Positions 1 through 64,000 of a stretch of DNA of 64,000 nucleotides are shown one piece after another. A program made the position numbers and the translations under genes. The stretch is from positions 124,001 to 188,000 of the forward strand of contig NZ_JAVDBT010000005.1 in NCBI RefSeq assembly GCF_030848395.1, read 5' to 3'. Within the stretch, counting starts at the first letter, position 1, and every line of letters begins with the position of its first letter. This DNA is from Pseudogemmobacter lacusdianii. GTDB taxonomy: Bacteria > Pseudomonadota > Alphaproteobacteria > Rhodobacterales > Rhodobacteraceae. Under the pieces are notes generated by a model, which did not search any database, was not told the DNA's origin, and was given only the letters and a program-made list of their open reading frames with translations.

Positions 1-555
1 GAGCTGGCGCCGCTTTACGCACGGGCGAAGGCGTTGGGGTTGGATGTGAAAATCCACTCCGAGCAGCTTTCCCATGCTGGCGGCACCGCCTTTGCCGCGC
101 GGCACGGCGCGCTTTCGGCCGATCACCTTGAATATGCCACCGCCGAGGATGCCGCGTTGATGGCGGCTTCAGGCACTGTGGCGGTGCTCTTGCCCGGTGC
201 CTTCTACACCTTGCGTGAGACGGTGTTGCCTCCCGTTGAGGCCTTCCGCGCCGCAGGCGTGCCGATGGCGCTTTCGACCGATTGCAACCCCGGCACCTCG
301 CCGCTGACCTCGATCTTGATGACCATGAACATGGGCGCGACGCTCTTTAGGCTGACGGTGTCGGAATGCCTGAAAGCTGTGACCTGCAATGCCGCGCAAG
401 CGCTTGGTCTTTCAAACGAAACCGGGCGGATCGCGCCCGGACTCTCGGCCGATTTGGCGCTGTGGGATGTGGAAAGCCCCGCCCAGCTTGTCGCCCGTAT
501 TGGCTTTAACCCGCTCCACTCCCGCGTCTTCAGAGGTGCAGAATGCCCGCAATGA
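1..555 (+). CDS. hutI: imidazolonepropionase HutI, C-terminal part (cut by window edge)
   Basis: Third step of histidine degradation: hydrolysis of 4-imidazolone-5-propionate to N-formimidoyl-glutamate in the cytoplasm. The frame is open from base 1, so the 5' part lies outside the window; about 184 residues are visible, roughly the last 45% of a usual 400-residue HutI. Family marks of this amidohydrolase are present: KIHSEQL carries the metal His and the catalytic Glu, SADHLEY follows, and [10 protein letters not shown] carries the metal-binding Asp. The gene overlaps the start of hutH by 13 bases, so it belongs to the hut operon. Confidence 0.95.
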
Positions 556-2105
556 CCCCGCTTATCCTGACCCCCGGAAACGCAACCCTGACCGAGCTTG
601 AGCAGGTCTGGCGCGAAGGGCTTGTCGTGCGCCTGCACGATTCTGCCCGCGCGGGCATCGCCACCTCGGCCGAGCGGATCGCGGCGGCGGCGGCGGGCAA
701 TGCGCCGGTTTACGGCGTCAATACCGGCTTTGGCAAACTCGCCTCGGTGCGGATCGCGCCGGCCGATACCGCCACGCTGCAACGCAACCTGATCTTGTCG
801 CATTGCTGCGGCGTGGGTGAGCCGGTTGAGCCGCAAACCGTGCGGCTGATCATGGTGCTGAAGCTTCTGAGCCTTGGCCGTGGTGCCTCGGGCGTGCGGC
901 CCGAACTGGTGGCGCTGCTCGAAGATATGCTGGCGCATGACGTGCTGCCGGTGATCCCGTCGCAAGGCTCGGTCGGCGCTTCGGGTGACTTGGCCCCGCT
1001 GGCCCATATGGCCGCCGTGATGCTGGGCGAGGGCCGGGCTTTGCACAAAGGCGTTGAGATGTCGGGCGCCGATGCGCTGGCAGCCGCCGGGCTGAAGCCT
1101 TTGACCTTGGCCGCGAAGGAAGGGCTGGCGCTGATCAACGGCACGCAAGTCTCGACCGCTTTTGCACTGGTCGGTCTTTTCGATGCCTTCCGTGCGGCCC
1201 GCGCGGCGCTGGTGGTCTCGTCGATGTCCACCGATGCGATCATGGGCTCGACCGCGCCCTTCATCGAGGAAATCCACACCCTGCGCGGCCATCGCGGCCA
1301 GATCATGTCGGCGCGCATCATCCGGGGGCTGATGGAAGGCTCGGCGATCCGCGAGAGCCACCAAGAGGGCGACAGCCGGGTGCAAGATCCCTATTGCATC
1401 CGCTGCCAGCCGCAAGTGACCGGCGCCTGCATTGACGTGCTTTTCCAAGCCGCGCGCACGCTGGAGATCGAGGCGAATGCCGCCACCGATAACCCGCTGG
1501 TGCTGACCAGCGCCGAAGGCGAGCCGTCGCTGATTATCTCGGGCGGGAACTTCCACGCCGAGCCGGTGGCGCTGGCCGCTGACCAGATCGCGCTGGCTTT
1601 GTCCGAGATCGGTGCCATCGCACAGCGCCGCATTGCGATGATGGTTGATCCGGCGATGAGCTTTGGCTTGCCGCCCTTCCTGACCAATGATCCGGGTCTG
1701 AACAGTGGGCTGATGATCGCCGAGGTCACCTCGGCCGCGCTGATGAGCGAGAATAAGCACCTCGCCAATCCCTGCTCGACCGATTCCACCCCGACCAGCG
1801 CCAACCAAGAGGACCATGTCAGCATGGCCGCTCATGGGGCGCGGCGCTTGCGTCGGATGAACGCAAACCTGGCGCATATCATCGGGATCGAGGCGATCTG
1901 TGCTGCCGCCGGGATCGAGGCGCGTGCGCCCTTGGCCACCTCGGGGCCCTTGGGTGCGGCTTTGGCGCGGCTGCGTCAGGACATCGCCCCGCTCGAGCAG
2001 GACCGCTACCTTGCCCCCGATCTGGAACTGGCAGCGGTGCTGGTCTCCAGCGATGCTTTGGCCAAAGCCGTTCCGGCCGCGCTCTTTGCTGAGCTGCGCC
2101 CGTGA
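543..2105 (+). CDS. hutH: histidine ammonia-lyase
   Basis: Removes ammonia from L-histidine to give trans-urocanate, the committed step of the hut pathway. The 520-residue length is usual. The Ala-Ser-Gly triad that cyclises into the MIO electrophile is at residues 146-148 within [15 protein letters not shown], and the active-site Tyr is at about residue 57 in [10 protein letters not shown]. The ATG at 543 lies inside the end of hutI; an ATG nine bases on (552) is an equally acceptable start. The stop overlaps the GTG of hutG as GTGA, which points to translational coupling. Confidence 0.97.
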
Positions 2106-2905
2106 AACCAGTCGAAGTCCAACAAGGCGACAGCCCCATCATCTTGGGGCTGCCACATACCGGCACCTTTCTGCCCGAGAATATCCGCGCGGCCTTGAAC
2201 CCGCGCGGGCAGGTTCTGGCCGATACCGATTGGCATATCGAGCGGCTTTATGACCAGCTTTTGCCCGGTGCCACCACGGTACGGGCGACCTTTCACCGCT
2301 ATGTCATCGATGCCAATCGCGGCCCCGAGGATGAAAGCCTTTACCCCGGCCAGAACACCACTGGCTTGGTGCCGCTGACCGATTTCGACGGCCATCCGAT
2401 CTGGGAGCGAGAGCCGGATGCCGCAGAAGTTGCAGCGCGGCTGAAGCTCTGGCACGCGCCCTATCACGCCGCCTTGCGCGCCGAGATTGAGCGGGTGCGG
2501 GCGCGGCACGGCGTGGCGATCCTTTACGATTGCCACTCGATCCGCTCGGTGATCCCTTTCCTCTTCGAGGGCGCCTTGCCCGATTTCAACATCGGCACGG
2601 TTGGCGGGCAAAGCTGCGCGCCGCAGATCGAGGCCGAGACCTTGCGCATCTGTCAGGCCACCGGCCGCAGCACGGTGCTGAACGGGCGTTTCAAGGGTGG
2701 CTGGACCACCCGCCATTACGGCAAGCCCGAAACGGGTGTGCATGCGATCCAGATGGAGTTGGCGCAATCCACCCATCTTGCGAGCGAACTGCCGCCCTAT
2801 GCCTATGACCCCGAGCGCGCGGCCTCTCTGCGCGTGCCATTGGCCGAACTGCTGGCCAGCCTTGCCGCGCTCGCGCCGACCCTTTCCAAGGAATCTCTTC
2901 GATGA
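2102..2905 (+). CDS. hutG: N-formylglutamate amidohydrolase (HutG-type)
   Basis: Releases formate and glutamate from N-formylglutamate, the end of the five-step hut route. The 267-residue protein has the N-formylglutamate amidohydrolase family pattern: [11 protein letters not shown] at the N terminus, [18 protein letters not shown] and YDCHSIRS in order. The GTG start at 2102 overlaps the hutH stop, and the stop overlaps the next ATG as ATGA. This form normally needs a formimidoylglutamate deiminase (HutF); hutF is not visible, so it probably lies upstream of the window or elsewhere. Confidence 0.92.
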
Positions 2906-4095
2906 AACCGCTCAATGGCATTCGGGTGCTTGACCTGACCCGAGTCCTGGCAGGTCCCTTCTGCACCGCCATCTTGGCCGATCTTGGTGCCGAGGTGATC
3001 AAGCTTGAGCCGCCGCAGGGCGATGATTATCGCCATATCGGCCCGTTTAGCGCAGGTGAATCCGCGCTTTTCACGCTGAACAATCGTGGCAAGCAGTCGC
3101 TGGTTGTGGATCTCAAGGCCGATGAGGGCCGCGCGCTGGCGCTGAAGCTGGCGGTGTCTTGCGATGTGGTGGTTGAGAACTTCCGCCCCGGCGTCGCCGA
3201 CCGGCTGGGCATTGGCGCCGATGCCTTGCGCGCCGTCAATCCGAACGTGGTCGTCGCTTCGATCTCGGGCTTTGGCCAAGAGGGGCCGGCGGCTGATCTG
3301 CCCGCCTATGATCTTGTCGTGCAAGCCATGTCGGGCTGGATGGATTCCACCGGCGCAGAGGGCGGCGATCCAATGCGCACGGGCGAGTCCATCGGCGATG
3401 TCGCCGCCGGGCTTTACGCCACGATCGGCATTCTGGCCGCTTTGCAAGGCCGCGCCGCCAATGGTGGCACCCATGTCGATATTGCGATGATGGACTGCCT
3501 TGTCGCCATGCTGCCCACCAGCCATGCGCTGCACCATTATGCTGGCCAGCGGGTCACCCGCACCGGCAATCGCCATCCGCTCTCGACCCCCTTTGGCGCC
3601 TTCCGCAGCGCCGATGGCCAAGTGATCATCGCCGTCTTGGGCCCGCGCCAGTTTGCCGGTCTTTGCGATCTGATGGGCCAGCCGCAGCTTGCCAGCGACC
3701 CGCGCTTCAACAGCGATGAGGCGCGGACCTCCAACGAACCCGCCTTGCGCGCGCTGATCGAGGGCTGGACCACCACGCTTTCGACCGAGGCGCTGATCGC
3801 CGCATTGCGCGGGGCAGGGATCCCGACCGCGCCGATCCAATCGCTGGCCGAGGCGCTGGAAAGCCCGCATGCCAAAGCGCGCGGGCTGGTGGCCGATCTG
3901 CCGCATCACAGCCTTGGGCAAAGCCCGGTCGCCGGGCAACCGCTGCGCTTTGACGGCGCAAAACCCTTGTCCGCCACCGGCGCTCCGGCGCTTGGCGGCG
4001 ATACCCGCCCGGTGCTGACCGCCTTGGGCCTTACCGCCGACCAGATTGCCGGGCTGATCGCCGCTGGCATCGTACAGGAAGCCGACCATGCCTGA
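2902..4095 (+). CDS. class III (CaiB/BaiF) CoA-transferase inside the hut operon
   Basis: Moves CoA between two carboxylic acids through an aspartyl-CoA anhydride. The 397-residue protein starts with the family signature LNGIRVLDLTRVLAGPF. The expected catalytic Asp is D166 in GESIGDVAAG. It is joined to hutG by an ATGA overlap, and the downstream acyl-CoA dehydrogenase starts inside its last codons, so it is co-translated with both. No CoA ester occurs in the standard histidine pathway, so the role is open. I infer a substrate related to urocanate, such as imidazolepropionate. A glutaryl-CoA transferase (GcdG-like) is the main alternative. Confidence 0.88.
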   Translation: MKPLNGIRVLDLTRVLAGPFCTAILADLGAEVIKLEPPQGDDYRHIGPFSAGESALFTLNNRGKQSLVVDLKADEGRALALKLAVSCDVVVENFRPGVADRLGIGADALRAVNPNVVVASISGFGQEGPAADLPAYDLVVQAMSGWMDSTGAEGGDPMRTGESIGDVAAGLYATIGILAALQGRAANGGTHVDIAMMDCLVAMLPTSHALHHYAGQRVTRTGNRHPLSTPFGAFRSADGQVIIAVLGPRQFAGLCDLMGQPQLASDPRFNSDEARTSNEPALRALIEGWTTTLSTEALIAALRGAGIPTAPIQSLAEALESPHAKARGLVADLPHHSLGQSPVAGQPLRFDGAKPLSATGAPALGGDTRPVLTALGLTADQIAGLIAAGIVQEADHA

Positions 4096-5230
4096 CTATT
4101 CCCACCTTTTGGATGAGGCCGAACGCGGCTTCATGGATATGCTGAACCGTTTTGCGGCCGAGGAAATCGCGCCGCTTGCGGCGCAGACCGATGAGACGGC
4201 GGCTTTCGTTCATCAGCAGATCGCAGCCCTTGGCGCGACCGGCATGATGGGGGCGAACCTGCCCGAGGCTTGGGGCGGCGCCGATATCTCGGCCCATGCG
4301 TTGTTTGAGGCGGTTGCGACCATCGCCGGGGCCTGCGCCTCGACCGTCTCGGCGCTGACCGCACATTATCTGGCAACGGATTCGCTTCTGATCGGTGGCG
4401 ATGACGCGATGCGCGCGCGCTATCTGCCCGCCGCCGCCGAAGGCCGCATGCTGGGCGCCTTTGCGCTGACCGAGCCCAATGCGGGTTCCGACCCCGGCGA
4501 TATGCGCACCCGCGCCGAGCGGGAAGGCGACGGCTGGCGCATTCGCGGCCGCAAATGCTTTATCTCGAACGGCGGCGTGGCCGATTTCATCGTGGTCTAT
4601 GCGGTGACCGATCCCGCGGCAGCGCATCGCGGCATCTCGGCCTTCGTGGTCGAGAAGGGCACGCCCGGTCTGGTGCCGGGCCGGGTTGAGCAAACCATGG
4701 GCCTGCGCGGCGGCCATGTCTGGGAGCTGGACATCGACTGCTATGTCCCGGCTGAAAACTGCGTCGGCCCCGAAGGCTCGGGCTTCCGCACCGCCATGAA
4801 GGTCTTGGACAATGGCCGCGTCGAAGTGGCGGCAATGTGCGTTGGCATCGCGCGCGCTGCACTGAGCGCTGCCCGCGACTGGTCCAAATCGCGCATCATC
4901 GGCGGCGAGCCTTTGGCGGCAAAGCAAGGTATCCGCTGGAAGCTGGCCGATATGGAGACCGATCTCGCCGCAGCCGAGCTTTTGGCGCATGAGGCCGCCC
5001 GCCAGCGCCAAGCCGGGCAACGCTTCACCGCCGCTGCAAGCCGCGCCAAGCTTTTCGCTTCGGAAGCGGCGGGACGCATCGCCGATCAGGCGATCCAGAT
5101 CCATGGCGGCTATGGCTACACCCGTGATTTCCCTCTGGAACGCCACGCCCGCGACCTGCGGATCATGCGGATCTACGAGGGCTCGTCCGAGATCCAACGC
5201 AATATCATTTCCGGCATTTTGCTCGCCTGA
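4088..5230 (+). CDS. acyl-CoA dehydrogenase inside the hut operon
   Basis: FAD enzyme that makes an alpha,beta double bond in an acyl-CoA and passes electrons to ETF. The 380 residues show the family order: N-terminal helical domain, ALTEPNAGSD near 127-135, and the C-terminal helical domain. The catalytic-base Glu is E364 in IYEGSSEIQ, the position used by short-chain acyl-CoA dehydrogenases. The C terminus lacks the YEGTHDIH form typical of glutaryl-CoA dehydrogenase, which argues against GcdH. The ATG at 4088 follows AGGAAG and overlaps the CoA-transferase end by 8 bases. Together the pair resembles the CaiA/CaiB carnitine system in logic. Confidence 0.9.
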   Translation: MPDYSHLLDEAERGFMDMLNRFAAEEIAPLAAQTDETAAFVHQQIAALGATGMMGANLPEAWGGADISAHALFEAVATIAGACASTVSALTAHYLATDSLLIGGDDAMRARYLPAAAEGRMLGAFALTEPNAGSDPGDMRTRAEREGDGWRIRGRKCFISNGGVADFIVVYAVTDPAAAHRGISAFVVEKGTPGLVPGRVEQTMGLRGGHVWELDIDCYVPAENCVGPEGSGFRTAMKVLDNGRVEVAAMCVGIARAALSAARDWSKSRIIGGEPLAAKQGIRWKLADMETDLAAAELLAHEAARQRQAGQRFTAAASRAKLFASEAAGRIADQAIQIHGGYGYTRDFPLERHARDLRIMRIYEGSSEIQRNIISGILLA

Positions 5231-5245
5231 GGAGGGCACGACATC

Positions 5246-6940
5246 ATGACAAACCCACGTCACAACACCCGCGACATCTACCCGGCGACCGGGACCGATC
5301 TGACCGCGAAAAGCTGGCTCACCGAAGCGGCTTTGCGGATGCTGATGAACAACCTGCATCCCGATGTGGCCGAAAACCCGCATGAGCTGGTGGTTTATGG
5401 CGGTATTGGTCGGGCGGCGCGGACCTGGAAGGACTTTGACCTGATCTGCGACGCGTTGCGCGATCTGGAAGAAGACGAGACGCTGCTCGTGCAATCGGGC
5501 AAGCCGGTCTCGATCGTGCGCACCCATAAGGATGCGCCGCGCGTGCTGATCGCCAACTCGAACCTGGTGCCGCGTTGGGCCAATTGGGAGCATTTCAACG
5601 AATTGGACCGCAAGGGTCTGATGATGTATGGCCAAATGACCGCAGGGTCGTGGATCTACATCGGCGCCCAAGGCATCGTGCAAGGCACCTATGAGACCTT
5701 TGCCGAGATGGGCCGCCAGCATTACGGTGGCGATCTGACCGGCAAATGGGTGCTGACCGGCGGTTTGGGCGGCATGGGTGGCGCACAGCCTTTGGCGGCG
5801 GTCTTCGCCGGCGCGTCCTGCCTTGCGGTTGAGGTGGATGAGACCCGCATCGACTTCCGTATCCGCACCAAATACGTTGATGCGAAAGCGAAAACCCTTG
5901 ATGAAGCGCTGGCGATGATCGCCGAGTGGAATGCCAAGGGCGAAGCGAAATCGGTGGGTCTTTTGGGCAATGCTGCCGAGATCTTCCCCGAGATCCTGCG
6001 CCGCCAACTGGCGGGTGAGCCGCTGCCGAATGGCCGCCCCGATATCGTGACCGACCAAACCTCGGCCCATGACCCGGTGCATGGCTACTGCCCGACCGGC
6101 TGGACCGTGGCCGAATGGCGCGCCAAGCAAGAAAGCGATCCGGCAGGCGTTGAGAAGGCCGCGCGCGCTTCGATGCGTGCCCATGTCGAGGCGATGGTTG
6201 GTTTCCATGACGCCGGCGTGCCGACGGTGGATTACGGCAACAACATCCGTCAGATGGCTTTGGAAGAGGGCTTCGAGCGCGCCTTTGCCTTCCCGGGCTT
6301 CGTGCCGGCTTGCATCCGTCCGCTCTTCTGCCAAGGCATCGGCCCGTTCCGCTGGGCGGCTCTGTCGGGCGATCCGGAGGATATCGCGAAGACCGACGCC
6401 GCGATGAAGAAGCTCTTCCCGGAGAACACCCATCTGCACCGCTGGCTCGACATGGCGGGCGAGCGTATCGCCTTCCAAGGTCTGCCCGCCCGCATCTGCT
6501 GGATCGGTCTGGGCGATCGTCACCGCGCCGGTCTGATGTTCAACGAAATGGTCGCCAGCGGTGAGCTGAAGGCCCCGATCGTGATCGGCCGTGACCACCT
6601 CGACAGCGGCTCGGTCGCCAGCCCCAACCGCGAGACCGAAGGCATGATGGACGGATCGGACGCCGTGTCGGATTGGCCGCTGCTGAACGCGCTGACCAAC
6701 ACCGCCTCGGGCGCGACTTGGGTGTCGATCCACCACGGCGGCGGCGTTGGCATGGGCTTCAGCCAACATGCGGGCGTGGTCATCGTGGCCGATGGCACCG
6801 AAGATGCCGCGCGTCGGTTGGAGCGCGTTTTGTGGAACGACCCGGCCTCGGGCGTGATGCGCCACGCCGATGCGGGCTATGAGCTGGCCAAGGATTGTGC
6901 GCGCCTGCACAACCTGCGCCTGCCGGGCATCCTCGGGTGA
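5246..6940 (+). CDS. hutU: urocanate hydratase
   Basis: Adds water to urocanate to give 4-imidazolone-5-propionate, using tightly bound NAD+ as an electrophile. The 564-residue length is usual (about 555-560). The glycine-rich NAD site [12 protein letters not shown] is at about 171-182, and the hallmark [15 protein letters not shown] holds the conserved Cys418. The ATG at 5246 follows the AGGAGGG site at 5230-5236. The last codon overlaps the GTG of hutD. It sits directly behind the acyl-CoA dehydrogenase gene. Confidence 0.98.
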
Positions 6941-7479
6941 GGGGCGTCTTCCAAGCTGCCGAACGCAAGTTCACCGCTTGGAGGAACGGCGGCGGAGAGA
7001 CGGCGGAAATCGCCGTCTCTCCCGCTGGCGCCGACTTCGAGACCTTTGACTGGCGCATCTCAACCGCCATCGTGGCGTCGGATGGGCCGTTCTCAAGCTT
7101 TCCCAATGTGGACCGGGTTCTGACGGTGATCGAGGGCGGACCGATGCGTCTTTCGGTGGGCGGTGAGGTCCATGAGCTGGAGGCGGCAAGCCCGCCTTTG
7201 GCCTTTGCCGGCGATCAGCCTTGCGAGGCACAGCTTTTGGGGGGGCCGCTACTGGACTTCAACGTCATGATCCGCCGGCCTTTGCGGGCCGAGGTCACGC
7301 GCGGGCCGTTCACCCTGCCGCCGCCGGGGGCGGTGGCGCGCTTGGCTTTGCTGATGGAGCCTGCCGCCGGTCTTAACCCGCTGGACTTGGTCGATCTTGA
7401 CGCTTGCGAGCCTTCCTTGCTGCAAGCGCTTGAAGGTGCGGCAGTTTTGACTGTGTCGATCTGGCCTTTGGGTCTTTAA
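6937..7479 (+). CDS. hutD: HutD family protein
   Basis: A cupin-like protein found in many hut operons; work in Pseudomonas points to a governor role limiting hut activity, but its biochemistry is not settled. I take the GTG at 6937, which overlaps the hutU stop as GTGA in the same way as the hutH/hutG junction, giving 180 residues. The frame is open further upstream but would invade hutU by 42 bases. Motifs seen: [35 protein letters not shown] and [10 protein letters not shown]. The stop overlaps the end of the convergent hutC gene by four bases. Confidence 0.9.
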
Positions 7480-8204
7480 GCATCCCCGCTGGGCGAGAAA
7501 TCGGCCAGCAATTGGTGGCGATCGCCGGGATAGGTTTGGGTCACCAGCGTGACCCATTCACCCGCCACTTCCGTGCGCCGCTTCACCTCAAGGCAGGGCG
7601 TGCCCAGCGGCAAGCCAAGGTCGCGCGCCATCTGACCAAGCGCTGGCACCGCGCGAATGCGGTGCTGCGCCGAGGTCCAAGGCACCTCTTTGACCAGCCA
7701 CGCACCGGGCGCCATTTGACGGAAATCCGCAGCGGCTGATTGCGGCGCGACATCAGGATTGATCAGCCGCGCCTCATGGCAAAACGGCAGATCGCCCGCA
7801 TGATGCACGCCGCGCAATTCCAAAACCTGACCCGAGGCATTGGCCATTCTCGGATCGTCGCGTTCGTCATCCGAAGCGGCGCGGAGATGACGCTCTAAAA
7901 GTTCAAACCGCCAGGTTAGCCCAAGGGCCGCAACTTCATTGGCAATGTCCGAGATTTCCATCACCGCCGATTGCGCCATTGGGCGCGCGACGAAAGTGCC
8001 CAGCTTTTTGCGTCGGATCAGATGGCCTTCACGTGTCAGCTGGCTCAAGACCTTGTTCATGGTCATCCGCGAGACGCCGTACGTCTCAGCCAACTGCGTC
8101 TCAAAGGGCAGCTGAAAGCCGGGGGGCCAATCACCTTGAGTGATGCGATCCCGAAAATCCGCGAGAATGCGTTCGTGATGGGTCTTGCGTTCTTCGGTCT
8201 TCAA
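7476..8204 (-). CDS. hutC: histidine utilisation repressor HutC (GntR family)
   Basis: Transcriptional repressor of hut genes that responds to urocanate. The 242 residues have an N-terminal winged helix-turn-helix (about 10-75, with PFETQLAETYGVSRMTMNK) and a UTRA ligand domain in the second half. The reading frame is blocked by a TAG just upstream, and the only plausible start is a TTG at 8204, which suggests weak translation. The gene is convergent with hutD, so the operator controlling the operon is expected upstream of the window. I found no clear HutC-type palindrome near this gene. Confidence 0.9.
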   Translation of the reverse strand: MKTEERKTHHERILADFRDRITQGDWPPGFQLPFETQLAETYGVSRMTMNKVLSQLTREGHLIRRKKLGTFVARPMAQSAVMEISDIANEVAALGLTWRFELLERHLRAASDDERDDPRMANASGQVLELRGVHHAGDLPFCHEARLINPDVAPQSAAADFRQMAPGAWLVKEVPWTSAQHRIRAVPALGQMARDLGLPLGTPCLEVKRRTEVAGEWVTLVTQTYPGDRHQLLADFSPSGDA

Positions 8205-8679
8205 TGCGGCCTACCCAGATAATCCGGCTTATTGAGTTGAAGGATATAGGAGATTTTCCACACAAGCTATGCAGCGTTTCAATAAAGATTGCGACTTGAA
8301 CGATTGTTGATTGCGCGAAGAAGGCTGTTCCAGATTGATGCAATTGCCCAAAACTCTGGGGCTGAGGATGTGATTTTGTAACCGAAGGCGACCATGCCGC
8401 TTTTTAATCCATTGGCTTGTAGCCGAAATTCACCGCCTGAATTCGCGCAAAGTTTGGCGCGATGCAGGCGGAGGATTGTGCGCAGCGGTTGAAGGGCTTG
8501 CGGTGGTCGGTGTCACCTGGCTGGGCAGGGGGCTTTGCGCTGGGTACATTCGGGTCTTGCGGTGCATTGCTTTGGAACGGCTTTGCACAGAGTTACAACG
8601 CTGTTGCAAATTCCAGCTAGCAGCAAAGGGCTGCCCCCTTGGGGGCGGCCCAAGGGACCACAGAAGGTGACGCCAAGAC
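8205..8679. other. 475-base gap between hutC and chrA
   Basis: No convincing gene. The left half (about 8220-8340) is clearly AT-richer than the flanking genes and should hold the hutC promoter; no strong sigma-70 match was found. A short open frame at 8476-8670 has no ribosome site and no recognisable protein. A GC-rich hairpin at 8628-8651 (GGGCTGCCCCC paired with GGGGGCGGCCC) lies just before the chrA ribosome-binding site at about 8662-8667 and could modulate chrA expression. Confidence 0.5.
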
Positions 8680-9885
8680 GTGACGCATGATCCGCAAATC
8701 GCCTCGCAGGGGGGCAGCGCCGCCGAGGTCTTCGGGGCCTTTCTCAAGCTTGGCCTAACAGCTTTCGGCGGCCCGATCGCGCATCTTGGCTATTTCCGCG
8801 AGGCCTTTGTGGCGCGCAGAGGTTGGCTTTCGGATGCGGCCTATGCCGATCTGGTGGCGCTGTGTCAGTTCTTGCCGGGGCCAGCCTCGTCGCAGGTGGG
8901 CGTTGCTTTGGGCGTGATGCGCGCCGGATGGTTGGGCGGATTGGCGGCCTTTGTCGGCTTCACTTTGCCCTCGGCGTTGATCTTGCTGGTGCTGGGACTG
9001 ACGGCAGCCAATCTCACAGGCCCGGTTGGGAGCGGGATCTTGGACGGGTTGAAAATCGCGGCGGTGGCCATCGTGGCGCAGGCGGTTTTGGGCATGGCGC
9101 GCAGCCTTTGCCCCGACCGTGAGCGCGCAGCAATCGCAGCAGGCGCGGTGGTACTTTTGGCCTTTCTGCCGCCCGCGCTGGCCATGATTGGGGCGATCAT
9201 ACTGGGGGGGATACTGGGCCTGGGCTTGGGGCGAGGGACCGGCAGCATCCTTGGTCAGCCTTTGACGATCGCGGTGACGAAACTCCATGCAGGGCTTGCA
9301 CTTGCGACATTCGTGCTGCTGTTTTTGGGTCTGCCCCTTCTGGCCAGCCAGTCGCAAACCGGTGCGCTGTTGGACGGCTTTTACCGCGCCGGGACGCTGG
9401 TCTTTGGTGGCGGTCATGTGGTCTTGCCACTTTTGCAGGCCGAGGTGGTGGCACCGGGTTGGGTGACGCCGGATCAGTTCCTGATGGGCTATGCTGCCGC
9501 GCAAGCCGTGCCGGGCCCCCTGTTCACCTTTGCCGCCTATCTTGGTGCGGTGCTGGGGCCTGAACCAAACGGAGTGTTGGGCGCGGCATTGGCTCTGACG
9601 GCGCTGTTCTTACCGGGATTTTTGCTGCTGATCGCGGTTCTGCCCTATTGGGAAAGCTTGCGCGCCAACCGCAAAACCCAAGCGGCGATGCAGGGCGCGA
9701 ATGCGGCGGTTGTTGGCATTCTGGGGGCGGCGCTTTACGATCCGGTCTTCACCTCCGCGATCGGCGGCATGCCGGATTTCGCCTTGGCGCTGGCCTTGTT
9801 CGTGGCACTGACGGCTTGGAAAGCGCCACCATGGCTGGTGGTGCTTTTCGCTGGTCTGGGCGGGGTTCTGCTGGCGCAGCTTTAG
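8680..9885 (+). CDS. chrA: chromate ion transporter ChrA, long-chain form
   Basis: Inner-membrane CHR-family protein; long forms export chromate, although many chromosomal members have unproven substrates. The 401 residues form two homologous halves. The first has FLKLGLTAFGGPIAHLGYFR and LCQFLPGPASSQVG; the second has GTLVFGGGHVVLPLL and YAAAQAVPGPLFTFAAYLG. Each half is followed by hydrophobic segments. The GTG start at 8680 follows AGAAGG at about 8662. The gene stands alone; no chrB regulator is adjacent. It ends seven bases before the convergent LacI-type gene. Confidence 0.93.
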   Translation: MTHDPQIASQGGSAAEVFGAFLKLGLTAFGGPIAHLGYFREAFVARRGWLSDAAYADLVALCQFLPGPASSQVGVALGVMRAGWLGGLAAFVGFTLPSALILLVLGLTAANLTGPVGSGILDGLKIAAVAIVAQAVLGMARSLCPDRERAAIAAGAVVLLAFLPPALAMIGAIILGGILGLGLGRGTGSILGQPLTIAVTKLHAGLALATFVLLFLGLPLLASQSQTGALLDGFYRAGTLVFGGGHVVLPLLQAEVVAPGWVTPDQFLMGYAAAQAVPGPLFTFAAYLGAVLGPEPNGVLGAALALTALFLPGFLLLIAVLPYWESLRANRKTQAAMQGANAAVVGILGAALYDPVFTSAIGGMPDFALALALFVALTAWKAPPWLVVLFAGLGGVLLAQL

Positions 9886-9891
9886 GCCGCG

Positions 9892-10914
9892 CTAGAGGTT
9901 CTCAGCGATCAAAATCTCAATCCGAATGCGCTCTTGCGAGGCCAGAATTGGCCGCTTTTCGCATTGCGCGCGCAAGATCCGGGCGGCGCTGCGCACCAGA
10001 TGGCCGGGGTCTTGATGCACCACCGCATCAAGCCGTCCCTCGCGCAGGGCAAGCTCGGTCGATGGCGTGCGCTCATGCGCAATGGTGATGGGGGCGGAAG
10101 GCCGCGACGCTAAAGTGGCAAGCGCCAATTGTGGTTGCATACCAATAAGATAGAGCCCCACCACATCGGGATGCGCGGCGAAGGCATTGGCCAGCACACG
10201 CTGGGTGCGATCAGGATCACCGTAGCTTTCCAGCGTTGGGCGCACCTGCAATTGGGGTAAGGCGCCGGCAAAGATCGTATCAAACCCCAGACGCCGCTCC
10301 AGACTGTCGCGGCCTTGCATCGTATCGGCCAGAACAAGGATCGAGCCGCTGCGCGGACCCAAGAAGCGCCGCATCAGCCGCCCCGCCGTGGCCCCGGCGG
10401 CGGCATTGTCGATGCCGACAAAGGGCAGGCCCTCGGCCTCGGGCTGGTTTGAGATGAAGGAGACGACGTTGATCCCGCGTTCGCGCATCCGTTGCACCGC
10501 GTCGCGGATTTGCGGGGTCTCGGCCGCCATGATCGCCACGCCGTCGCAGTCCTCGGCGCTGATCGCCGTAAGGCTACGGGCGGCGCGATGCGGGTCGCGC
10601 TCATCCAGCCGCAGCACACCGATTTGGATCATCTCGCCCATGCTGGCGCGACGAAACTCGGCGATGCGGTCCAAGAGCACGTCGAGAAATTCGGTGCTGG
10701 TCTCGGGCAAGGCGAAAAGAAAGCGGTGGCCGCGTTGGCGGGCAAGGGTGGCGGCGACGATGTTGCGCTCGAACCCGATGCGTTCAATGGCGGCATGCAC
10801 GGCTTCGGTGCTGGAGGCGCTGACGCCGCTGCGGCCATTCAACACCCGGTCCACCGTGGCAAGGCTGACCCCGGCGGCTTGGGCAAGGTCTTTGGTGGTG
10901 GGTCTGAGCGTCAC
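9892..10914 (-). CDS. LacI-family transcriptional regulator of the adjacent sugar ABC operon
   Basis: Repressor with an N-terminal helix-turn-helix (TTKDLAQAAGVSLATVDRVLNGR) and a periplasmic-binding-protein-like sugar domain of the ribose-binding type (VGIDNAAAGATAGR, VGLYLIGMQP). I use the GTG at 10914, which places the HTH at the extreme N terminus as in most LacI proteins and gives 340 residues. An ATG at 10956 would add 14 residues. The gene is divergent from the ABC operon, and two palindromes in the shared promoter region are its likely operators. The ligand is unknown, probably a sugar, polyol or phosphorylated intermediate of the operon. Confidence 0.9.
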   Translation of the reverse strand: MTLRPTTKDLAQAAGVSLATVDRVLNGRSGVSASSTEAVHAAIERIGFERNIVAATLARQRGHRFLFALPETSTEFLDVLLDRIAEFRRASMGEMIQIGVLRLDERDPHRAARSLTAISAEDCDGVAIMAAETPQIRDAVQRMRERGINVVSFISNQPEAEGLPFVGIDNAAAGATAGRLMRRFLGPRSGSILVLADTMQGRDSLERRLGFDTIFAGALPQLQVRPTLESYGDPDRTQRVLANAFAAHPDVVGLYLIGMQPQLALATLASRPSAPITIAHERTPSTELALREGRLDAVVHQDPGHLVRSAARILRAQCEKRPILASQERIRIEILIAENL

Positions 10915-10980
10915 AAAACCATCCCGAGCAGGCGCATTTCTGGGCAGTCTTACCATCGAAACTGCCCTTGGCAATCGATT

Positions 10981-10996
10981 TGAGGTGCGCACCTCA
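10981..10996. promoter_or_regulatory. palindromic operator 1 (LacI-type)
   Basis: TGAGGTGCGCACCTCA is a perfect 16-base palindrome with a central CG step, the usual form of a LacI-family operator. It lies between the divergent regulator and the ABC operon, 30 bases centre to centre from operator 2, about three helical turns, so two dimers could bind the same DNA face. Confidence 0.75.
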
Positions 10997-11010
10997 GAAT
11001 TTTCTTGCTC

Positions 11011-11026
11011 TGAGGTGCGTGCCTCA
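11011..11026. promoter_or_regulatory. palindromic operator 2 within a candidate promoter
   Basis: TGAGGTGCGTGCCTCA differs from operator 1 at one base. It fills the spacer between a TTGCTC (11005-11010) and a TAGCTT (11029-11034), which could be the -35 and -10 of the ABC operon. Repressor bound here would block RNA polymerase. The promoter boxes are weak matches and are inferred. Confidence 0.65.
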
Positions 11027-11091
11027 CATAGCTTTATTTCAGAGATTCGCGGCGGGGAGGCTGCGGGTCCGTCATGGGAGGAACGTGGAAG

Positions 11092-12414
11092 ATGACCAAA
11101 AGACATCTGGTGAGCGTTGCTGCATCTGCTTTGATCGTGGGCTCGTTCGCGACATCTGCTGCGGCAGAGGATTTGACTTTGTGCTGGGCGGCTTGGGATC
11201 CGGCCAATGCGTTGATTGAACTTTCCAAAGATTTTGAGGCCCAATCCGGCCATAAGATGAAGTTTGAATTCGTGCCTTGGACCTCATTCGCGGATCGGAT
11301 GCTGAATGAGCTGAACTCCAAGGGCCAGCTTTGCGATTTGATGATTGGCGACAGCCAGTGGATCGGCGGCGGGGCCGAGAATGGCCATTACGTCAAGCTC
11401 AATGACTTTTTTGACGCCAATGGCATCACGATGGATGATTTCATCCCGGCGACCGTGACGGGCTATGCCGAATGGCCGAAGGGCACGCCGAATTACTATG
11501 CGCTGCCGGCCTTTGGCGATGTGGTGGGCTGGACCTACCGCAAGGATTGGTTTGAAAATCCGGAAATCCAAGCCGCATTCAAAGAGAAACACGGCCGAGA
11601 TCTGGGCGTGCCTGCCACTCTGGAAGAGCTGCGCGATATCGCGCAATTCTTCCAAGGCCGCGAGATCGACGGCAAGACCGTCTACGGTGCCGCGATCTAC
11701 ACCGAGCGCGGCTCGGAAGGCATCACCATGGGCGCGACCAACGCGCTTTACAACTACGGCTTCCTTTATGAGAATCCGGAAAAACCCTATGATCTTGCGG
11801 GTTTTGTCAACTCGCCTGAAGCTGCCAAGGGGCTAGAGCTTTATAAAGAGATCTACGACACCGCGACGCCGCCCGGTGCCTCGAACTGGTATATGAGCGA
11901 GAATATCGACGCTTATAAATCCGGTCAGGTGGCGATGCAGATGAACTTCGCCTTCATCTGGCCGGGGGTTGAGGCGGATGCCAATGTCGGTGGCGGCAAG
12001 TCCGGTTATTTCCCGAACCCGGCCGGTCCGGCGGGCCAATTCGCGCAATTGGGCGGGCAGGGGATTTCGGTCGTGGCCTATTCGACCAAGCAAGATGCGG
12101 CGCTGGACTATATCAAATGGTTCGCCCAGCCCGAGGTTCAGTCGAAATGGTGGGCTTTGGGCGGTTATTCGGCGCTGAAGGCGGTGGTCGAGGATCCGGG
12201 CTTTGCGGCAAGCCAGCCCTATGCCCAGACCTTCCTCGACTCTATGGCGATCGTGAAGGACTTCTGGGCCGAGCCCGCCTATGCCGATCTTTTGCTGGCG
12301 ATGCAAAACCGTCTGCACAATTACGTCGTGGCTGGTGATGGCACGGCGCAAGAAGCGCTGGACGGGCTGGTCGAGGATTGGACCGAAGTCTTCGAGGACG
12401 AAGGCAAGCTTTAA
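11092..12414 (+). CDS. carbohydrate ABC transporter, periplasmic substrate-binding protein
   Basis: Captures the solute for the importer encoded downstream. The ATG at 11092 is preceded by GGAGG at 11076-11080 and gives 440 residues; an ATG at 11074 overlaps that ribosome site and is unlikely. A signal peptide is clear: KRH, a hydrophobic run, then ATSAAA-ED cleavage near residue 24. The mature part resembles extracellular solute-binding family 1 (MalE-like), with PALPAFGD-type hinge regions, AMQMNFAFIWPG and many aromatic residues. The substrate cannot be read from sequence; the neighbouring kinase suggests a small ketose or polyol. Confidence 0.93.
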   Translation: MTKRHLVSVAASALIVGSFATSAAAEDLTLCWAAWDPANALIELSKDFEAQSGHKMKFEFVPWTSFADRMLNELNSKGQLCDLMIGDSQWIGGGAENGHYVKLNDFFDANGITMDDFIPATVTGYAEWPKGTPNYYALPAFGDVVGWTYRKDWFENPEIQAAFKEKHGRDLGVPATLEELRDIAQFFQGREIDGKTVYGAAIYTERGSEGITMGATNALYNYGFLYENPEKPYDLAGFVNSPEAAKGLELYKEIYDTATPPGASNWYMSENIDAYKSGQVAMQMNFAFIWPGVEADANVGGGKSGYFPNPAGPAGQFAQLGGQGISVVAYSTKQDAALDYIKWFAQPEVQSKWWALGGYSALKAVVEDPGFAASQPYAQTFLDSMAIVKDFWAEPAYADLLLAMQNRLHNYVVAGDGTAQEALDGLVEDWTEVFEDEGKL

Positions 12415-12425
12415 CGCCTTTCCCA

Positions 12426-12452
12426 CTGGGGGGCCGGTGCGCGGCTCCCCAG
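12426..12452 (+). other. stem-loop between binding-protein and permease genes
   Basis: CTGGGG at 12426 pairs with CCCCAG ending at 12452, with inner GGCC/GGC pairing. It has no U-tract. In ABC operons such a hairpin often protects the upstream binding-protein mRNA and lets it be made in excess over the membrane genes. The function here is inferred from position. Confidence 0.5.
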
Positions 12453-12478
12453 ACCCATCCCCGGATTAGGGTTCTGAC

Positions 12479-13426
12479 ATGACGCATTCGCTGATCGAGC
12501 GGGCGGCCGAGGGCACGCCTCCGGGTATTGCGCAGAAACTGCGTGGGTTATCCGACCGCAGCATCGCTTGGATTTTCGTCGCCCCCACGATCTTTTTGCT
12601 CTTGGCGGTGAACATCTTCCCGCTGATCTGGACGGTCTATCTCAGCTTCACCGATTACCGGGTGAACCGGCCCAACCGTGATATCGAATGGGTAGGGCTG
12701 GCGAATTACGAGCGGATCCTTGGCGATGCCGGCATCTGGAGCACGATGCAGGCGACCGCGCATTTCCTTTTGTGGACCTTGGTCTTGCAGGTGCTGATCG
12801 GCTTCACTTTGGCCTATCTCATCAACAAGAAATTCCGTGGCAATGATATGTGGACCACGATCATCGTGCTGCCGATGATGCTCTCGCCTGCGGTGGTGGG
12901 CAATTTCTGGACCTTCCTTTATCAGCCGCAAATCGGGCTTTTCAACTATGCGGTCGGTTTTGTCACCGGCAAAGACCCGGCCAGTTTTTCGATGATCGGC
13001 GATGTCAGCTTGGCGCCTTGGGCGATCATCATTGCCGACACTTGGATGTGGACGCCCTTCGTGATGCTGATCTGCCTCGCGGGGCTGCGCTCGATCCCTG
13101 ATAGCATCTATGAGGCGGCGGAATGCGACCGCGCCTCAAAATGGCGGCAGTTTTGGACCATCACTTTGCCCTTGGTGCTGCCGTTCCTAATGTTGGCGAT
13201 CCTCTTCCGCGGCATCGAGAATTTCAAGATGTTCGATCTGGTCGTGCAGTTGACCGGTGGCGGCCCCGGCAATGTCACAACGCTCAGTTCCATCGACCTC
13301 AAACGTGAGGCCTTTGAGAAATGGCGCACCGGCTATTCCTCGGCCTATGGGGTGATCCTTTTCGTCACCGTCTTCGGCCTTGCCTCGATCTATGTCAAAG
13401 CGCTGAACAAGGTGAAAGAGAGATGA
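12479..13426 (+). CDS. carbohydrate ABC transporter permease (MalF/UgpA-type)
   Basis: Inner-membrane half of the transport channel. The 315 residues have six predicted membrane spans, the first near 30-50. The cytoplasmic EAA loop (SIYEAAECDRASKWRQFWTI) contacts an ATPase. Its last bases overlap the next permease start as ATGA, so the two subunits are coupled and a heterodimeric channel is expected. Confidence 0.93.
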   Translation: MTHSLIERAAEGTPPGIAQKLRGLSDRSIAWIFVAPTIFLLLAVNIFPLIWTVYLSFTDYRVNRPNRDIEWVGLANYERILGDAGIWSTMQATAHFLLWTLVLQVLIGFTLAYLINKKFRGNDMWTTIIVLPMMLSPAVVGNFWTFLYQPQIGLFNYAVGFVTGKDPASFSMIGDVSLAPWAIIIADTWMWTPFVMLICLAGLRSIPDSIYEAAECDRASKWRQFWTITLPLVLPFLMLAILFRGIENFKMFDLVVQLTGGGPGNVTTLSSIDLKREAFEKWRTGYSSAYGVILFVTVFGLASIYVKALNKVKER

Positions 13427-14361
13427 GCTATTCGATCACCGAACCGACCGCGCGGGTCAAATGGTTGGCCGGAGGGCTGGTCGTCGCCTATGCGCTGATC
13501 ACGCTGGTGCCGCTGTTGTGGATCATCGCCACCGGCTTCAAATCCGGCGCGGATTCCATAGCATATCCGCCAAAGGTGCTCTTTGAGCCCAGCCTTGAGG
13601 GCTATGTGAACCTTTTCACCGATCGCACCCGCGCCACGCCCGAGATGCTGGAGGCCGCAGGCCCGCCGCAAAACTGGGTTGAGCAAGTGGCGCGCGATCA
13701 GGGGCAAGTGATCGCCGGACCCTCGCGCTTTGGCGAGCGGTTCTTGAATTCGGTCATCATTGGTTTTGGCTCCACCGCGCTGTGCATGATCTTGGGCACT
13801 GCCGCCGCCTATGCCTTCTCGCGCTTCCGGGTGCCGCTGAAGGATGATCTGATGTTCTTCATCCTCTCCACCCGGATGATGCCGCCCATTGCCGTGGCGA
13901 TCCCGATTTTCCTGATGTTCCGCCAGCTTGGGCTGAGCGACACCCATCTGGGGATGATCCTGCTATACACCGCCGTGAACCTCTCGCTCTCGGTCTGGCT
14001 GCTCAAAGGCTTCATTGATGAAATCCCGGTGGAATATGAGGAAGCGGCGCTGATCGATGGCTACACCCGCTTTCAGGCCTTTTACAAAGTCGTGCTGCCG
14101 CAGGCGGCCACCGGCATCGCATCAACCGCGATCTTCTGCCTGATCTTCGCTTGGAATGAATATGCCTTCGCGGTGCTTTTAACCTCGGGCAATGCCCAGA
14201 CCGCACCGCCTTTCATCCCCACCATCATCGGCGTTGGCGGCAAGGATTGGCCTGCTGTGGCCGCCGGAGCCACGCTCTTCCTCTTGCCGGTCATGGTCTT
14301 CACCATCCTTCTGCGCAAACATCTTCTGCGCGGGATCACCTTCGGAGCTTTGCGCAAATGA
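13423..14361 (+). CDS. carbohydrate ABC transporter permease (MalG/UgpE-type)
   Basis: Second channel subunit. The ATG at 13423 overlaps the preceding TGA and gives 312 residues; the open frame extends further upstream but only inside the previous gene. The EAA loop is EYEEAALIDGYTRFQAFYKV. An unusually long periplasmic segment of about 40 residues (around 65-105, rich in Glu, Gln and Pro) lies between the first and second spans and is not usual in the family. The stop overlaps the small membrane protein gene as ATGA. Confidence 0.93.
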   Translation: MSYSITEPTARVKWLAGGLVVAYALITLVPLLWIIATGFKSGADSIAYPPKVLFEPSLEGYVNLFTDRTRATPEMLEAAGPPQNWVEQVARDQGQVIAGPSRFGERFLNSVIIGFGSTALCMILGTAAAYAFSRFRVPLKDDLMFFILSTRMMPPIAVAIPIFLMFRQLGLSDTHLGMILLYTAVNLSLSVWLLKGFIDEIPVEYEEAALIDGYTRFQAFYKVVLPQAATGIASTAIFCLIFAWNEYAFAVLLTSGNAQTAPPFIPTIIGVGGKDWPAVAAGATLFLLPVMVFTILLRKHLLRGITFGALRK

Positions 14362-14546
14362 CAGGTTTTCTGAACGGGCTTTTGCGCTTGCGCCGGGGGC
14401 CGTGGGAGATGCTGGCCTCGATCCTGATTGCCTTGGGCGTGGTCATGCTGATGCAGCCCTTCGCGCTTGCCCTTTACACTTGGTCCTTCCTTGTGACCCT
14501 GACCGGAACAGTGATGTTCGTCGTGGTCAGCCATTTCCCGGAGTAG
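14358..14546 (+). CDS. 62-residue two-span membrane protein of the sugar ABC operon
   Basis: The start ATG overlaps the permease stop, and the next ATPase begins three bases after its TAG with GGAG before it, so it is a real, co-translated gene. The protein has a basic N terminus (LLRLRRGPW) and two hydrophobic segments (about 18-35 and 38-56), with no soluble domain. Rhizobial glycerol importers carry a small membrane protein (GlpU) in the same kind of operon with two ATPases; this may be an analogue, but I cannot assign the family. Possible roles are stabilising the permease pair or docking the ATPases. Confidence 0.75.
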   Translation: MTGFLNGLLRLRRGPWEMLASILIALGVVMLMQPFALALYTWSFLVTLTGTVMFVVVSHFPE

Positions 14547-14549
14547 CAA

Positions 14550-15647
14550 ATGGCGCAGATCCGCATTGAAAACCTGCGCAAGGAATTTGGCAGCTTCACC
14601 GCCGTGCAATCTTCGACCTTCACGGTGGAGGATGGGGAGTTCTTCATGCTGCTTGGCCCCTCGGGCTGCGGCAAGACCACCACTTTGCGGATGATGGCGG
14701 GGCTGGAGCTGCCGACATCGGGCCAGATTTACTTGGGCGGTGAAGAGGTCAGCCAACGCCCCGCCAGCCAGCGCGACATCGCCTTCGTGTTCCAGATGTT
14801 CGCGCTTTACCCGCATATGAACGTGCGCAAGAACATCGCCTATCCGCTGGTCAGCCAAGGCCTGCCGCGCGATCAGGTGCGCCGCAAAGTGGGCGAGGTG
14901 GCCGAGATCCTTGGCATCACCGGGCTCCTGGACCGCCCCGTCGGCGGGCTTTCGGGCGGTGATCGGCAAAGGGTGGCTCTGGGGCGCGCCATCGTGCGTG
15001 AGCCGAAGGCGTTTTTCATGGACGAGCCGATGGGCGCGCTCGATGCCGAGTTCCGCGAGCATATGGCGGGCGAGTTGCGCGCTTTGCATGATCGGATGGG
15101 GGCGACCACGGTTTACGTTACCCACGATCAGCTTGAGGCGATGCAGATGGGCGATAAAATCGTGGTGATGAACCACGGTGTGATCGAACAATTCGGCGTG
15201 CCGCAGGACATCTACAACTGGCCCGCGACCCGCTTTGTCGGCTCTTTTATCGGCTCTCCCCCGATGAATTTCCTTGAGTTTGAAGGTGTTGCTGAGAAGG
15301 GCGCGGTGGAAGTCACAATGGCTGGGCTGGCCATGCCGGTGCCGCGCATCCTTGAAGGGGCAGCGGGCGGGCTGACTTTGGGCGTGCGCCCCGAACATGT
15401 CAGTCTTGACGATGCTGCCGCCTTGCGCGGGAAAGTTTTGGCGGCGGAATATCTTGGCACCACCCAGATCGTGACCTTCGAGACCGCGTTTGGCCCGGTG
15501 AAGGCGCGGGTCTCATCGGCCCAGCACATCCCGCCCGGCGGCTTCACCGGGCTGCGGCTGGACCCGCGCAACATCACGCTTTTCGAGCGCGCCAACGGCC
15601 GCGCGCTTCTGTCCGAGGCCAATCAAAAGGTGCTGCGTCATGGCTGA
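14550..15647 (+). CDS. sugar ABC transporter ATPase 1 (MalK/UgpC-like)
   Basis: Energises the importer. The 365 residues show Walker A (GPSGCGKTTT), a Q-loop (FQMFALYPHMNV), the ABC signature (LSGGDRQRVALG) and Walker B (FFMDEPMGALDAEF), followed by a C-terminal TOBE-type regulatory domain. MGALDAEF replaces the common LSNLDAKLR after Walker B. The gene overlaps the second ATPase by eight bases. Two different ATPases in one operon suggest a heterodimeric engine, as in the rhizobial GlpS/GlpT pair. Confidence 0.94.
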   Translation: MAQIRIENLRKEFGSFTAVQSSTFTVEDGEFFMLLGPSGCGKTTTLRMMAGLELPTSGQIYLGGEEVSQRPASQRDIAFVFQMFALYPHMNVRKNIAYPLVSQGLPRDQVRRKVGEVAEILGITGLLDRPVGGLSGGDRQRVALGRAIVREPKAFFMDEPMGALDAEFREHMAGELRALHDRMGATTVYVTHDQLEAMQMGDKIVVMNHGVIEQFGVPQDIYNWPATRFVGSFIGSPPMNFLEFEGVAEKGAVEVTMAGLAMPVPRILEGAAGGLTLGVRPEHVSLDDAAALRGKVLAAEYLGTTQIVTFETAFGPVKARVSSAQHIPPGGFTGLRLDPRNITLFERANGRALLSEANQKVLRHG

Positions 15648-16635
15648 GGTCACCTTGCAGAATGTCAGCCGTCACTACGGCAGCACCGCCGCGCTCGACG
15701 GGGTCAGTTTGACCGTGCCCGACGGCGCTTTCGTTGTCCTTCTCGGCCCCACCGGGGCGGGAAAAACCTCATGCCTGCGGATGGTTGCGGGGTTGGATCG
15801 GCCGGATCAGGGCCGGGTGCTGATCGGTGGCCAAGATGTGACTGAGGCCAGCCCCGCGGCACGCAACGTTGCCATGGTCTTCCAGCAATATTCGCTCTAC
15901 GCGCATCTGACCGTGCGACAGAACCTTGAATTTTCCCTGAAAGCGCCGGGCCTTAAGCTTGGCGCGGCCGAGATCACCGCCCGCGTCTCGCGCGTGGCCG
16001 AGGTGCTTCAGATCAGCCATAAGCTTAACAACCGCGCCACGCAGCTTTCCGGCGGCGAGATGCAACGGGTTTCAATCGGGCGCGCCTTGGTGCGCGATCC
16101 CGCGATCTATCTGATGGATGAGCCTCTGTCCTCGCTCGATGCCAAGCTGCGTGCCGATCTGCGGATTGAGCTGAAGGCCATTCAGGCGCAAAGCGGCGCG
16201 ACCTTGCTTTACGTCACTCATGATCAGATCGAGGCGATGACCATGGCCACCCATGTCGGCATTCTCGACCATGGTCGCTTGGTGCAATTCGGCCCCCCGC
16301 GTGAGATTTATGAAGCCCCCGTCAGTCTTTACGCCGCAAGCCGCCTTGGCCAGCCGCGCATCAACCTGCTGCCCGCCGCACTTTTCCCCGGCGCACCGGC
16401 GCGGGCCAAAACCATTGGCTTGCGCCCCGAGCAGATCTTCCAAGGTGAGGGCGAGGAGGGCCAGGTGCAAAGGGTTGAGCATCTTGGGGACCAGACCCGC
16501 CTGCACCTGAGCTATCGCGGCGAAAGCCTGATCACCGTCACCGATGCGCATAGCCCCTTGCGCGCCGGTGACAGCCTGCGGATCCGTCCACAGAACCCAT
16601 TCTATTTCGACGCCGACGGCGCTCGGATCATCTGA
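15640..16635 (+). CDS. sugar ABC transporter ATPase 2 (MalK/UgpC-like)
   Basis: Partner of the preceding ATPase. The 331 residues carry Walker A (GPTGAGKTSC), a Q-loop (FQQYSLYAHLTV), the signature LSGGEMQRVSIG, Walker B with the D-loop (YLMDEPLSSLDAKLR) and the H-loop (YVTHDQ), then a short C-terminal TOBE region. It resembles the first ATPase but has diverged well beyond a recent duplication. The kinase gene begins 11 bases downstream after GAGGAG. Confidence 0.94.
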   Translation: MAEVTLQNVSRHYGSTAALDGVSLTVPDGAFVVLLGPTGAGKTSCLRMVAGLDRPDQGRVLIGGQDVTEASPAARNVAMVFQQYSLYAHLTVRQNLEFSLKAPGLKLGAAEITARVSRVAEVLQISHKLNNRATQLSGGEMQRVSIGRALVRDPAIYLMDEPLSSLDAKLRADLRIELKAIQAQSGATLLYVTHDQIEAMTMATHVGILDHGRLVQFGPPREIYEAPVSLYAASRLGQPRINLLPAALFPGAPARAKTIGLRPEQIFQGEGEEGQVQRVEHLGDQTRLHLSYRGESLITVTDAHSPLRAGDSLRIRPQNPFYFDADGARII

Positions 16636-16646
16636 GGAGTGTAAAA

Positions 16647-18272
16647 ATGGCGCAATTCATCAATGCCCGCGATGCGGTGGTGACCGATGCGATCGATGGT
16701 GCGATCCTGACCTCGGGCGGGGCCTTGGCGCGGCTTGACGGTTATCCGCATATCCGCGTGGTGGTGCGGGCCGATTGGGATAAGTCGCGGGTGGCGGTGG
16801 TCTCGGGCGGTGGTTCGGGGCATGAGCCGGCGCATGCGGGTTTCGTCGGCGCGGGCATGCTGACGGCGGCGGTCTGCGGAGATGTCTTCGCCTCGCCTTC
16901 GGTGGATGCGGTGCTGGCGGGGATCCTCGCCGTCACCGGCCCGGCGGGCTGTTTGTTGATCGTGAAGAACTACACCGGCGACCGGCTGAACTTTGGCCTC
17001 GCGGCCGAGCGGGCGCGGGCTTACGGGCTGAAGGTCTCGATGGTGATTGTCGGCGATGACATCGCATTGCCCGATCTGCCGCAGCCGCGCGGCGTGGCAG
17101 GAACGCTTTTCGTGCATAAGATCGCCGGGGCATTGGCCGAGGCGGGTGCGACCTTGGAAGCAGTGACGGCGGCGGCCAATCGGGTCATCGCGGGCACCCG
17201 CAGCATCGGCATGTCTTTGGACACTTGCACCGTGCCCGGCTCGCCGAAAGAGCACCGGATCGCCGCCGGTAAGGCCGAGTTGGGCCTTGGCATTCATGGT
17301 GAGGCGGGGGTCCAGCAGGTCGATTACCGCGATGCCGCCCAAGCCATGGCGGCCCTGGCTGAGGCCTTGGCTAAGGTGATGTCCGACGCGCCGCATGTGG
17401 CGCTTTTGAACAACCTTGGCGGCACATCGGTCTTGGAAATGTCGATCCTCGCCAATGAGTTGATGAAGTCGCGCATTGGCGATCGGATCAAATGGGTGGT
17501 GGGTCCGGCGGCCTTGATGACCTCGCTTGATATGCAGGGCTTTTCGGTCTCGGTCTGCCCGCTGAGTCCCGAGGATGAGGCGCTTTTGTCCGCACCTTGC
17601 GGGCCTTCGGCTTGGCCGGGTGTGCAGGCGGTGAAGCCGCTTCAGGTGGTGGCGCTTCCCGATGGGTTGAAGCCGATCAAGCCCATCGCCTCGGCCCATG
17701 CGCCGACGGCAGAGTTCCTGAACCGCTGCTGTGACGTGTTGATCCGGGCCGAGGCCGACCTGAACGCATTGGATGCGAAATCGGGCGACGGCGATACAGG
17801 ATCAACCCTTGCAGGCGCGGCGCGGGCCTTGAGCGCGGCGATGGACCGCTTGCCTTTGGCCGATCACACCCAGCTTTACCGCGCCATTGGTCAAGAGCTG
17901 AGCCAGACCATGGGCGGCTCTTCGGGGGTGCTTTTGGCGATCTTCTTCACCGCCGCTGGCGATGCCGCTTCAAGCGGGAAAAGCTTGGTCGATGCGCTGC
18001 AAGAGGGGTTGAAGCGCATGCAAGTGATTGGCGGCGCTGAGGTTGGTGATCGGACGATGGTCGATGCGCTGCACCCCGCTTTGCAGGCTTTGGCCGCGCA
18101 GGATCTGCAAGCCGCCGCCCAAGCCGCGCGCAAAGGGGCGGATCACACCGCCACTTTGCGCAAAGCCAAGGCGGGGCGCGCGTCTTACATCAGCGCGGAT
18201 CAGCTGGACGGTCATATAGACCCCGGCGCCGAAGCGGTGGCGCGATTGTTTGAGCATCTAGCGCAGGGTTAA
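16647..18272 (+). CDS. dihydroxyacetone-kinase-family protein (ATP-dependent, DhaK-DhaL fusion)
   Basis: Phosphorylates dihydroxyacetone or a related small ketose such as an erythrulose. The 541 residues match the Citrobacter-type single-chain kinase. The DhaK domain occupies about 1-330, with GGGSGHEPAHAGFVG (54-68) and the substrate-linking His217 in GLGIHGEAG. The DhaL ATP domain follows, with the magnesium-binding aspartates D381 and D383 in KSGDGDTG. GAGGAGTG precedes the ATG. Its place directly behind the ABC genes suggests that it activates the imported compound or its oxidation product. DhaK against tetrulose kinase cannot be separated by eye. Confidence 0.88.
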   Translation: MAQFINARDAVVTDAIDGAILTSGGALARLDGYPHIRVVVRADWDKSRVAVVSGGGSGHEPAHAGFVGAGMLTAAVCGDVFASPSVDAVLAGILAVTGPAGCLLIVKNYTGDRLNFGLAAERARAYGLKVSMVIVGDDIALPDLPQPRGVAGTLFVHKIAGALAEAGATLEAVTAAANRVIAGTRSIGMSLDTCTVPGSPKEHRIAAGKAELGLGIHGEAGVQQVDYRDAAQAMAALAEALAKVMSDAPHVALLNNLGGTSVLEMSILANELMKSRIGDRIKWVVGPAALMTSLDMQGFSVSVCPLSPEDEALLSAPCGPSAWPGVQAVKPLQVVALPDGLKPIKPIASAHAPTAEFLNRCCDVLIRAEADLNALDAKSGDGDTGSTLAGAARALSAAMDRLPLADHTQLYRAIGQELSQTMGGSSGVLLAIFFTAAGDAASSGKSLVDALQEGLKRMQVIGGAEVGDRTMVDALHPALQALAAQDLQAAAQAARKGADHTATLRKAKAGRASYISADQLDGHIDPGAEAVARLFEHLAQG

Positions 18273-18426
18273 AAAAGCGCGCGGAGAAAGATGTTCGGAA
18301 CGTTGACAGGTTTAATAATCTTGTTAACTTTATTCGTGGGTTAGGCCTTAGCAGCCGACCAGATGCCGCCGCAGTCCTGCGCGGCAGGTTTGGGCGGCGC
18401 TACCGCCTTTCACACGGATTTTCTTG

Positions 18427-19248
18427 ATGAAGCAGCCTTCTCAACCCAACGTGATCTTCGTGACGGGGGCAGCCAGCGGCATTGGCGCGGCCTTTGCTAA
18501 AATGGCGGCCGTGAAGGGCCATCAGGTGGTGGTCGCTGATATCAACCAAACCCAAGCCGAGGCGGTGGCGCAAGCGATTGGGCCGCGCGCCTTGGCAGTG
18601 GCCTTGGATATTTGCGATCCCGCTGCTTGGCAAAATGCCTTGGGTGCGGCCTGCCGTCACTTTGGCCGCATTGATGTACTCGTCAACAATGCCGGCGTGG
18701 TCTTTCCGGGCCGCTTGGACGAGGTGCCGCTTGAGCAGCACCGCAAAACCCTTGATGTCAATGTGATGGGGCCGATGCTGGGCATGCTGGCTGCGCTGCC
18801 GCTCTTCAAGGCGCAAGGCCACGGCCATATCGTCACTTTGTGCAGTATGACGGCCTTTATGACCATGCCGGGCATTGTCAGCTATGCGGCCTCGAAAAGT
18901 GCCTTGCGGGCTTTGCATCTGGGCATGGCGCTGGAGCATCGCGACAGCGGCGTCGACTTCACCCTGATGCACCCCGGCGCGACCGAGACGCCGATGCTAG
19001 AGCGCGAGGCGGAACGTGGCGTCTCGGCCGCATTTGCGCGCCAAGCGGTGCCGCCGGAAGAGGTGGCAAAACTGGTGCTGAAGGCGTTGAAGAGCAAAGC
19101 GGTCGAGGTCTGCATTCCCGCCTCACGCGGGCGGTTTGTGAAGGCGGTGGGGATGAACCCGGCCCGACTGACCGAGCTTGTCACCCGCAATGAGGCGATC
19201 GGCGCGGAACTGTTGGCCGCGCGTATGGCCGCAAAAACAAAGAGTTAG
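18427..19248 (+). CDS. short-chain dehydrogenase/reductase
   Basis: NAD(P)-dependent oxidoreductase. The ATG at 18427 gives 273 residues. Motifs: the cofactor loop TGAASGIGAAF, LVNNAGVV, and the catalytic Ser with Y-x3-K in SYAASKSALRAL. The Asp in VVVADINQ after the second strand suggests NAD(H) preference. It lies 150 bases behind the kinase; that gap holds TTGACA at 18303, a possible -35 of its own promoter. It could oxidise a polyol or ketose of the same pathway. The C-terminal tail is more like generic retinol-dehydrogenase-type SDRs, so the substrate is open. Confidence 0.87.
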   Translation: MKQPSQPNVIFVTGAASGIGAAFAKMAAVKGHQVVVADINQTQAEAVAQAIGPRALAVALDICDPAAWQNALGAACRHFGRIDVLVNNAGVVFPGRLDEVPLEQHRKTLDVNVMGPMLGMLAALPLFKAQGHGHIVTLCSMTAFMTMPGIVSYAASKSALRALHLGMALEHRDSGVDFTLMHPGATETPMLEREAERGVSAAFARQAVPPEEVAKLVLKALKSKAVEVCIPASRGRFVKAVGMNPARLTELVTRNEAIGAELLAARMAAKTKS

Positions 19249-19283
19249 TCCGGATAGGCCTCTTTCCAGCCTCGGAGGGCGCA

Positions 19284-20198
19284 ATGAAAGTGATCACGCA
19301 GGATCTGGGCTATCCCGAAGGCCCCATTGCCATGCCGGATGGTTCGGTCTTGGTGCTGGACATCTATGATGAGGCGCTGAAGCGGGTCTCGCCTTCGGGG
19401 CAAGTCACCCGGATCGCCGCGCTGCCCGGCGGTCCTAATGGTGCGGCTTTGGGGCCAGAGGGCGCGGTCTTCGTCTGCAACAACGGCGGCACGGATTGGA
19501 TCGACACCGGGCCGGGCACACGCCGCACCGGGCCGCAAAGCGCGGGCTATCGCGGCGGCAGTATTGAGCGCGTGGATCTGGTGACGGGCCGGGTCGAGAC
19601 GCTTTATGACGCTTTCGAGGGCGTCGGTCTGCGCAGTCCCAATGATCTCGTCTTCGACGGCACCGGCGGGTTTTATTTCACCGATTTCGGCAAGCGCCGC
19701 GCGCATGAGATGGATCTGGGCGCGGTCTATTGGGCCAAAGCGGACGGGTCCGAGATCCGGCTTCTGGTCAGCGGCATGATCTCTCCCAACGGGATCGCAC
19801 TCTCGCCCGATGGGAACTCGCTTTACGTCGCCGAGACTTACACCGGCCGGATCTGGATGTGGAGCATCGAGGCACCGGGCCAGCTGCGCAAAGCCGATTG
19901 GCCGGCCAGCTATGGCGCGACGCTTTTCGCAAGCCCCGGCGGGATTGCCCGCTTTGACGGCTTGGCAGTGGCGGCAAGTGGCGCGGTCTATGCGGCGGCT
20001 TTGGATATGTGCGCTGTGCTTGAGTTCCAAGGCCCGCTGCAAGCGCCTCGGCTGCATCCTTTGCCGGACCTTCTGGTGACCAATTTGTGCTTTGGCGGCC
20101 CCGATATGCGGACCTGCTATGCGACGCTTTCGCATGATGCACGGCTCGTCAGGTTTCGGGTGGCCGAGCCGGGTCTGGTGTTACACCACGCGGGCTGA
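19284..20198 (+). CDS. SMP-30/gluconolactonase family lactonase
   Basis: Six-bladed beta-propeller enzyme that usually opens sugar lactones with a divalent metal. The 304 residues show LGYPEGPI (Glu ligand region), RSPNDLVFDGTGGFYFTD and SPNGIALSPDGNSLYVAET, the typical Asn/Asp metal-site stretches. GGAGGG precedes the ATG at 19284. It is co-directional with the SDR, 35 bases away, so a dehydrogenase-lactonase sequence of sugar oxidation is plausible. It is convergent with the creatininase-family gene. Confidence 0.85.
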   Translation: MKVITQDLGYPEGPIAMPDGSVLVLDIYDEALKRVSPSGQVTRIAALPGGPNGAALGPEGAVFVCNNGGTDWIDTGPGTRRTGPQSAGYRGGSIERVDLVTGRVETLYDAFEGVGLRSPNDLVFDGTGGFYFTDFGKRRAHEMDLGAVYWAKADGSEIRLLVSGMISPNGIALSPDGNSLYVAETYTGRIWMWSIEAPGQLRKADWPASYGATLFASPGGIARFDGLAVAASGAVYAAALDMCAVLEFQGPLQAPRLHPLPDLLVTNLCFGGPDMRTCYATLSHDARLVRFRVAEPGLVLHHAG

Positions 20199-20207
20199 CG
20201 CGCGCCG

Positions 20208-20939
20208 TCAGCCCAAACCGGCGAAGGCTTTGAACTCGGCCTCGGCCTCGTCCAGCACCAAGGCCAAGAGCTCTTGGCCATGCTCTGGCCGCGCAAGTTC
20301 GGACCATGAGCCGACGCGGCCACAAGGAAACCGCGCGCGGTGCTCATCCGGTGGGCCGTGGCGGTCGCCAGAATGGGCGGCGCGGAAGGCAGCGTCGAGC
20401 AATTCGGGCGCGTCGAGCGGGGCGCGGTCAATGCGGCGGTGCAGGGCTTGGGTCAAAGCAATCTCGGACGGGGTGGCGTGCATCCCTTCCCACGCGCCAT
20501 AAAGCCGGGCGCGCAGGGCGTTGGTCTGCGGGTAATCCCACCACGACCGGATTTGCACGGCCAAAGCGGTCTTTTCGGCCATAGCGCGCAGGGGGGCTAG
20601 ATTGGCGCCGTGGCCATTCACCACATAAAGCCGCTGAAAACCGTGCTGCGAAAGAGCGGTGAAAATCTCGGACAGAAGCGTCGAAAAGGTCTGCTCCGAG
20701 ACGGAGATCGTGCCGGGAAATCCCATGTTGAAGGGCGCGGGCGTATAGGCCAAAGGCGGTAGGACGATGGAGCCGGTCCGTTCGGCCAGACGTTCCGCAA
20801 CCGCTGTGGCGCAAAGCGCATCCGTGCCGATCAGGCCGATTGGCCCGTGCTGCTCGGTCGAGCCGACAGGCAGGATCGCATCGCGGCGGGTGGCGAGGTA
20901 GGCCTCGACCTCTTCCCAAGCCATCATATCCAGTCTCAT
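20208..20939 (-). CDS. creatininase-family amidohydrolase
   Basis: Metal-dependent amidase family that includes creatininase and various formamide or lactam hydrolases. The ATG at 20939 follows AAGGAGAG and overlaps the GST stop as ATGA, giving 243 residues. Metal ligands of the family are in place: E29 and H31 in GSTEQHG, D40 in IGTDA, H110 in VNGHGAN, and an acidic residue in EGMHATPSE. It is the last gene of the leftward operon behind the GST, permease and binding protein. The substrate is unknown; an amide or formamide product of the island's pathway is a reasonable guess. Confidence 0.85.
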   Translation of the reverse strand: MRLDMMAWEEVEAYLATRRDAILPVGSTEQHGPIGLIGTDALCATAVAERLAERTGSIVLPPLAYTPAPFNMGFPGTISVSEQTFSTLLSEIFTALSQHGFQRLYVVNGHGANLAPLRAMAEKTALAVQIRSWWDYPQTNALRARLYGAWEGMHATPSEIALTQALHRRIDRAPLDAPELLDAAFRAAHSGDRHGPPDEHRARFPCGRVGSWSELARPEHGQELLALVLDEAEAEFKAFAGLG

Positions 20940-21580
20940 CGGGGGCTCTCCTTGCTGCGAACCCAATCTTGCAGGGCGCGGCGGTAGGTTTGGATGTGCG
21001 GGGCCAGAGCGGGCAGAGCCTCATAGGCTTGCGCGCAATGAGGGTCTGGCAGGCCCAGCTGAAGCGCTTCATTCAGGCTCTCTTGCACAAGCCCCACCGC
21101 ACAAAGCCCGCAATCGGGCAGGCCGGAGGTGTTGCCACTGAGAAAGGGGCCGGGGCCGGTCAGCTTCTGCAACGTCTCAAGATGGCGCAGAATGGTGTCA
21201 CGGGCTGCAGCGGGCACCACCGCACCGCTGCCCACCAACGGGAACAGCGCGCGCAAGGCGGGCTCAATCCGCAGGTCAATCAGCCGCGATAAGGCCCGGT
21301 TGCGGGCTCGAGAGGCGGGGTCCGTGCCCACCAAGGGTATGCCAAGCCCAAGGTCATCGAGATATTCAATGATCGTGTCAGATTCGACCACGAGCGCGTC
21401 GCCATAGCGCAGAGCAGGCACAGTGCCTTGCGGCACAATCGCCTTATACTCGGCGCTGCAATAGCCTCCGGGAGGCGGAAGTTCGCGCCACTCCAATCCC
21501 TTTAGAGCCAGCGCAATGCGCAGCTTGCAGCTGTAGACGCTGATCGGCGTGGCATAAAGGAGGAGCTCAGTCGCGGCCAT
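20936..21580 (-). CDS. glutathione S-transferase-like protein
   Basis: The 214-residue GST has an N-terminal thioredoxin-like domain (ATPISVYSCKLRIALALKG, the PQGTVPAL cis-Pro loop and the VESDTIIEYL glutathione-binding ES pair) and an all-helical C-terminal domain. The SVYSCKLRIAL start is close to zeta-class GSTs, which include maleylpyruvate and maleylacetoacetate isomerases of aromatic degradation, so a ring-cleavage isomerase role is possible. The ATG at 21580 lies inside the end of the permease gene; a GTG at 21592 is an alternative. Confidence 0.82.
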   Translation of the reverse strand: MAATELLLYATPISVYSCKLRIALALKGLEWRELPPPGGYCSAEYKAIVPQGTVPALRYGDALVVESDTIIEYLDDLGLGIPLVGTDPASRARNRALSRLIDLRIEPALRALFPLVGSGAVVPAAARDTILRHLETLQKLTGPGPFLSGNTSGLPDCGLCAVGLVQESLNEALQLGLPDPHCAQAYEALPALAPHIQTYRRALQDWVRSKESPR

Positions 21581-22367
21581 GCGTGCCGGCACCCATCCGC
21601 CGCTCCATCCGTCGCACGCCCCATGACACCAAAAGGATCAGGGCGAGATATTCCAAGACCAAGAAGCTGTAGATCTCCAAGGGGCGGAACTGTGATAAGG
21701 TCAGCTCATTGGCGCGGCGGGTCAGCTCTTGATAGCCGATCACCGAGACCAGTGAGGACATCTTCAGCACATAGACATATTGGTTGCCCAAGGCGGGCAG
21801 CACAGCGCGCACCACCTGCGGCAAGATCACCAGCCGCATGGTCTGCCAAGGCGAAAGGCCCAGCGAGCGCGCCGCCTCACCCTGGCCTTTTTTCACCGAT
21901 TGCAGGCCCGCGCGCCAAATCTCTGAGGTGAAGGCGCTGTCCGAGATGGCCAAGCACAAAAGCCCGGTGACAAAGACACCGGTTTGAAAGCCGGTCAGGA
22001 TCGGCAGGCCGTAATAGACCCAGAGGATCATCACCAAGAGCGGGATGGCGCGGAAGAACTCGACATAGATCCGGCTTGCGTAAAAAAGCGGCCGGCGCTT
22101 TGAGCTGCCCATCAGCGCCACCGCAAGTCCGACGCTCAGCGAGATCACCATCGCCAAGGTCGAAACCGAGACCGTCGCCCAAAGCCCCCAGATCAGGAAG
22201 CTGAGGTTGGACAGGCCACGCGGATCAAAGGGCGAAAGAATGTACCAAGCGAAATTATAGCCGCCGCCCGCGCCACTGCTCGCGCAGCCCGACAAAAGCA
22301 GCAAAGCGGCTGCCATAACGCTGTGCAGGGGCCAACGGCCCCTGAGTTCAGGTTTCGCCGCGATCAT
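21567..22367 (-). CDS. amino-acid-type ABC transporter permease with lipobox-like N terminus
   Basis: Polar-amino-acid family (HisMQ type) inner-membrane permease. I take the ATG at 22367, five bases after the binding-protein stop; the protein has 266 residues. The permease core carries FFRAIPLLVMILWVYYG and the cytoplasmic EAA-like loop QGEAARSLGLSPWQTMRLVILP. Unusually, the first hydrophobic segment ends in LLLLSGCASSG, which looks like a lipoprotein signal, followed by about 30 periplasmic residues before the next span. Only one permease and no ATPase are encoded here, so it must pair with itself and borrow an ATPase. Confidence 0.87.
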   Translation of the reverse strand: MIAAKPELRGRWPLHSVMAAALLLLSGCASSGAGGGYNFAWYILSPFDPRGLSNLSFLIWGLWATVSVSTLAMVISLSVGLAVALMGSSKRRPLFYASRIYVEFFRAIPLLVMILWVYYGLPILTGFQTGVFVTGLLCLAISDSAFTSEIWRAGLQSVKKGQGEAARSLGLSPWQTMRLVILPQVVRAVLPALGNQYVYVLKMSSLVSVIGYQELTRRANELTLSQFRPLEIYSFLVLEYLALILLVSWGVRRMERRMGAGTHGRD

Positions 22368-22374
22368 ATACCGA

Positions 22375-23181
22375 TCAGCCTTGACCCAACCATTTCTTGT
22401 CCAGCCCGGCAAAATAGCCGTCGATCTTGCGCAGGGTCACCCAAGTGTTGACGAAGTTCAGCCAGATCGGATCGTCCTGCGCCACGACATAGGCGAAGGG
22501 ACGGCGGTTGCGCATCTCGGCCCCGGGTACAACGATCTTCAGGTCGGGGAAGTTGGCGACCAAACTGCCTGCCTCGACGTTCGAGGTGATGGTCACATCG
22601 GCGCGTCCTGCCAGCACCTCTTGAAAGCCAGTGGCGGGCGATTGCACGGCTTGGATCGTGGCATTGGGGAAATGCGCGCGGGCTTGCTCTTCGAAGACGG
22701 TGCCCATCGAGACGGCGACGGTGATGCCGGCTTGGTTGATCGCCTCCCAACTGCCGAACCGCTCGGCATTGGCGGCGAGCGATAGGGGAACGGTGCCGGC
22801 CTCGGTATAGGGTTGGCTAAAGGCGGCAACCCGGGCGCGGGCCACGCTGACAGAGGCGCCCGAGAAGATGTCGAAGCGGTCAGCGGCAAGGCCGGTGGTG
22901 ATGGTGGACCATTCGGCGGCAACCCATTCCACTTGCACCTCTAACTCGGCAGCCAACTTGGTCATCGCCTCGATGTCATAGCCATCATAACTGTTGGAGG
23001 CGGTGTCGCGGAAAGACATCGGGTTGAAATCCCCGGTTGTGCCAACGCGCAGCACGCCTGCCTCAAGGATGCGCGACAGGCGCGAAGCCGGTGCGCTTTG
23101 CGCTGCGGCGGGTTTGCCGCCCGCCAGCATCAAAGCACCGCCACCTAGGGCAGCCATTGCGAAAAGGTCTCGTCTGTCCAT
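22375..23181 (-). CDS. amino-acid-type ABC transporter substrate-binding protein
   Basis: Periplasmic solute-binding protein family 3. The 268 residues begin with MDRRDLFAMAALGGG, a twin-arginine-like signal ending near AAAQS. The mature part (ILEAGVLRVGTTGDFNPMSF, YDGYDIEAMTKLAAELEVQV, DIFSGASVSVARARVAAFSQPY) resembles both polar-amino-acid receptors and the periplasmic cyclohexadienyl dehydratase PheC, which shares the fold. Tight linkage to the permease favours a transport role. The substrate is unknown. Confidence 0.87.
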   Translation of the reverse strand: MDRRDLFAMAALGGGALMLAGGKPAAAQSAPASRLSRILEAGVLRVGTTGDFNPMSFRDTASNSYDGYDIEAMTKLAAELEVQVEWVAAEWSTITTGLAADRFDIFSGASVSVARARVAAFSQPYTEAGTVPLSLAANAERFGSWEAINQAGITVAVSMGTVFEEQARAHFPNATIQAVQSPATGFQEVLAGRADVTITSNVEAGSLVANFPDLKIVVPGAEMRNRRPFAYVVAQDDPIWLNFVNTWVTLRKIDGYFAGLDKKWLGQG

Positions 23182-23222
23182 GATTTTGGTCCCCAGTCGG
23201 CTGATACAGGTGAGCGAATTGG

Positions 23223-24278
23223 TTACGGCTTATGCGCGGTTGCGCCGCTGCATCGCCGCAGCGGTCCGGCGTCAATCATCGCATTGAAATCGTACGGTCG
23301 GTCGAGAAAACCATTTACCAGCAGATGTTCGTATTTCTTGCCGACTTGCGCAACGCGTTCAGCGGAAAGATTAATGTCTATCTGTTGAAGCAAACGAGAA
23401 GAATATCCTTGATCCAAGAACGACTCGGGCAGGCCGGTGTCATTGGCAAAAATACGGCGGGTTTCCGAGGCGTTTTGCGTCGCCCAATCTTGCGCCTGCA
23501 AGAGCTGCGCCATCCAACGATCTACCAAATCCGGTCGCTCGTCCAAGAGCTTGGCTGAGACGGTCAGCAAGATCGGATGGCCGAAGCCGGCTTCGCTGTC
23601 GTCTTCCAGCCCGCTCATCCGCGCCACTTCAAAGGCACCCGTAGTGGCGCAGAGGATGGCTGAAAGTGCAGCGTCGGAATAGATCGCATCGACCTCGCCC
23701 CGGTAGAGCGCCGCGATCTCCTCACGCTGCACAGCGAATTGGCTGCGGCTGCCCCAGAGCGAGGCGCGAGCCTCGGGGCCGATGGTGGCATCGTCGAAAT
23801 AACTGCGGTCAATCTCGATCGGCACGATGACAGGCGGCGGGGCGCCATCGGGCAAAAGGCGTTGCAGCTGTGCGATGCCCGCCAGCACTGTGGCACGCCA
23901 CCAATCGGTGCGGTCGTTCTTGCGGATGGGCAAGGCAATGCGCCGACCGGCCAGCGCCTGAGGGCCAAGGTTCGCTTTGCGCAAGTCGCTGTCAGGCAAA
24001 GCAAAAAAGCCCGAGCTTCGGTCGTGCCAATTGATCCCGATGATCCGCAGATCCACGCCTTTTGACAGTGCTTGTAAGGGTGGCACATAGCCGCCAAAGC
24101 GGAAAAGCGCAGGGTGGTCGTGGCTGTAATGTGCCAGCCGGGTAGCCTCATCGGCGGCTTCCGAGACCGAGCGGACCTCGATCCCGTCGGCGGCAAATTC
24201 AGCCTCGAGCCAGCCTTGCCGAATGGCAATCGAGGCCGCGGTGGGAGCCGGGCAGCGTGTATACCAAAGCGTTTTCAC
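23223..24278 (-). CDS. DszB-like desulfinase family protein (cytoplasmic, substrate-binding-protein fold)
   Basis: DszB cleaves the carbon-sulfur bond of 2'-hydroxybiphenyl-2-sulfinate. From memory of that sequence, this protein matches it over its length, and all three DszB catalytic residues are kept: Cys9 in YTRCPAP (Cys27 in DszB), His50 and Arg60 ten residues apart in HYSHDHPALFRFGG (His60 and Arg70). The GTG at 24278 follows AAGGA and gives 351 residues; DszB has 365. No signal peptide follows that start, so it should be a cytoplasmic enzyme and not a transporter receptor. Neighbours are a LysR gene upstream and ABC importer genes downstream in the same direction. The substrate is unknown; a sulfinate or sulfonate-derived compound is inferred. 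Confidence 0.72.
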   Translation of the reverse strand: MKTLWYTRCPAPTAASIAIRQGWLEAEFAADGIEVRSVSEAADEATRLAHYSHDHPALFRFGGYVPPLQALSKGVDLRIIGINWHDRSSGFFALPDSDLRKANLGPQALAGRRIALPIRKNDRTDWWRATVLAGIAQLQRLLPDGAPPPVIVPIEIDRSYFDDATIGPEARASLWGSRSQFAVQREEIAALYRGEVDAIYSDAALSAILCATTGAFEVARMSGLEDDSEAGFGHPILLTVSAKLLDERPDLVDRWMAQLLQAQDWATQNASETRRIFANDTGLPESFLDQGYSSRLLQQIDINLSAERVAQVGKKYEHLLVNGFLDRPYDFNAMIDAGPLRRCSGATAHKP

Positions 24279-24392
24279 GGCATGTCCTTGCGGAAAAGGC
24301 CAGTCGCAGGGTCGGCCAATGGGGCGCAGAATTTGTGCCCAGCATGACGGAGGCGGCAAAGGCCAGCAAGGCGGCGTTTGTAATGTTTGCGA

Positions 24393-25313
24393 TCAGTTAA
24401 ACTTATCGCAATCGGTCGCCTCAGCGAAGATCCAGTCGTGGAAGGCGCGCACTGCCGGCCGGTCCAGCGCCGTCTCGGGGCAGACGAACCAAAAGGCGTA
24501 ATCCGAGGGCACAGGCGGCAAGGTAAAGGGCCGCACCAACCGCCCATCGGCCAAGGCATCCATCACCAAAGCATCGCGTCCAAGCGCCACCCCCAAGCCC
24601 TCGATCGCCGCTTGCACCACCATATTGGATTGTCCAAACCGGCGCAGACGCGCTGGGCGCGGTAGCATGATGTTCGATTGGGCCGCCCAAAACTCCCAGT
24701 TCGGAAGGCGCCCTCCGGCGGGCTTTAGATCATCAACCAAGAGCGTGTGCCGCGCCAAATCGGCCGGGCAGCGCAGGTCAGGATCGCTGCGCAAAAGCTC
24801 GGGCGAGCAGACGGGGGTGAGATTCTCACCCAGCAACCGGCGCACATAGAGCCCTGAATATCGGCCCAAACCATAGCGAATCGCCACATCGGCCTCGCCT
24901 CCCGCAAAGGAGATCGCCCGCGCCTCGGTCGAGATCGAGACCGACATATCGGGCTGGGCCTGATCAAAGCGGATGAGCCGGGGGAAGAGCCAGTTGATCG
25001 CGAAGCCCGGCAGGCACGAGATTGAAAGGCTTTGCGCGTTGTTGCTGCGGTTGCGCAGCTCATTGCACAAAGAACCGATCCGGCCCAAGCCTTCGCCAAC
25101 CGCTTCGGCCAAGCGCCGGCCCTCATCCGTTGGGTGAGATGCGCGCGGACCGCGCACCAAAAGCCTTTGCCCAGTCCATTCCTCTAAAAGCCTGACATGC
25201 TGCGACACTGCGCTTTGCGAGATGCCCAACTCTTCGGCGGCGCTGGAAAAGCCGCCCATCCGAACGACCGCTTCGAAGGCGCGCAAGGCGGCGTAGGGCA
25301 AGTTGATCAACAT
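24393..25313 (-). CDS. LysR-family transcriptional regulator (GcvA-like)
   Basis: The 306 residues carry an N-terminal winged HTH (FSSAAEELGISQSAVSQHVRLLEE) and a type 2 periplasmic-binding-like effector domain with FPRLIRFDQAQPD and VAIRYGLGRYSGL, typical of the GcvA group. It is divergent from the M29-like/Rieske pair and co-directional with the DszB-like/ABC operon, 114 bases upstream of it. It is therefore well placed to control both arms of the island. The 103-base divergent gap (25314-25416) should hold its operator; I saw no strong T-N11-A repeat. Confidence 0.92.
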   Translation of the reverse strand: MLINLPYAALRAFEAVVRMGGFSSAAEELGISQSAVSQHVRLLEEWTGQRLLVRGPRASHPTDEGRRLAEAVGEGLGRIGSLCNELRNRSNNAQSLSISCLPGFAINWLFPRLIRFDQAQPDMSVSISTEARAISFAGGEADVAIRYGLGRYSGLYVRRLLGENLTPVCSPELLRSDPDLRCPADLARHTLLVDDLKPAGGRLPNWEFWAAQSNIMLPRPARLRRFGQSNMVVQAAIEGLGVALGRDALVMDALADGRLVRPFTLPPVPSDYAFWFVCPETALDRPAVRAFHDWIFAEATDCDKFN

Positions 25314-25416
25314 GGGCAGGCTATTAGCTCAGCTTAAGGGCTGGATTAGACCTTGCATATTGTGAAAGCCCGCGCAACGGCTTCGATTGCGGCGAAGGTA
25401 CTTATTAGGTTACGCA

Positions 25417-26502
25417 ATGCCCCAGTCGCAGTCCGATCCGCTTGCCGCAGCGGTGCAGAATCTTTTGCAGGGCTGCGCTGGGGCGCGGGCAGGGGAGCGT
25501 TTGCTCATGCTCGAAGAAGGTCCCGCGCTTGGTCATTATGGGCCGGGACTGGGGGATGTGATTGCGCAAGGTGCCAAGGCTTTGGACCTTGTGGTCGAGC
25601 GCCGTCAGGTGGGCTTCTCCCCCCATCCGCAAGAGCCTTCGCAGGCGATGCTTTTGGCGATGGCAGGGGCGCAGCATATCCTGTACCTCGCCCGCATCGG
25701 TGACCAAATGCGCTTTCGCGCGCTGCCCTATGCCGAGCGGTCTGTCGTCTCCTATGCGCTTGATCTGGCGTCATTTTCTAGCGCTTTTGGCACAATTCCG
25801 CATGGCGCAATGCTGGCGATGAAGGCCGCGATCAACGCCGCGATGGCAGCAGCGCAAGAGATCCATATCCGCTGCCCCTTGGGCACCGATCTGCGCGGCC
25901 GCATAGCGCCGGGGCAAAGCGCGCCGCCTGATGTTGGCATCCGGCGTTTTCCAATGGCGGTCTTTGCTCCGGTTCCGATGGCGGGCTTCAGCGGCAAAGT
26001 CGCGCTGGCGCGCTTCGTGCTTGGCACGGGTTCCGTCTATTACCAGCCGTTCCTGCACAAGCTGGATCAAGTGGTCACTGTCCAGCTCAGCGGGAACCGC
26101 GCTTTGCGCTATGACGGACCCGCGGATGTCGTGCAGTCCTTGCTTCGCCACATCGAAAGGGTGGCCAGCGCGCAGGGCTTGGATGGTCATTTCGTGCATT
26201 CTTGGCATGCCGGCATCCACCCCGGCTGCGCCTATCCCGGACGGGCAGAGGATCACCCCGAACGCTGGACCTGCAGCGCCTTTGGCAATCCACGGCTTCT
26301 GCATTTCCACAGCTGTGGCGATGACGCGCCGGGTGAAATTTGCTGGAATTTGCTTGATCCCACTGTCACCTTGGACGGTGTGGCCCTTTGGGAGGAGGGT
26401 CGGCTTCACCCGCGCAGGATTGTGGCGGGGGCGGCCGTTCTAGACGCCTGCCCAGAGCTTGCGGCCTGCTTTGCTGCCCCGGCCCGCGCGGTCGGGCTAT
26501 AG
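25417..26502 (+). CDS. uncharacterised protein, possibly related to M29 aminopeptidase/NicX-type metal enzymes
   Basis: I do not recognise it with confidence. The ATG at 25417 gives 361 residues; an in-frame start at 25387 is possible. The opening (ARAGERLLMLEEG) and general layout recall aminopeptidase T (M29) and the iron enzyme NicX (2,5-dihydroxypyridine dioxygenase). The C-terminal part has a striking His/Cys/Asp-rich stretch: HSWHAGIHPGC, then LHFHSCGDDAPGEICWNLLD. The H-x-D metal motif of M29/NicX is not obvious, so it may be a divergent branch or another family. It is 13 bases ahead of a Rieske oxygenase and probably acts in the same pathway. Confidence 0.5.
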   Translation: MPQSQSDPLAAAVQNLLQGCAGARAGERLLMLEEGPALGHYGPGLGDVIAQGAKALDLVVERRQVGFSPHPQEPSQAMLLAMAGAQHILYLARIGDQMRFRALPYAERSVVSYALDLASFSSAFGTIPHGAMLAMKAAINAAMAAAQEIHIRCPLGTDLRGRIAPGQSAPPDVGIRRFPMAVFAPVPMAGFSGKVALARFVLGTGSVYYQPFLHKLDQVVTVQLSGNRALRYDGPADVVQSLLRHIERVASAQGLDGHFVHSWHAGIHPGCAYPGRAEDHPERWTCSAFGNPRLLHFHSCGDDAPGEICWNLLDPTVTLDGVALWEEGRLHPRRIVAGAAVLDACPELAACFAAPARAVGL

Positions 26503-26515
26503 GAGGGAGTGCAGG

Positions 26516-27568
26516 ATGTATCTTTATAACGCGTGGTACGTCGCGGCTTGGGATCATGAGATCGGGCAGGCGCTGACGCCGGTGCGGATGCTGGATCAGC
26601 CGATCGTGCTTTATCGAACCAGCGCGGGCAAAGTGGCCGCGTTAGAGGATGCTTGCCCGCACCGTAAGCTGCCGCTTTCCAAAGGGCGGCTCTTGGGCGA
26701 TCAGGTGGAATGCGGCTATCACGGGCTGACCTTTGACGCCTCGGGCACCTGCACCCGCGTGCCGGGGGCCGAACGCATCCCGCACCGCGCCTGCGTGCGC
26801 TCTTATCCGGTGGAAGAGCGCTACGGGCTGGTCTGGGTCTGGATGGGCGAGGCGGCTTTGGCGGATCCGGCCAAGATCTTCCATGTCGATCACTGGGAGG
26901 ATCCGACTTGGGGCATCAATCGCGGCGATGCGATGACGCTGAAGTGCAACTACCTGTATATGAGCGATAATCTTTTAGACCCGAGCCATGTCGCTTGGGT
27001 GCATCGCAGCAGCTTTGCCGGGGCCGGCACCGATGAGGTCGCGCTGAACACCGATGTGGGTGAGAAGGGCGTAACGGTTTGGCGCTGGATGATGGACACC
27101 CCGCCCGCGCCCTTCTACGCGCAGTTCCTGAAGTTCCAAGGCAACTGCGACCGCAAGCAGCACTACGAGGTGCATTGGCCCAGCCATGCGATCATCCGCG
27201 CAATTTTCTCTCCGGCGGGGACGGGCGGTGAGGGGCAGCCGCTGCATCGCGACAGTTTCGTGATGGACAGCTACAACTTCATGACCCCGGTTTCGGCCAC
27301 CGAGACGCGGTATTACTGGTTCCAGATGCGCAATTTCGCCCCGAAGGATGCCGAAGTCAGCGCGCGCTTTGCCACCTCGGTGCGCGGCGCCTTCGAAGAA
27401 GACCGCGTGGTGCTGGAAGCCGTGCAAGAGGGCATGGATGCGATGCTCACGCCCAATCTTGATTTGGCGATTGATCTGGGACCGATGCGCTTTCGCGCGC
27501 GTCTGCGCAAGATGATCGAGGCCGAGACAGCGGCCCGCAACGCTCCGGCGGCAACTCTGGTAACGTAG
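26516..27568 (+). CDS. VanA-like Rieske non-heme iron oxygenase, catalytic subunit
   Basis: Aromatic-ring demethylase or hydroxylase of the vanillate demethylase oxygenase type. AGGAGGG precedes the ATG at 26516; 350 residues. The Rieske [2Fe-2S] ligands are C47, H49, C66 and H69 (CPHRKLPLSKG, ECGYHG). The mononuclear iron site is N152-LLD-P-H158-xxxx-H163. The start YNAWYVAAW and RSYPVEERYGLVWVW are VanA-like. No ferredoxin/flavin reductase (VanB-type) gene is in the window next to it, so electrons must come from a reductase encoded elsewhere. The natural substrate is unknown. Confidence 0.88.
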   Translation: MYLYNAWYVAAWDHEIGQALTPVRMLDQPIVLYRTSAGKVAALEDACPHRKLPLSKGRLLGDQVECGYHGLTFDASGTCTRVPGAERIPHRACVRSYPVEERYGLVWVWMGEAALADPAKIFHVDHWEDPTWGINRGDAMTLKCNYLYMSDNLLDPSHVAWVHRSSFAGAGTDEVALNTDVGEKGVTVWRWMMDTPPAPFYAQFLKFQGNCDRKQHYEVHWPSHAIIRAIFSPAGTGGEGQPLHRDSFVMDSYNFMTPVSATETRYYWFQMRNFAPKDAEVSARFATSVRGAFEEDRVVLEAVQEGMDAMLTPNLDLAIDLGPMRFRARLRKMIEAETAARNAPAATLVT

Positions 27569-27645
27569 AGGCCATCGTTGCTAAGCCGGAGGGAAGGGCG
27601 GTTTGGCCATAGGCGGTGATCGAAGCCGCCTGCGGCCGGAACCGC

Positions 27646-28191
27646 TTAGGCGGCAGATTTCCACTGCACGGGCGTGACATAGAGCACGTCATCATCGACA
27701 GAGACCATCACCTCACCGTCTTGGATATTGACCTGCATCTTCATCGAGCGATTGGCCTTTTGGCCCAAAGCGCCGGTGTCTTTCTCGGATAGGTTCACGA
27801 CCGAAAGATTCTGGAACCGGGCCGAGCTGGACTTCATCTTGTCCCACCAAATCTCAGCCGTGCGCCCGCCGTAGCAATAGACCACGACCTTGTCGGACTT
27901 GCTGCAAGACTGCCGCACGACCTTTTCGCTGGGCAGGCCCAAAGCCACCCAAAGCTCCAACTCATTGCTGAGGCTCTTTTGCCAAATGTCGGGCTCATCC
28001 TCGGTCGAGATCCCTTTGGTCATCTCGAGCTGCTCATGGGCGTTGAGCGCAAAGGCCAAGATCCGCACCATCATCCGCTCATCGGTCTCCGAAGGATGTT
28101 TGGCGACCGTCAGCTTGTGGGTCTCGTAATAATGGCGATCCATATCCGAGACGGAGAGTTCGACTTTATAAATCGTGGCGTTTTGCGCCAT
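27646..28191 (-). CDS. yaeQ: YaeQ family protein
   Basis: Conserved protein with a PD-(D/E)XK-nuclease-like fold whose role is not settled. The second ATG (28191) sits eight bases after AAAGGG and is preferred over the ATG at 28197; 181 residues. Family marks: ATIYKVELSVSDMDRHYYE at the start, ERMMVRILAFALNA, and STEDEPDIWQKSL. It stands alone between the Rieske gene (convergent) and the amaB terminator. Nothing links it to the neighbouring catabolic genes. Confidence 0.9.
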   Translation of the reverse strand: MAQNATIYKVELSVSDMDRHYYETHKLTVAKHPSETDERMMVRILAFALNAHEQLEMTKGISTEDEPDIWQKSLSNELELWVALGLPSEKVVRQSCSKSDKVVVYCYGGRTAEIWWDKMKSSSARFQNLSVVNLSEKDTGALGQKANRSMKMQVNIQDGEVMVSVDDDVLYVTPVQWKSAA

Positions 28192-28253
28192 GAGCATGCC
28201 CTTTGCAGCGAGGATCGCTGCCAGTAGCGAGTTTTCCCCTTATTTGAAAGCAA

Positions 28254-28290
28254 AAACCAAAAGGCGCAGCGGGGATGCCGCTGCGCCTTT
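28254..28290 (-). terminator. rho-independent terminator of the amaB-like gene
   Basis: A 13-base perfect stem (AAAGGCGCAGCGG at 28260-28272 with CCGCTGCGCCTTT at 28278-28290) with a 5-base loop. Read leftward it is followed by a T-rich TGGTTTTTG tract, as expected for a leftward terminator behind the aldehyde dehydrogenase. Confidence 0.8.
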
Positions 28291-28315
28291 GTTCCCAGTG
28301 ATAGCCTTCAGGCGA

Positions 28316-29833
28316 TCACTCGATGTCGAAGACCACGCCCTGCGCCAGCGGCAGCTGGGCCGAGTAGTTCACCGTGTTGGTCTGGCGGCGCATGTAACCT
28401 TTCCACGCATCCGAGCCGCTTTCGCGCCCGCCGCCGGTCTCTTTCTCACCGCCGAAAGCCCCGCCAATCTCGGCGCCCGAGGTGCCGATATTAACGTTGG
28501 CAATGCCGCAATCCGAGCCTGCGGCTGAAACAAAGGTCTCTGCCTCGCGCATGTCGAGGGTGAAGATCGACGAGGACAGTCCCGCGCCCACCGCATTGTG
28601 CTGGGCGATGGCATCCGACAAGTCACTGTATTTCATGACATAAAGGATCGGGGCAAAGGTCTCTTCCAACACGGGGCCGGTCTGCTTCGGCATCTCGACC
28701 AAAGCGGGGCGGGCGTAAAAGGCGCTCTCGGCCCCAACTGAGACGCGCTCACCGCCATGCACTTTGCCGCCCGCCGCTTTCGCGGCCTCCAGCGCATTTT
28801 GCATCGCGTCAAAGGCGGCGCGATCGACCAGCGGGCCGACCAGCGCCGCGCTCTCCAGCGGGTTGCCGACCGAGACCGAGCCGTAGGCCTTGATCAGCCG
28901 CGGCACCAAGGCGTCATAGACGCTGTCATGCACGAAAAGCCGGCGCAGAGTGGTGCAGCGCTGGCCTGCGGTGCCCATCGCACCAAAGGCAATCGCGCGC
29001 AAAGCCATGTCGAGATCGGCCGAGGGGCAAACGATGCCCGCATTGTTGCCGCCCAGCTCAAGGATTGAGCGGCCAAAGCGCGCCGCCACTTTCGGCCCGA
29101 CGATGCGGCCCATCCGGGTGGAGCCGGTGGCCGAGATCAGCGGCACATCGGGGCTGGCGACCAGAGCCTCGCCCACATCTGGGCCGCCGATCAGCACTTG
29201 TGCCAGACCCGCGGGCGCATCGCCGAAGCGCTTCATGGCACGCTCTAGGATGGCTTGGCTTGCCAGAGCGGTGAGCGGGGTCTTCTCAGACGGTTTCCAG
29301 ATCACCGCATCGCCGCAAACCAGCGCCAGCGCGGTGTTCCACGACCAGACCGCAACCGGGAAGTTGAAGGCGGAAATCACGCCGACCACACCCAGCGGAT
29401 GCCAGCTTTCCATCATCCGGTGGCCGGGGCGTTCCGACGCGATGGTCAGACCGTAAAGCTGGCGCGAGAGACCGACCGCGAAGTCGCAGATGTCGATCAT
29501 CTCTTGCACTTCGCCAAGGCCCTCGGACGGGATCTTGCCCGCCTCGATCGAGACCAAAGCGCCGAGATCCTCTTTTGAGGCGCGCAGCTCTTCGCCCAAA
29601 AGCCGCACCAACTCACCCCGGCGCGGGGCGGGGACCACGCGCCAAGCCTCAAAGGCGGCTTTGGCGCGGGCGATGGCGGCTTCGGTGCTGGCCTTATCAT
29701 CGGTCTTCAGCTTGGCGATCGCTTCGCCGGTCACCGGGGTGAAGCTGGCAAGGCTGCCGCCGGTATAGGCGCTGGCGGGCACGCCCAGACGGTCAAGCAA
29801 TGCAGCGGCGCGGGCAGCGATGGTCTGGGACAT
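28316..29833 (-). CDS. amaB: L-piperidine-6-carboxylate / aminoadipate-semialdehyde dehydrogenase (ALDH7, AmaB-like)
   Basis: Oxidises piperideine-6-carboxylate (the cyclic form of 2-aminoadipate semialdehyde) to 2-aminoadipate with NAD+. The antiquitin-type stretch HPLGVVGVISAFNFPVAVW separates ALDH7 from other aldehyde dehydrogenases. The general base is E259 in LELGGNNAG and the nucleophile C293 in TAGQRCTT. GAGGAA lies at the right distance for the ATG at 29833 (505 residues). A regulator and an AmaA-like oxidase gene lie just upstream, which supports pipecolate catabolism. Confidence 0.88.
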   Translation of the reverse strand: MSQTIAARAAALLDRLGVPASAYTGGSLASFTPVTGEAIAKLKTDDKASTEAAIARAKAAFEAWRVVPAPRRGELVRLLGEELRASKEDLGALVSIEAGKIPSEGLGEVQEMIDICDFAVGLSRQLYGLTIASERPGHRMMESWHPLGVVGVISAFNFPVAVWSWNTALALVCGDAVIWKPSEKTPLTALASQAILERAMKRFGDAPAGLAQVLIGGPDVGEALVASPDVPLISATGSTRMGRIVGPKVAARFGRSILELGGNNAGIVCPSADLDMALRAIAFGAMGTAGQRCTTLRRLFVHDSVYDALVPRLIKAYGSVSVGNPLESAALVGPLVDRAAFDAMQNALEAAKAAGGKVHGGERVSVGAESAFYARPALVEMPKQTGPVLEETFAPILYVMKYSDLSDAIAQHNAVGAGLSSSIFTLDMREAETFVSAAGSDCGIANVNIGTSGAEIGGAFGGEKETGGGRESGSDAWKGYMRRQTNTVNYSAQLPLAQGVVFDIE

Positions 29834-29993
29834 ATCCATTTCCTCGGGCAAAGCCCCCCGGACGAGGCTGCTCGTGGGGGCATCGTGGCGATTGATTTCC
29901 CAAGTGATAGCATGCGGATCGGAAAGCGGCTGTCGATCATTCCGTCTAACCTCATGCCAAACGGGAATGAGGCGGGATGTCTTTGCAGTCCAG

Positions 29994-30911
29994 TTAGAAG
30001 CCGCGCCCGAGCTTTTCTCGGGTCATCTCAGCCACCAGCCAATCGCGGAAGGCAGCCAAAAGCGGGTGGTCGCCTTTCTCGATCGGCCAGCACAGATGGT
30101 AAGCGCCGGCGCTTTCCATCGGCAGGGGGAGGGCGGGCACGATCCGCCCGTCGCGCAACTCTTCAGTGAACAGAAATTCCGGCAAAAGTGCCACGCCAAG
30201 ACCCGCGGCTGCGGCCTCATATAAGGTGCTGAATTGGTCGAACAGCATGCCGTGTACGCGGCTGTCATCGACGCCCTGCTGTTCGAGCCAGCGCTCCCAT
30301 GCATCGGGTCGGGTGGTCAGGTGCAACAGCGGCGCGCGGCGCACATCGGCGGGGGCGGCAAAGCCGTAGCTTTGCGCCAATTCCGGCGCGCAGACCGGGA
30401 TCATCACCTCACCCCGCAGGCGCAGCATTTGCACGCCCGTCCAAGGCTCATCGCCAAAATGGATAGCTGCATCAATGACATCCTCGCGGAAGTCAAAGCG
30501 CGTGAGGCGGCTCAGCACATTGATCATCACCTCGGGATGCGCCTCGGTAAAGCGGTGCAGGCGCCGCGTCAGCCAGCGCGCGCCAAAGGTGGGCGGGACC
30601 GAAATCGTCAACGTGCCGCCGCTAGGATTGGCCAAAAGGTTCAATGAGGCGCTGGAGATTTTGCCCAAAGCCTCACGGATTTCCCGCGCATAGACCTGAC
30701 CGCCAAAGGTCAGCTGGATCTTCTGCTTGGCGCGGATGAACAGTTCCAACCCCAGCTGGTCCTCCAGCGCCTTGATCTGCCGCGACACCGCCGATTGCGT
30801 CAGCGAAAGCTCTGCCGCGGCTTCGGTGATCGACCCGGTGCGGGCGGCCGCTTCAAAGGCCGCCAGAAGCGAGACCGAGGGTAAAAAGCGTCTGGGCGTG
30901 CGGATCGACAT
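29994..30911 (-). CDS. LysR-family regulator (GcvA-like) of the pipecolate genes
   Basis: The ATG at 30911 gives 305 residues; the frame stays open upstream into the antisense of the oxidase gene and is not coding there. The winged HTH is SITEAAAELSLTQSAVSRQIKALED, followed by the effector domain (FGARWLTRRLHRFTEAHPEV, DAAIHFGD). It is divergent from the amine oxidase operon and upstream of amaB in the same direction, so it probably controls both. A CCTCAT/ATGAGG inverted repeat at 29950-29972 lies between it and amaB and may be an operator. Confidence 0.9.
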   Translation of the reverse strand: MSIRTPRRFLPSVSLLAAFEAAARTGSITEAAAELSLTQSAVSRQIKALEDQLGLELFIRAKQKIQLTFGGQVYAREIREALGKISSASLNLLANPSGGTLTISVPPTFGARWLTRRLHRFTEAHPEVMINVLSRLTRFDFREDVIDAAIHFGDEPWTGVQMLRLRGEVMIPVCAPELAQSYGFAAPADVRRAPLLHLTTRPDAWERWLEQQGVDDSRVHGMLFDQFSTLYEAAAAGLGVALLPEFLFTEELRDGRIVPALPLPMESAGAYHLCWPIEKGDHPLLAAFRDWLVAEMTREKLGRGF

Positions 30912-31031
30912 GACGTACCGGCATGAAGTTATGACAAAGCCTTGGTATCTTACCGCGCGACAAGCGTTAAAAAAAGCCAAGATAAGGGCGGGGGGGCAGC
31001 CTGTCCGTGACTGGAACTTGGGGGCCAAGAC

Positions 31032-32315
31032 ATGCTGAACAATCCGCGCTCTCATGGTCTGTGGGAGGCCAGCGCGCCCCAAGCGCCGGCCACCAAGCCC
31101 CTTCAGGGCGAGGCGCGAGCCGAAGTGGCGATCATCGGCGCGGGCTACACCGGCCTTTCCACCGCTTTGCATCTGGCCGAGCGCGGCATTTCGGCACTGG
31201 TGGTTGAGGCGGCCGAGATCGGCTTTGGTGGCGCGGGGCGCAATGTCGGTTTGGTGAATGCCGGCATGTGGGTGATGCCCGAGGATCTCATCAAGACGCT
31301 GGGCGAGGATTACGGCAATCGCTTGCTGGATTTCCTTGGCGCTGGGCCCGGTTACGTCTGGGAGATGGTGCAAAAGCACCAGATCGCATGTGAGGCCAAT
31401 CCGGTCGGCACTTTGCATGCTGGCGTTGGCCCCGAAGGCTATTCTGAGCTGCAAGAGCGCGCCCGGCAATGGCAGGCGCGCGGCGCCCCGGTGGAGCTTT
31501 TGGACCGGGAGGCGGCGGCGCAAGCCTTTGGCTCCAAAGCCTATTCCGGTGCTTTGCTGGACCGGCGGGCGGGCACGATCCAGCCCTTGGCCTATGCGCG
31601 CGGCTTGGCCCATGCGGCGGTCAAAGCGGGGGCGGTGATCCACACCAGCTCTCCCGTCACGGGGATTGAGCGGGACGGGCAGGGCTGGCGGGTGCAGACG
31701 CCGCAAGGCACGGTGCGCGCGGGCCGTGTGGTCGTCGCGACCGACGCCTACACCAAGCTGGTGATGCAAGATATTGCCCGCCAGCAGGTCACTTTGCCCT
31801 ATTTCAACATGGCGACCCAGTCTTTGCCGGCGGATGTGGTGCAAAGCATCCTGCCCGGTCGGCAGGGCGTTTGGGACACCAAAGAGGTGCTCTCATCCTT
31901 CCGTTTCGACGCGGCGAACCGGCTGGTCTTCGGCTCGGTCGGGGCTTTGCGCAACACCGGTGTGGCGATCCACCGCGCTTGGGCCAAGCGGGCCTTGCGC
32001 AAGATCTATCCGCAGATCGGCGATTTTCGCTTTGAACATGAATGGTTTGGCGCGATCGGCATGACCTCGGACAATCTGCCGCGCTTCCACCGGCTGGACG
32101 AGGGCATCTTCGCCTTCTGCGGCTATAACGGCCGCGGCATCGCGCCGGGCACGGTTTTTGGCCGCGAAATGGCCCGCTTCCTGGCGGGCGAAACCCGGGC
32201 CGAGGCGCTGCCTTTGCCGCTCTCTGTGCCCAATCCAACCGCATGGCGGGGCCTGCGCTCGGCCTTTTATGAGGCGGGCGCGCAGCTTGTGCATTTGACC
32301 GAGGCGCGGCTTTAA
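31032..32315 (+). CDS. FAD-dependent amine/amino-acid oxidase, L-pipecolate oxidase (AmaA)-like
   Basis: D-amino-acid-oxidase-fold flavoenzyme of 427 residues. The FAD-binding fingerprint GAGYTGLSTALHLAERG is at about 36-52, with the C-terminal FAD contact near FCGYNGRGIAPGTVFG. AmaA oxidises L-pipecolate to piperideine-6-carboxylate, the substrate of AmaB, whose gene lies next door beyond the shared regulator; this pairing is the main reason for the call. Many relatives act on other secondary amines, so the substrate is inferred. It opens the rightward operon that includes the aminotransferase and E1 genes. Confidence 0.72.
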   Translation: MLNNPRSHGLWEASAPQAPATKPLQGEARAEVAIIGAGYTGLSTALHLAERGISALVVEAAEIGFGGAGRNVGLVNAGMWVMPEDLIKTLGEDYGNRLLDFLGAGPGYVWEMVQKHQIACEANPVGTLHAGVGPEGYSELQERARQWQARGAPVELLDREAAAQAFGSKAYSGALLDRRAGTIQPLAYARGLAHAAVKAGAVIHTSSPVTGIERDGQGWRVQTPQGTVRAGRVVVATDAYTKLVMQDIARQQVTLPYFNMATQSLPADVVQSILPGRQGVWDTKEVLSSFRFDAANRLVFGSVGALRNTGVAIHRAWAKRALRKIYPQIGDFRFEHEWFGAIGMTSDNLPRFHRLDEGIFAFCGYNGRGIAPGTVFGREMARFLAGETRAEALPLPLSVPNPTAWRGLRSAFYEAGAQLVHLTEARL

Positions 32316-32348
32316 GCCGCTTGGCTTAGGCCTGAAAGGATCCAGAAA

Positions 32349-33530
32349 ATGACCCGTTTCACCCGCGCCACACGGATTTCGGCGATTGAGATCTCTGAGA
32401 TTATGCAGCTGACCGAGAAGGCCGCTGGCCTGAAGGTTGCAGGCCGCGATGTGGTGGCGCTGACCACCGGCGAGCCCGATTTTCCCACGCCAGATCATGT
32501 GGTTGAGGCGGCGCATCAGGCGGCTTTGGCGGGCAAGACGAAATACCCCGCCACCCTTGGCACGGCTGAGTTGCGGGCCGCGATTGCCGCAGCGAATGGC
32601 GTCACGGCGGCTGAGGTGATTGTGACCACGGGCGCCAAACAGGTTTTGGCCAATGCCATGCTCGCCAGCCTTGATCCGGGGCATGAGGTGATCATGCCCG
32701 CGCCCTTTTGGACCAGCTATGCCGACATCGTTTTGATGGCGGGCGGCACGCCGGTGATCCTGCCTTGCGGCGCGGATCTGGGCTTCAAGCTTAGCCCAGA
32801 AGCGCTTGAGGCCGCGATCACTCCGCAGACCCGGTGGTTGATGCTGAACTCCCCTTCAAACCCCTCGGGTGCAATCTATTCTGCGGCTGAGATCAAGGGC
32901 TTGGCCGAGGTCTTGGCGCGGCATCCACAGGTCTGGGTCCTCTCGGATGAGATCTATGAGCATCTGAGCTATGTGCCGTTTGTCCCTTTCACTATGGCCG
33001 CGCCCGCGCTGAAGGACCGCACCTTGGTGGTGAATGGTGTGTCAAAATCCTATGCGATGACCGGCTGGCGAATTGGTTGGGGCGTTGGACCGGCGGAGTT
33101 GATCAAGGCGATGGGGGCGGTGCAGGGGCAGATCACCTCGGGCGCATGCTCCATCGCGCAGGCGGCGGCTTTGGCGGCTTTGACCGGCGATCAAGCGCTT
33201 TTGGACGAGCGCCGCGCGGTGATGCTGGCGCGGCGCGACCGGATGGTTGCGGGGCTGAACGCCATGCCCGGCGTCACCTGTCCGGTGCCGGATGGCGCGT
33301 TCTACGTTTTCCCAGACCTCAGCGAAGCGATTGAAAAGGGCGGTTTTGCCTCGGATGCCGAGCTTTGTGCTTGGCTCTTAGATGAGGCGGGCGTGGCTAT
33401 TGTGCCGGGTCGCGCTTTCGGCCTTCCCGGCCATGCGCGGATCTCCTTTGCCTATGCCGAGACAGATCTGATTAAAGGGCTTCGGCGGATGCATGCGGCC
33501 CTAGAGACCCGACTGGCCGTTACTCTCTAA
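32349..33530 (+). CDS. class I pyridoxal-phosphate aminotransferase (aspartate aminotransferase-like)
   Basis: Fold-type I transaminase of 393 residues. The PLP lysine is K233 in NGVSKSYAMTGWRIGW; supporting residues are N-P in NSPSNPSG, D200 and Y203 in LSDEIYEH, and a C-terminal substrate Arg in HARISFAYA. AAAGGA precedes the ATG. Between the pipecolate oxidase-like and E1 genes it would fit conversion of 2-aminoadipate to 2-oxoadipate. By sequence alone it could equally act on aspartate, aromatic or prephenate substrates. Confidence 0.86.
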   Translation: MTRFTRATRISAIEISEIMQLTEKAAGLKVAGRDVVALTTGEPDFPTPDHVVEAAHQAALAGKTKYPATLGTAELRAAIAAANGVTAAEVIVTTGAKQVLANAMLASLDPGHEVIMPAPFWTSYADIVLMAGGTPVILPCGADLGFKLSPEALEAAITPQTRWLMLNSPSNPSGAIYSAAEIKGLAEVLARHPQVWVLSDEIYEHLSYVPFVPFTMAAPALKDRTLVVNGVSKSYAMTGWRIGWGVGPAELIKAMGAVQGQITSGACSIAQAAALAALTGDQALLDERRAVMLARRDRMVAGLNAMPGVTCPVPDGAFYVFPDLSEAIEKGGFASDAELCAWLLDEAGVAIVPGRAFGLPGHARISFAYAETDLIKGLRRMHAALETRLAVTL

Positions 33531-33595
33531 CTTAGCCAAAACAAAGCTTTACCCTTATGGCTCAAAGGATCTGAGCCGGTTGAGAAGGACCCCTT

Positions 33596-35785
33596 ATGGG
33601 ACGCTCTGTCATCGTTCACGAGAACTTCCTGCGGCGCGTGGCGGCGGGCGATCTGCCGCAAGGCCGGGCTCCTTCCGGCCCATTAAGCGCCACGGAAGCG
33701 GTGGCGCTCTACCGCTCGGCCTGTCTTTCGCGGCACTTGGACCGCACCAGCCGGGCGATGCAGGCGGCGGGGACGGGGTTCTACACCATCGGCTCGTCGG
33801 GGCATGAGGGGCTGGCGGCGGTGGCGGCGGCATTGCGCCCGACCGATATCGCATTCCTCCACTACCGCGATGCCGCCTTCCAGATCCACCGCGCCAGCCA
33901 AGTGCCGGGGCAAACGATCCTGTGGGATATGCTCTTGTCCTTCGCCTCCTCGTCGGAGGATCCCATCTCGGGCGGGCGGCATAAGGTCTTGGGATCAAAG
34001 GCGCTTTGCATCCCGCCGCAAACCTCGACCATCGCCAGCCATCTGCCGAAAGCCGTGGGGGCCGCCTATGCGATTGGCTCGGCCCGCCGCCACCGTCCGG
34101 AACATGCGATCCTGCCCGATGACGGCATTGCCTATTGCAGCTTCGGCGATGCCTCGGCCAACCATTCCACCGCGCAAGGTGCCTTCAACGCCGCGCAATG
34201 GACCTCTTATCAATCGGTGCCTCTGCCGCTCCTATTCTGCTGCGAAGACAACGGCATCGGTATCTCCACCAAGACGCCGCAAGGCTGGATCGGGGCGACC
34301 TTCTCGAACCGTCCGGGGATGAAATATTTCACCTGCGACGGGCTTGATCTTTACGACACCTATGCGACCGCGCTTGAAGCCGCCGACTACGTCCGCACCC
34401 GCCGCAAACCCGCCTTCCTGCATGTCCGCACCATCCGGCTTTACGGCCATGCCGGGGCCGATATGCCCACGACCTACCTGCCGAAAGCCGAGGTTGAGGC
34501 CGAGGAAGCCCAAGATCCGTTGCTGCATGCGGTGCGTTTGATGGCCGAAGCGGACGTCATGCAACCCGATCAGGCGTTACAGATTTACCAAGACACCGCC
34601 GAGCGCGTAACCCGCGCCGCGGCCGAGGCCGTGACCCGGCCACGGCTGAAAGATGCCGCCGGCGTCATGGCCAGCATCGTGCCGCCCAAGCGCGAGTGTC
34701 GCCCCAGCAATGGCGCATCGTCCGAGGCGCGCACGGCGGCTTTCGGTAGTGATATCAAGCAGATGGCTGAGCCGCAGATCATGTCGAAACTGATCAACTG
34801 GGCGCTCACCGATCTGATGCTCGACCATCCCGAAGTGGTGATGATGGGCGAGGATGTCGGCCGCAAAGGCGGGGTTTATGGCGTCACCCAAAAGCTGCAA
34901 CAGCGCTTTGGCCCGGACCGGATGATCGACACGCTCCTTGATGAGCAGTCGATCCTTGGCCTTGCGATCGGCATGGCGCAGAACGGTTTTGTGCCAATGC
35001 CCGAGATTCAGTTCCTGGCTTATTTGCACAATGCCGAGGACCAGCTGCGCGGTGAGGCGGCGACTTTGTCGTTCTTTTCCAACGGCCAATACACCAACCC
35101 GATGGTGCTGCGGATCGCGGGCCTGGGCTACCAAAAGGGCTTCGGTGGGCATTTCCACAATGACAACTCGGTCGCGGTTTTGCGCGATATTCCGGGGCTG
35201 ATCTTGGCCTGTCCGTCCAACGGGGCCGATGCCGCGCGGATGCTGCGCGAATGCGTGCGGCTGGCGCGGGAAGAGCAGCGGGTGGTCGTTTTTCTTGAGC
35301 CGATTGCGCTTTATCCGATGCGCGATCTGCATGCCGATAAGGACGGCGCTTGGATGCAGCACTACCCCGACCGCTCGGAAAGCATCGCTTATGGCGAGGT
35401 CGGCGTGGCGGGCGAGGGCGCGGATCTGGCGATCGTCACCTTCGGCAATGGCACCTATCTGGCGAACAAGGCTTTGCCCGCGATCACGGCGGCGGGTGTG
35501 AAGGCGCGGATCGTGGATACGCGCTGGCTTTCCCCTTTGCCGAAAGAGGCGCTGACGGCGGCAGTGGCGGGCTGCAAGAACATTCTGATTGTGGATGAAA
35601 CCCGCCACACCGGCGGTCTGGCCGAGGCGTTTATGGCGCATTTCCATGAGGTTAGCGATGCCAAGCTGGCGCGATTGACTGCCGAGGACAGCTTCATCGC
35701 CACCGGCCCCGCCTATGCGGTGACGATGCCCTCGGCCGAGAGCATCACGCAGGCCGCATTGGCCTTGGTGGGGGGCAAAGCATGA
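33596..35785 (+). CDS. 2-oxo acid dehydrogenase E1, fused alpha and beta subunits
   Basis: Thiamin-diphosphate enzyme that decarboxylates a 2-oxo acid. One 729-residue chain joins an alpha domain (about 1-345; TPP/magnesium site FGDASANHS with CEDNGIGIS, G184/D185 and N219) to a beta domain (about 390-729; VVMMGEDVG, LLDEQSILGLAIGMA, the GFGGHFHNDNS region) through a linker rich in Arg, Ser and Glu. GAGAAGGA precedes the ATG at 33596. No E2 or E3 gene is in the window. The stop overlaps the following acyltransferase gene as ATGA. 2-Oxoadipate is a possible substrate from context; branched-chain 2-oxo acids are the alternative. Confidence 0.85.
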   Translation: MGRSVIVHENFLRRVAAGDLPQGRAPSGPLSATEAVALYRSACLSRHLDRTSRAMQAAGTGFYTIGSSGHEGLAAVAAALRPTDIAFLHYRDAAFQIHRASQVPGQTILWDMLLSFASSSEDPISGGRHKVLGSKALCIPPQTSTIASHLPKAVGAAYAIGSARRHRPEHAILPDDGIAYCSFGDASANHSTAQGAFNAAQWTSYQSVPLPLLFCCEDNGIGISTKTPQGWIGATFSNRPGMKYFTCDGLDLYDTYATALEAADYVRTRRKPAFLHVRTIRLYGHAGADMPTTYLPKAEVEAEEAQDPLLHAVRLMAEADVMQPDQALQIYQDTAERVTRAAAEAVTRPRLKDAAGVMASIVPPKRECRPSNGASSEARTAAFGSDIKQMAEPQIMSKLINWALTDLMLDHPEVVMMGEDVGRKGGVYGVTQKLQQRFGPDRMIDTLLDEQSILGLAIGMAQNGFVPMPEIQFLAYLHNAEDQLRGEAATLSFFSNGQYTNPMVLRIAGLGYQKGFGGHFHNDNSVAVLRDIPGLILACPSNGADAARMLRECVRLAREEQRVVVFLEPIALYPMRDLHADKDGAWMQHYPDRSESIAYGEVGVAGEGADLAIVTFGNGTYLANKALPAITAAGVKARIVDTRWLSPLPKEALTAAVAGCKNILIVDETRHTGGLAEAFMAHFHEVSDAKLARLTAEDSFIATGPAYAVTMPSAESITQAALALVGGKA

Positions 35786-36813
35786 AAACCGCCGTTGTCA
35801 TCTGCCCCGGTCGCGGCACCTATAATGCGACCGAGCTTGGCTATCTGTCGCGCCATTTCCCGGATGCTGCGCTGTTGTCGCGGTTCGATGCAACGCGCCA
35901 AGTCATTGGCCAAGAACAACTTTCCGTCTTGGACAGTGCGGCTCGGTTCACCATGTCGACCCATGCGCGCGGCGATAACGCTGCGGGGTTGATCTATGCC
36001 GCGACCTATGGCGATTACCTCTCGATCGACGGCGAGAAGGTGCGCGTGGTCGCCGTCACCGGCAATTCTATGGGCTGGTATTCGGCTTTGGCCTGCGGTG
36101 GCGCGGTGACGCCTGAGAACGGCTTCCGCATCGCCAATACGATGGGCACTTTGATGCAAGAGGCGATGATCGGCGGGCAGATCATCTATCCTTGGTTGGG
36201 CGAGGAGTGGCGGCCCGACTTTGCGCGAAAAACTGAGCTTTTGGGCATAGTTGCAGCGATCAACGCCCGCGCCGACCATATCTTGGCTTTGTCGATCGAC
36301 CTTGGTGGTATGCTGGTTTTGGCCGGGAATGAGGCGGGTCTGAAAGCCTTTGAAGCCTCGGTGTCGCCCTTGCAGGGGCGGTTCCCGATGCGGCTCGGAG
36401 GGCATGCCGCCTTCCACACCGCGCTGCAAGAGCCGGTGGCAGAGAAGGGGCGGGCGGCGTTGGGACAGGATTTGTTTGGCCAGCCGCAAGTTCCGCTGAT
36501 CGATGGGCGGGGGGCGATCTGGTGGCCGGGGGCGACGGATCCAGCCGCTTTGCGCGCCTATACTTTGGGTCATCAGGTCGTGGAACCCTATGATTTTACG
36601 CGCGCTTTGGCGGTGGCCGCGCGCGAATTTGCGCCTGATCTTTTCATCATCACCGGCCCCGGCACAACCTTGGGGGGGGCGGTGGCGCAGAGCCTGATCC
36701 TGAATGATTGGCGCGGAATGGCGGACAAGGCCAGCTTCCAAGCCTTGCAGGGCGAGCGAGGGCTTTTGGTCTCGATGGGGATGGCCGAACAGCGGGTGGC
36801 CGTCAGTAAATAA
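35782..36813 (+). CDS. FabD-like acyltransferase coupled to the fused E1
   Basis: Malonyl-CoA:ACP transacylase fold, 343 residues. The nucleophile is S96 in TGNSMGWY (GxSxG), and the partner His212 lies in GGHAAFHTALQEPVA; ITGPGTTLGG near the C terminus is also FabD-like. PGRGTYNATELGYL at the start replaces the usual FPGQGSQ. No acyl carrier protein or ketosynthase gene is near, so a fatty-acid role is unlikely. The ATGA overlap with the E1 stop implies equal amounts of the two proteins. I infer that it moves the acyl group made by the E1 to CoA or a carrier, but no precedent is known to me. Confidence 0.78.
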   Translation: MKTAVVICPGRGTYNATELGYLSRHFPDAALLSRFDATRQVIGQEQLSVLDSAARFTMSTHARGDNAAGLIYAATYGDYLSIDGEKVRVVAVTGNSMGWYSALACGGAVTPENGFRIANTMGTLMQEAMIGGQIIYPWLGEEWRPDFARKTELLGIVAAINARADHILALSIDLGGMLVLAGNEAGLKAFEASVSPLQGRFPMRLGGHAAFHTALQEPVAEKGRAALGQDLFGQPQVPLIDGRGAIWWPGATDPAALRAYTLGHQVVEPYDFTRALAVAAREFAPDLFIITGPGTTLGGAVAQSLILNDWRGMADKASFQALQGERGLLVSMGMAEQRVAVSK

Positions 36814-36838
36814 CCTAAGAAAAGTCGGGGCTTAGGTT
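36812..36838. terminator. symmetric hairpin between convergent genes
   Basis: AACCTAAG (36812-36819) and CTTAGGTT (36831-36838) form a perfect 8-base stem with an 11-base loop. It sits exactly between the stops of two convergent genes, so it may end transcription from both sides. No long T-run follows on the plus strand. Confidence 0.5.
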
Positions 36839-37706
36839 AGAACCACTGCCCCGGCTCAATCAGCCCCAGGTCCATCAATTGCTGGCTGTGCCAGGTGAAG
36901 GGCACCGAGTTGTGCCAGCGGAAATCTTTGATCGCAAAGCGGCTGCCAGGGTTGCTGCGCAGGGCTTTTGCGGTGCGAAAAGAGCAAATCGCCGCCGTGA
37001 GGTTGTTGTGCCAGGGGCAGGCGTAAGTATTGAATTCTTCATCAGAAAACGTGAAGTCCGGCCGCAGCCGCAAGCCTTTTTGGGCGCGGAAAAGCGACAC
37101 TCGGTCGATCTTGCGGCGGGACCAGGGGATGTGTTCTTCGAAACGCCAGCGTAATCCGCCGTAAAAATCGAGTTGGCGGTCTTTGGGTTGCCAGTTCTTC
37201 GCCTCGTCCTTGCGGGCAAGGGAATAATAGCCCGAACGGTCCAAATGCGCGTCGGACAAAGAGACGGCGTTGCTGTGTTCCGACAGATTTCCCGCATAAA
37301 GATCAATCACATAGCTGATCATTGCCGAGCGGCGTTCTTCGGCGTGAAAGGCGAGGAGGTCTTTGACAGAGCGGGATTCGCTGAAGGGGAAAAACAGGTA
37401 TTCCGCGTTAAAACTGTAATAAATCCATTGGTTTAGCGCGGCGTCATTGATGCGATTGACCGCCTCGATCAGGGCGTTTTCGGCGTAAACATCATAGGTA
37501 ACGTGGTGGACTTTTTCGGCTAAGGCATTGGGAAGACTGACTTCTTCGGGCGCAAAGAGCACCACGCAGCCAAAGCCGCTTTGCAGGTTGTGGCGCAAGG
37601 TGCTTTCGAGCTCCACCACATCCTCGGCCATGGTCAATGCGATCGGCCCGCGCGCCAAGGCTTGCGGGGCTTTGTCGATAAACTCTTCAATATCAGCGTA
37701 TTGCAT
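36837..37706 (-). CDS. conserved-looking hypothetical protein, 289 residues
   Basis: I do not recognise the family. It is soluble, without a signal peptide or membrane span, and rich in aromatic residues and His/Trp, especially in the second half (RWRFEEHIPWSRRKIDRV, TYACPWHNNLTA, FRWHNSVPFTWHSQQL). Residues 40-90 look like alternating beta/alpha elements, and the general look recalls distant GT-A glycosyltransferase-like proteins, but no DxD motif is evident. The ATG at 37706 is divergent from miaB. Codon use matches its neighbours, so it is probably native. Confidence 0.6.
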   Translation of the reverse strand: MQYADIEEFIDKAPQALARGPIALTMAEDVVELESTLRHNLQSGFGCVVLFAPEEVSLPNALAEKVHHVTYDVYAENALIEAVNRINDAALNQWIYYSFNAEYLFFPFSESRSVKDLLAFHAEERRSAMISYVIDLYAGNLSEHSNAVSLSDAHLDRSGYYSLARKDEAKNWQPKDRQLDFYGGLRWRFEEHIPWSRRKIDRVSLFRAQKGLRLRPDFTFSDEEFNTYACPWHNNLTAAICSFRTAKALRSNPGSRFAIKDFRWHNSVPFTWHSQQLMDLGLIEPGQWF

Positions 37707-37821
37707 CGCGCGGCTTGGGCCCCTTTTGCCCGTTTTGGTGCCAGAGCGGTCGGCTCAAGCCTCGGACTTGCCGGGTCAAAGTCATTGATCTTCGGAGCCA
37801 AGGCAAGAGGGTCTGGTTTTG

Positions 37822-37851
37822 GTATGGCTGACGTATGGCTTAGGTATGGCT
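37822..37851 (+). repeat. three 11-base direct repeats upstream of miaB
   Basis: GTATGGCT occurs at 37822, 37833 and 37844, each 11 bases apart, so the copies face nearly the same side of the helix. The array lies in the divergent gap between the hypothetical gene and miaB, about 90-120 bases before the miaB start. It could be a protein-binding array or a slipped-strand micro-duplication. Confidence 0.6.
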
Positions 37852-37941
37852 TTGGTCATGCCGCCCGCAAAGCGCGCTGCAAAGCCTGCCGCGTTGCCCA
37901 ATCCGGGCTGGGGGTGTAGAGACCGCCGCAGGAGGCCGGAC

Positions 37942-39237
37942 ATGGAAGCGCCGAAAAAACTCTTCATCAAGACCTATGGCTGTCAGATGAATGTCTATGA
38001 CAGCGAGCGCATGGCTGAGGCTATGGGCGCTGAGGGCTATGTCCAGACCGAGACGGTGGAAGAGGCCGATATGGTGCTTCTGAACACCTGCCATATCCGC
38101 GAGAAGGCGAGCGAGAAGCTTTACTCGGACCTTGGGCGGCTGCGGAATTTGAAAGCGGCCAAGCCGGAGATGAAGGTCGGCGTCGCGGGCTGCGTGGCGC
38201 AGGCCGAAGGGGCCGAGATCTTGCGGCGGATGCCGCTGGTCGATCTGGTGGTCGGGCCGCAAAGCTACCACCGGCTGCCGGCGATGGTGAAGGCCGAAGG
38301 CCGTCAGGTCGATACCGAGTTTCCAACGGAAGATAAGTTTGACCACCTGCCGCAACGCAAGGGCTATCGCGGCCCGACCGCGTTTTTGACGGTGCAAGAA
38401 GGCTGCGACAAGTTTTGCGCCTTTTGCGTGGTGCCCTATACGCGGGGGGCCGAGGTCAGCCGCCCCGCCTCGCGGCTGTTGAAGGAGGCGCGCGATCTTG
38501 TGGCGCGCGGCGTGCGGGAAATCACCCTGCTGGGCCAGAATGTGAATGCCTATCACGGCGAAGATCGCACGCTGGCCGGGCTGATCCGCGAGATGGCGCA
38601 GATCGAGGGGTTGGACCGGCTGCGCTATACGACGAGCCACCCCAATGACATGGGCGATGATTTGATCGCGGCCCATGCCGAAGTGCCGCAGCTGATGCCT
38701 TACCTGCATTTGCCGGTGCAATCGGGCTCGGATCGGATTTTGAAGGCGATGAACCGCAAACATACCGCGGCGCATTATCTCGATCTGATTGGCAAGATCC
38801 GCCAAGCGCGACCGGATGTGCTGCTGACCTCGGATTTCATTGTGGGTTTCCCCGGTGAGACGGATCAGGATTTCCAAGAGACGATGCGCCTTGTGCGCGC
38901 GGTGGGCTACGGCGCGGCCTATTGCTTTAAATACTCGGCCCGCCCCGGCACCCCGGCGGCGGAAAAGACCCCGGTGCCCTCGGACGTGGCCGATGCAAGA
39001 TTGCAAGAGCTGCAAGGTTTGATCTTGGCCCAGCAGCAAGCGGCGCAGCAGGCGATGGTCGGCCAAGTGGTGGAAGTTCTTTACGAAAAGCCCGGTCGTC
39101 TGCCCGGTCAGATGGTTGGAAAGTCGCAGCATCTGATGGCGGTGCATGTGCAAGATGCCACTGGCAAGACCGGCGATCTGGTGCGCGCGCGCGTCACCTC
39201 GGCGGTGACGAATTCGCTGTCGGCGGTCTTGCTTTAG
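37942..39237 (+). CDS. miaB: tRNA-2-methylthio-N6-dimethylallyladenosine synthase MiaB
   Basis: Radical-SAM methylthiotransferase that modifies A37 of UNN-reading tRNAs. AGGAGG precedes the ATG at 37942; the open frame runs further upstream but without homology. The 431 residues comprise the N-terminal domain binding the auxiliary cluster (C14, C50, C84), the radical-SAM CxxxCxxC (C155, C159, C162 in GCDKFCAFC), and a C-terminal TRAM domain starting near 370. In many alphaproteobacteria miaB leads straight into phoH; here two envelope-protein genes lie between. Confidence 0.97.
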
Positions 39238-39439
39238 GGCTCGGCTGCGCGATTGGGCAGCCGGCGGTGCGGGTTTCCCTTTCAGCGACAATCCGGGTTC
39301 TGATACCCTATATTGTGTGGCGGAAGCCCAAAACCCCGACATTAATGGGCGGGTTCCGTAAAATTTTCTTTACTTCGCGTCACCGGACCGGCAACTCTCC
39401 GCTCAATTGTTATAGCATGGTGTAAGGGGGGCTCTGGCC

Positions 39440-40009
39440 GTGAGCTTTTATTCACGCGCAGCGCGAATGTTGGTGGCTGGGCTTGTGCTTTGCTTCGGCA
39501 TGGCCGGCGCGACCGCAAGTTTCGCCGATGAGAATGCAGTCGTCACCGGTAAGATCGAATGGGGCGTCTGGATTGACGACGACGGTTGCATGCATTGGTG
39601 GGCAGATGGCGGCTTGGAAGGCTATATGGTGCCGCGCCGCAACCCCAAGACCGGCAAGCCAGTTTGTTTGAAGAAAAACACTTGCTTGGTCGAAAACACC
39701 GATACGCTTTTTGCGACTGACAGCCATAAGCTGACCGCCTCGGGCCGCGACCGGCTGCGCAAGTTCTTCTCAAGCGCTGGCGCCTTTGGCTATGCGATCT
39801 ACGGCCATACCGACAGCCGCGCCTCGGATGAATACAACATGGCGCTTTCGAAGCGCCGCGCCCATTCGGTGGCTGAGGTGGCCCGTTCGGTTGGCGCCTC
39901 GGTGGAGCGGGAGTTGGGCTTTGGCGAGCGTCAGCCCATCGCCTCGAATCAGACGGTGGCAGGCATGGCCAAGAACCGTCGTGTTGAAATCATCTGCTAC
40001 CGGTGGTGA
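39440..40009 (+). CDS. OmpA-family exported protein with N-terminal two-cysteine module
   Basis: The GTG at 39440, behind AGGGGGG, gives 189 residues. A signal peptide ends near ASFA-DE (about residue 29). The C-terminal half (85-189) is an OmpA-type peptidoglycan-binding domain, with NTDTLFATDSHKLTASG, YGHTDSRASDEYN and KNRRVEI. Before it lies a roughly 35-residue module with C50 and C76, followed by C82: DDDGCMHWW, EGYMVPR, TGKPVC. The same module occurs in the next gene with identical cysteine spacing. The stop overlaps the region of the next gene's start, so the two are co-expressed. Confidence 0.85.
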   Translation: MSFYSRAARMLVAGLVLCFGMAGATASFADENAVVTGKIEWGVWIDDDGCMHWWADGGLEGYMVPRRNPKTGKPVCLKKNTCLVENTDTLFATDSHKLTASGRDRLRKFFSSAGAFGYAIYGHTDSRASDEYNMALSKRRAHSVAEVARSVGASVERELGFGERQPIASNQTVAGMAKNRRVEIICYRW

Positions 40010-40011
40010 AT

Positions 40012-40431
40012 ATGATGCAGGGCTATATGAAACTGAGCGTTCTTCTAGCGCCGCTCATGCTGGGGGCTTGTGTGGCCGGCGACGGCTTGCGCGTCTATAG
40101 CGGGCCTGATGATGTGATCGCCACGGGCGTGGATAAGGGCCGCGACACGGGCGCTTTGACCCATGGCCGCGCCGCGATCGCCTATGATCCCGATGGCTGC
40201 CAGAACTGGATCATCGACGATGGGGTCGAGGGCTATTCCTCGCCGCGCTTCGATCCGGCCTCGGGTCTGCCGGTGTGCAACGATAAGTTCCCGCCCGGAA
40301 CGGTGATCCGCGACTATCAGTCGGGGACGCAGGGTCTGAAGGACTTTGTTCCGGGTCCGGGGCGGAAGGTTGTGGTGGTCAAGCAATGCCCGGCTGGCAC
40401 GACCTCGGTGAACGGGATCTGCACCAAGTAA
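40012..40431 (+). CDS. small lipoprotein sharing the two-cysteine module
   Basis: The ATG at 40012 gives 139 residues; ATG 40015 or GTG 40003/40006 are alternatives. The N terminus is a lipoprotein signal with the lipobox LGAC (Cys20). Residues 59-89 repeat the module of the upstream protein: DPDGCQNWI, EGYSSPR, SGLPVC, with C63 and C89 exactly 26 apart as in the partner (C50/C76). No OmpA domain follows; the C terminus has another Cys pair (KQCPAGTTSVNGIC). An envelope-anchored partner of the OmpA-like protein is inferred. Confidence 0.8.
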   Translation: MMQGYMKLSVLLAPLMLGACVAGDGLRVYSGPDDVIATGVDKGRDTGALTHGRAAIAYDPDGCQNWIIDDGVEGYSSPRFDPASGLPVCNDKFPPGTVIRDYQSGTQGLKDFVPGPGRKVVVVKQCPAGTTSVNGICTK

Positions 40432-40454
40432 GCTTGGGTTTGGCAGGAGATGAG

Positions 40455-40490
40455 CAAAGGCCGTGGCATCTGCTGCGGCCTTTGGCTTTT
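40455..40490 (+). terminator. rho-independent terminator after the lipoprotein gene
   Basis: CAAAGGCCG (40455-40463) pairs with CGGCCTTTG (40476-40484), followed by GCTTTT. It ends the OmpA-like/lipoprotein unit before phoH. Confidence 0.7.
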
Positions 40491-40679
40491 GGCGGTGCCG
40501 CATCACTTTTGCGCGACGCTCTTGCTGGGGCCGCGGGGCATTCCAAATAATCCCTGTGATGATCCCCCTGATTGTCACACTGGTATTATCGCCAGTGGCG
40601 CTACATATAGCGGAGCGTGTGTTTTTCCTTGCCAGATGGCGGGGTGAGGCGCAGGCTCGACCTACCTGCCATCTGAACA

Positions 40680-41699
40680 ATGGAGATCCTTTTGGGCATC
40701 AGCGCGCTGACCCCCCCGACCCGTCCCGAGGATATGGTGGAAACCGTCCTGGAATTTCCCGACAATCGTCTGTTGATCGAGCTTTGTGGCGAGTTTGACC
40801 GCAATCTGTCGCAGGTAGAGCATCAGCTGGGGGTGAATATCCTGCGGCGCGGCAACCGGTTGGCGGTGATCGGCGATAAATCCGCGCGCGAGCAGGGGGC
40901 GGCCGTGCTGCGCAGCCTCTATGCGCGGCTCGAGGCTGGGCGCTCGGTCGAGGCGGGCGATATCGATGGCGCGCTGCGGCTGGCCGGACCGGGGGCTGTG
41001 CCGGCTGAGGGCGAGCAGATCGAGATGTTCAAGCCCGGCATGGAGCTGCGCACCCGCAAAAAGCCGGTGGAGCCGCGGACCGAGGCGCAAAAGGCCTATG
41101 TCGCCAATCTCTTCAACCATGAGCTGGCCTTCGGCATTGGCCCGGCGGGCACCGGTAAGACCTATCTGGCGGTGGCGGTGGGCGTGACCATGCTGCTGAC
41201 CGGGGCGGTGGAGAAGATCATCCTGTCGCGCCCTGCGGTCGAAGCGGGCGAGCGGCTCGGCTTTCTGCCCGGCGATATGAAGGAAAAAGTCGATCCCTAT
41301 ATGCAGCCGCTTTATGACGCGCTGAACGACTTTTTGCCCGCCAAACAGGTGGAAAAGCTGATCTTGGACAAACGGATCGAGATCGCGCCTTTGGCCTTCA
41401 TGCGCGGCCGCACTTTGTCGAATGCTTTCGTGGTGTTGGATGAGGCGCAAAACGCCACCACAATGCAGATGAAGATGTTCCTCACCCGGCTCGGCGAGGG
41501 CTCGCGCATGGTGATCACCGGCGACCGCACCCAAGTGGACTTGCCGCGCGGCACGGCCTCGGGGCTGGCCGATGCCGAGCGGATCTTGAAGGGCATCAAA
41601 GGCGTGTCTTTCAACTATTTCACCGCCAAGGATGTGGTGCGCCACCCCTTGGTGGGCCGGATCATTGAGGCCTATGAGGCCGACGAGGCTAAGGCCTGA
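40680..41699 (+). CDS. phoH: PhoH-like ATPase
   Basis: P-loop ATPase linked to RNA metabolism; it commonly neighbours ybeY. The 339 residues have an N-terminal region of about 120 residues, Walker A GPAGTGKT (154-161), the conserved SRPAVEAGERLGFLPGD segment, and Walker B VVLDEAQN. The ATG at 40680 lacks a strong ribosome site. Its promoter probably lies in the preceding 190 bases, which contain a CACTGG/CCAGTG inverted repeat at 40578-40597. It begins the phoH-ybeY-corC-lnt series, although terminator-like hairpins follow it. Confidence 0.95.
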   Translation: MEILLGISALTPPTRPEDMVETVLEFPDNRLLIELCGEFDRNLSQVEHQLGVNILRRGNRLAVIGDKSAREQGAAVLRSLYARLEAGRSVEAGDIDGALRLAGPGAVPAEGEQIEMFKPGMELRTRKKPVEPRTEAQKAYVANLFNHELAFGIGPAGTGKTYLAVAVGVTMLLTGAVEKIILSRPAVEAGERLGFLPGDMKEKVDPYMQPLYDALNDFLPAKQVEKLILDKRIEIAPLAFMRGRTLSNAFVVLDEAQNATTMQMKMFLTRLGEGSRMVITGDRTQVDLPRGTASGLADAERILKGIKGVSFNYFTAKDVVRHPLVGRIIEAYEADEAKA

Positions 41700-41711
41700 G
41701 AAAAAAAAAGA

Positions 41712-41741
41712 CCGGGGCGCGCTGAAGCGCGCGCGCCCCGG
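41712..41741 (-). terminator. GC hairpin with A-tract upstream (leftward terminator form)
   Basis: CCGGGGCGCGC (41712-41722) pairs with GCGCGCCCCGG (41731-41741). The run of A at 41701-41709 makes a T-tract only when read leftward, although both flanking genes run rightward. It may block antisense transcription or only stabilise the phoH mRNA 3' end. Confidence 0.55.
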
Positions 41742-41753
41742 ATGCCTCCGGCG

Positions 41754-41820
41754 GGGATATTTAGAGACAGAAAATGAATAAGGGAAAATGCTCTCCTCAT
41801 TTTCTGTCCTTAAATATCCC
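41754..41820. repeat. long inverted repeat (GGGATATTTA... family)
   Basis: Arms of 24 bases, 22 matching: GGGATATTTA and GACAGAAAATGA (41754-41763, 41766-41777) pair with TCATTTTCTGTC and TAAATATCCC (41797-41808, 41811-41820), loop 19 bases. It is AT-rich against the genome and has no coding content. Similar GGGATATTT-type sequences after genes are, from memory, common in Rhodobacteraceae; a degraded relative lies at 52349-52381. Confidence 0.7.
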
Positions 41821-41827
41821 GGGGGTT

Positions 41828-41853
41828 GAGGGGGCAGAGCCCCCTCTCTTTTC
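41828..41853 (+). terminator. rho-independent terminator before ybeY
   Basis: GAGGGGGC and GCCCCCTC form a perfect 8-base stem with the loop AGA, followed by TCTTTT. It would end phoH transcripts or attenuate read-through into ybeY. Confidence 0.65.
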
Positions 41854-41895
41854 GCTTCTCTTGCCTCTCGCCCCAGCAAAGGTTAGGCGCGGGCT

Positions 41896-42426
41896 ATGAT
41901 GAGCCAAGACAACGCCCCGCAAGATGAGCCGCTGATCGACCTTGTGATCGAGGATGATCGCTGGGAGGCCTTTGGCCTTGAGCATTTGGCCGAGGCTGCG
42001 GCATCTGCGGCGCTGGCGGGGCTTGGCCTGCCGAAAGCCGGCTTTTTGATCTCGCTGCTGGCTTGCGATGATGCGCGTATTGCCACGCTCAATGCCGATT
42101 TTCGCGGCAAGCCCACGCCGACCAATGTGCTCAGCTGGCCCTCGGAAGAGCGCGCGGCAGAGGTGATCGGCGAAGAGCCTGAGCGCCCCGAGCCGGGCGA
42201 GGTGGATGATCCCGAAGAGCTTGGCGACATCGCCATTGCCTATGAGACCTGCGCGCGGGAGGCGGAAGAGCAGGGCAAGCCGATGGCCGATCATGTCACC
42301 CATTTGATCATCCACGCCGTGCTGCATTTGCTGGGCTATGACCATATCGAGGACGAAGACGCCACGCTGATGGAGGCGCATGAGGTGCGCATACTTGCGT
42401 CTATGGGCCTATCTGACCCATATTAG
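41896..42426 (+). CDS. ybeY: endoribonuclease YbeY
   Basis: Zinc endoribonuclease for 16S rRNA 3' processing and ribosome quality control. The 176 residues carry the three-histidine zinc site H140, H144 and H150 in HAVLHLLGYDH. An acidic insertion (about 90-110: GEEPERPEPGEVDDPEE) lengthens the protein slightly relative to enterobacterial YbeY. Two ATG codons (41896 and 41899) are possible. It is followed by corC and lnt, the usual order. Confidence 0.96.
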   Translation: MMSQDNAPQDEPLIDLVIEDDRWEAFGLEHLAEAAASAALAGLGLPKAGFLISLLACDDARIATLNADFRGKPTPTNVLSWPSEERAAEVIGEEPERPEPGEVDDPEELGDIAIAYETCAREAEEQGKPMADHVTHLIIHAVLHLLGYDHIEDEDATLMEAHEVRILASMGLSDPY

Positions 42427-42467
42427 GCGCGCATCCGCCAGACGGATGTTTGTTGGACAAAGGATCG

Positions 42468-43376
42468 ATGGGCAGTAGCACCGATGGGCAGGCGGCATCG
42501 CAAAGCGCGATGCAGGAGCCAGCCGAAGACGAACGACCCGAGGCCGCAACACGCGGCTTCTTGGGGCGGATCCTTTCCGCATTCTCGCCCTCAACCGACG
42601 CAGAGGGCACGCCTGATGCGCCTCTGACCGCGCAAGGCAGCGCCGGGCTTGGCGCTTTGCGCCGGCTGCGGGTGGATGATGTGGCGATCCCCAAAGCCGA
42701 GATCACGGCCGTGCCTTTGGACATCGGCAAAGATGATCTGGTCGAGATGTTCCGCGAACATGGTTTCAGCCGTATGCCGGTCTATAAGGGCACTTTGGAC
42801 CATCCGCAGGGCTTGGTTTTGCTGAAGGATTTGGCGCTGACGCATGGTTTTGGGGCTGGCGGCCGGTTCAGCCTCAAGCGGCTTTTGCGCCCCATTCTTT
42901 ACGCGCCGCCCTCGATGCCCTCGGGCGTGCTTTTGCAAAAGATGCAAAAGGAGCGGGTGCATATGGCCTTGGTCATTGATGAATATGGCGGGGTCGATGG
43001 TCTGGTGACCATTGAAGACCTCATTGAGACCGTGATCGGCGAGATCGATGACGAGCATGATGAGGTTGAAGGCGCTTTGTGGAAGGCCGAGGCGCCGGGG
43101 GTGATCTTGGCGCAATCCACCGCGCCTTTGGAAGAAATCGAGGCGGCTTTGGAGATGAAGCTGCGCGCCGATGGCGAAGGCGAGGATGTCGATACGATCG
43201 GCGGTCTGGTCTTTTTGCGCATGGGCCGGGTTCCGGCGCGCGGTGAGGTGCTGGACCACGAGTCCGGCGCGCAGATCGAGATTGTCGATGCCGATCCTCG
43301 GCGGATCAAGCGGCTGCGCATTCGCCGTCATGCCGAGCCGGTGGCCGAGGCCGAAGCGGTGGCGGTGTTGCGGTAA
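42468..43376 (+). CDS. corC: CorC/HlyC family CBS-domain protein
   Basis: Cytoplasmic CBS-pair protein of the CorC family, associated with divalent-cation (cobalt/magnesium) homeostasis; often annotated hemolysin. AAGGAT precedes the ATG at 42468 (302 residues); the TTG at 42450 is less likely. Two CBS domains (about 70-195, with FSRMPVYKG and HMALVIDEYGGVDGLVTIEDL) are followed by the transporter-associated domain (about 215-290, with GGLVFLRMGRVP). The stop TAA directly abuts the lnt start. Confidence 0.9.
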   Translation: MGSSTDGQAASQSAMQEPAEDERPEAATRGFLGRILSAFSPSTDAEGTPDAPLTAQGSAGLGALRRLRVDDVAIPKAEITAVPLDIGKDDLVEMFREHGFSRMPVYKGTLDHPQGLVLLKDLALTHGFGAGGRFSLKRLLRPILYAPPSMPSGVLLQKMQKERVHMALVIDEYGGVDGLVTIEDLIETVIGEIDDEHDEVEGALWKAEAPGVILAQSTAPLEEIEAALEMKLRADGEGEDVDTIGGLVFLRMGRVPARGEVLDHESGAQIEIVDADPRRIKRLRIRRHAEPVAEAEAVAVLR

Positions 43377-44927
43377 ATGGCGTTTTGGTCCGGGCTGAAG
43401 AGCTGGCTTTGGCCTGGCCGTAGAAAAGCCGCGTTGAGTGTTGCGCTGGGCGCAGGCGTGGCTTTGGGGCAGGTGCCCTTTGGCTTGCATATCGTGGCTT
43501 TGGCGGCGCTTTGCGGGGTGCTGGCGCTTTTGGTGCGGCAGGCCCGGGCGCGCGACGGCTTTGCTGTCGCGCTGTTTGCCGGGGCGGGGCATTTTGCCTT
43601 GGCGCTCAATTGGATTGTGCAGCCTTTCTTTGTGGACCCTTGGGTTTACGGCTGGATGGCCCCCTTTGCTTTGGCGCTTTTGGCCTTCGGCTTGGCGCTC
43701 TTTTGGGCCGGAGCCTCGGCTTTGGCTGTGCGCTTGGCGCGCCCCGGTGGGCTGCGGCTTTTGGCCTTGGTGGCGGCTTTGGCCTTGGCGGATTTGGCGC
43801 GGGGCTATCTGCTGACCGGCTTTCCTTGGGCGCTTTTTGGCCATTTGGCGCTGGACACCTCGGCCGAGCAACTGGCGGCTCTGATCGGCGGCTATGGGTT
43901 GGGGGCCTTGGTACTGGCGCTTTGCGCGCTGCCTGTGCTGGCGCCGAAGGCCGGGACGGCGGCCTCGGTGGCGGTTTTGGCCGGGGTCTTGCTTTGGGGG
44001 CAGCAGCACGCGCGGTTGGCGCCCAGTGAGGCGGGCGAGGCTCCGGTTGTGCGCTTGGTGCAGCCTGCGATTGCGCAAAGCCTGAAATGGAACCCCGAGG
44101 AGGCGCGGGCGAATTTCGATCTGTTGATGGCTTTGACGGAAAGCCCCTTGGAGGCGGCCCCGGCGCTGGCGCTTTGGCCCGAGACGGCGGTGCCTTATCT
44201 GATGACCGAAGGCGAGGGCGCGGCGCTGGCCTTGGGCGGGCTGAAGATCCCGGTGGCCTCGGGCTATCAGCGGGTCGAGGGCGACGGGCGGCAGGCCTGG
44301 AACAGCTTTGCGCTTTTCGGGCCGGGGGGCAGCATTGGGCCGAGCTATGATAAGGTCCATCTGGTGCCCTTTGGCGAATATATTCCCTTTGGCGATCTGG
44401 CTTACCGGCTTTTCGGTTTGCGGGCTTTTGCGGCGCAGCAGGGGGCGGGGTATACGGCGGGCCGTAAAGCCGAGCTGATGGATTTCGGGCCTGCGTTGAA
44501 CGGGCTTTTGGGTCGGGCGCGGGTGTTGATTTGCTATGAGGCGATCTTCCCCGAGGAGGTTTGGACCGAAGAGCGTCCGGCTTGGATCTTGCAAATCACC
44601 AATGATGCTTGGTTTGGCACTTTGACCGGACCGTATCAGCATTTCGCGCAAGCGCGGTTGCGGGCGATTGAGCAGGGTCTGCCCTTGGTGCGGGTGGCCA
44701 ATACCGGGATTTCAGCCGTGGTGGATGCGCGCGGGCAGGTGGTTGCGGATGTGAGCGGTGCGCCGGCGCTGATGGGCATGGGCGCGCGCGGGGTTTTGGA
44801 TGTGGCTTTGCCCGGCGCTTTGCCGGCACCGCTTTATGCCCGCAGCGGTGATCTGCCGCTGGTTGTGCTGTTGCTTGCAGCACTCGGCTTTGCGGCGATC
44901 GGGCGCGGGGCGCGTGAGCGCACTTGA
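43377..44927 (+). CDS. lnt: apolipoprotein N-acyltransferase
   Basis: Adds the third acyl chain to lipoproteins at the periplasmic face of the inner membrane. The 516 residues have about six N-terminal spans, a periplasmic nitrilase-like domain (about 225-480) with the catalytic triad E269 (WPETAVPY), K326 (YDKVHLVPFGEY) and C386 (LICYEAIFPE), and one C-terminal span. Its start is immediately after the corC stop. It is the last gene of the phoH-lnt series; the riboswitch-controlled metK follows. Confidence 0.96.
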   Translation: MAFWSGLKSWLWPGRRKAALSVALGAGVALGQVPFGLHIVALAALCGVLALLVRQARARDGFAVALFAGAGHFALALNWIVQPFFVDPWVYGWMAPFALALLAFGLALFWAGASALAVRLARPGGLRLLALVAALALADLARGYLLTGFPWALFGHLALDTSAEQLAALIGGYGLGALVLALCALPVLAPKAGTAASVAVLAGVLLWGQQHARLAPSEAGEAPVVRLVQPAIAQSLKWNPEEARANFDLLMALTESPLEAAPALALWPETAVPYLMTEGEGAALALGGLKIPVASGYQRVEGDGRQAWNSFALFGPGGSIGPSYDKVHLVPFGEYIPFGDLAYRLFGLRAFAAQQGAGYTAGRKAELMDFGPALNGLLGRARVLICYEAIFPEEVWTEERPAWILQITNDAWFGTLTGPYQHFAQARLRAIEQGLPLVRVANTGISAVVDARGQVVADVSGAPALMGMGARGVLDVALPGALPAPLYARSGDLPLVVLLLAALGFAAIGRGARERT

Positions 44928-44967
44928 AAAACAGGGCCGGACCGCTTAGGCGGGGCGAGTACTAAAC

Positions 44968-45018
44968 CGTCACAACGGCTTCCTGGCGTGACGGGTAAAC
45001 CCCAACGGAGCACTTCCC
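44968..45018 (+). promoter_or_regulatory. SAM/SAH riboswitch in the metK leader
   Basis: The leader matches the Rhodobacterales SAM/SAH class as I remember it. CGTCAC (44968-44973) pairs with GTGACG (44988-44993). The loop ACAACGGCTTCCTG carries the conserved core, and its GCTTCC can pair with GGAGC at 45007-45011 as a pseudoknot. That GGAG is also the metK ribosome-binding site, so ligand binding would hide it and stop translation when SAM is plentiful. Confidence 0.88.
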
Positions 45019-45019
45019 C

Positions 45020-46186
45020 ATGAGCCGCAACTCCTACGTCTTCACCTCTGAATCCGTTTCAGAGGGACATCCCGACAAGTTGTGCGATCGCGTTTCTGAC
45101 GCGGTGCTGGACGCATTTCTGACCGAAGAGCCCAATGCCCGTGTCGCCTGTGAAACCTTTGCCACCACCAATCGTGTGGTTGTGGGCGGGGAGGTTGGTC
45201 TTTCGTCGAAAGAGAAGACCAAGGCGATGATGGAACGCATCGACGGTATTGTCCGCGATTGCGTGCGCGACATTGGATACGAGCAAAAGAAATTCCACTG
45301 GGAAAAGATCAAGATCCACAACTATCTGCATGAGCAGTCGGCGCATATCGCGCAAGGCGTGGACCGTGACGGGGCAGGCGATCAGGGCATTATGTTCGGC
45401 TATGCTTGCTCGGAGACGCCCGAGCTGATGCCGGCGCCGATCCAATATGCCCATGCCATCCTGCGCCGTCTGGCCGAGGTGCGCAAATCCGGCCAAGAGC
45501 CGACTTTGGGCCCGGATGCCAAATCGCAGCTGTCGTTGCGCTATGAAGACGGCAAGCCGGTTGAGGTGACCTCGATTGTGCTCTCGACGCAGCATGCCTC
45601 GAAGCGGCAGACCTCGAAGGTGATCCGTGGCATCGTCGAGCCCTATATCCGCGAGATCCTGCCCGAAGGCTGGATCACCAAAAAGACCGAATGGCATGTG
45701 AACCCGACCGGGGTTTTCGTGATCGGCGGCCCCGATGGCGATGCAGGTCTGACGGGACGTAAGATCATCGTGGATACTTACGGTGGCGCGGCACCGCATG
45801 GTGGCGGGGCCTTCTCCGGCAAGGATCCGACCAAGGTGGACCGCTCGGCGGCCTATGCGGCGCGGTATCTCGCGAAGAACGTAGTGGCGGCGGGTCTGGC
45901 TGAGCGCTGCACCTTGCAGGTGAGCTATGCGATTGGCGTAGCCAAGCCCTTGTCGATCTATGTCGATACGCATGGCACCGGGAAAGTTGAGGCTGCGGCG
46001 ATTGAGCGGGCGGTGATGGAGGTTATGGACCTCACGCCGCGCGGCATTCGTGAGCATCTGAACCTGACGCGCCCGGTCTATGCCCGCACGGCGGCTTATG
46101 GCCATTTCGGTCGGGCTCCGACGGCGGATGGCGGCTTCAGCTGGGAGCGCGTCGATCTGGTTGAGGCGCTGAAGAAAGCGGTCTGA
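45020..46186 (+). CDS. metK: S-adenosylmethionine synthetase
   Basis: Makes SAM from methionine and ATP. The 388-residue length is usual. Family signatures: [14 protein letters not shown] at the N terminus, [12 protein letters not shown] (ATP site), and the P-loop-like [19 protein letters not shown]. The ATG at 45020 follows the GGAG that belongs to the upstream riboswitch, so feedback by SAM or SAH on translation is expected. A strong GC hairpin follows the stop. Confidence 0.98.
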
Positions 46187-47587
<1,401 letters not shown>

Positions 47588-47674
47588 GCCGCTGGCGCAG
47601 AACCGCAGCGATCAGCTGATGCAGGGGCGCTTTTGCGGCGCCTCTAGGGGACGGCACCGGGTTTTGAGGCGCTT

Positions 47675-48673
47675 TTGGCCAGAGTGAGACCATCGGAAGA
47701 CTATTCGCGCCCGCTGCGCCGCCTGTTGGTGGTGCTGCTGGTGCTGCTCCTGTTTGGCATCTTCATGCTCTGGCGGATCGACTCGCCACGCGTCGAGCGG
47801 TTCCGTGCGGCTTTGGTTGATGCGGTGGTGCCGAATATGGAATGGGCGCTGGTGCCGGTGCGGCGCGCGGCGGGGATGGTGGAAGATTTCCAGTCCTACA
47901 ATCGGATCTATGAGCAGAACCAAGAGCTGAAGCGCGAGCTGCAAAAGATGTCGGCTTGGAAAGAGGCGGCGCGGCAGCTGGGCGAGCAGAATGCGCGGCT
48001 GTTGGATCTGAACAAGGTGCGGCTCGATCCGAAGCTGACTTGGGTGACGGGGCAGGTTTTGGCCGATTCCGGCAGCCCGTTCCGGCAATCGGTGCTGCTG
48101 AACGTGGGCGCGCGGGACGGCATCCGCGATGGCTGGGCGACGATGGATGGTCTGGGCTTTGTGGGCCGGATCTCGGGCGTGGGCCCGCGCACCAGCCGGG
48201 TGATTTTGCTGACCGATACCAACAGCCGGGTGCCGGTGACGGTGCAGCCCTCGGGACAGAAGGCGCTGTTGTCGGGTGACAATTCGGCAATGCCGATCTT
48301 GGAGTTCATCGAGGACACCGATGAGATTGCGCCGGGGGACCGGGTGGTGACGGCCGGAGACGGCGGGGTGCTGCCGGCGGGGCTGTTGGTTGGCCAGGTG
48401 GTGCGCGACACCGATCGGCGGCTGCGCGTGGTGATGTCGGCGGAATATCAACGGCTTGAGTTCTTGCGCGTGCTGCGCAGCCATGAGCTGGAACCGATCA
48501 CTGATCCCGGCGCGCTGATCGCGCCTCCGCTCTTGCCCTCGGCGCCGGAAGTGGCGGTGGATGGCGAGGGGGAGGCAGCAGCGCCTCCGGTGCAGGGGGG
48601 CGGTGACGTGGGCGAAGAGGGCTCGGGCGCGGCTGAGGCAGGCGATGAGGCGGCGGGCGAGGCCAGCCCATGA
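47675..48673 (+). CDS. mreC: rod-shape determining protein MreC
   Basis: Bitopic inner-membrane protein linking MreB to periplasmic wall enzymes. The 332 residues have a short cytoplasmic start, one membrane span (about 17-34), a coiled coil (about 70-110, QNQELKRELQKM) and the beta-domain (VLLNVGARDGIRDGWATMDG, GFVGRISGV). The C-terminal tail of about 50 residues is Glu/Ala/Gly-rich and low-complexity. The TTG at 47675 with GAGG at 47665 fits best; a GTG at 47684 is possible. The stop overlaps mreD as ATGA. Confidence 0.95.
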   Translation: MARVRPSEDYSRPLRRLLVVLLVLLLFGIFMLWRIDSPRVERFRAALVDAVVPNMEWALVPVRRAAGMVEDFQSYNRIYEQNQELKRELQKMSAWKEAARQLGEQNARLLDLNKVRLDPKLTWVTGQVLADSGSPFRQSVLLNVGARDGIRDGWATMDGLGFVGRISGVGPRTSRVILLTDTNSRVPVTVQPSGQKALLSGDNSAMPILEFIEDTDEIAPGDRVVTAGDGGVLPAGLLVGQVVRDTDRRLRVVMSAEYQRLEFLRVLRSHELEPITDPGALIAPPLLPSAPEVAVDGEGEAAAPPVQGGGDVGEEGSGAAEAGDEAAGEASP

Positions 48674-49209
48674 ATGGCTTCATCGGTGCCGCGCCTTGGG
48701 GTTACCGCATCCTGTTCCTGTGGCTTGCGATCCTGTTTTTGTTCCTAAAGCTTTTGCCGCTTGGCTCGGCCGCTGGGGGTTTTCCGGGGCCGGATTTGCT
48801 GCTGTGCATGTCCTTGGCTTGGGTCATGCGGCGGCCGGATTATCTGCCGGTGGCTTTGGTCGCCTTGGTGGTTTTCGTCGAGGATTTGATCTTGATGCGC
48901 CCACCCGGGCTATGGACCGCCTTTGTGGTCATGGGCACCGAGTTCATCCGGGCGCGGATCGCACTGACACGTGAGTTGAATTTTCTGGTCGAATGGCTAC
49001 TGGTCGCGGGGCTGATGGTGGCGATGCTGCTGGGCTACCGGTTGGTCTATATGCTGACCTTCCTGCCGCAAGAACCTTTTGCTTTTGCGGTGATTCAGGT
49101 GTTTTGGTCGGTGATGGCCTATCCTGTCGTGGTGGTCGCTTCGCGGCTTGTGCTGGATCTGCGAAAGCCCGGAACGGGCGAAACCGATGATTTCGGGAGG
49201 CGGCTGTGA
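48670..49209 (+). CDS. mreD: rod-shape determining protein MreD
   Basis: Small inner-membrane protein of the elongasome, 179 residues with five or six hydrophobic segments. It is recognised by position, size and pattern (GFPGPDLLLCMSLAWVMRRP, LPVALVALVVFVEDLILMRP). Its start and stop both overlap the neighbouring genes by four bases, so translation of the cluster is coupled. Confidence 0.92.
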   Translation: MNGFIGAAPWGYRILFLWLAILFLFLKLLPLGSAAGGFPGPDLLLCMSLAWVMRRPDYLPVALVALVVFVEDLILMRPPGLWTAFVVMGTEFIRARIALTRELNFLVEWLLVAGLMVAMLLGYRLVYMLTFLPQEPFAFAVIQVFWSVMAYPVVVVASRLVLDLRKPGTGETDDFGRRL

Positions 49210-51152
49210 GACGCACCCAAAAGGACAATGAAGACAGCCATCGCGGCATCACCCGGCGCACGCTGATGATGGGCGGGGCGATGTCGGCGATGGTCGTCGC
49301 CTTGGGCGCGCGGCTGCGGTATCTGCAGATCGATCAGGCCGATGAGTTCAAGCTTTTGGCCGAGGAAAACCGCATCTCGGTGCGGCTCTTGCCGCCCCGC
49401 CGGGGCATTATCTTTGACCGCAATGGCAAGGTGATTGCGGGCAATGAGCAGAATTACCGGGTGGTCGTGACGCGCGAAGATGCGGGCGATGTGGATCTGG
49501 TGATGAAGCGGTTGGCCTCGCTGATCCCGATGACGCCGGAAGAGCTGGAAGATGCCACGGCGGCGGTGAAGAAGCATTCGGCCTTTGTGCCGGTGATCGT
49601 TAAGGATCGGATTTCTTGGGAGGATTTCTCAAAGATCGCGATCAATGCGCCGGCTTTGCCGGGGGTGGTGCCGGAAATGGGCCTGTCGCGCCAATACCCG
49701 CGCGACACCGATTTCGCCCATTCGGTGGGCTATGTCGGCCCGGTCTCGGACCGCGATCTTGAGGGCGAGGAAGCGCCTGACCCTGTGCTGCGCCTGCCGA
49801 AGTTCCAGATCGGCAAGATCGGGGTTGAGCGCTGGATGGAAAGCACTTTGCGCGGCTCGGCGGGCACGAAACGCATCGAAGTGAACCATGTTGGCCGCGT
49901 CATGCGCGAGCTGGAGCGGCATGAGGGTGAGGCGGGGGCCGATATCCGGCTGACCATCGATGCCGATGTGCAGAACTTCGCCCAAGCCCGGTTGGGCGAG
50001 GAAAGCGCGGCCGCTGTGGTGATGGATGTGCGCAATGGCGATATCATTTGCATTGCCTCATCTCCGTCCTTCGACCCCAATCTTTTCGTGCGTGGGATCA
50101 GCCAGAAAGATTACTCGGCCCTGACCGAGCATGACCACCGCCCCTTGGCCAATAAGTCGGTCTCGGGGGCCTATCCGCCCGGCTCGACCTTCAAGATGGT
50201 GACGGCTTTGGCCGCTTTGGAGGCAGGGGCGATCAAGCCCGGCCATGCGGTGCGTTGCCCCGGCTATATGGAATTTGGCGGGCGGCGCTTCCACTGCCAT
50301 TCGCGTGGCGGCCATGGCACGGTCAATTTGGCGCAAAGCTTAGAGAAAAGCTGCGACGTCTATTATTACGATATTTGCCAAAAAGTTGGCATCGAGAAGA
50401 TGGCCGAGATGGGGCGGCTTTTCGGACTGGGCCAGCGCCATGATCTGCCGATGTCGGCGATTGCTGAGGGGATTATGCCGAACCGCGCCTGGAAGATGGA
50501 GCGGCATAAGCAGGAATGGCGGATTGGTGATACAATCAACGCCTCGATCGGGCAGGGCTATGTGCTGGCCTCGCCCTTGCAACTGGCGGTGATGACGTCG
50601 CGGATTGCCACCGGCAAGGCGGTGGTGCCGCGGTTGGTGCGGATGATTGGCACCGAAGAACAACCCATTGCCGAGGCTGAGGATTTGGGCCTATCGCCGG
50701 ACAATCTGGCGATGGTGCGCCGCGGCATGAGCGATGTGATGAATGCCGAGCGGGGCACGGCGCGCTCGGCCCGGATCGCCGATCCGGCGCTGACGATGGC
50801 GGGCAAAACCGGCACCAGCCAAGTGCGCAACATCACTGCCGCCGAACGCGCGCGGGGCGTGATTTCCAATGACCAACTGCCGTGGGAACGGCGCGACCAT
50901 GCTTTGTTCGTGGGCTATGCGCCCTATGACAACCCACGCTATGCGATCTCGGTCGTGGTGGAGCATGGCGGCGGCGGCTCGACCGTGGCGGCACCGATCG
51001 CGCGCGATATCTTGCTGCGGGCTTTGTCGGATGGATTGCCACCGCTGAGCGCCTATCCGGCGTCGCAGCGGGGCCGGATTGAGACGATGTTGAAGCAATT
51101 GCCGCTGCGCGACCCCGAGACGGGTGCAGCGCCTGCGCGCGGAAAGGCTTGA
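49206..51152 (+). CDS. mrdA: penicillin-binding protein 2 (elongation transpeptidase)
   Basis: Class B PBP that cross-links peptidoglycan during elongation. The 648 residues have a cytoplasmic tail, a membrane anchor (about 21-37), the pedestal domain (RRGIIFDRNGKVIAGN) and the transpeptidase domain with the nucleophile S327 (GSTFK), the second motif SCDVYYYD region and KTGTSQ. The GTG start overlaps the mreD stop as GTGA. It is followed directly by rodA, its glycosyltransferase partner. Confidence 0.96.
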   Translation: MRRTQKDNEDSHRGITRRTLMMGGAMSAMVVALGARLRYLQIDQADEFKLLAEENRISVRLLPPRRGIIFDRNGKVIAGNEQNYRVVVTREDAGDVDLVMKRLASLIPMTPEELEDATAAVKKHSAFVPVIVKDRISWEDFSKIAINAPALPGVVPEMGLSRQYPRDTDFAHSVGYVGPVSDRDLEGEEAPDPVLRLPKFQIGKIGVERWMESTLRGSAGTKRIEVNHVGRVMRELERHEGEAGADIRLTIDADVQNFAQARLGEESAAAVVMDVRNGDIICIASSPSFDPNLFVRGISQKDYSALTEHDHRPLANKSVSGAYPPGSTFKMVTALAALEAGAIKPGHAVRCPGYMEFGGRRFHCHSRGGHGTVNLAQSLEKSCDVYYYDICQKVGIEKMAEMGRLFGLGQRHDLPMSAIAEGIMPNRAWKMERHKQEWRIGDTINASIGQGYVLASPLQLAVMTSRIATGKAVVPRLVRMIGTEEQPIAEAEDLGLSPDNLAMVRRGMSDVMNAERGTARSARIADPALTMAGKTGTSQVRNITAAERARGVISNDQLPWERRDHALFVGYAPYDNPRYAISVVVEHGGGGSTVAAPIARDILLRALSDGLPPLSAYPASQRGRIETMLKQLPLRDPETGAAPARGKA

Positions 51153-51157
51153 ACCAG

Positions 51158-52297
51158 ATGAGTTTTCTGGAAAGCCGCATCAAACATGTGCCGACCGGCA
51201 TCCGCAAGGTGCTTTATCTGAATTGGCCGCTGATCCTGTTGTGTTCAGCCGTCGCCTCGGTCGGGGTCTTGATGCTTTGGTCGACGGCCGGGGGCAATTT
51301 CGACACCTGGGCCAAAAGGCAGGCGCAGGTCTTCGTCGCCGGCACGATCTTGATGCTGTTCGTGGCGATGGTGCCGATCTGGTTTTGGCGCTCGATGGCG
51401 GTGCTGGCCTATTTGTTCTCGTTCATGATGCTGCTTTACGTCGAGTTTCGCGGCCAGACCAATATGGGGGCGCAGCGCTGGATCGACTTTGGGTTCTTGC
51501 AGTTCCAGCCCTCGGAGATGATGAAATTCACGCTGGTGATGCTGCTGGCGGCCTATTACGACTGGCTGGACACCAAGAAGATCTCGCGGCCATTTTGGGT
51601 GCTGCTGCCGGTTCTTATCATCATGCTGCCGACGGTTTTGGTGCTGATGCAGCCGAACCTTGGCACGTCTTTGATGCTGATCTTGGGTGGGGCGGCGGTG
51701 ATGTTCGCGGCCGGGGTGAGCTTGTGGTATTTCGCGGCTGTCGCCTCGGTCACGATCGGGATTGTCGCGGCGGTTTTCACCACGCGCGGCACGCCGTGGC
51801 AGTTCTTGCACAACTATCAATACCGCCGGATCGATACGTTTTTGGACCCTGCGGCGGATCCTTTGGGGGCGGGCTATAACATCTTGCAGGCCAAGATCGC
51901 TTTGGGCTCTGGGGGATGGTCGGGCAAGGGCTTCATGCAAGGCACGCAGAGCCGGTTGAACTTTTTGCCCGAGAAGCACACCGACTTTATCTTTACCACT
52001 TTGGCCGAGGAGTTTGGCTTTGTGGGCGCGTTTTCTTTGCTGGTGCTTTACGCGCTGATTATCGGATTTTGTATAATCTCGGCCTTGCAGAACCGCGATC
52101 GGTTCTCTTCGCTCCTGATCCTTGGCGTGGCGGCGAACTTCTTTTTCTACATCGCGGTCAACCTGTCGATGGTGATGGGGATGGCGCCGGTGGTGGGGGT
52201 TCCTTTGCCGCTGTTGAGCTATGGCGGATCGGCGATGCTGGTGATCTTGGTGGGCTTTGGGCTGGTGCAAAGCGCGCATGTGCATCGGCCGCGCTGA
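51158..52297 (+). CDS. rodA: peptidoglycan glycosyltransferase RodA (SEDS family)
   Basis: Polymerises lipid II together with PBP2. The ATG at 51158 has GGAAAGG before it (379 residues); a TTG at 51149 overlapping the mrdA stop is an alternative. About ten membrane spans and SEDS hallmarks are present: GAQRWIDFGFLQFQPSEMMK, QPNLGTSL, the large loop with FLPEKHTDFIFTTLAEEFGF (catalytic Asp region), and PLLSYGGSAML near the end. Confidence 0.96.
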   Translation: MSFLESRIKHVPTGIRKVLYLNWPLILLCSAVASVGVLMLWSTAGGNFDTWAKRQAQVFVAGTILMLFVAMVPIWFWRSMAVLAYLFSFMMLLYVEFRGQTNMGAQRWIDFGFLQFQPSEMMKFTLVMLLAAYYDWLDTKKISRPFWVLLPVLIIMLPTVLVLMQPNLGTSLMLILGGAAVMFAAGVSLWYFAAVASVTIGIVAAVFTTRGTPWQFLHNYQYRRIDTFLDPAADPLGAGYNILQAKIALGSGGWSGKGFMQGTQSRLNFLPEKHTDFIFTTLAEEFGFVGAFSLLVLYALIIGFCIISALQNRDRFSSLLILGVAANFFFYIAVNLSMVMGMAPVVGVPLPLLSYGGSAMLVILVGFGLVQSAHVHRPR

Positions 52298-52327
52298 GGG
52301 GTTGAGGCTGCGCTGAGGGGCCAGCGG

Positions 52328-52381
52328 CCGGGGGTTTTCCACCCCCGGACCCCTGGAGAGTATTTCGGTCAAGATGAAAAG
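52328..52381 (+). repeat. hairpin plus degraded intergenic repeat after rodA
   Basis: CCGGGGG (52328-52334) pairs with CCCCCGG (52342-52348). It is followed by CCCTGGAGAGTATTTCGG and CAAGATGAAAAG, a layout like the GGGATATTT/GACAGAAAATGA unit after phoH and typical, from memory, of gene ends in this family. Confidence 0.5.
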
Positions 52382-52403
52382 CTAAGGGGCTGGTTGGCCA
52401 TGA

Positions 52404-52437
52404 AAAAAGCCGGACCGTTAGGCGCGGTCCGGCTTTT
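52404..52437. terminator. bidirectional terminator between rodA and the aldolase gene
   Basis: AAAAGCCGGACCG pairs with CGGTCCGGCTTTT around a short loop; T-tracts result on both strands. The flanking genes are convergent, so it serves both. Confidence 0.85.
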
Positions 52438-52471
52438 CGATTTGGTGTTTGGGGCCTTTGGCCCCGCAAGA

Positions 52472-53125
52472 TCAGAGGATCTTTTGACCGGTTTTCGCCC
52501 AGTCTTTCATGAACTGATCCATGCCTTTGTCGGTCAGCACATGGCCAGCCATTGCCTTGATGACCGAAGGCGGAGCGGTCATCACATCGGCGCCGATCAG
52601 CGCGCATTGCGAAGCATGGTTCAGAGTGCGGATCGAGGCGGCAAGGATGTTGGTCTCGAAGCCATAGTTGTCATAGACCTGACGGATGTCCGAGATCAGC
52701 TCGAGCCCGTCGATGTTGATATCGTCCAAGCGGCCGATGAAGGGGCTGATGAAGGTCGCGCCGGCTTTGGCGGCCAAGAGCGCTTGGTTGATGCTGAAGC
52801 AGAGCGTCACGTTTACCATTTTGCCCTCTTCCGAAAGCACTTTACAGGCTTTCAAGCCGTCCCAGGTCAGCGGCACTTTGACGGCAATGTTCTCGGCGAT
52901 CTCGGCCAGTTTGCGGCCTTCTTTGATCATGTCCTCGGCATTGAGCGCCACGACTTCGGCCGAAACCGGGCCTTCGACGAAGGAGCAGATTTCGCGGGTG
53001 ACTTCGATGATGTCACGGCCGGATTTCATGATCAGCGAGGGGTTGGTGGTCACGCCATCAACCATACCGAGATCGTGCAATTCGCGGATGGCATCCACAT
53101 CAGCGGTATCGACGAAGAATCTCAT
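52472..53125 (-). CDS. tal: transaldolase (small, TalC/fructose-6-phosphate-aldolase-type)
   Basis: Class I aldolase fold. The 217 residues mark the short microbial transaldolase subfamily. The Schiff-base lysine is K83 in [37 protein letters not shown] and [16 protein letters not shown] are family segments. Transaldolase in the pentose-phosphate pathway is the usual role in this group; direct fructose-6-phosphate aldolase activity depends on an active-site residue I did not verify. The gene is divergent from priA, with a gap of about 100 bases. Confidence 0.92.
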
Positions 53126-53223
53126 TGGAGGTGTTCCTATCTCATTGCAGGGGTGGAGGTGTAAGGGTCGCGCGGCTATTACCTGAAAGATGGATGATGC
53201 GAAAGGGCGCGTCGGGGAAAGCG

Positions 53224-55413
53224 ATGACCGAGCGGCATTTCAGCCAAGGTGAGACGGTGGGGGTGCTCACCACCGAGCCGATTGGCCGGGTTTTGGACTA
53301 TCGCGCGCCCGAGGGCGGCTGCGGCAGCGGCGATTATGTCGAGGTGCCCTTGGGGCCGCGCAAGGTTTTGGGCGTGGTTTGGGGGCCGGGCAAGGGCGAT
53401 TGGGATCCGGCCAAGCTGCGGGCGGTGATCCGGGTGCTGGATGCGGCACCGATGCGCGAGGAGCTGCGGCTCTTTCTGGCGCGGGCGGCGGATTACACGC
53501 TGACGCCATTGCCCGCGATGCTGCGGCTGGCGACGCGGGCGCCGGGCTTAGGTGATCCGCCGGGGATGCGCAAGGTCTACCGGCTGGCGGGGCCGGTGCC
53601 GAACCAGCTGACCGATGCGCGCCACCGGGTGATTGAGGCGCTGCGCGGCTATGGTGGCGCCGCGGTCACTTTGGGTGAGTTGGCCGAGGCGGCGGGCTGC
53701 GGGCCTTCGGTTGTCAAAGGTCTGGTCAAGATGGGGGTGGTGGCCGAAGAGGACAGCCCCAAGGATTTGCCCTATCCCTTGCTGAACCCCAAGGGGCTGA
53801 TGCGGCTGGCGGGGGATCAGTTGGCGGCGGGCGATGCCTTGGTGCATGCCGTGGCGGCGGAGGCCTATCAGGGGATTTTGCTCAAAGGCGTGACCGGCTC
53901 GGGCAAGACCGAGGTCTATCTGGAGGCGGTGGCCGAGACCTTGCGGCGCGGGCGGCAGGCCTTGGTTTTGCTGCCGGAAATTGCGCTGACGGCGGATTTT
54001 CTGGCGCGGGTTGAGACCCGCTTTGGCGCGCGGCCAGCGGAATGGCACTCGGGCGTCACGATGACCGAGCGGCGGCGGCTGTGGAAGATGCTGTCGGTTG
54101 GTGAGGCATCCTTTGTGGTGGGCGCAAGGTCGGCGCTTTTCTTGCCGTTTCAAGACCTTGGCCTGATCGTTGTCGATGAAGAGCACGACACCTCTTACAA
54201 GCAGGAAGAGGGCGTCTTGTATAATGCCCGCGATATGGCGGTGCTGCGCGCGTCAATCACCGGCTGTCCGGTGGTGCTGGCTTCGGCGACGCCGAGCCTT
54301 GAGACTTGGGCCAATGCCGAAGCCGGGAAATACACAAGGCTGAACCTTGGCGCGCGCTTTGGCGCGGCGGAATTGCCGCAGATGCGGGCGATCGATATGC
54401 GCGAGGCGGGGCTGCCGAGCACGCGCTGGATCTCGGAGGCATTGGCGCAAGGTGTGGCCGAGCGGGTGGCGCGGGGCGAGCAATCTTTGCTGTTTTTGAA
54501 CCGCCGCGGCTATGCGCCGGTGACCCTGTGCCGGGCTTGCGGCGGGCAGGTGGCTTGCGATCATTGCGATGCGCGGATGGTGGAACACCGCTTTTTACAG
54601 CGGTTGATGTGCCATCAATGCGGCGCCTCGAAGCCGGTGCCGGTGGCCTGTCCGTCTTGCAAGGTTGAGGGCAAAATGGCGGCCGTGGGGCCGGGGGTGG
54701 AGCGGCTGGCCGAAGAGGTGGTTGAGCGCTTCCCGGGCGCTCGTGTGGCGGTGCTGTCTTCGGACCTTTTCGGCTCATCCCGGGCGCTGAAAGAGCAGAT
54801 CGTGGCGATTGCGGATGGCGGGGCCGATATTATCATTGGCACGCAGATCGTGGCGAAAGGCCATAACTTTCCGCATCTTACGCTGGTGGGCGTGATTGAT
54901 GCTGATCTGGGTTTGCACGGTTCGGACCTGCGGGCGGCAGAGCGGACATTTCAGTTGATGCGCCAAGTGGCGGGGCGCGCGGGGCGGGCGGAGAAGCCCG
55001 GAGAGGCTTGGCTGCAGACCCATCAGCCGGATCATCCGGTGATCCGGGCGATCCTTGGCGGCGATGAAGAGGCGTTTTGGCGGGCCGAGGCAGAAGAGCG
55101 GCGGGTGCAGGGCGTGCCGCCCTATGGCCGGATGGCGGGGATCATCCTTTCGGGGCCGGAACCGGCGCCTTTGTTCGATATCGGCAATGAGCTGGCGCGG
55201 CGCAACGGGCCGTTGCTGTCGGTGGGCGCCACGGTTTACGGGCCGGCGCCGGCCCCGATCGCGCGGGTGCGCGGCCGGCATCGGGTGCGGCTTTTGGTCA
55301 AAGCGCCGAAGGGCGTTGCCTTGCAACAGGCGCTTGCGCAATGGGCGGCGCAGGTGCGCTTGCCCAACAATTGCCGCTTGGCGATCGACATCGATCCACA
55401 GAGTTTCTTCTGA
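53224..55413 (+). CDS. priA: primosomal protein N' (replication-restart helicase PriA)
   Basis: Loads the replisome at stalled forks. The ATG at 53224 follows GGGGAAAG and gives 729 residues; the frame is open further upstream without homology. Order: DNA-binding domain ([20 protein letters not shown]), helicase domain 1 with Walker A ([14 protein letters not shown]) and DEEH, the zinc site of eight Cys ([26 protein letters not shown]), and helicase domain 2 ([28 protein letters not shown]). Confidence 0.96.
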
Positions 55414-55517
55414 TCTTGGCCTATTCGGACATCTCGTGCCTTCATGCTTTACGTGCCAGAGCTGCAACGTTACCTTCAAAAACGCTGGCAAAGCTGCTAG
55501 AAGCCTAGATCATCTGA

Positions 55518-55544
55518 AGCCTAAGTTCGTTATGATCTTAGGCT
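55518..55544. repeat. inverted repeat upstream of the DUF484 gene
   Basis: AGCCTAAG and CTTAGGCT form an 8-base perfect stem with an 11-base loop. Its core CCTAAG-N11-CTTAGG is the same as that of the hairpin at 36812-36838. It lies 32 bases before the DUF484 start, so it could be an operator or an RNA hairpin. Confidence 0.5.
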
Positions 55545-55575
55545 GTGCCACAAAAGCTGACGGGCGAGTTTTTAC

Positions 55576-56268
55576 ATGATCGAACCTGACCTGCGTGACC
55601 GCATTCTGGCGGAACCTGAAACGATCTTGGAAGATCGCGATGTGATGAACGCGCTTGTGGCCGCCAATGAGCGGGCGATGGGGGCCAATATCGTTGATCT
55701 GCGCGGCATCGCGATGCAGCGGCTTGAGACCCGGTTGGACCGGTTGGAAGACACTCATCGTGGCGTGATCGCGGCGGCCTATGAAAATCTGGCGGGCACA
55801 AATCAGGTGCATCGCGCGATCCTGCAGCTGCTTGATCCGCTTGATTTTCAAGAGTTTTTGCGCGTTTTGACTGAAGATGTCGCGGCGACCTTGCGGGTTG
55901 ATTGCGTGCGGCTTGTGCTGGAATCGGTGCAAAGCGCCGATGATCCGGCGCTGCGGCGTTTGGGCGATGTGCTCTATGTGGCTGAGCCGGGCTTTGTGGC
56001 CTCATATGTCGCGGGCGGGCGCAATGTGCCGCTGCGCCCGGTGACTTTGCGGCAAGTGCTGCCCGAGAGCGATGCGCTTTATGGCGACCGGGCAGGCTAT
56101 ATCCATTCCGAAGCGCTGCTAAGGTTGGATTTTGGCAAGGGGCGGCTGCCGGGGATGCTGGTTTTCGGGGCGGAAGATCCGCATCAGTTCAAGCCGACGC
56201 ATGGCACCGATCTCCTCGCCTTCTTTGCCGGAATCTTTGAGCGGACGATGCGCCGCTGGTTGAACTGA
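55576..56268 (+). CDS. DUF484 family protein
   Basis: Cytoplasmic protein of 230 residues with a helical N terminus (LEDRDVMNALVAAN) and a GAF-like C-terminal half, typical of DUF484 proteins encoded next to xerC. The function is unknown. NERAMGANIVDLRGIAMQRLETRLDRL-type helices (about 31-57, described by position) suggest a coiled coil and dimerisation. The stop is seven bases before xerC, so the two are co-transcribed. Confidence 0.9.
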   Translation: MIEPDLRDRILAEPETILEDRDVMNALVAANERAMGANIVDLRGIAMQRLETRLDRLEDTHRGVIAAAYENLAGTNQVHRAILQLLDPLDFQEFLRVLTEDVAATLRVDCVRLVLESVQSADDPALRRLGDVLYVAEPGFVASYVAGGRNVPLRPVTLRQVLPESDALYGDRAGYIHSEALLRLDFGKGRLPGMLVFGAEDPHQFKPTHGTDLLAFFAGIFERTMRRWLN

Positions 56269-56275
56269 GGCGGCG

Positions 56276-57298
56276 ATGGAGGCTTTGGCCCTTTCTGCCG
56301 AGCTGCGCGCCGGGCTTGCCGATTGGCTGGCGCAACTGTCGGCGTTGAAAGGGGCAAGCCGCCATACGATCGCGGCCTATTCGGCGGATGTCTCACGCTA
56401 CTTGCACTTTCTCGCGCAGCATCACGGCGGCTCGATGGGGCTGCGTGCGGTGGTCGAAACCGCGCAGACCGATCTGCGCGCTTGGATGGCCTATGAGCGA
56501 AATGATCGAGGGATTTCAGCGCGTTCGATGGCACGGGCCTTGTCTTCGGTGAAAGGGTTCACGGCTTGGGCGGCGGACCGGGGGCAGCTAGAGGCGACGA
56601 CGGTGCTTTCGGCGCGTGGTCCAAAATATCGGCGCAAGCTGCCAAGGCCCCTTTCTGTGGAAGGGGCGGTAGACATGCTGGAAACCGTGGGCCAGCAGGC
56701 GCGCGGGGACTGGCAGCAGGCTCGCGATGTGGCGGTGGTGACCTTGCTTTACGGCTGCGGCCTGCGGATTTCCGAGGCTTTGTCGCTGACGGGGGCCGAC
56801 CATCCCTTACCGCAGGTTTTGCGCATCAGCGGTAAGGGCGGCAAGACGCGGCTGGTGCCGACGCTGCCCGCGGCCGCCGAGGCTTTGTCGGATTATGTCA
56901 AACTTTGCCCCTATCAAATCGACCAAGATGCGCCGCTTTTCCGAGGCGCGCGCGGCGGGCCGCTGTCGCCTCGGCTGATCCAACTGGCGATGGAGAAGTC
57001 GCGGCTGCAACTGGGTTTGCCCGCCACCGCCACGCCGCATGCCTTGCGCCACAGCTTTGCCACGCATCTGTTGGGGGCGGGGGGCGATCTGCGCGCGATC
57101 CAAGAACTGCTGGGCCATGCCTCGCTTTCGACCACGCAAGCCTATACGGCGGTTGACGCCGCCCGCTTGATGGAGGTTTATGAAAGCGCACATCCGCGTG
57201 CCCAAAGCCAAGATGCCGCCTCGGCTTCCAGCGCGGTGCCGGATTTTGCCTCTGATCACGCCTTGCCCAACTCTGAGCCTCACACCACCCCAGCGTAA
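56276..57298 (+). CDS. xerC: tyrosine recombinase XerC
   Basis: Resolves chromosome dimers at dif with XerD and FtsK. The 340 residues have an N-terminal SAM-like DNA-binding domain (about 12-105) and the catalytic domain with R164 (CGLRISEAL), the beta-hairpin Lys near K190 (ISGKGGK), H255 and R258 (PHALRHSFATH), H281 (LLGHASLSTTQ) and the nucleophile Y290. The C-terminal tail of about 35 residues beyond the core is Ser/Ala-rich. The DUF484 neighbour supports XerC over XerD. Confidence 0.94.
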   Translation: MEALALSAELRAGLADWLAQLSALKGASRHTIAAYSADVSRYLHFLAQHHGGSMGLRAVVETAQTDLRAWMAYERNDRGISARSMARALSSVKGFTAWAADRGQLEATTVLSARGPKYRRKLPRPLSVEGAVDMLETVGQQARGDWQQARDVAVVTLLYGCGLRISEALSLTGADHPLPQVLRISGKGGKTRLVPTLPAAAEALSDYVKLCPYQIDQDAPLFRGARGGPLSPRLIQLAMEKSRLQLGLPATATPHALRHSFATHLLGAGGDLRAIQELLGHASLSTTQAYTAVDAARLMEVYESAHPRAQSQDAASASSAVPDFASDHALPNSEPHTTPA

Positions 57299-57351
57299 TC
57301 CCGACCCTGGGATGCATTGCGTCTTTTTCCAAATTGGTACATCACAAAGCT

Positions 57352-58056
57352 ATGTCAGATCGTCTCAAGGCCCTTTCGGTCCATTTGTTCACCGCCACCG
57401 GCGCGGTATTGTCGATGTTCGCCATGCTGGCCGCGGTCGAGGGCAAGTGGAGCTTGATGTTCCTTTGGCTGGTTGTCGCGCTGATCGTGGACGGGGTCGA
57501 TGGCCCGCTGGCGCGGCGCTATGACACGCAAAAGAACTGGCCGACCTATGACGGTGTGTTGATGGATTTGATCATCGACTACCTGACTTACGTCTTCATC
57601 CCCGCCTTTGCCTTGTTCCAATCGGGGCTTCTGAGCGGCTGGACCGGTTGGCTGGCGATCATCGTGATCTGCTATGGCTCGGTGGTCTATTTCGCCGATA
57701 CCCGTATGAAAACCACCGATAAAAGCTTTGCTGGCTTCCCGGCCTGCTGGAATATGGTGGTGCTGACACTCTTCGCGGTGGAGCCGTCGCAGACGGTTAT
57801 CTTGATCTTGGTGGTCGGTCTGACGGTGACGATGTTCACCAATCTGAAGTTCATCCACCCGACCCGCACCAAGCGCTGGCGGCCGCTGTCTTTGGCGATG
57901 TGTGTGCTTTGGTGTGCTTTTGCGGCGCAAGCGGCATGGGTCGATTTCGCCGAAGGCAGCTTTGCCCATTGGGGGCTGATCATCACCTCGCTCTATCTGG
58001 TCTTCGCCGGGATCGTACAACAGATGATCCCAGAGGCGCCGCGCCGGGTGCGTTAA
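57352..58056 (+). CDS. pcs: phosphatidylcholine synthase (Pcs)
   Basis: CDP-alcohol phosphatidyltransferase that condenses CDP-diacylglycerol with choline. The ATG at 57352 gives 234 residues; a TTG at 57334 is possible. The CDP-alcohol signature is DGVDGPLARRYDTQKNW with D-x3-D in DGVLMDLIIDY. Eight or so membrane spans follow the pattern of rhizobial Pcs (LTYVFIPAFALFQSG, GFPACWNMVVLTLF, FIHPTRTKRWRPLS). It implies phosphatidylcholine membranes and choline supply, usual in Rhodobacteraceae. Confidence 0.92.
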   Translation: MSDRLKALSVHLFTATGAVLSMFAMLAAVEGKWSLMFLWLVVALIVDGVDGPLARRYDTQKNWPTYDGVLMDLIIDYLTYVFIPAFALFQSGLLSGWTGWLAIIVICYGSVVYFADTRMKTTDKSFAGFPACWNMVVLTLFAVEPSQTVILILVVGLTVTMFTNLKFIHPTRTKRWRPLSLAMCVLWCAFAAQAAWVDFAEGSFAHWGLIITSLYLVFAGIVQQMIPEAPRRVR

Positions 58057-58075
58057 TCCCCGGCGCGCGCGGGGA

Positions 58076-58912
58076 TCAAAGCCGCGAGAGCAGCACACCT
58101 GCCACGATGATTGAGGCCGCGAGAGCTTTCTCGCGGCTCATCTTTTCGCCAAAGGCGAGCCAGCCGATCAGCACGGCAAAGAGGATCGAGGTTTCGCGCA
58201 AAGCTGCGACCAAGGCGATCGGGGCAAGCGTCATGGCCCAGATCGAGACCGCATAAGCGCCGTAGCTGGCGGCGGAGGCAAGGGTGCCCATCCGCCAAGC
58301 ATGGCCATCGCGCGGGATGACCGCGAAGCCGCGCAGAGCCACCATACCGACAGAGAAGATCAGGCCATCGGCGACAAAGACCCATGCCACATAGGCGGCC
58401 GGGCTGTCGGAAATCCGCGCGCCCATGCCATCGATCAGCGTATAGGTGGCCGTCGCCAGCGCCGAGCCCAAGGCAAAGGGCAGCATCTTGCGGTCCTCAC
58501 CACTGGTGAAAATCCCGCGTGCCATCAGCAAGATACCGGCCGCGAGCACAGCAATCGCCATATACTGTCGTGTGGTGAGCGCATCGGCGAGGATGAAGGC
58601 CCCCACAATGGCCACCAGCATTGGCGCGGCGCCCCTTGCGATTGGGTAGACGCGGCTGAGATCGCCACGCTCATAGGCGTAGCAGAGAAAGGATTTATAG
58701 GCGAAATGCGTGCAACCCGCTGCGATCACCCATGGGATCGCCGCCGTGGTGATCGGCGGTGAGACGGCGACCACCGCCAGCCCGATCGGCACTTCGACGA
58801 TCGACAGGATCACCATGGCACCGACTTTCGAGGTGCCAAGTTTGATCAGCGCATTCCAAAGCGCATGCAGAAAGGCCGCGCCAATGACGGCCAGAAACAC
58901 CCAAAGACTCAT
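58076..58912 (-). CDS. EamA/DMT-family transporter, copy A
   Basis: Inner-membrane transporter of the drug/metabolite superfamily. The ATG at 58912 overlaps the stop of copy B as ATGA; 278 residues with ten spans in two EamA-like repeats. Shared marks with copy B: FLHALWNALIK, YERGDLSRVYPIARGAAP and LVAALRETSILFA. The substrate is unknown. Confidence 0.88.
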   Translation of the reverse strand: MSLWVFLAVIGAAFLHALWNALIKLGTSKVGAMVILSIVEVPIGLAVVAVSPPITTAAIPWVIAAGCTHFAYKSFLCYAYERGDLSRVYPIARGAAPMLVAIVGAFILADALTTRQYMAIAVLAAGILLMARGIFTSGEDRKMLPFALGSALATATYTLIDGMGARISDSPAAYVAWVFVADGLIFSVGMVALRGFAVIPRDGHAWRMGTLASAASYGAYAVSIWAMTLAPIALVAALRETSILFAVLIGWLAFGEKMSREKALAASIIVAGVLLSRL

Positions 58913-59760
58913 GCCAAGACCTGCATCAACACCACTCCCAATAGAATGAGGCCTCCGGCCAGCGCTTTGTCGCGGCTCATCGGCTCGTGAAAAATCAGCC
59001 AGCCCATCAGCATGGCGAAAAGGATCGAGGTTTCGCGCAACGCGCCCACCATCGCGATCGGAGCCTTGGTCATGGCCCAGACCGCGACACCGTAAGAGCC
59101 AAGCGAGGCGGCACCGGCCATCGCGCCCCGGCTCCAGCCGCTGCGGCTGATGCGGAAGATGCCGGGGCCTTGCAGGGCAAGGGTGGCAAGGCCGAAGAAA
59201 AGCCCGTCGAGCGCGAAGGTCCAGCCAAGGAACATCCAAAGATCGCCCGCTTGGCGCACGCCGATGCCATCGACCAAAGTATAAGCGGCGGTCATGGTGG
59301 CTGTGGCCAAGGCCCAAGGGATCAACCGGCGGCTCTCGCCTGCGCGCAGGGCGCTGGCCGCCATGGTCAGGATGCCCGCGACGAGGACCAAGATCGCCAG
59401 CACTGGGCCTGATTTCAACGCATCGATGCCCAAAGCGACCGTGAGCAGCAGGGTCAAGAGGGGCGCCGTGCCGCGCGCGATCGGGTAGACGCGGCTGAGG
59501 TCTCCGTGGTCGTAAGCGGCTGAGAGGCAGAGCTTATAGCCCGCATGAAGGGCTCCGGCGGCGATCAGCCAAGGCCAGATCTGCAAAGGGGGTAGGGGGG
59601 CGAAGCAGAGGAGCGCGACGCCCAAGGCGCCCTGCACCAGCGCCAGCACCAAAAGGTTTTGCAGCCGCGATCCGCCTGCAGTGCCGCTGCGGATCAACGC
59701 ATTCCAGCTGGCGTGCAAAAAGGCCGCGGCCAGAACGGCAAGGAAGACGCTAAGGCTCAC
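58909..59760 (-). CDS. EamA/DMT-family transporter, copy B
   Basis: Paralogue and operon partner of copy A. The GTG at 59760 gives 283 residues. It shares FLHASWNALIR, YDHGDLSRVYPIARGTAP, AAYTLVDGIGVRQ and MVGALRETSILFAM with copy A, so the two arose by tandem duplication, but divergence is now large. Co-translation suggests a heterodimer or two related substrates. Confidence 0.88.
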   Translation of the reverse strand: MSLSVFLAVLAAAFLHASWNALIRSGTAGGSRLQNLLVLALVQGALGVALLCFAPLPPLQIWPWLIAAGALHAGYKLCLSAAYDHGDLSRVYPIARGTAPLLTLLLTVALGIDALKSGPVLAILVLVAGILTMAASALRAGESRRLIPWALATATMTAAYTLVDGIGVRQAGDLWMFLGWTFALDGLFFGLATLALQGPGIFRISRSGWSRGAMAGAASLGSYGVAVWAMTKAPIAMVGALRETSILFAMLMGWLIFHEPMSRDKALAGGLILLGVVLMQVLA

Positions 59761-59832
59761 GTTCGCGCGCCTGTCATAAAACGGTTACGCATGGCTAGCG
59801 AAGCGGCTGAGCTTAGGCAAGGGTCGGTGGTG

Positions 59833-60708
59833 CTAGTCGATGACCGGCGCGGCAAGGGTGGCAAAGGCCTCACGCAGGAGGCTGGCCATGCCATCTAGGG
59901 CTTGCGAGCCGCCGCGCGGGTTGCGGCGCAGCACGACGCGGGCGCTGTCGATCAGCGAATAGCCATCTGCGCTGGTGAGCTCGCGGCAGCCCTCGGGGAT
60001 GGTGCTGCGCGACAGGGGCGCGATGGCCATGCCATTGGCAGTGGCGACGCGGAAACCGCCCGCCATGTCACAGGTCCAAGCGGTGCGCCAGTTGATGCCT
60101 TGGCGGTTCAGCGATTGCTCGGCGTAGTCGCGGCTCCAGTCGGATTTGAAATAGACCGCGACCGGGACCGGCTGGCGCAGATGCTGTTCGTGGTGGATCG
60201 AAGTGGCCCAAACCGTGGGGTCGACGGCCAGCACCTCACCTTCTTGCACATAGGCCCAGTCGTAGATCACCGCCATGTCGATAAGGTCATTGTCGAGCGC
60301 CTCCAGAAGCGCCTCGGAATGATCGACCCGGACCGAGACTTGCACACCCTCATGCCGGGCATCAAAGGCTGCCAAAGCGCGGGGCAGGACGGTGCCGGAA
60401 TATTCATCTGGGATGCCCACGCGCACCGGGCCGACAAGGGTCTTTTCACGCAAGGCAATCGCGGCCTCGTCCAGGGTCTGCACCACGCGGCGGGCATAGG
60501 GCAAAAGCTGCTTGCCGCGGGGGGTGAGCGTGACGCCGCGGGCTTGGCGCTCAAAAAGCGGTTGGCCGAGGCTTTCTTCTAACCGTTTGATCTGCAGGGA
60601 TACGGCTGATTGCGTGCGGAAAAGGCGGGCGGCGGCATGGGTGACTGAGCCCGTATCGGCCACCGCCAGAAAGCTGCGCATCAAATCAGAGTCGAGCGGC
60701 GCTAGCAT
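59833..60708 (-). CDS. LysR-family transcriptional regulator
   Basis: The 291 residues have an N-terminal winged HTH (SVTHAAARLFRTQSAVSLQIKRLEE) and an effector-binding domain (VGPVRVGIPDEYSGTVLPRALAAFDARH). It is divergent from the DUF1127 gene across 102 bases and upstream of the EamA pair in the same direction, with a 72-base gap, so either could be its target. The divergent gap contains AT-rich stretches but no unambiguous operator. Confidence 0.9.
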   Translation of the reverse strand: MLAPLDSDLMRSFLAVADTGSVTHAAARLFRTQSAVSLQIKRLEESLGQPLFERQARGVTLTPRGKQLLPYARRVVQTLDEAAIALREKTLVGPVRVGIPDEYSGTVLPRALAAFDARHEGVQVSVRVDHSEALLEALDNDLIDMAVIYDWAYVQEGEVLAVDPTVWATSIHHEQHLRQPVPVAVYFKSDWSRDYAEQSLNRQGINWRTAWTCDMAGGFRVATANGMAIAPLSRSTIPEGCRELTSADGYSLIDSARVVLRRNPRGGSQALDGMASLLREAFATLAAPVID

Positions 60709-60810
60709 TGTCGGACCTATGAGTGAAATTTATGTCAGCCATAAAACCTATTCGTTTGTAAAATGTCAACGAGAGGCGCATTTACCGCTTGTCATTCATA
60801 GGAGGTCATC

Positions 60811-61011
60811 ATGTTCGCCCGTCTCGTTTCCTTGCTGCAGCTGCGCCGCTCGACCGCGTTTTTGCTGGCGCGGGCCGATGATCGGTTGCTTGATGATATC
60901 GGCATGTCGCGTGGTGAATTGCAGCTGATGCACCTTGGTGTCTCGGAGCTGCAAGAGACCGCGCGTGCGAAATCCTACCCGATGGGCAAGGCACTCCCTG
61001 CCACGGCCTGA
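60811..61011 (+). CDS. DUF1127 small protein
   Basis: Sixty-six residues, behind the strong ribosome site AGGAGG. The Arg/Asp core DDRLLDDIGMSRGELQ is the DUF1127 signature. Small DUF1127 proteins of alphaproteobacteria, such as CcaF1 of Rhodobacter sphaeroides, bind RNA and affect small-RNA maturation and stress responses; whether this one does is unknown. A GCGCG/CGCGC stem with TTTTT (61020-61055) and then a strong terminator follow, so a short abundant transcript with a structured 3' UTR is expected. Confidence 0.88.
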   Translation: MFARLVSLLQLRRSTAFLLARADDRLLDDIGMSRGELQLMHLGVSELQETARAKSYPMGKALPATA

Positions 61012-61061
61012 CGGGATCTGCGCGGGGCGGTGCTGGCCATCGTCTCGCGCTTTTTATGCAC

Positions 61062-61091
61062 AAAAGCCCCCGCTCAGCCGGGGGCTTTTTT
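61062..61091. terminator. strong bidirectional terminator after the DUF1127 gene
   Basis: AAAAGCCCCCG pairs with CGGGGGCTTTT around a 6-base loop and is followed by T residues on the plus strand (A-tract on the other side). It ends the DUF1127 transcript and can also stop leftward ileS read-through. Confidence 0.85.
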
Positions 61092-61118
61092 ATTGCCGAT
61101 CAAGAGTTTGCGGATATG

Positions 61119-61143
61119 AAAAAGGGGGGCGCGAGGCCCCCCT
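61119..61143 (-). terminator. rho-independent terminator of ileS
   Basis: On the minus strand GGGGGGC and GCCCCCC form a hairpin followed by TTTTT. It lies 25 bases after the ileS stop. Confidence 0.8.
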
Positions 61144-61167
61144 TGATCCGATCTTTCGCCGCTTGAT

Positions 61168-64000
61168 TTAGCCCAAGGCTTCATCACAGCGCTGGCAAGT
61201 GCCGGCGTGTTTGTGGCTGCCAACATCGGGCAGGATTTGCCAGCAGCGCTGGCATTTCTCGCCCGGTGCATGGTCAAAGACCACCGAGATGCCCGGCACA
61301 TCGGCCAGAGCAAAGGCGCCCTCGGGACCGGCTTCTGCCGTCACTTTGATGCCGCTGGTGATGCAGAGATTGGCGAAATCGACCGAGTTCAGCGCGGCGA
61401 GAATCGCGGTATCGGCGACATGGACCACCGGAGCGGCCTCGAGGCTGGCACCGATGACCTTGGCGGTGCGCTGCACCTCCAAAGCGCCGGTGACGACGCG
61501 GCGGGCGGCGCGGATGCCGTCCCATTTCGCGGCCAAAGTGTCATTGCGCCAAGCGGCGGGCGTCTCGGGGAAGTCTTGCAGATGGACCGAGGAGCCCTCG
61601 CCGGGGTTGCGGCAAAGCCAGACCTCTTCCATGGTGAAGGCGAGGATCGGTGCGGTCCAAGTGGTCAGCCGTTCGAAGAGCAGGTCCAAGACGGTGCGGC
61701 AGGCGCGGCGGCGTAAGCTGTCGGGCGTGTCGCAGTAAAGCGCATCCTTGCGAATGTCGAAATAGACCGCCGAAAGATCGGTGGTGCAGAAGGTGAAGAG
61801 CTTCTGGAACACGGCTTGGAAGTCATAGGCCGCATAGCCCTTGCGGACCTCTTCATCCAGCTCGGCCAGACGGTGCAGCACCCATTGCTCCAACTCGGGC
61901 ATATCCGCAGGCGCGACGCGCTCGGCCTCGGTGAAGCCGGCGAGATTGCCAAGGAGGAAGCGGAGCGTGTTGCGCAACCGGCGGTAGCTGTCGGCCACGC
62001 CTTTCAGGATCTCTTTGCCGATGCGCAGATCGACGGTGTAATCCGAAAGCGCCACCCAGAGCCGCAAGATATCGGCGCCGTATTCGTCGATCACCTCTTG
62101 CGGTGCGACGGTGTTGCCGACCGATTTGGACATTTTCATGCCCTTCTCGTCCAGCGTGAAGCCGTGGGTCAGCACGCCTTTATAGGGCGCGCGGCCCTTG
62201 GTGCCGCAGGCTTGCAAAAGCGAGGAATGGAACCAGCCGCGGTGCTGGTCGGTGCCCTCAAGGTAAAGATCGGCGATGCCGTCGGGCGTGCCATCTTCAC
62301 GGTCGCGCAGCACGAAAGCATGGGTCGAGCCGGAGTCAAACCAGACATCCAGCACATCCATCACTTGCACATATGCTGCAGGATCGACGATGCCATCCAG
62401 CATCCGCTCTTTGAATCCTTGCACATACCAAACATCAGCGCCTTCCGCCTCGAAGGCGGCGGCGATGCGGGCGTTGACGTCCTCATTGCGCAAAAGGAAG
62501 TCGGCGTCGGTCGGCTTGGCGCCCTTTTTGACATAACAGGTCAGCGGCACGCCCCAAGCGCGTTGGCGGCTGAGCACCCAATCAGGGCGCGCTTCGATCA
62601 TCGAATGCAGACGGTTCTTGCCGGTCTCGGGCGTGAAGGCGACGAGCTCGCGGATCGAGGTCAGCGCGCGCTCCCGGATCGTATCGCCATAGCTGCTTTG
62701 GCCGTCCTCGATCTTGGCATCGATCGCGGCAAACCATTGCGGCGTGTTGCGGAAGATCACCGGCGCTTTCGAGCGCCAGCTGTGCGGGTAGGAGTGTTTC
62801 ACCTTGCCCTTGGCCAAAAGCGCGCCAGCATAGGCCAACTGCTTGATGTTGGAGACGTTCGCCGGACCTTCTTTGCCGTTTTGGTCAAAGACGGCTTGGC
62901 CACCGAAGATCGGCAGATCGGCGCGGTAAGCGCTGTCTTCCATGACGTTATAGGTCATCGGCAGCTTGAACTTCAGGCCCAGCACATAGTCGTCTTCGCC
63001 ATGGCTGGGGGCGGTGTGGACAAAGCCCGTGCCCGCATCATCGGTGACATGCTCGCCCGGCAGCATAGGGACATCGTAGTCCCATTCGCCATTGCCGCCT
63101 TCGGCCCCGCGATAGGGGTGGGCAAGGATCGCGCCTTCGAATTCAGACGTCGCCACATCGCGCAGACGGGTCCAGCCTTCGATCTTGGCCGAGGTCTTGA
63201 CGCCTTCGGCCAAAGCATCGGCAAGCACCAAAAGCTCACCCGCCACAGCGGTCGATTTTTCCTCGACCGTATCAACGCGGTAGAGGCCGTAAGCAATGCC
63301 GGTTCCGTAAGCCACGGCGCGGTTTTGCGGGATGGTCCAAGGCGTGGTGGTCCAGATCACCACTTTCGCATCGGCCAGGCCTTCAGCCCCCGAAACAACC
63401 GGGAAACGCACCCAGATCGTGTGGCTGGTGTGGTCTTTGTATTCCACTTCAGCCTCGGCCAGCGCGGTTTTCTCGACCGGAGACCACATCACGGGTTTCG
63501 AGCCTTGATACAGCGTGCCGTTCATCAAGAGCTTCATGAACTCTTGTGCGATGACCGATTCCGCATGGTAGTCCATCGTCAAATAGGGCTTTTCCCATTT
63601 GCCGGTGACGCCGAGACGTTTGAATTCCTCGCGCTGGATATCAACCCAGCCTTCGGCGAATTTGCGGCATTCTTGACGGAAGGCGACAGTGTCCACCTCG
63701 TCCTTATTCAGCCCCTTGGCGCGGTATTGCTCTTCGATCTTCCACTCGATCGGCAGGCCGTGGCAGTCCCAGCCCGGCACATAGCGGCTGTCTTTGCCCA
63801 GCATTTGCTGGCTGCGCACAATGAAATCCTTGAGGATTTTGTTCAGCGCATGGCCGATGTGCAGATGGCCATTGGCATAGGGAGGGCCGTCATGCAGCAC
63901 GAAAGAGGGGCGGCCGGCTTTCTCGCGCAGCCGGTCATAGATGCCGATCTTGGCCCAACGGTCGAGCCATTCCGGCTCACGCTGCGGCAGGCCTGCGCGC
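61168..64000 (-). CDS. ileS: isoleucyl-tRNA synthetase (N terminus beyond the window)
   Basis: Class I aminoacyl-tRNA synthetase that charges tRNA-Ile, with editing. The frame runs to the right edge (residues like LPQREPEWLDRW precede the core), so the first few dozen residues are missing; about 943 are visible. HIGH-type motif: PYANGHLHIGHALN. KMSKS: MKMSKSVGN. A C-terminal zinc finger (CQRCWQ, CQRC) closes the protein. The type is the standard bacterial one. Confidence 0.97.
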   Translation of the reverse strand, partial: RAGLPQREPEWLDRWAKIGIYDRLREKAGRPSFVLHDGPPYANGHLHIGHALNKILKDFIVRSQQMLGKDSRYVPGWDCHGLPIEWKIEEQYRAKGLNKDEVDTVAFRQECRKFAEGWVDIQREEFKRLGVTGKWEKPYLTMDYHAESVIAQEFMKLLMNGTLYQGSKPVMWSPVEKTALAEAEVEYKDHTSHTIWVRFPVVSGAEGLADAKVVIWTTTPWTIPQNRAVAYGTGIAYGLYRVDTVEEKSTAVAGELLVLADALAEGVKTSAKIEGWTRLRDVATSEFEGAILAHPYRGAEGGNGEWDYDVPMLPGEHVTDDAGTGFVHTAPSHGEDDYVLGLKFKLPMTYNVMEDSAYRADLPIFGGQAVFDQNGKEGPANVSNIKQLAYAGALLAKGKVKHSYPHSWRSKAPVIFRNTPQWFAAIDAKIEDGQSSYGDTIRERALTSIRELVAFTPETGKNRLHSMIEARPDWVLSRQRAWGVPLTCYVKKGAKPTDADFLLRNEDVNARIAAAFEAEGADVWYVQGFKERMLDGIVDPAAYVQVMDVLDVWFDSGSTHAFVLRDREDGTPDGIADLYLEGTDQHRGWFHSSLLQACGTKGRAPYKGVLTHGFTLDEKGMKMSKSVGNTVAPQEVIDEYGADILRLWVALSDYTVDLRIGKEILKGVADSYRRLRNTLRFLLGNLAGFTEAERVAPADMPELEQWVLHRLAELDEEVRKGYAAYDFQAVFQKLFTFCTTDLSAVYFDIRKDALYCDTPDSLRRRACRTVLDLLFERLTTWTAPILAFTMEEVWLCRNPGEGSSVHLQDFPETPAAWRNDTLAAKWDGIRAARRVVTGALEVQRTAKVIGASLEAAPVVHVADTAILAALNSVDFANLCITSGIKVTAEAGPEGAFALADVPGISVVFDHAPGEKCQRCWQILPDVGSHKHAGTCQRCDEALG

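Follow-up and report, generated by a model that had tools for sequence, protein, structure and literature searches.

A DszB-like protein that keeps the desulfinase site residues, encoded in a Rieske oxygenase operon of Pseudogemmobacter lacusdianii

To our knowledge, cofactor-free sulfinate desulfination is known mainly from DszB. Here a further candidate is described: a 351-residue protein encoded in a 64,000-nucleotide stretch of the Pseudogemmobacter lacusdianii genome (the window), which is probably a DszB-family enzyme with the periplasmic-binding-protein fold that desulfinates an organic sulfinate, likely one with a ring, in the cytoplasm. It resembles DszB in full-length homology, fold, the Cys/His/Arg and RXGG residues in register, and lack of an apparent export signal. 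Three differences count against the desulfinase reading: identity is only about 26%; DszB lies on a separate branch; and His53 and His55 replace Tyr63 and Gln65. In addition, Thr7 replaces Ser25, and neither dszA nor dszC is adjacent. With Cys, His, and Arg kept, chemistry like that of DszB is the simplest interpretation.

The gene and its neighbors are as follows.

20208 to 20966, minus strand: creatininase-family amidohydrolase (Pfam Creatininase, 4.3e-50)
20936 to 21592, minus strand: GST-family protein (GST_N_3; best NCBIfam match maiA, below cut-off)
21567 to 22412, minus strand: HEQRo-type ABC permease, exact start uncertain (BPD_transp_1; TIGR01726, 84.8 bits, cut-off 42.2)
22375 to 23181, minus strand: amino-acid-type ABC receptor, downstream of the DszB-like gene (Pfam SBP_bac_3; top NCBIfam match a cystine receptor, far below cut-off)
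23223 to 24278, minus strand: DszB-like protein, 351 residues, GTG start; Cys9, His50, Arg60, and Gly62-Gly63
24393 to 25313, minus strand: LysR-type regulator, GcvA-like, directly upstream of the DszB-like gene (Pfam LysR_substrate and HTH_1; PRK11139 GcvA, 263.1 bits, cut-off 288)
25417 to 26502, plus strand, divergent: 361-residue protein of NicX fold (predicted fold only; model pLDDT 69.5)
26516 to 27568, plus strand: Rieske oxygenase of VanA/DdmC type (Rieske and VanA_C domains)

The reading frame of the DszB-like gene is open throughout, and the sequence AAGGA lies six bases 5' of the GTG start. A phmmer search of the PDB, which listed six sequences to E 10, returned DszB as the sole significant match: 2de2 (E 1.2e-18) and 2de3/2de4, the C27S form (E 4e-17), with the third-best at E 0.022. 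The alignment spans residues 3 to 330 of the window protein, so the agreement at Cys/His/Arg is no chance motif. Counted on this alignment, the register is Cys9 with C27, His50 with H60, Arg60 with R70, and Gly62-Gly63 with G72-G73; further, Thr7 with S25, Tyr51 with F61, His53 with Y63, His55 with Q65, and Gly63 with G73. The ten-residue spacing between His and Arg is common to both proteins, and the RXGG motif reads R-F-G-G. The preliminary description had proposed the three pairings, the spacing, and the FGG that follows; the alignment bears them out. For DszB, the accessible part of PMC6100217 counts C27, H60, R70, S25, G73, Y63, and Q65 among the residues in or around the site, and it assigns R70 to an RXGG motif that DszB homologs conserve. 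Judged from the alignment, His53 and His55 instead of Tyr63 and Gln65 would mark a different pocket.

Profile and structure comparisons agree. A profile built from 40 family members matches DszB over its full length (E 2.3e-45), and SsuA only along a short stretch, positions 63 to 117 (E 2.2e-9). A Pfam scan of the window protein gave no match up to E 0.001; from NCBIfam came SsuA_fam TIGR01728 alone, at 46.6 bits, below its cut-off of 163.5. The AlphaFold2 model (pLDDT 93.8) places three DszB chains first in Foldseek. A second structure aligner likewise ranks DszB first: 2de3_B, the C27S form with bound substrate (Z 32.9, rmsd 2.9, 321 residues aligned), then 2de2 (Z 31.5), SsuA (23.8), Thi5 (17.9), and MqnD (15.1), with the 4,5-dihydroxyphthalate decarboxylase 9jp7 (13.6) far under DszB. 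The predicted fold is thus that of DszB rather than of another protein with the periplasmic-binding-protein fold. No signal peptide is apparent, and strand 1 of the model begins at residue 3. Sulfonate receptors such as SsuA and TauA have the fold in common (Z up to 23.8) but are exported, and the triad is complete in none of four hand-picked nearby receptors. An ordinary ABC receptor, already doubted in the preliminary description for want of a signal peptide, was therefore rejected: there is no export signal, the DszB site is full, and profile and fold favor DszB. Sequence, profile, fold, and tree (below) all support its picture of a cytoplasmic DszB-like protein with a complete site, and the alignment and structure prediction that it had proposed as checks both came out for DszB.

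The LysR, DszB-like, receptor, permease, GST, and creatininase genes are co-directional, and the 361-residue protein and Rieske genes diverge from them; the same order is found in loci L013 and L014. The ABC importer, GST, and LysR regulator mentioned in the preliminary description are all present, but its list was incomplete, lacking the Rieske oxygenase, the NicX-fold protein, and the creatininase-family hydrolase. Its placing of the gene outside any dsz operon holds: among the eight scanned neighbors there is no flavin monooxygenase of dszA or dszC type. Genome-wide, four luciferase-family matches (E up to 1e-6) all lie on other contigs, so there is no DszA-type partner on this contig. The lack of an evident sulfinate-making flavin enzyme in the operon counts against the desulfinase reading.

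The 361-residue protein has no sequence match in Pfam, NCBIfam, or the PDB, a PDB profile search included. Its model (pLDDT 69.5, built from four sequences) best matches NicX, a 2,5-dihydroxypyridine dioxygenase (7cup, 7cn3; Foldseek E 2.4e-14), with Z 21.2 against 15.5 for M29 aminopeptidases; the likeness to NicX is one of predicted fold, at 12 to 13% identity and with no sequence-profile match, and it concerns the neighbor. Fourteen members share His264, His296, His298, and Asp320 without exception, and these residues could be metal ligands. The Rieske protein is nearest in the PDB to 7qwt and to the dicamba O-demethylase DdmC, with methylxanthine N-demethylase further down. Together the operon suggests an N-heteroaromatic ring as substrate.

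The chemistry, the substrate, and the order of the pathway are proposed as follows. An organic sulfinate (R-SO2-) would bind between the two lobes of the DszB-like protein, with its SO2 group held by His50, Arg60, and Gly63. Cys9 would then give a proton, or attack the sulfur, and the C-S bond would break to yield R-H and bisulfite, no cofactor being needed. The substrate is probably an N-heteroaromatic ring sulfinate, made or imported by the surrounding operon with its ABC receptor and permease, while the Rieske oxygenase, the NicX-fold ring opener, the GST, and the creatininase-like hydrolase would handle the carbon skeleton. The released sulfite could probably be assimilated; the genome encodes an NIR_SIR-domain protein of the sulfite/nitrite reductase family (two matches in one open frame, contig C15). 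Three matches to PF00174, a sulfite-oxidase-type domain, are also present. DszB itself works without cofactor, depends critically on C27, and loses activity about 17-fold in H60Q; thiol attack on sulfur and proton substitution at the ring carbon have both been proposed, the proton route being favored (PMC6100217, accessible part).

Conservation of the site was followed across the family, and members found without a sequence pattern were counted apart from those fetched by W[YF]T[RN]CP, which preselects the Cys. The pattern-free set comprises 26 of 28 matches (the window itself and one match under a stricter cut were left out); Cys, His, and Arg are complete in 23, and Arg is present in all 26. 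Pattern-picked members have the triad complete in 79 of 79, with His and Arg lying outside the pattern. The Gordonia copies are complete in 9 of 9 (10 loci; the partial match L122 was left out), and two of them, L123 and L124, are near DszB proper at 61% identity. Second copies inside the pattern-fetched loci are complete in 12 of 17. There are thus exceptions in 3 of the 26 and 5 of the 17; in five of these eight, Ser takes the place of Cys and the His is missing too. These Ser-for-Cys second copies (L033, L070, L114, L079, and L103) each lie in a locus with an intact copy; by their sequences, they are possibly inactive copies or binding proteins.

In a 62-row tree, the window protein falls in a nine-member clade (support 100/100) with L013, L014, Devosia L037, Rhodoferax L038, L039, Caulobacterales L040, Steroidobacter L041, and L042. 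DszB proper falls outside the 53-row branch that contains this clade (support 87/97). Its joining with a distant branch (L029, L030, and L022, with YTNCP and RxGG) is weak (80/39) and is flagged as a meeting of long branches.

The large branch is uncommon but spread, with members in the Alpha-, Beta-, and Gammaproteobacteria, the Actinomycetota, and a few other phyla. A DszB-like match occurs in 5 of 394 genomes of the window's family, 3 of 385 of its class, and 3 of 13 of its genus, the window's own genome being counted each time, and in 9 of 59 genomes of the genus of the Gordonia loci. On genome contigs, 582 of 593 pattern stretches encode relatives, among the matches listed; on viral contigs, none of 22 does. 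Relatives were found in 88 plasmid records (47 Sinorhizobium and 22 Rhizobium, many near-copies), where the protein, if named, is mostly annotated 'ABC transporter substrate-binding protein'. One correction to the preliminary description is that the protein does not stand isolated, given these relatives and the DszB-related proteins outside dsz already in print.

Neighboring genes were counted in 79 of the 80 fetched loci (the fragment L035 was left out), with neighbor seeds drawn from loci of the DszB-like family and gene calls from a home-made codon model that missed or cut some genes (the DszB-like ones of L038 and L042 among them). An LLM monooxygenase of NtaA/DszA or SsuD type occurs in 61 of the 79, a DszC-like acyl-CoA dehydrogenase in 33, and SsuB or SsuC in 34. 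Either an LLM or a DszC-like gene is present in 62 of 79 loci, or in 21 of 34 genus-level groups (grouped from record titles), the latter being the fairer count because many loci are close kin (Streptomyces and Agrobacterium). LLM genes per covered side number 0.17, 0.22, 0.14, and 0.21 from 0-2.5 to 7.5-10.5 kb; with no fall-off within 10 kb, distance is uninformative as a control, and genome density was taken as background instead: 176 luciferase-family genes in ten host genomes (63.5 Mb in total, all from loci having an LLM gene), or about 0.058 per 21 kb. Plasmid regions, in one or more records, have sulfite oxidase, NtaA/DmoA, SsuABC, FMN reductase, arylsulfatase, and cysteine dioxygenase genes nearby. 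The sulfur-gene link holds for the DszB-like family as a whole.

Within the window's own clade such partners are scarce, and it is here that the sulfur reading is weakest for the window. LLM or DszC-like partners occur in one of nine members, Devosia L037, although L040, L041, and L042 lie on short contigs (7 to 14 kb), where absences are weak. The Devosia protein is 57% identical to the window protein; two genes come next after its own, one SfnB/DszC-like (TIGR04022, 381.8 bits against a cut-off of 430.9) and one for an NtaA/DmoA monooxygenase (TIGR03860, 540.4 bits against a cut-off of 279.7). The Rieske and 361-residue protein genes together adjoin the DszB-like gene in four of nine (the window, L013, L014, and L041), and the 361-residue protein gene alone does so in L037.

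The operon also occurs without the DszB-like gene. The 361-residue protein is encoded in 48 of 394 family genomes, and only three of these (the window's, G037, and G040) have the DszB-like gene. Of the remaining 45, four at 31% identity or less were set aside; none of the regions fetched from the 41 others contains it around the 361-residue protein gene. Hence the operon reaches well beyond the genomes in which it includes this gene, which looks like an accessory graft; this absence from all 41 also counts against the desulfinase reading, a sulfur role of the operon being putative. Counted as any match at E 1e-15, so that unrelated relatives may swell the transporter and LysR counts, the 41 regions contain: Rieske, 32; SBP_bac_3, 31; permease, 31; LysR, 26; CMD-like, 19; creatininase, 17; sarcosine-oxidase-beta-like (SoxB-like), 7; GST, 6; Amidohydro_2 amidohydrolase, 5; any hut gene, 4. 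A recurrent operon of Rhodobacteraceae type thus emerges (L141 to L181), with Rieske, NicX-fold 361-residue, LysR, and amino-acid-type ABC genes, and with creatininase, GST, CMD-like, and amidohydrolase genes variable. In 26 of the 41 regions there is a gene for an ABC ATPase with 65% or more identity to the L141 one; it is absent in the window, L013, L014, and L142, where no ATPase gene lies directly beside the receptor and permease genes (21567 to 23181 in the window). L142, which lacks the DszB-like gene, compares with the window at 82% identity for the receptor and 85% for the permease, against 52% for the Rieske protein, 55% for LysR, and 48% for the 361-residue protein.

What this DszB-less operon degrades is suggested by one lead. 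The regions with a sarcosine-oxidase-beta-like gene (7 of 41) recall Mgd, which we take to be related to sarcosine oxidase. Mgd takes part in the catabolism of homarine (N-methylpicolinate) according to the available text of PMC13390433, so homarine catabolism is a possible identity. An imidazole substrate, by way of a histidine link, was not built on, since a hut gene occurs in only four of the 41 regions. The idea came from the hut genes, which adjoin the operon in L014; in the window, about 13 kb separate them from the operon's edge, and the histidine-utilization cluster (34 to 6940) is interrupted by two genes (2902 to 5230; both named by eye), one for a CaiB-like CoA transferase and one for an acyl-CoA dehydrogenase.

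Other functions for the window protein have to be weighed against desulfination, decarboxylation first among them. Amidohydro_2 proteins include known decarboxylases, and these, or CMD-like proteins, are encoded in some DszB-less regions (5 and 19 of 41); the operon is of ring-degradation type, NicX-fold protein included. The DszB-like protein might then stand in for the decarboxylating step of a heteroaromatic pathway, the same site protonating a ring carbon with CO2 rather than SO2 leaving. The DszB reaction has been modeled as a proton-for-SO2 substitution (PMC6100217, accessible part), chemically close to decarboxylation, and 9jp7 shows the same general fold (Z 13.6). We nevertheless regard decarboxylation as unlikely: the fold is far closer to DszB (Z 32.9); members within Ssu/LLM operons have the same Cys/His/Arg site; SfnB-like and NtaA/DmoA genes accompany the Devosia clade-mate; and amidohydrolase and DszB-like genes co-occur in L015, L043, L046, and L050.

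Less probable still seems a desulfinase role outside the ring pathway, on a small sulfinate (aliphatic or resembling an amino acid) that the SBP_bac_3 system would bring in. Receptor and permease are indeed of amino-acid type, and a Variovorax member is accompanied by an amino-acid ABC importer and a cysteine dioxygenase family gene; but the mechanism favored for DszB is an electrophilic aromatic substitution (PMC6100217, accessible part), and in L142, which has the ring operon but no DszB-like gene, receptor and permease are still conserved (at the identities given above). A non-catalytic cytoplasmic binding or sensor protein that retains the Cys/His/Arg site for its ligand would suit the periplasmic-binding-protein fold, the weak SsuA_fam match, and the 5 of 43 copies with Ser for Cys and no His, which are probably not catalytic, but is the least probable of the three: the window copy retains the whole triad and both Gly; a receptor is already encoded in the cluster; and DszB with C27 changed to serine is reported inactive (PMC6100217, accessible part), which suggests that a kept Cys serves catalysis.

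If the protein is a ring-sulfinate desulfinase, a broader and quite tentative reading would be flavin-independent desulfurization, in which a DszB-family desulfinase was recruited to a Rieske/NicX-fold N-heteroaromatic operon, so that natural rings carrying sulfur could be desulfinated and then opened. Sulfinates from thiol-imidazoles or thiol-pyridines might, as part of the same doubtful proposal, be example substrates. The donor, no more certain, might be the large branch of desulfinases, whose members are often annotated as ABC receptors and whose oxygenase partners differ between bacteria.

This kind of protein is already known; the branch as a whole and its Rieske/NicX-fold setting were not found described. 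A search of mainly open-access literature, which is no proof of absence, turned up no study of the DszB-like branch outside biodesulfurization and none coupling the Rieske/NicX-fold partner set to a desulfinase. One precedent is the Gordonia terrae C-6 bdsABC operon, of low homology to dsz, with the desulfinase GTC6_01605 (BdsA; PMC3868597, discussed in PMC11852219, both in their accessible parts); extracts of Escherichia coli with the bds operon made o-hydroxystyrene from benzothiophene (PMC3868597). Like the window gene, the bds desulfinase gene lies outside dsz, with monooxygenase and transporter genes nearby; unlike the window operon, bds has flavin monooxygenase partners (PMC3868597, accessible part). 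The similar gene order of L117 to L121, as distinct from sequence, suggests that the bds desulfinase belongs to the same branch. In Rhodococcus qingshengii, IGTS8_peg4802 ('SsuA/DszB') is encoded apart from dsz, among Ssu genes, and appears in a list of proteins changed on dibenzothiophene; we read it as upregulated because a downregulated heading appears further on in that table (PMC8557817, accessible part). By its label alone it resembles the window protein as a DszB outside dsz, and its Ssu context differs. The available text of PMC6395730 describes a sulfolane-degrading Rhodoferax as having no dszB.

DszB has been called the slowest step and bottleneck of biodesulfurization (PMC6100217, accessible part). 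A broad branch with the same site and other partners would widen the pool of desulfinase enzymes, would hint at how sulfone and sulfinate breakdown is completed in many bacteria, those of soil included, and would correct an annotation error, relatives often being labeled transport proteins.

Several loci show other arrangements. Three DszB-like paralogs lie within about 7 to 20 kb, with LLM monooxygenase and Ssu-type transporter genes, in L017, L019 with L020, and L027; these come from Sphingobium (L027) and two other genomes of the window's class. In Rhizobium leguminosarum L029, the DszB-like gene sits among 2-hydroxyacyl-CoA dehydratase, rhodanese, and sulfate permease genes. Variovorax L026 adds a sulfurtransferase gene and metC to the amino-acid ABC importer and cysteine dioxygenase family genes beside its DszB-like gene, a set that possibly forms a route from thiol to sulfinate to sulfite.
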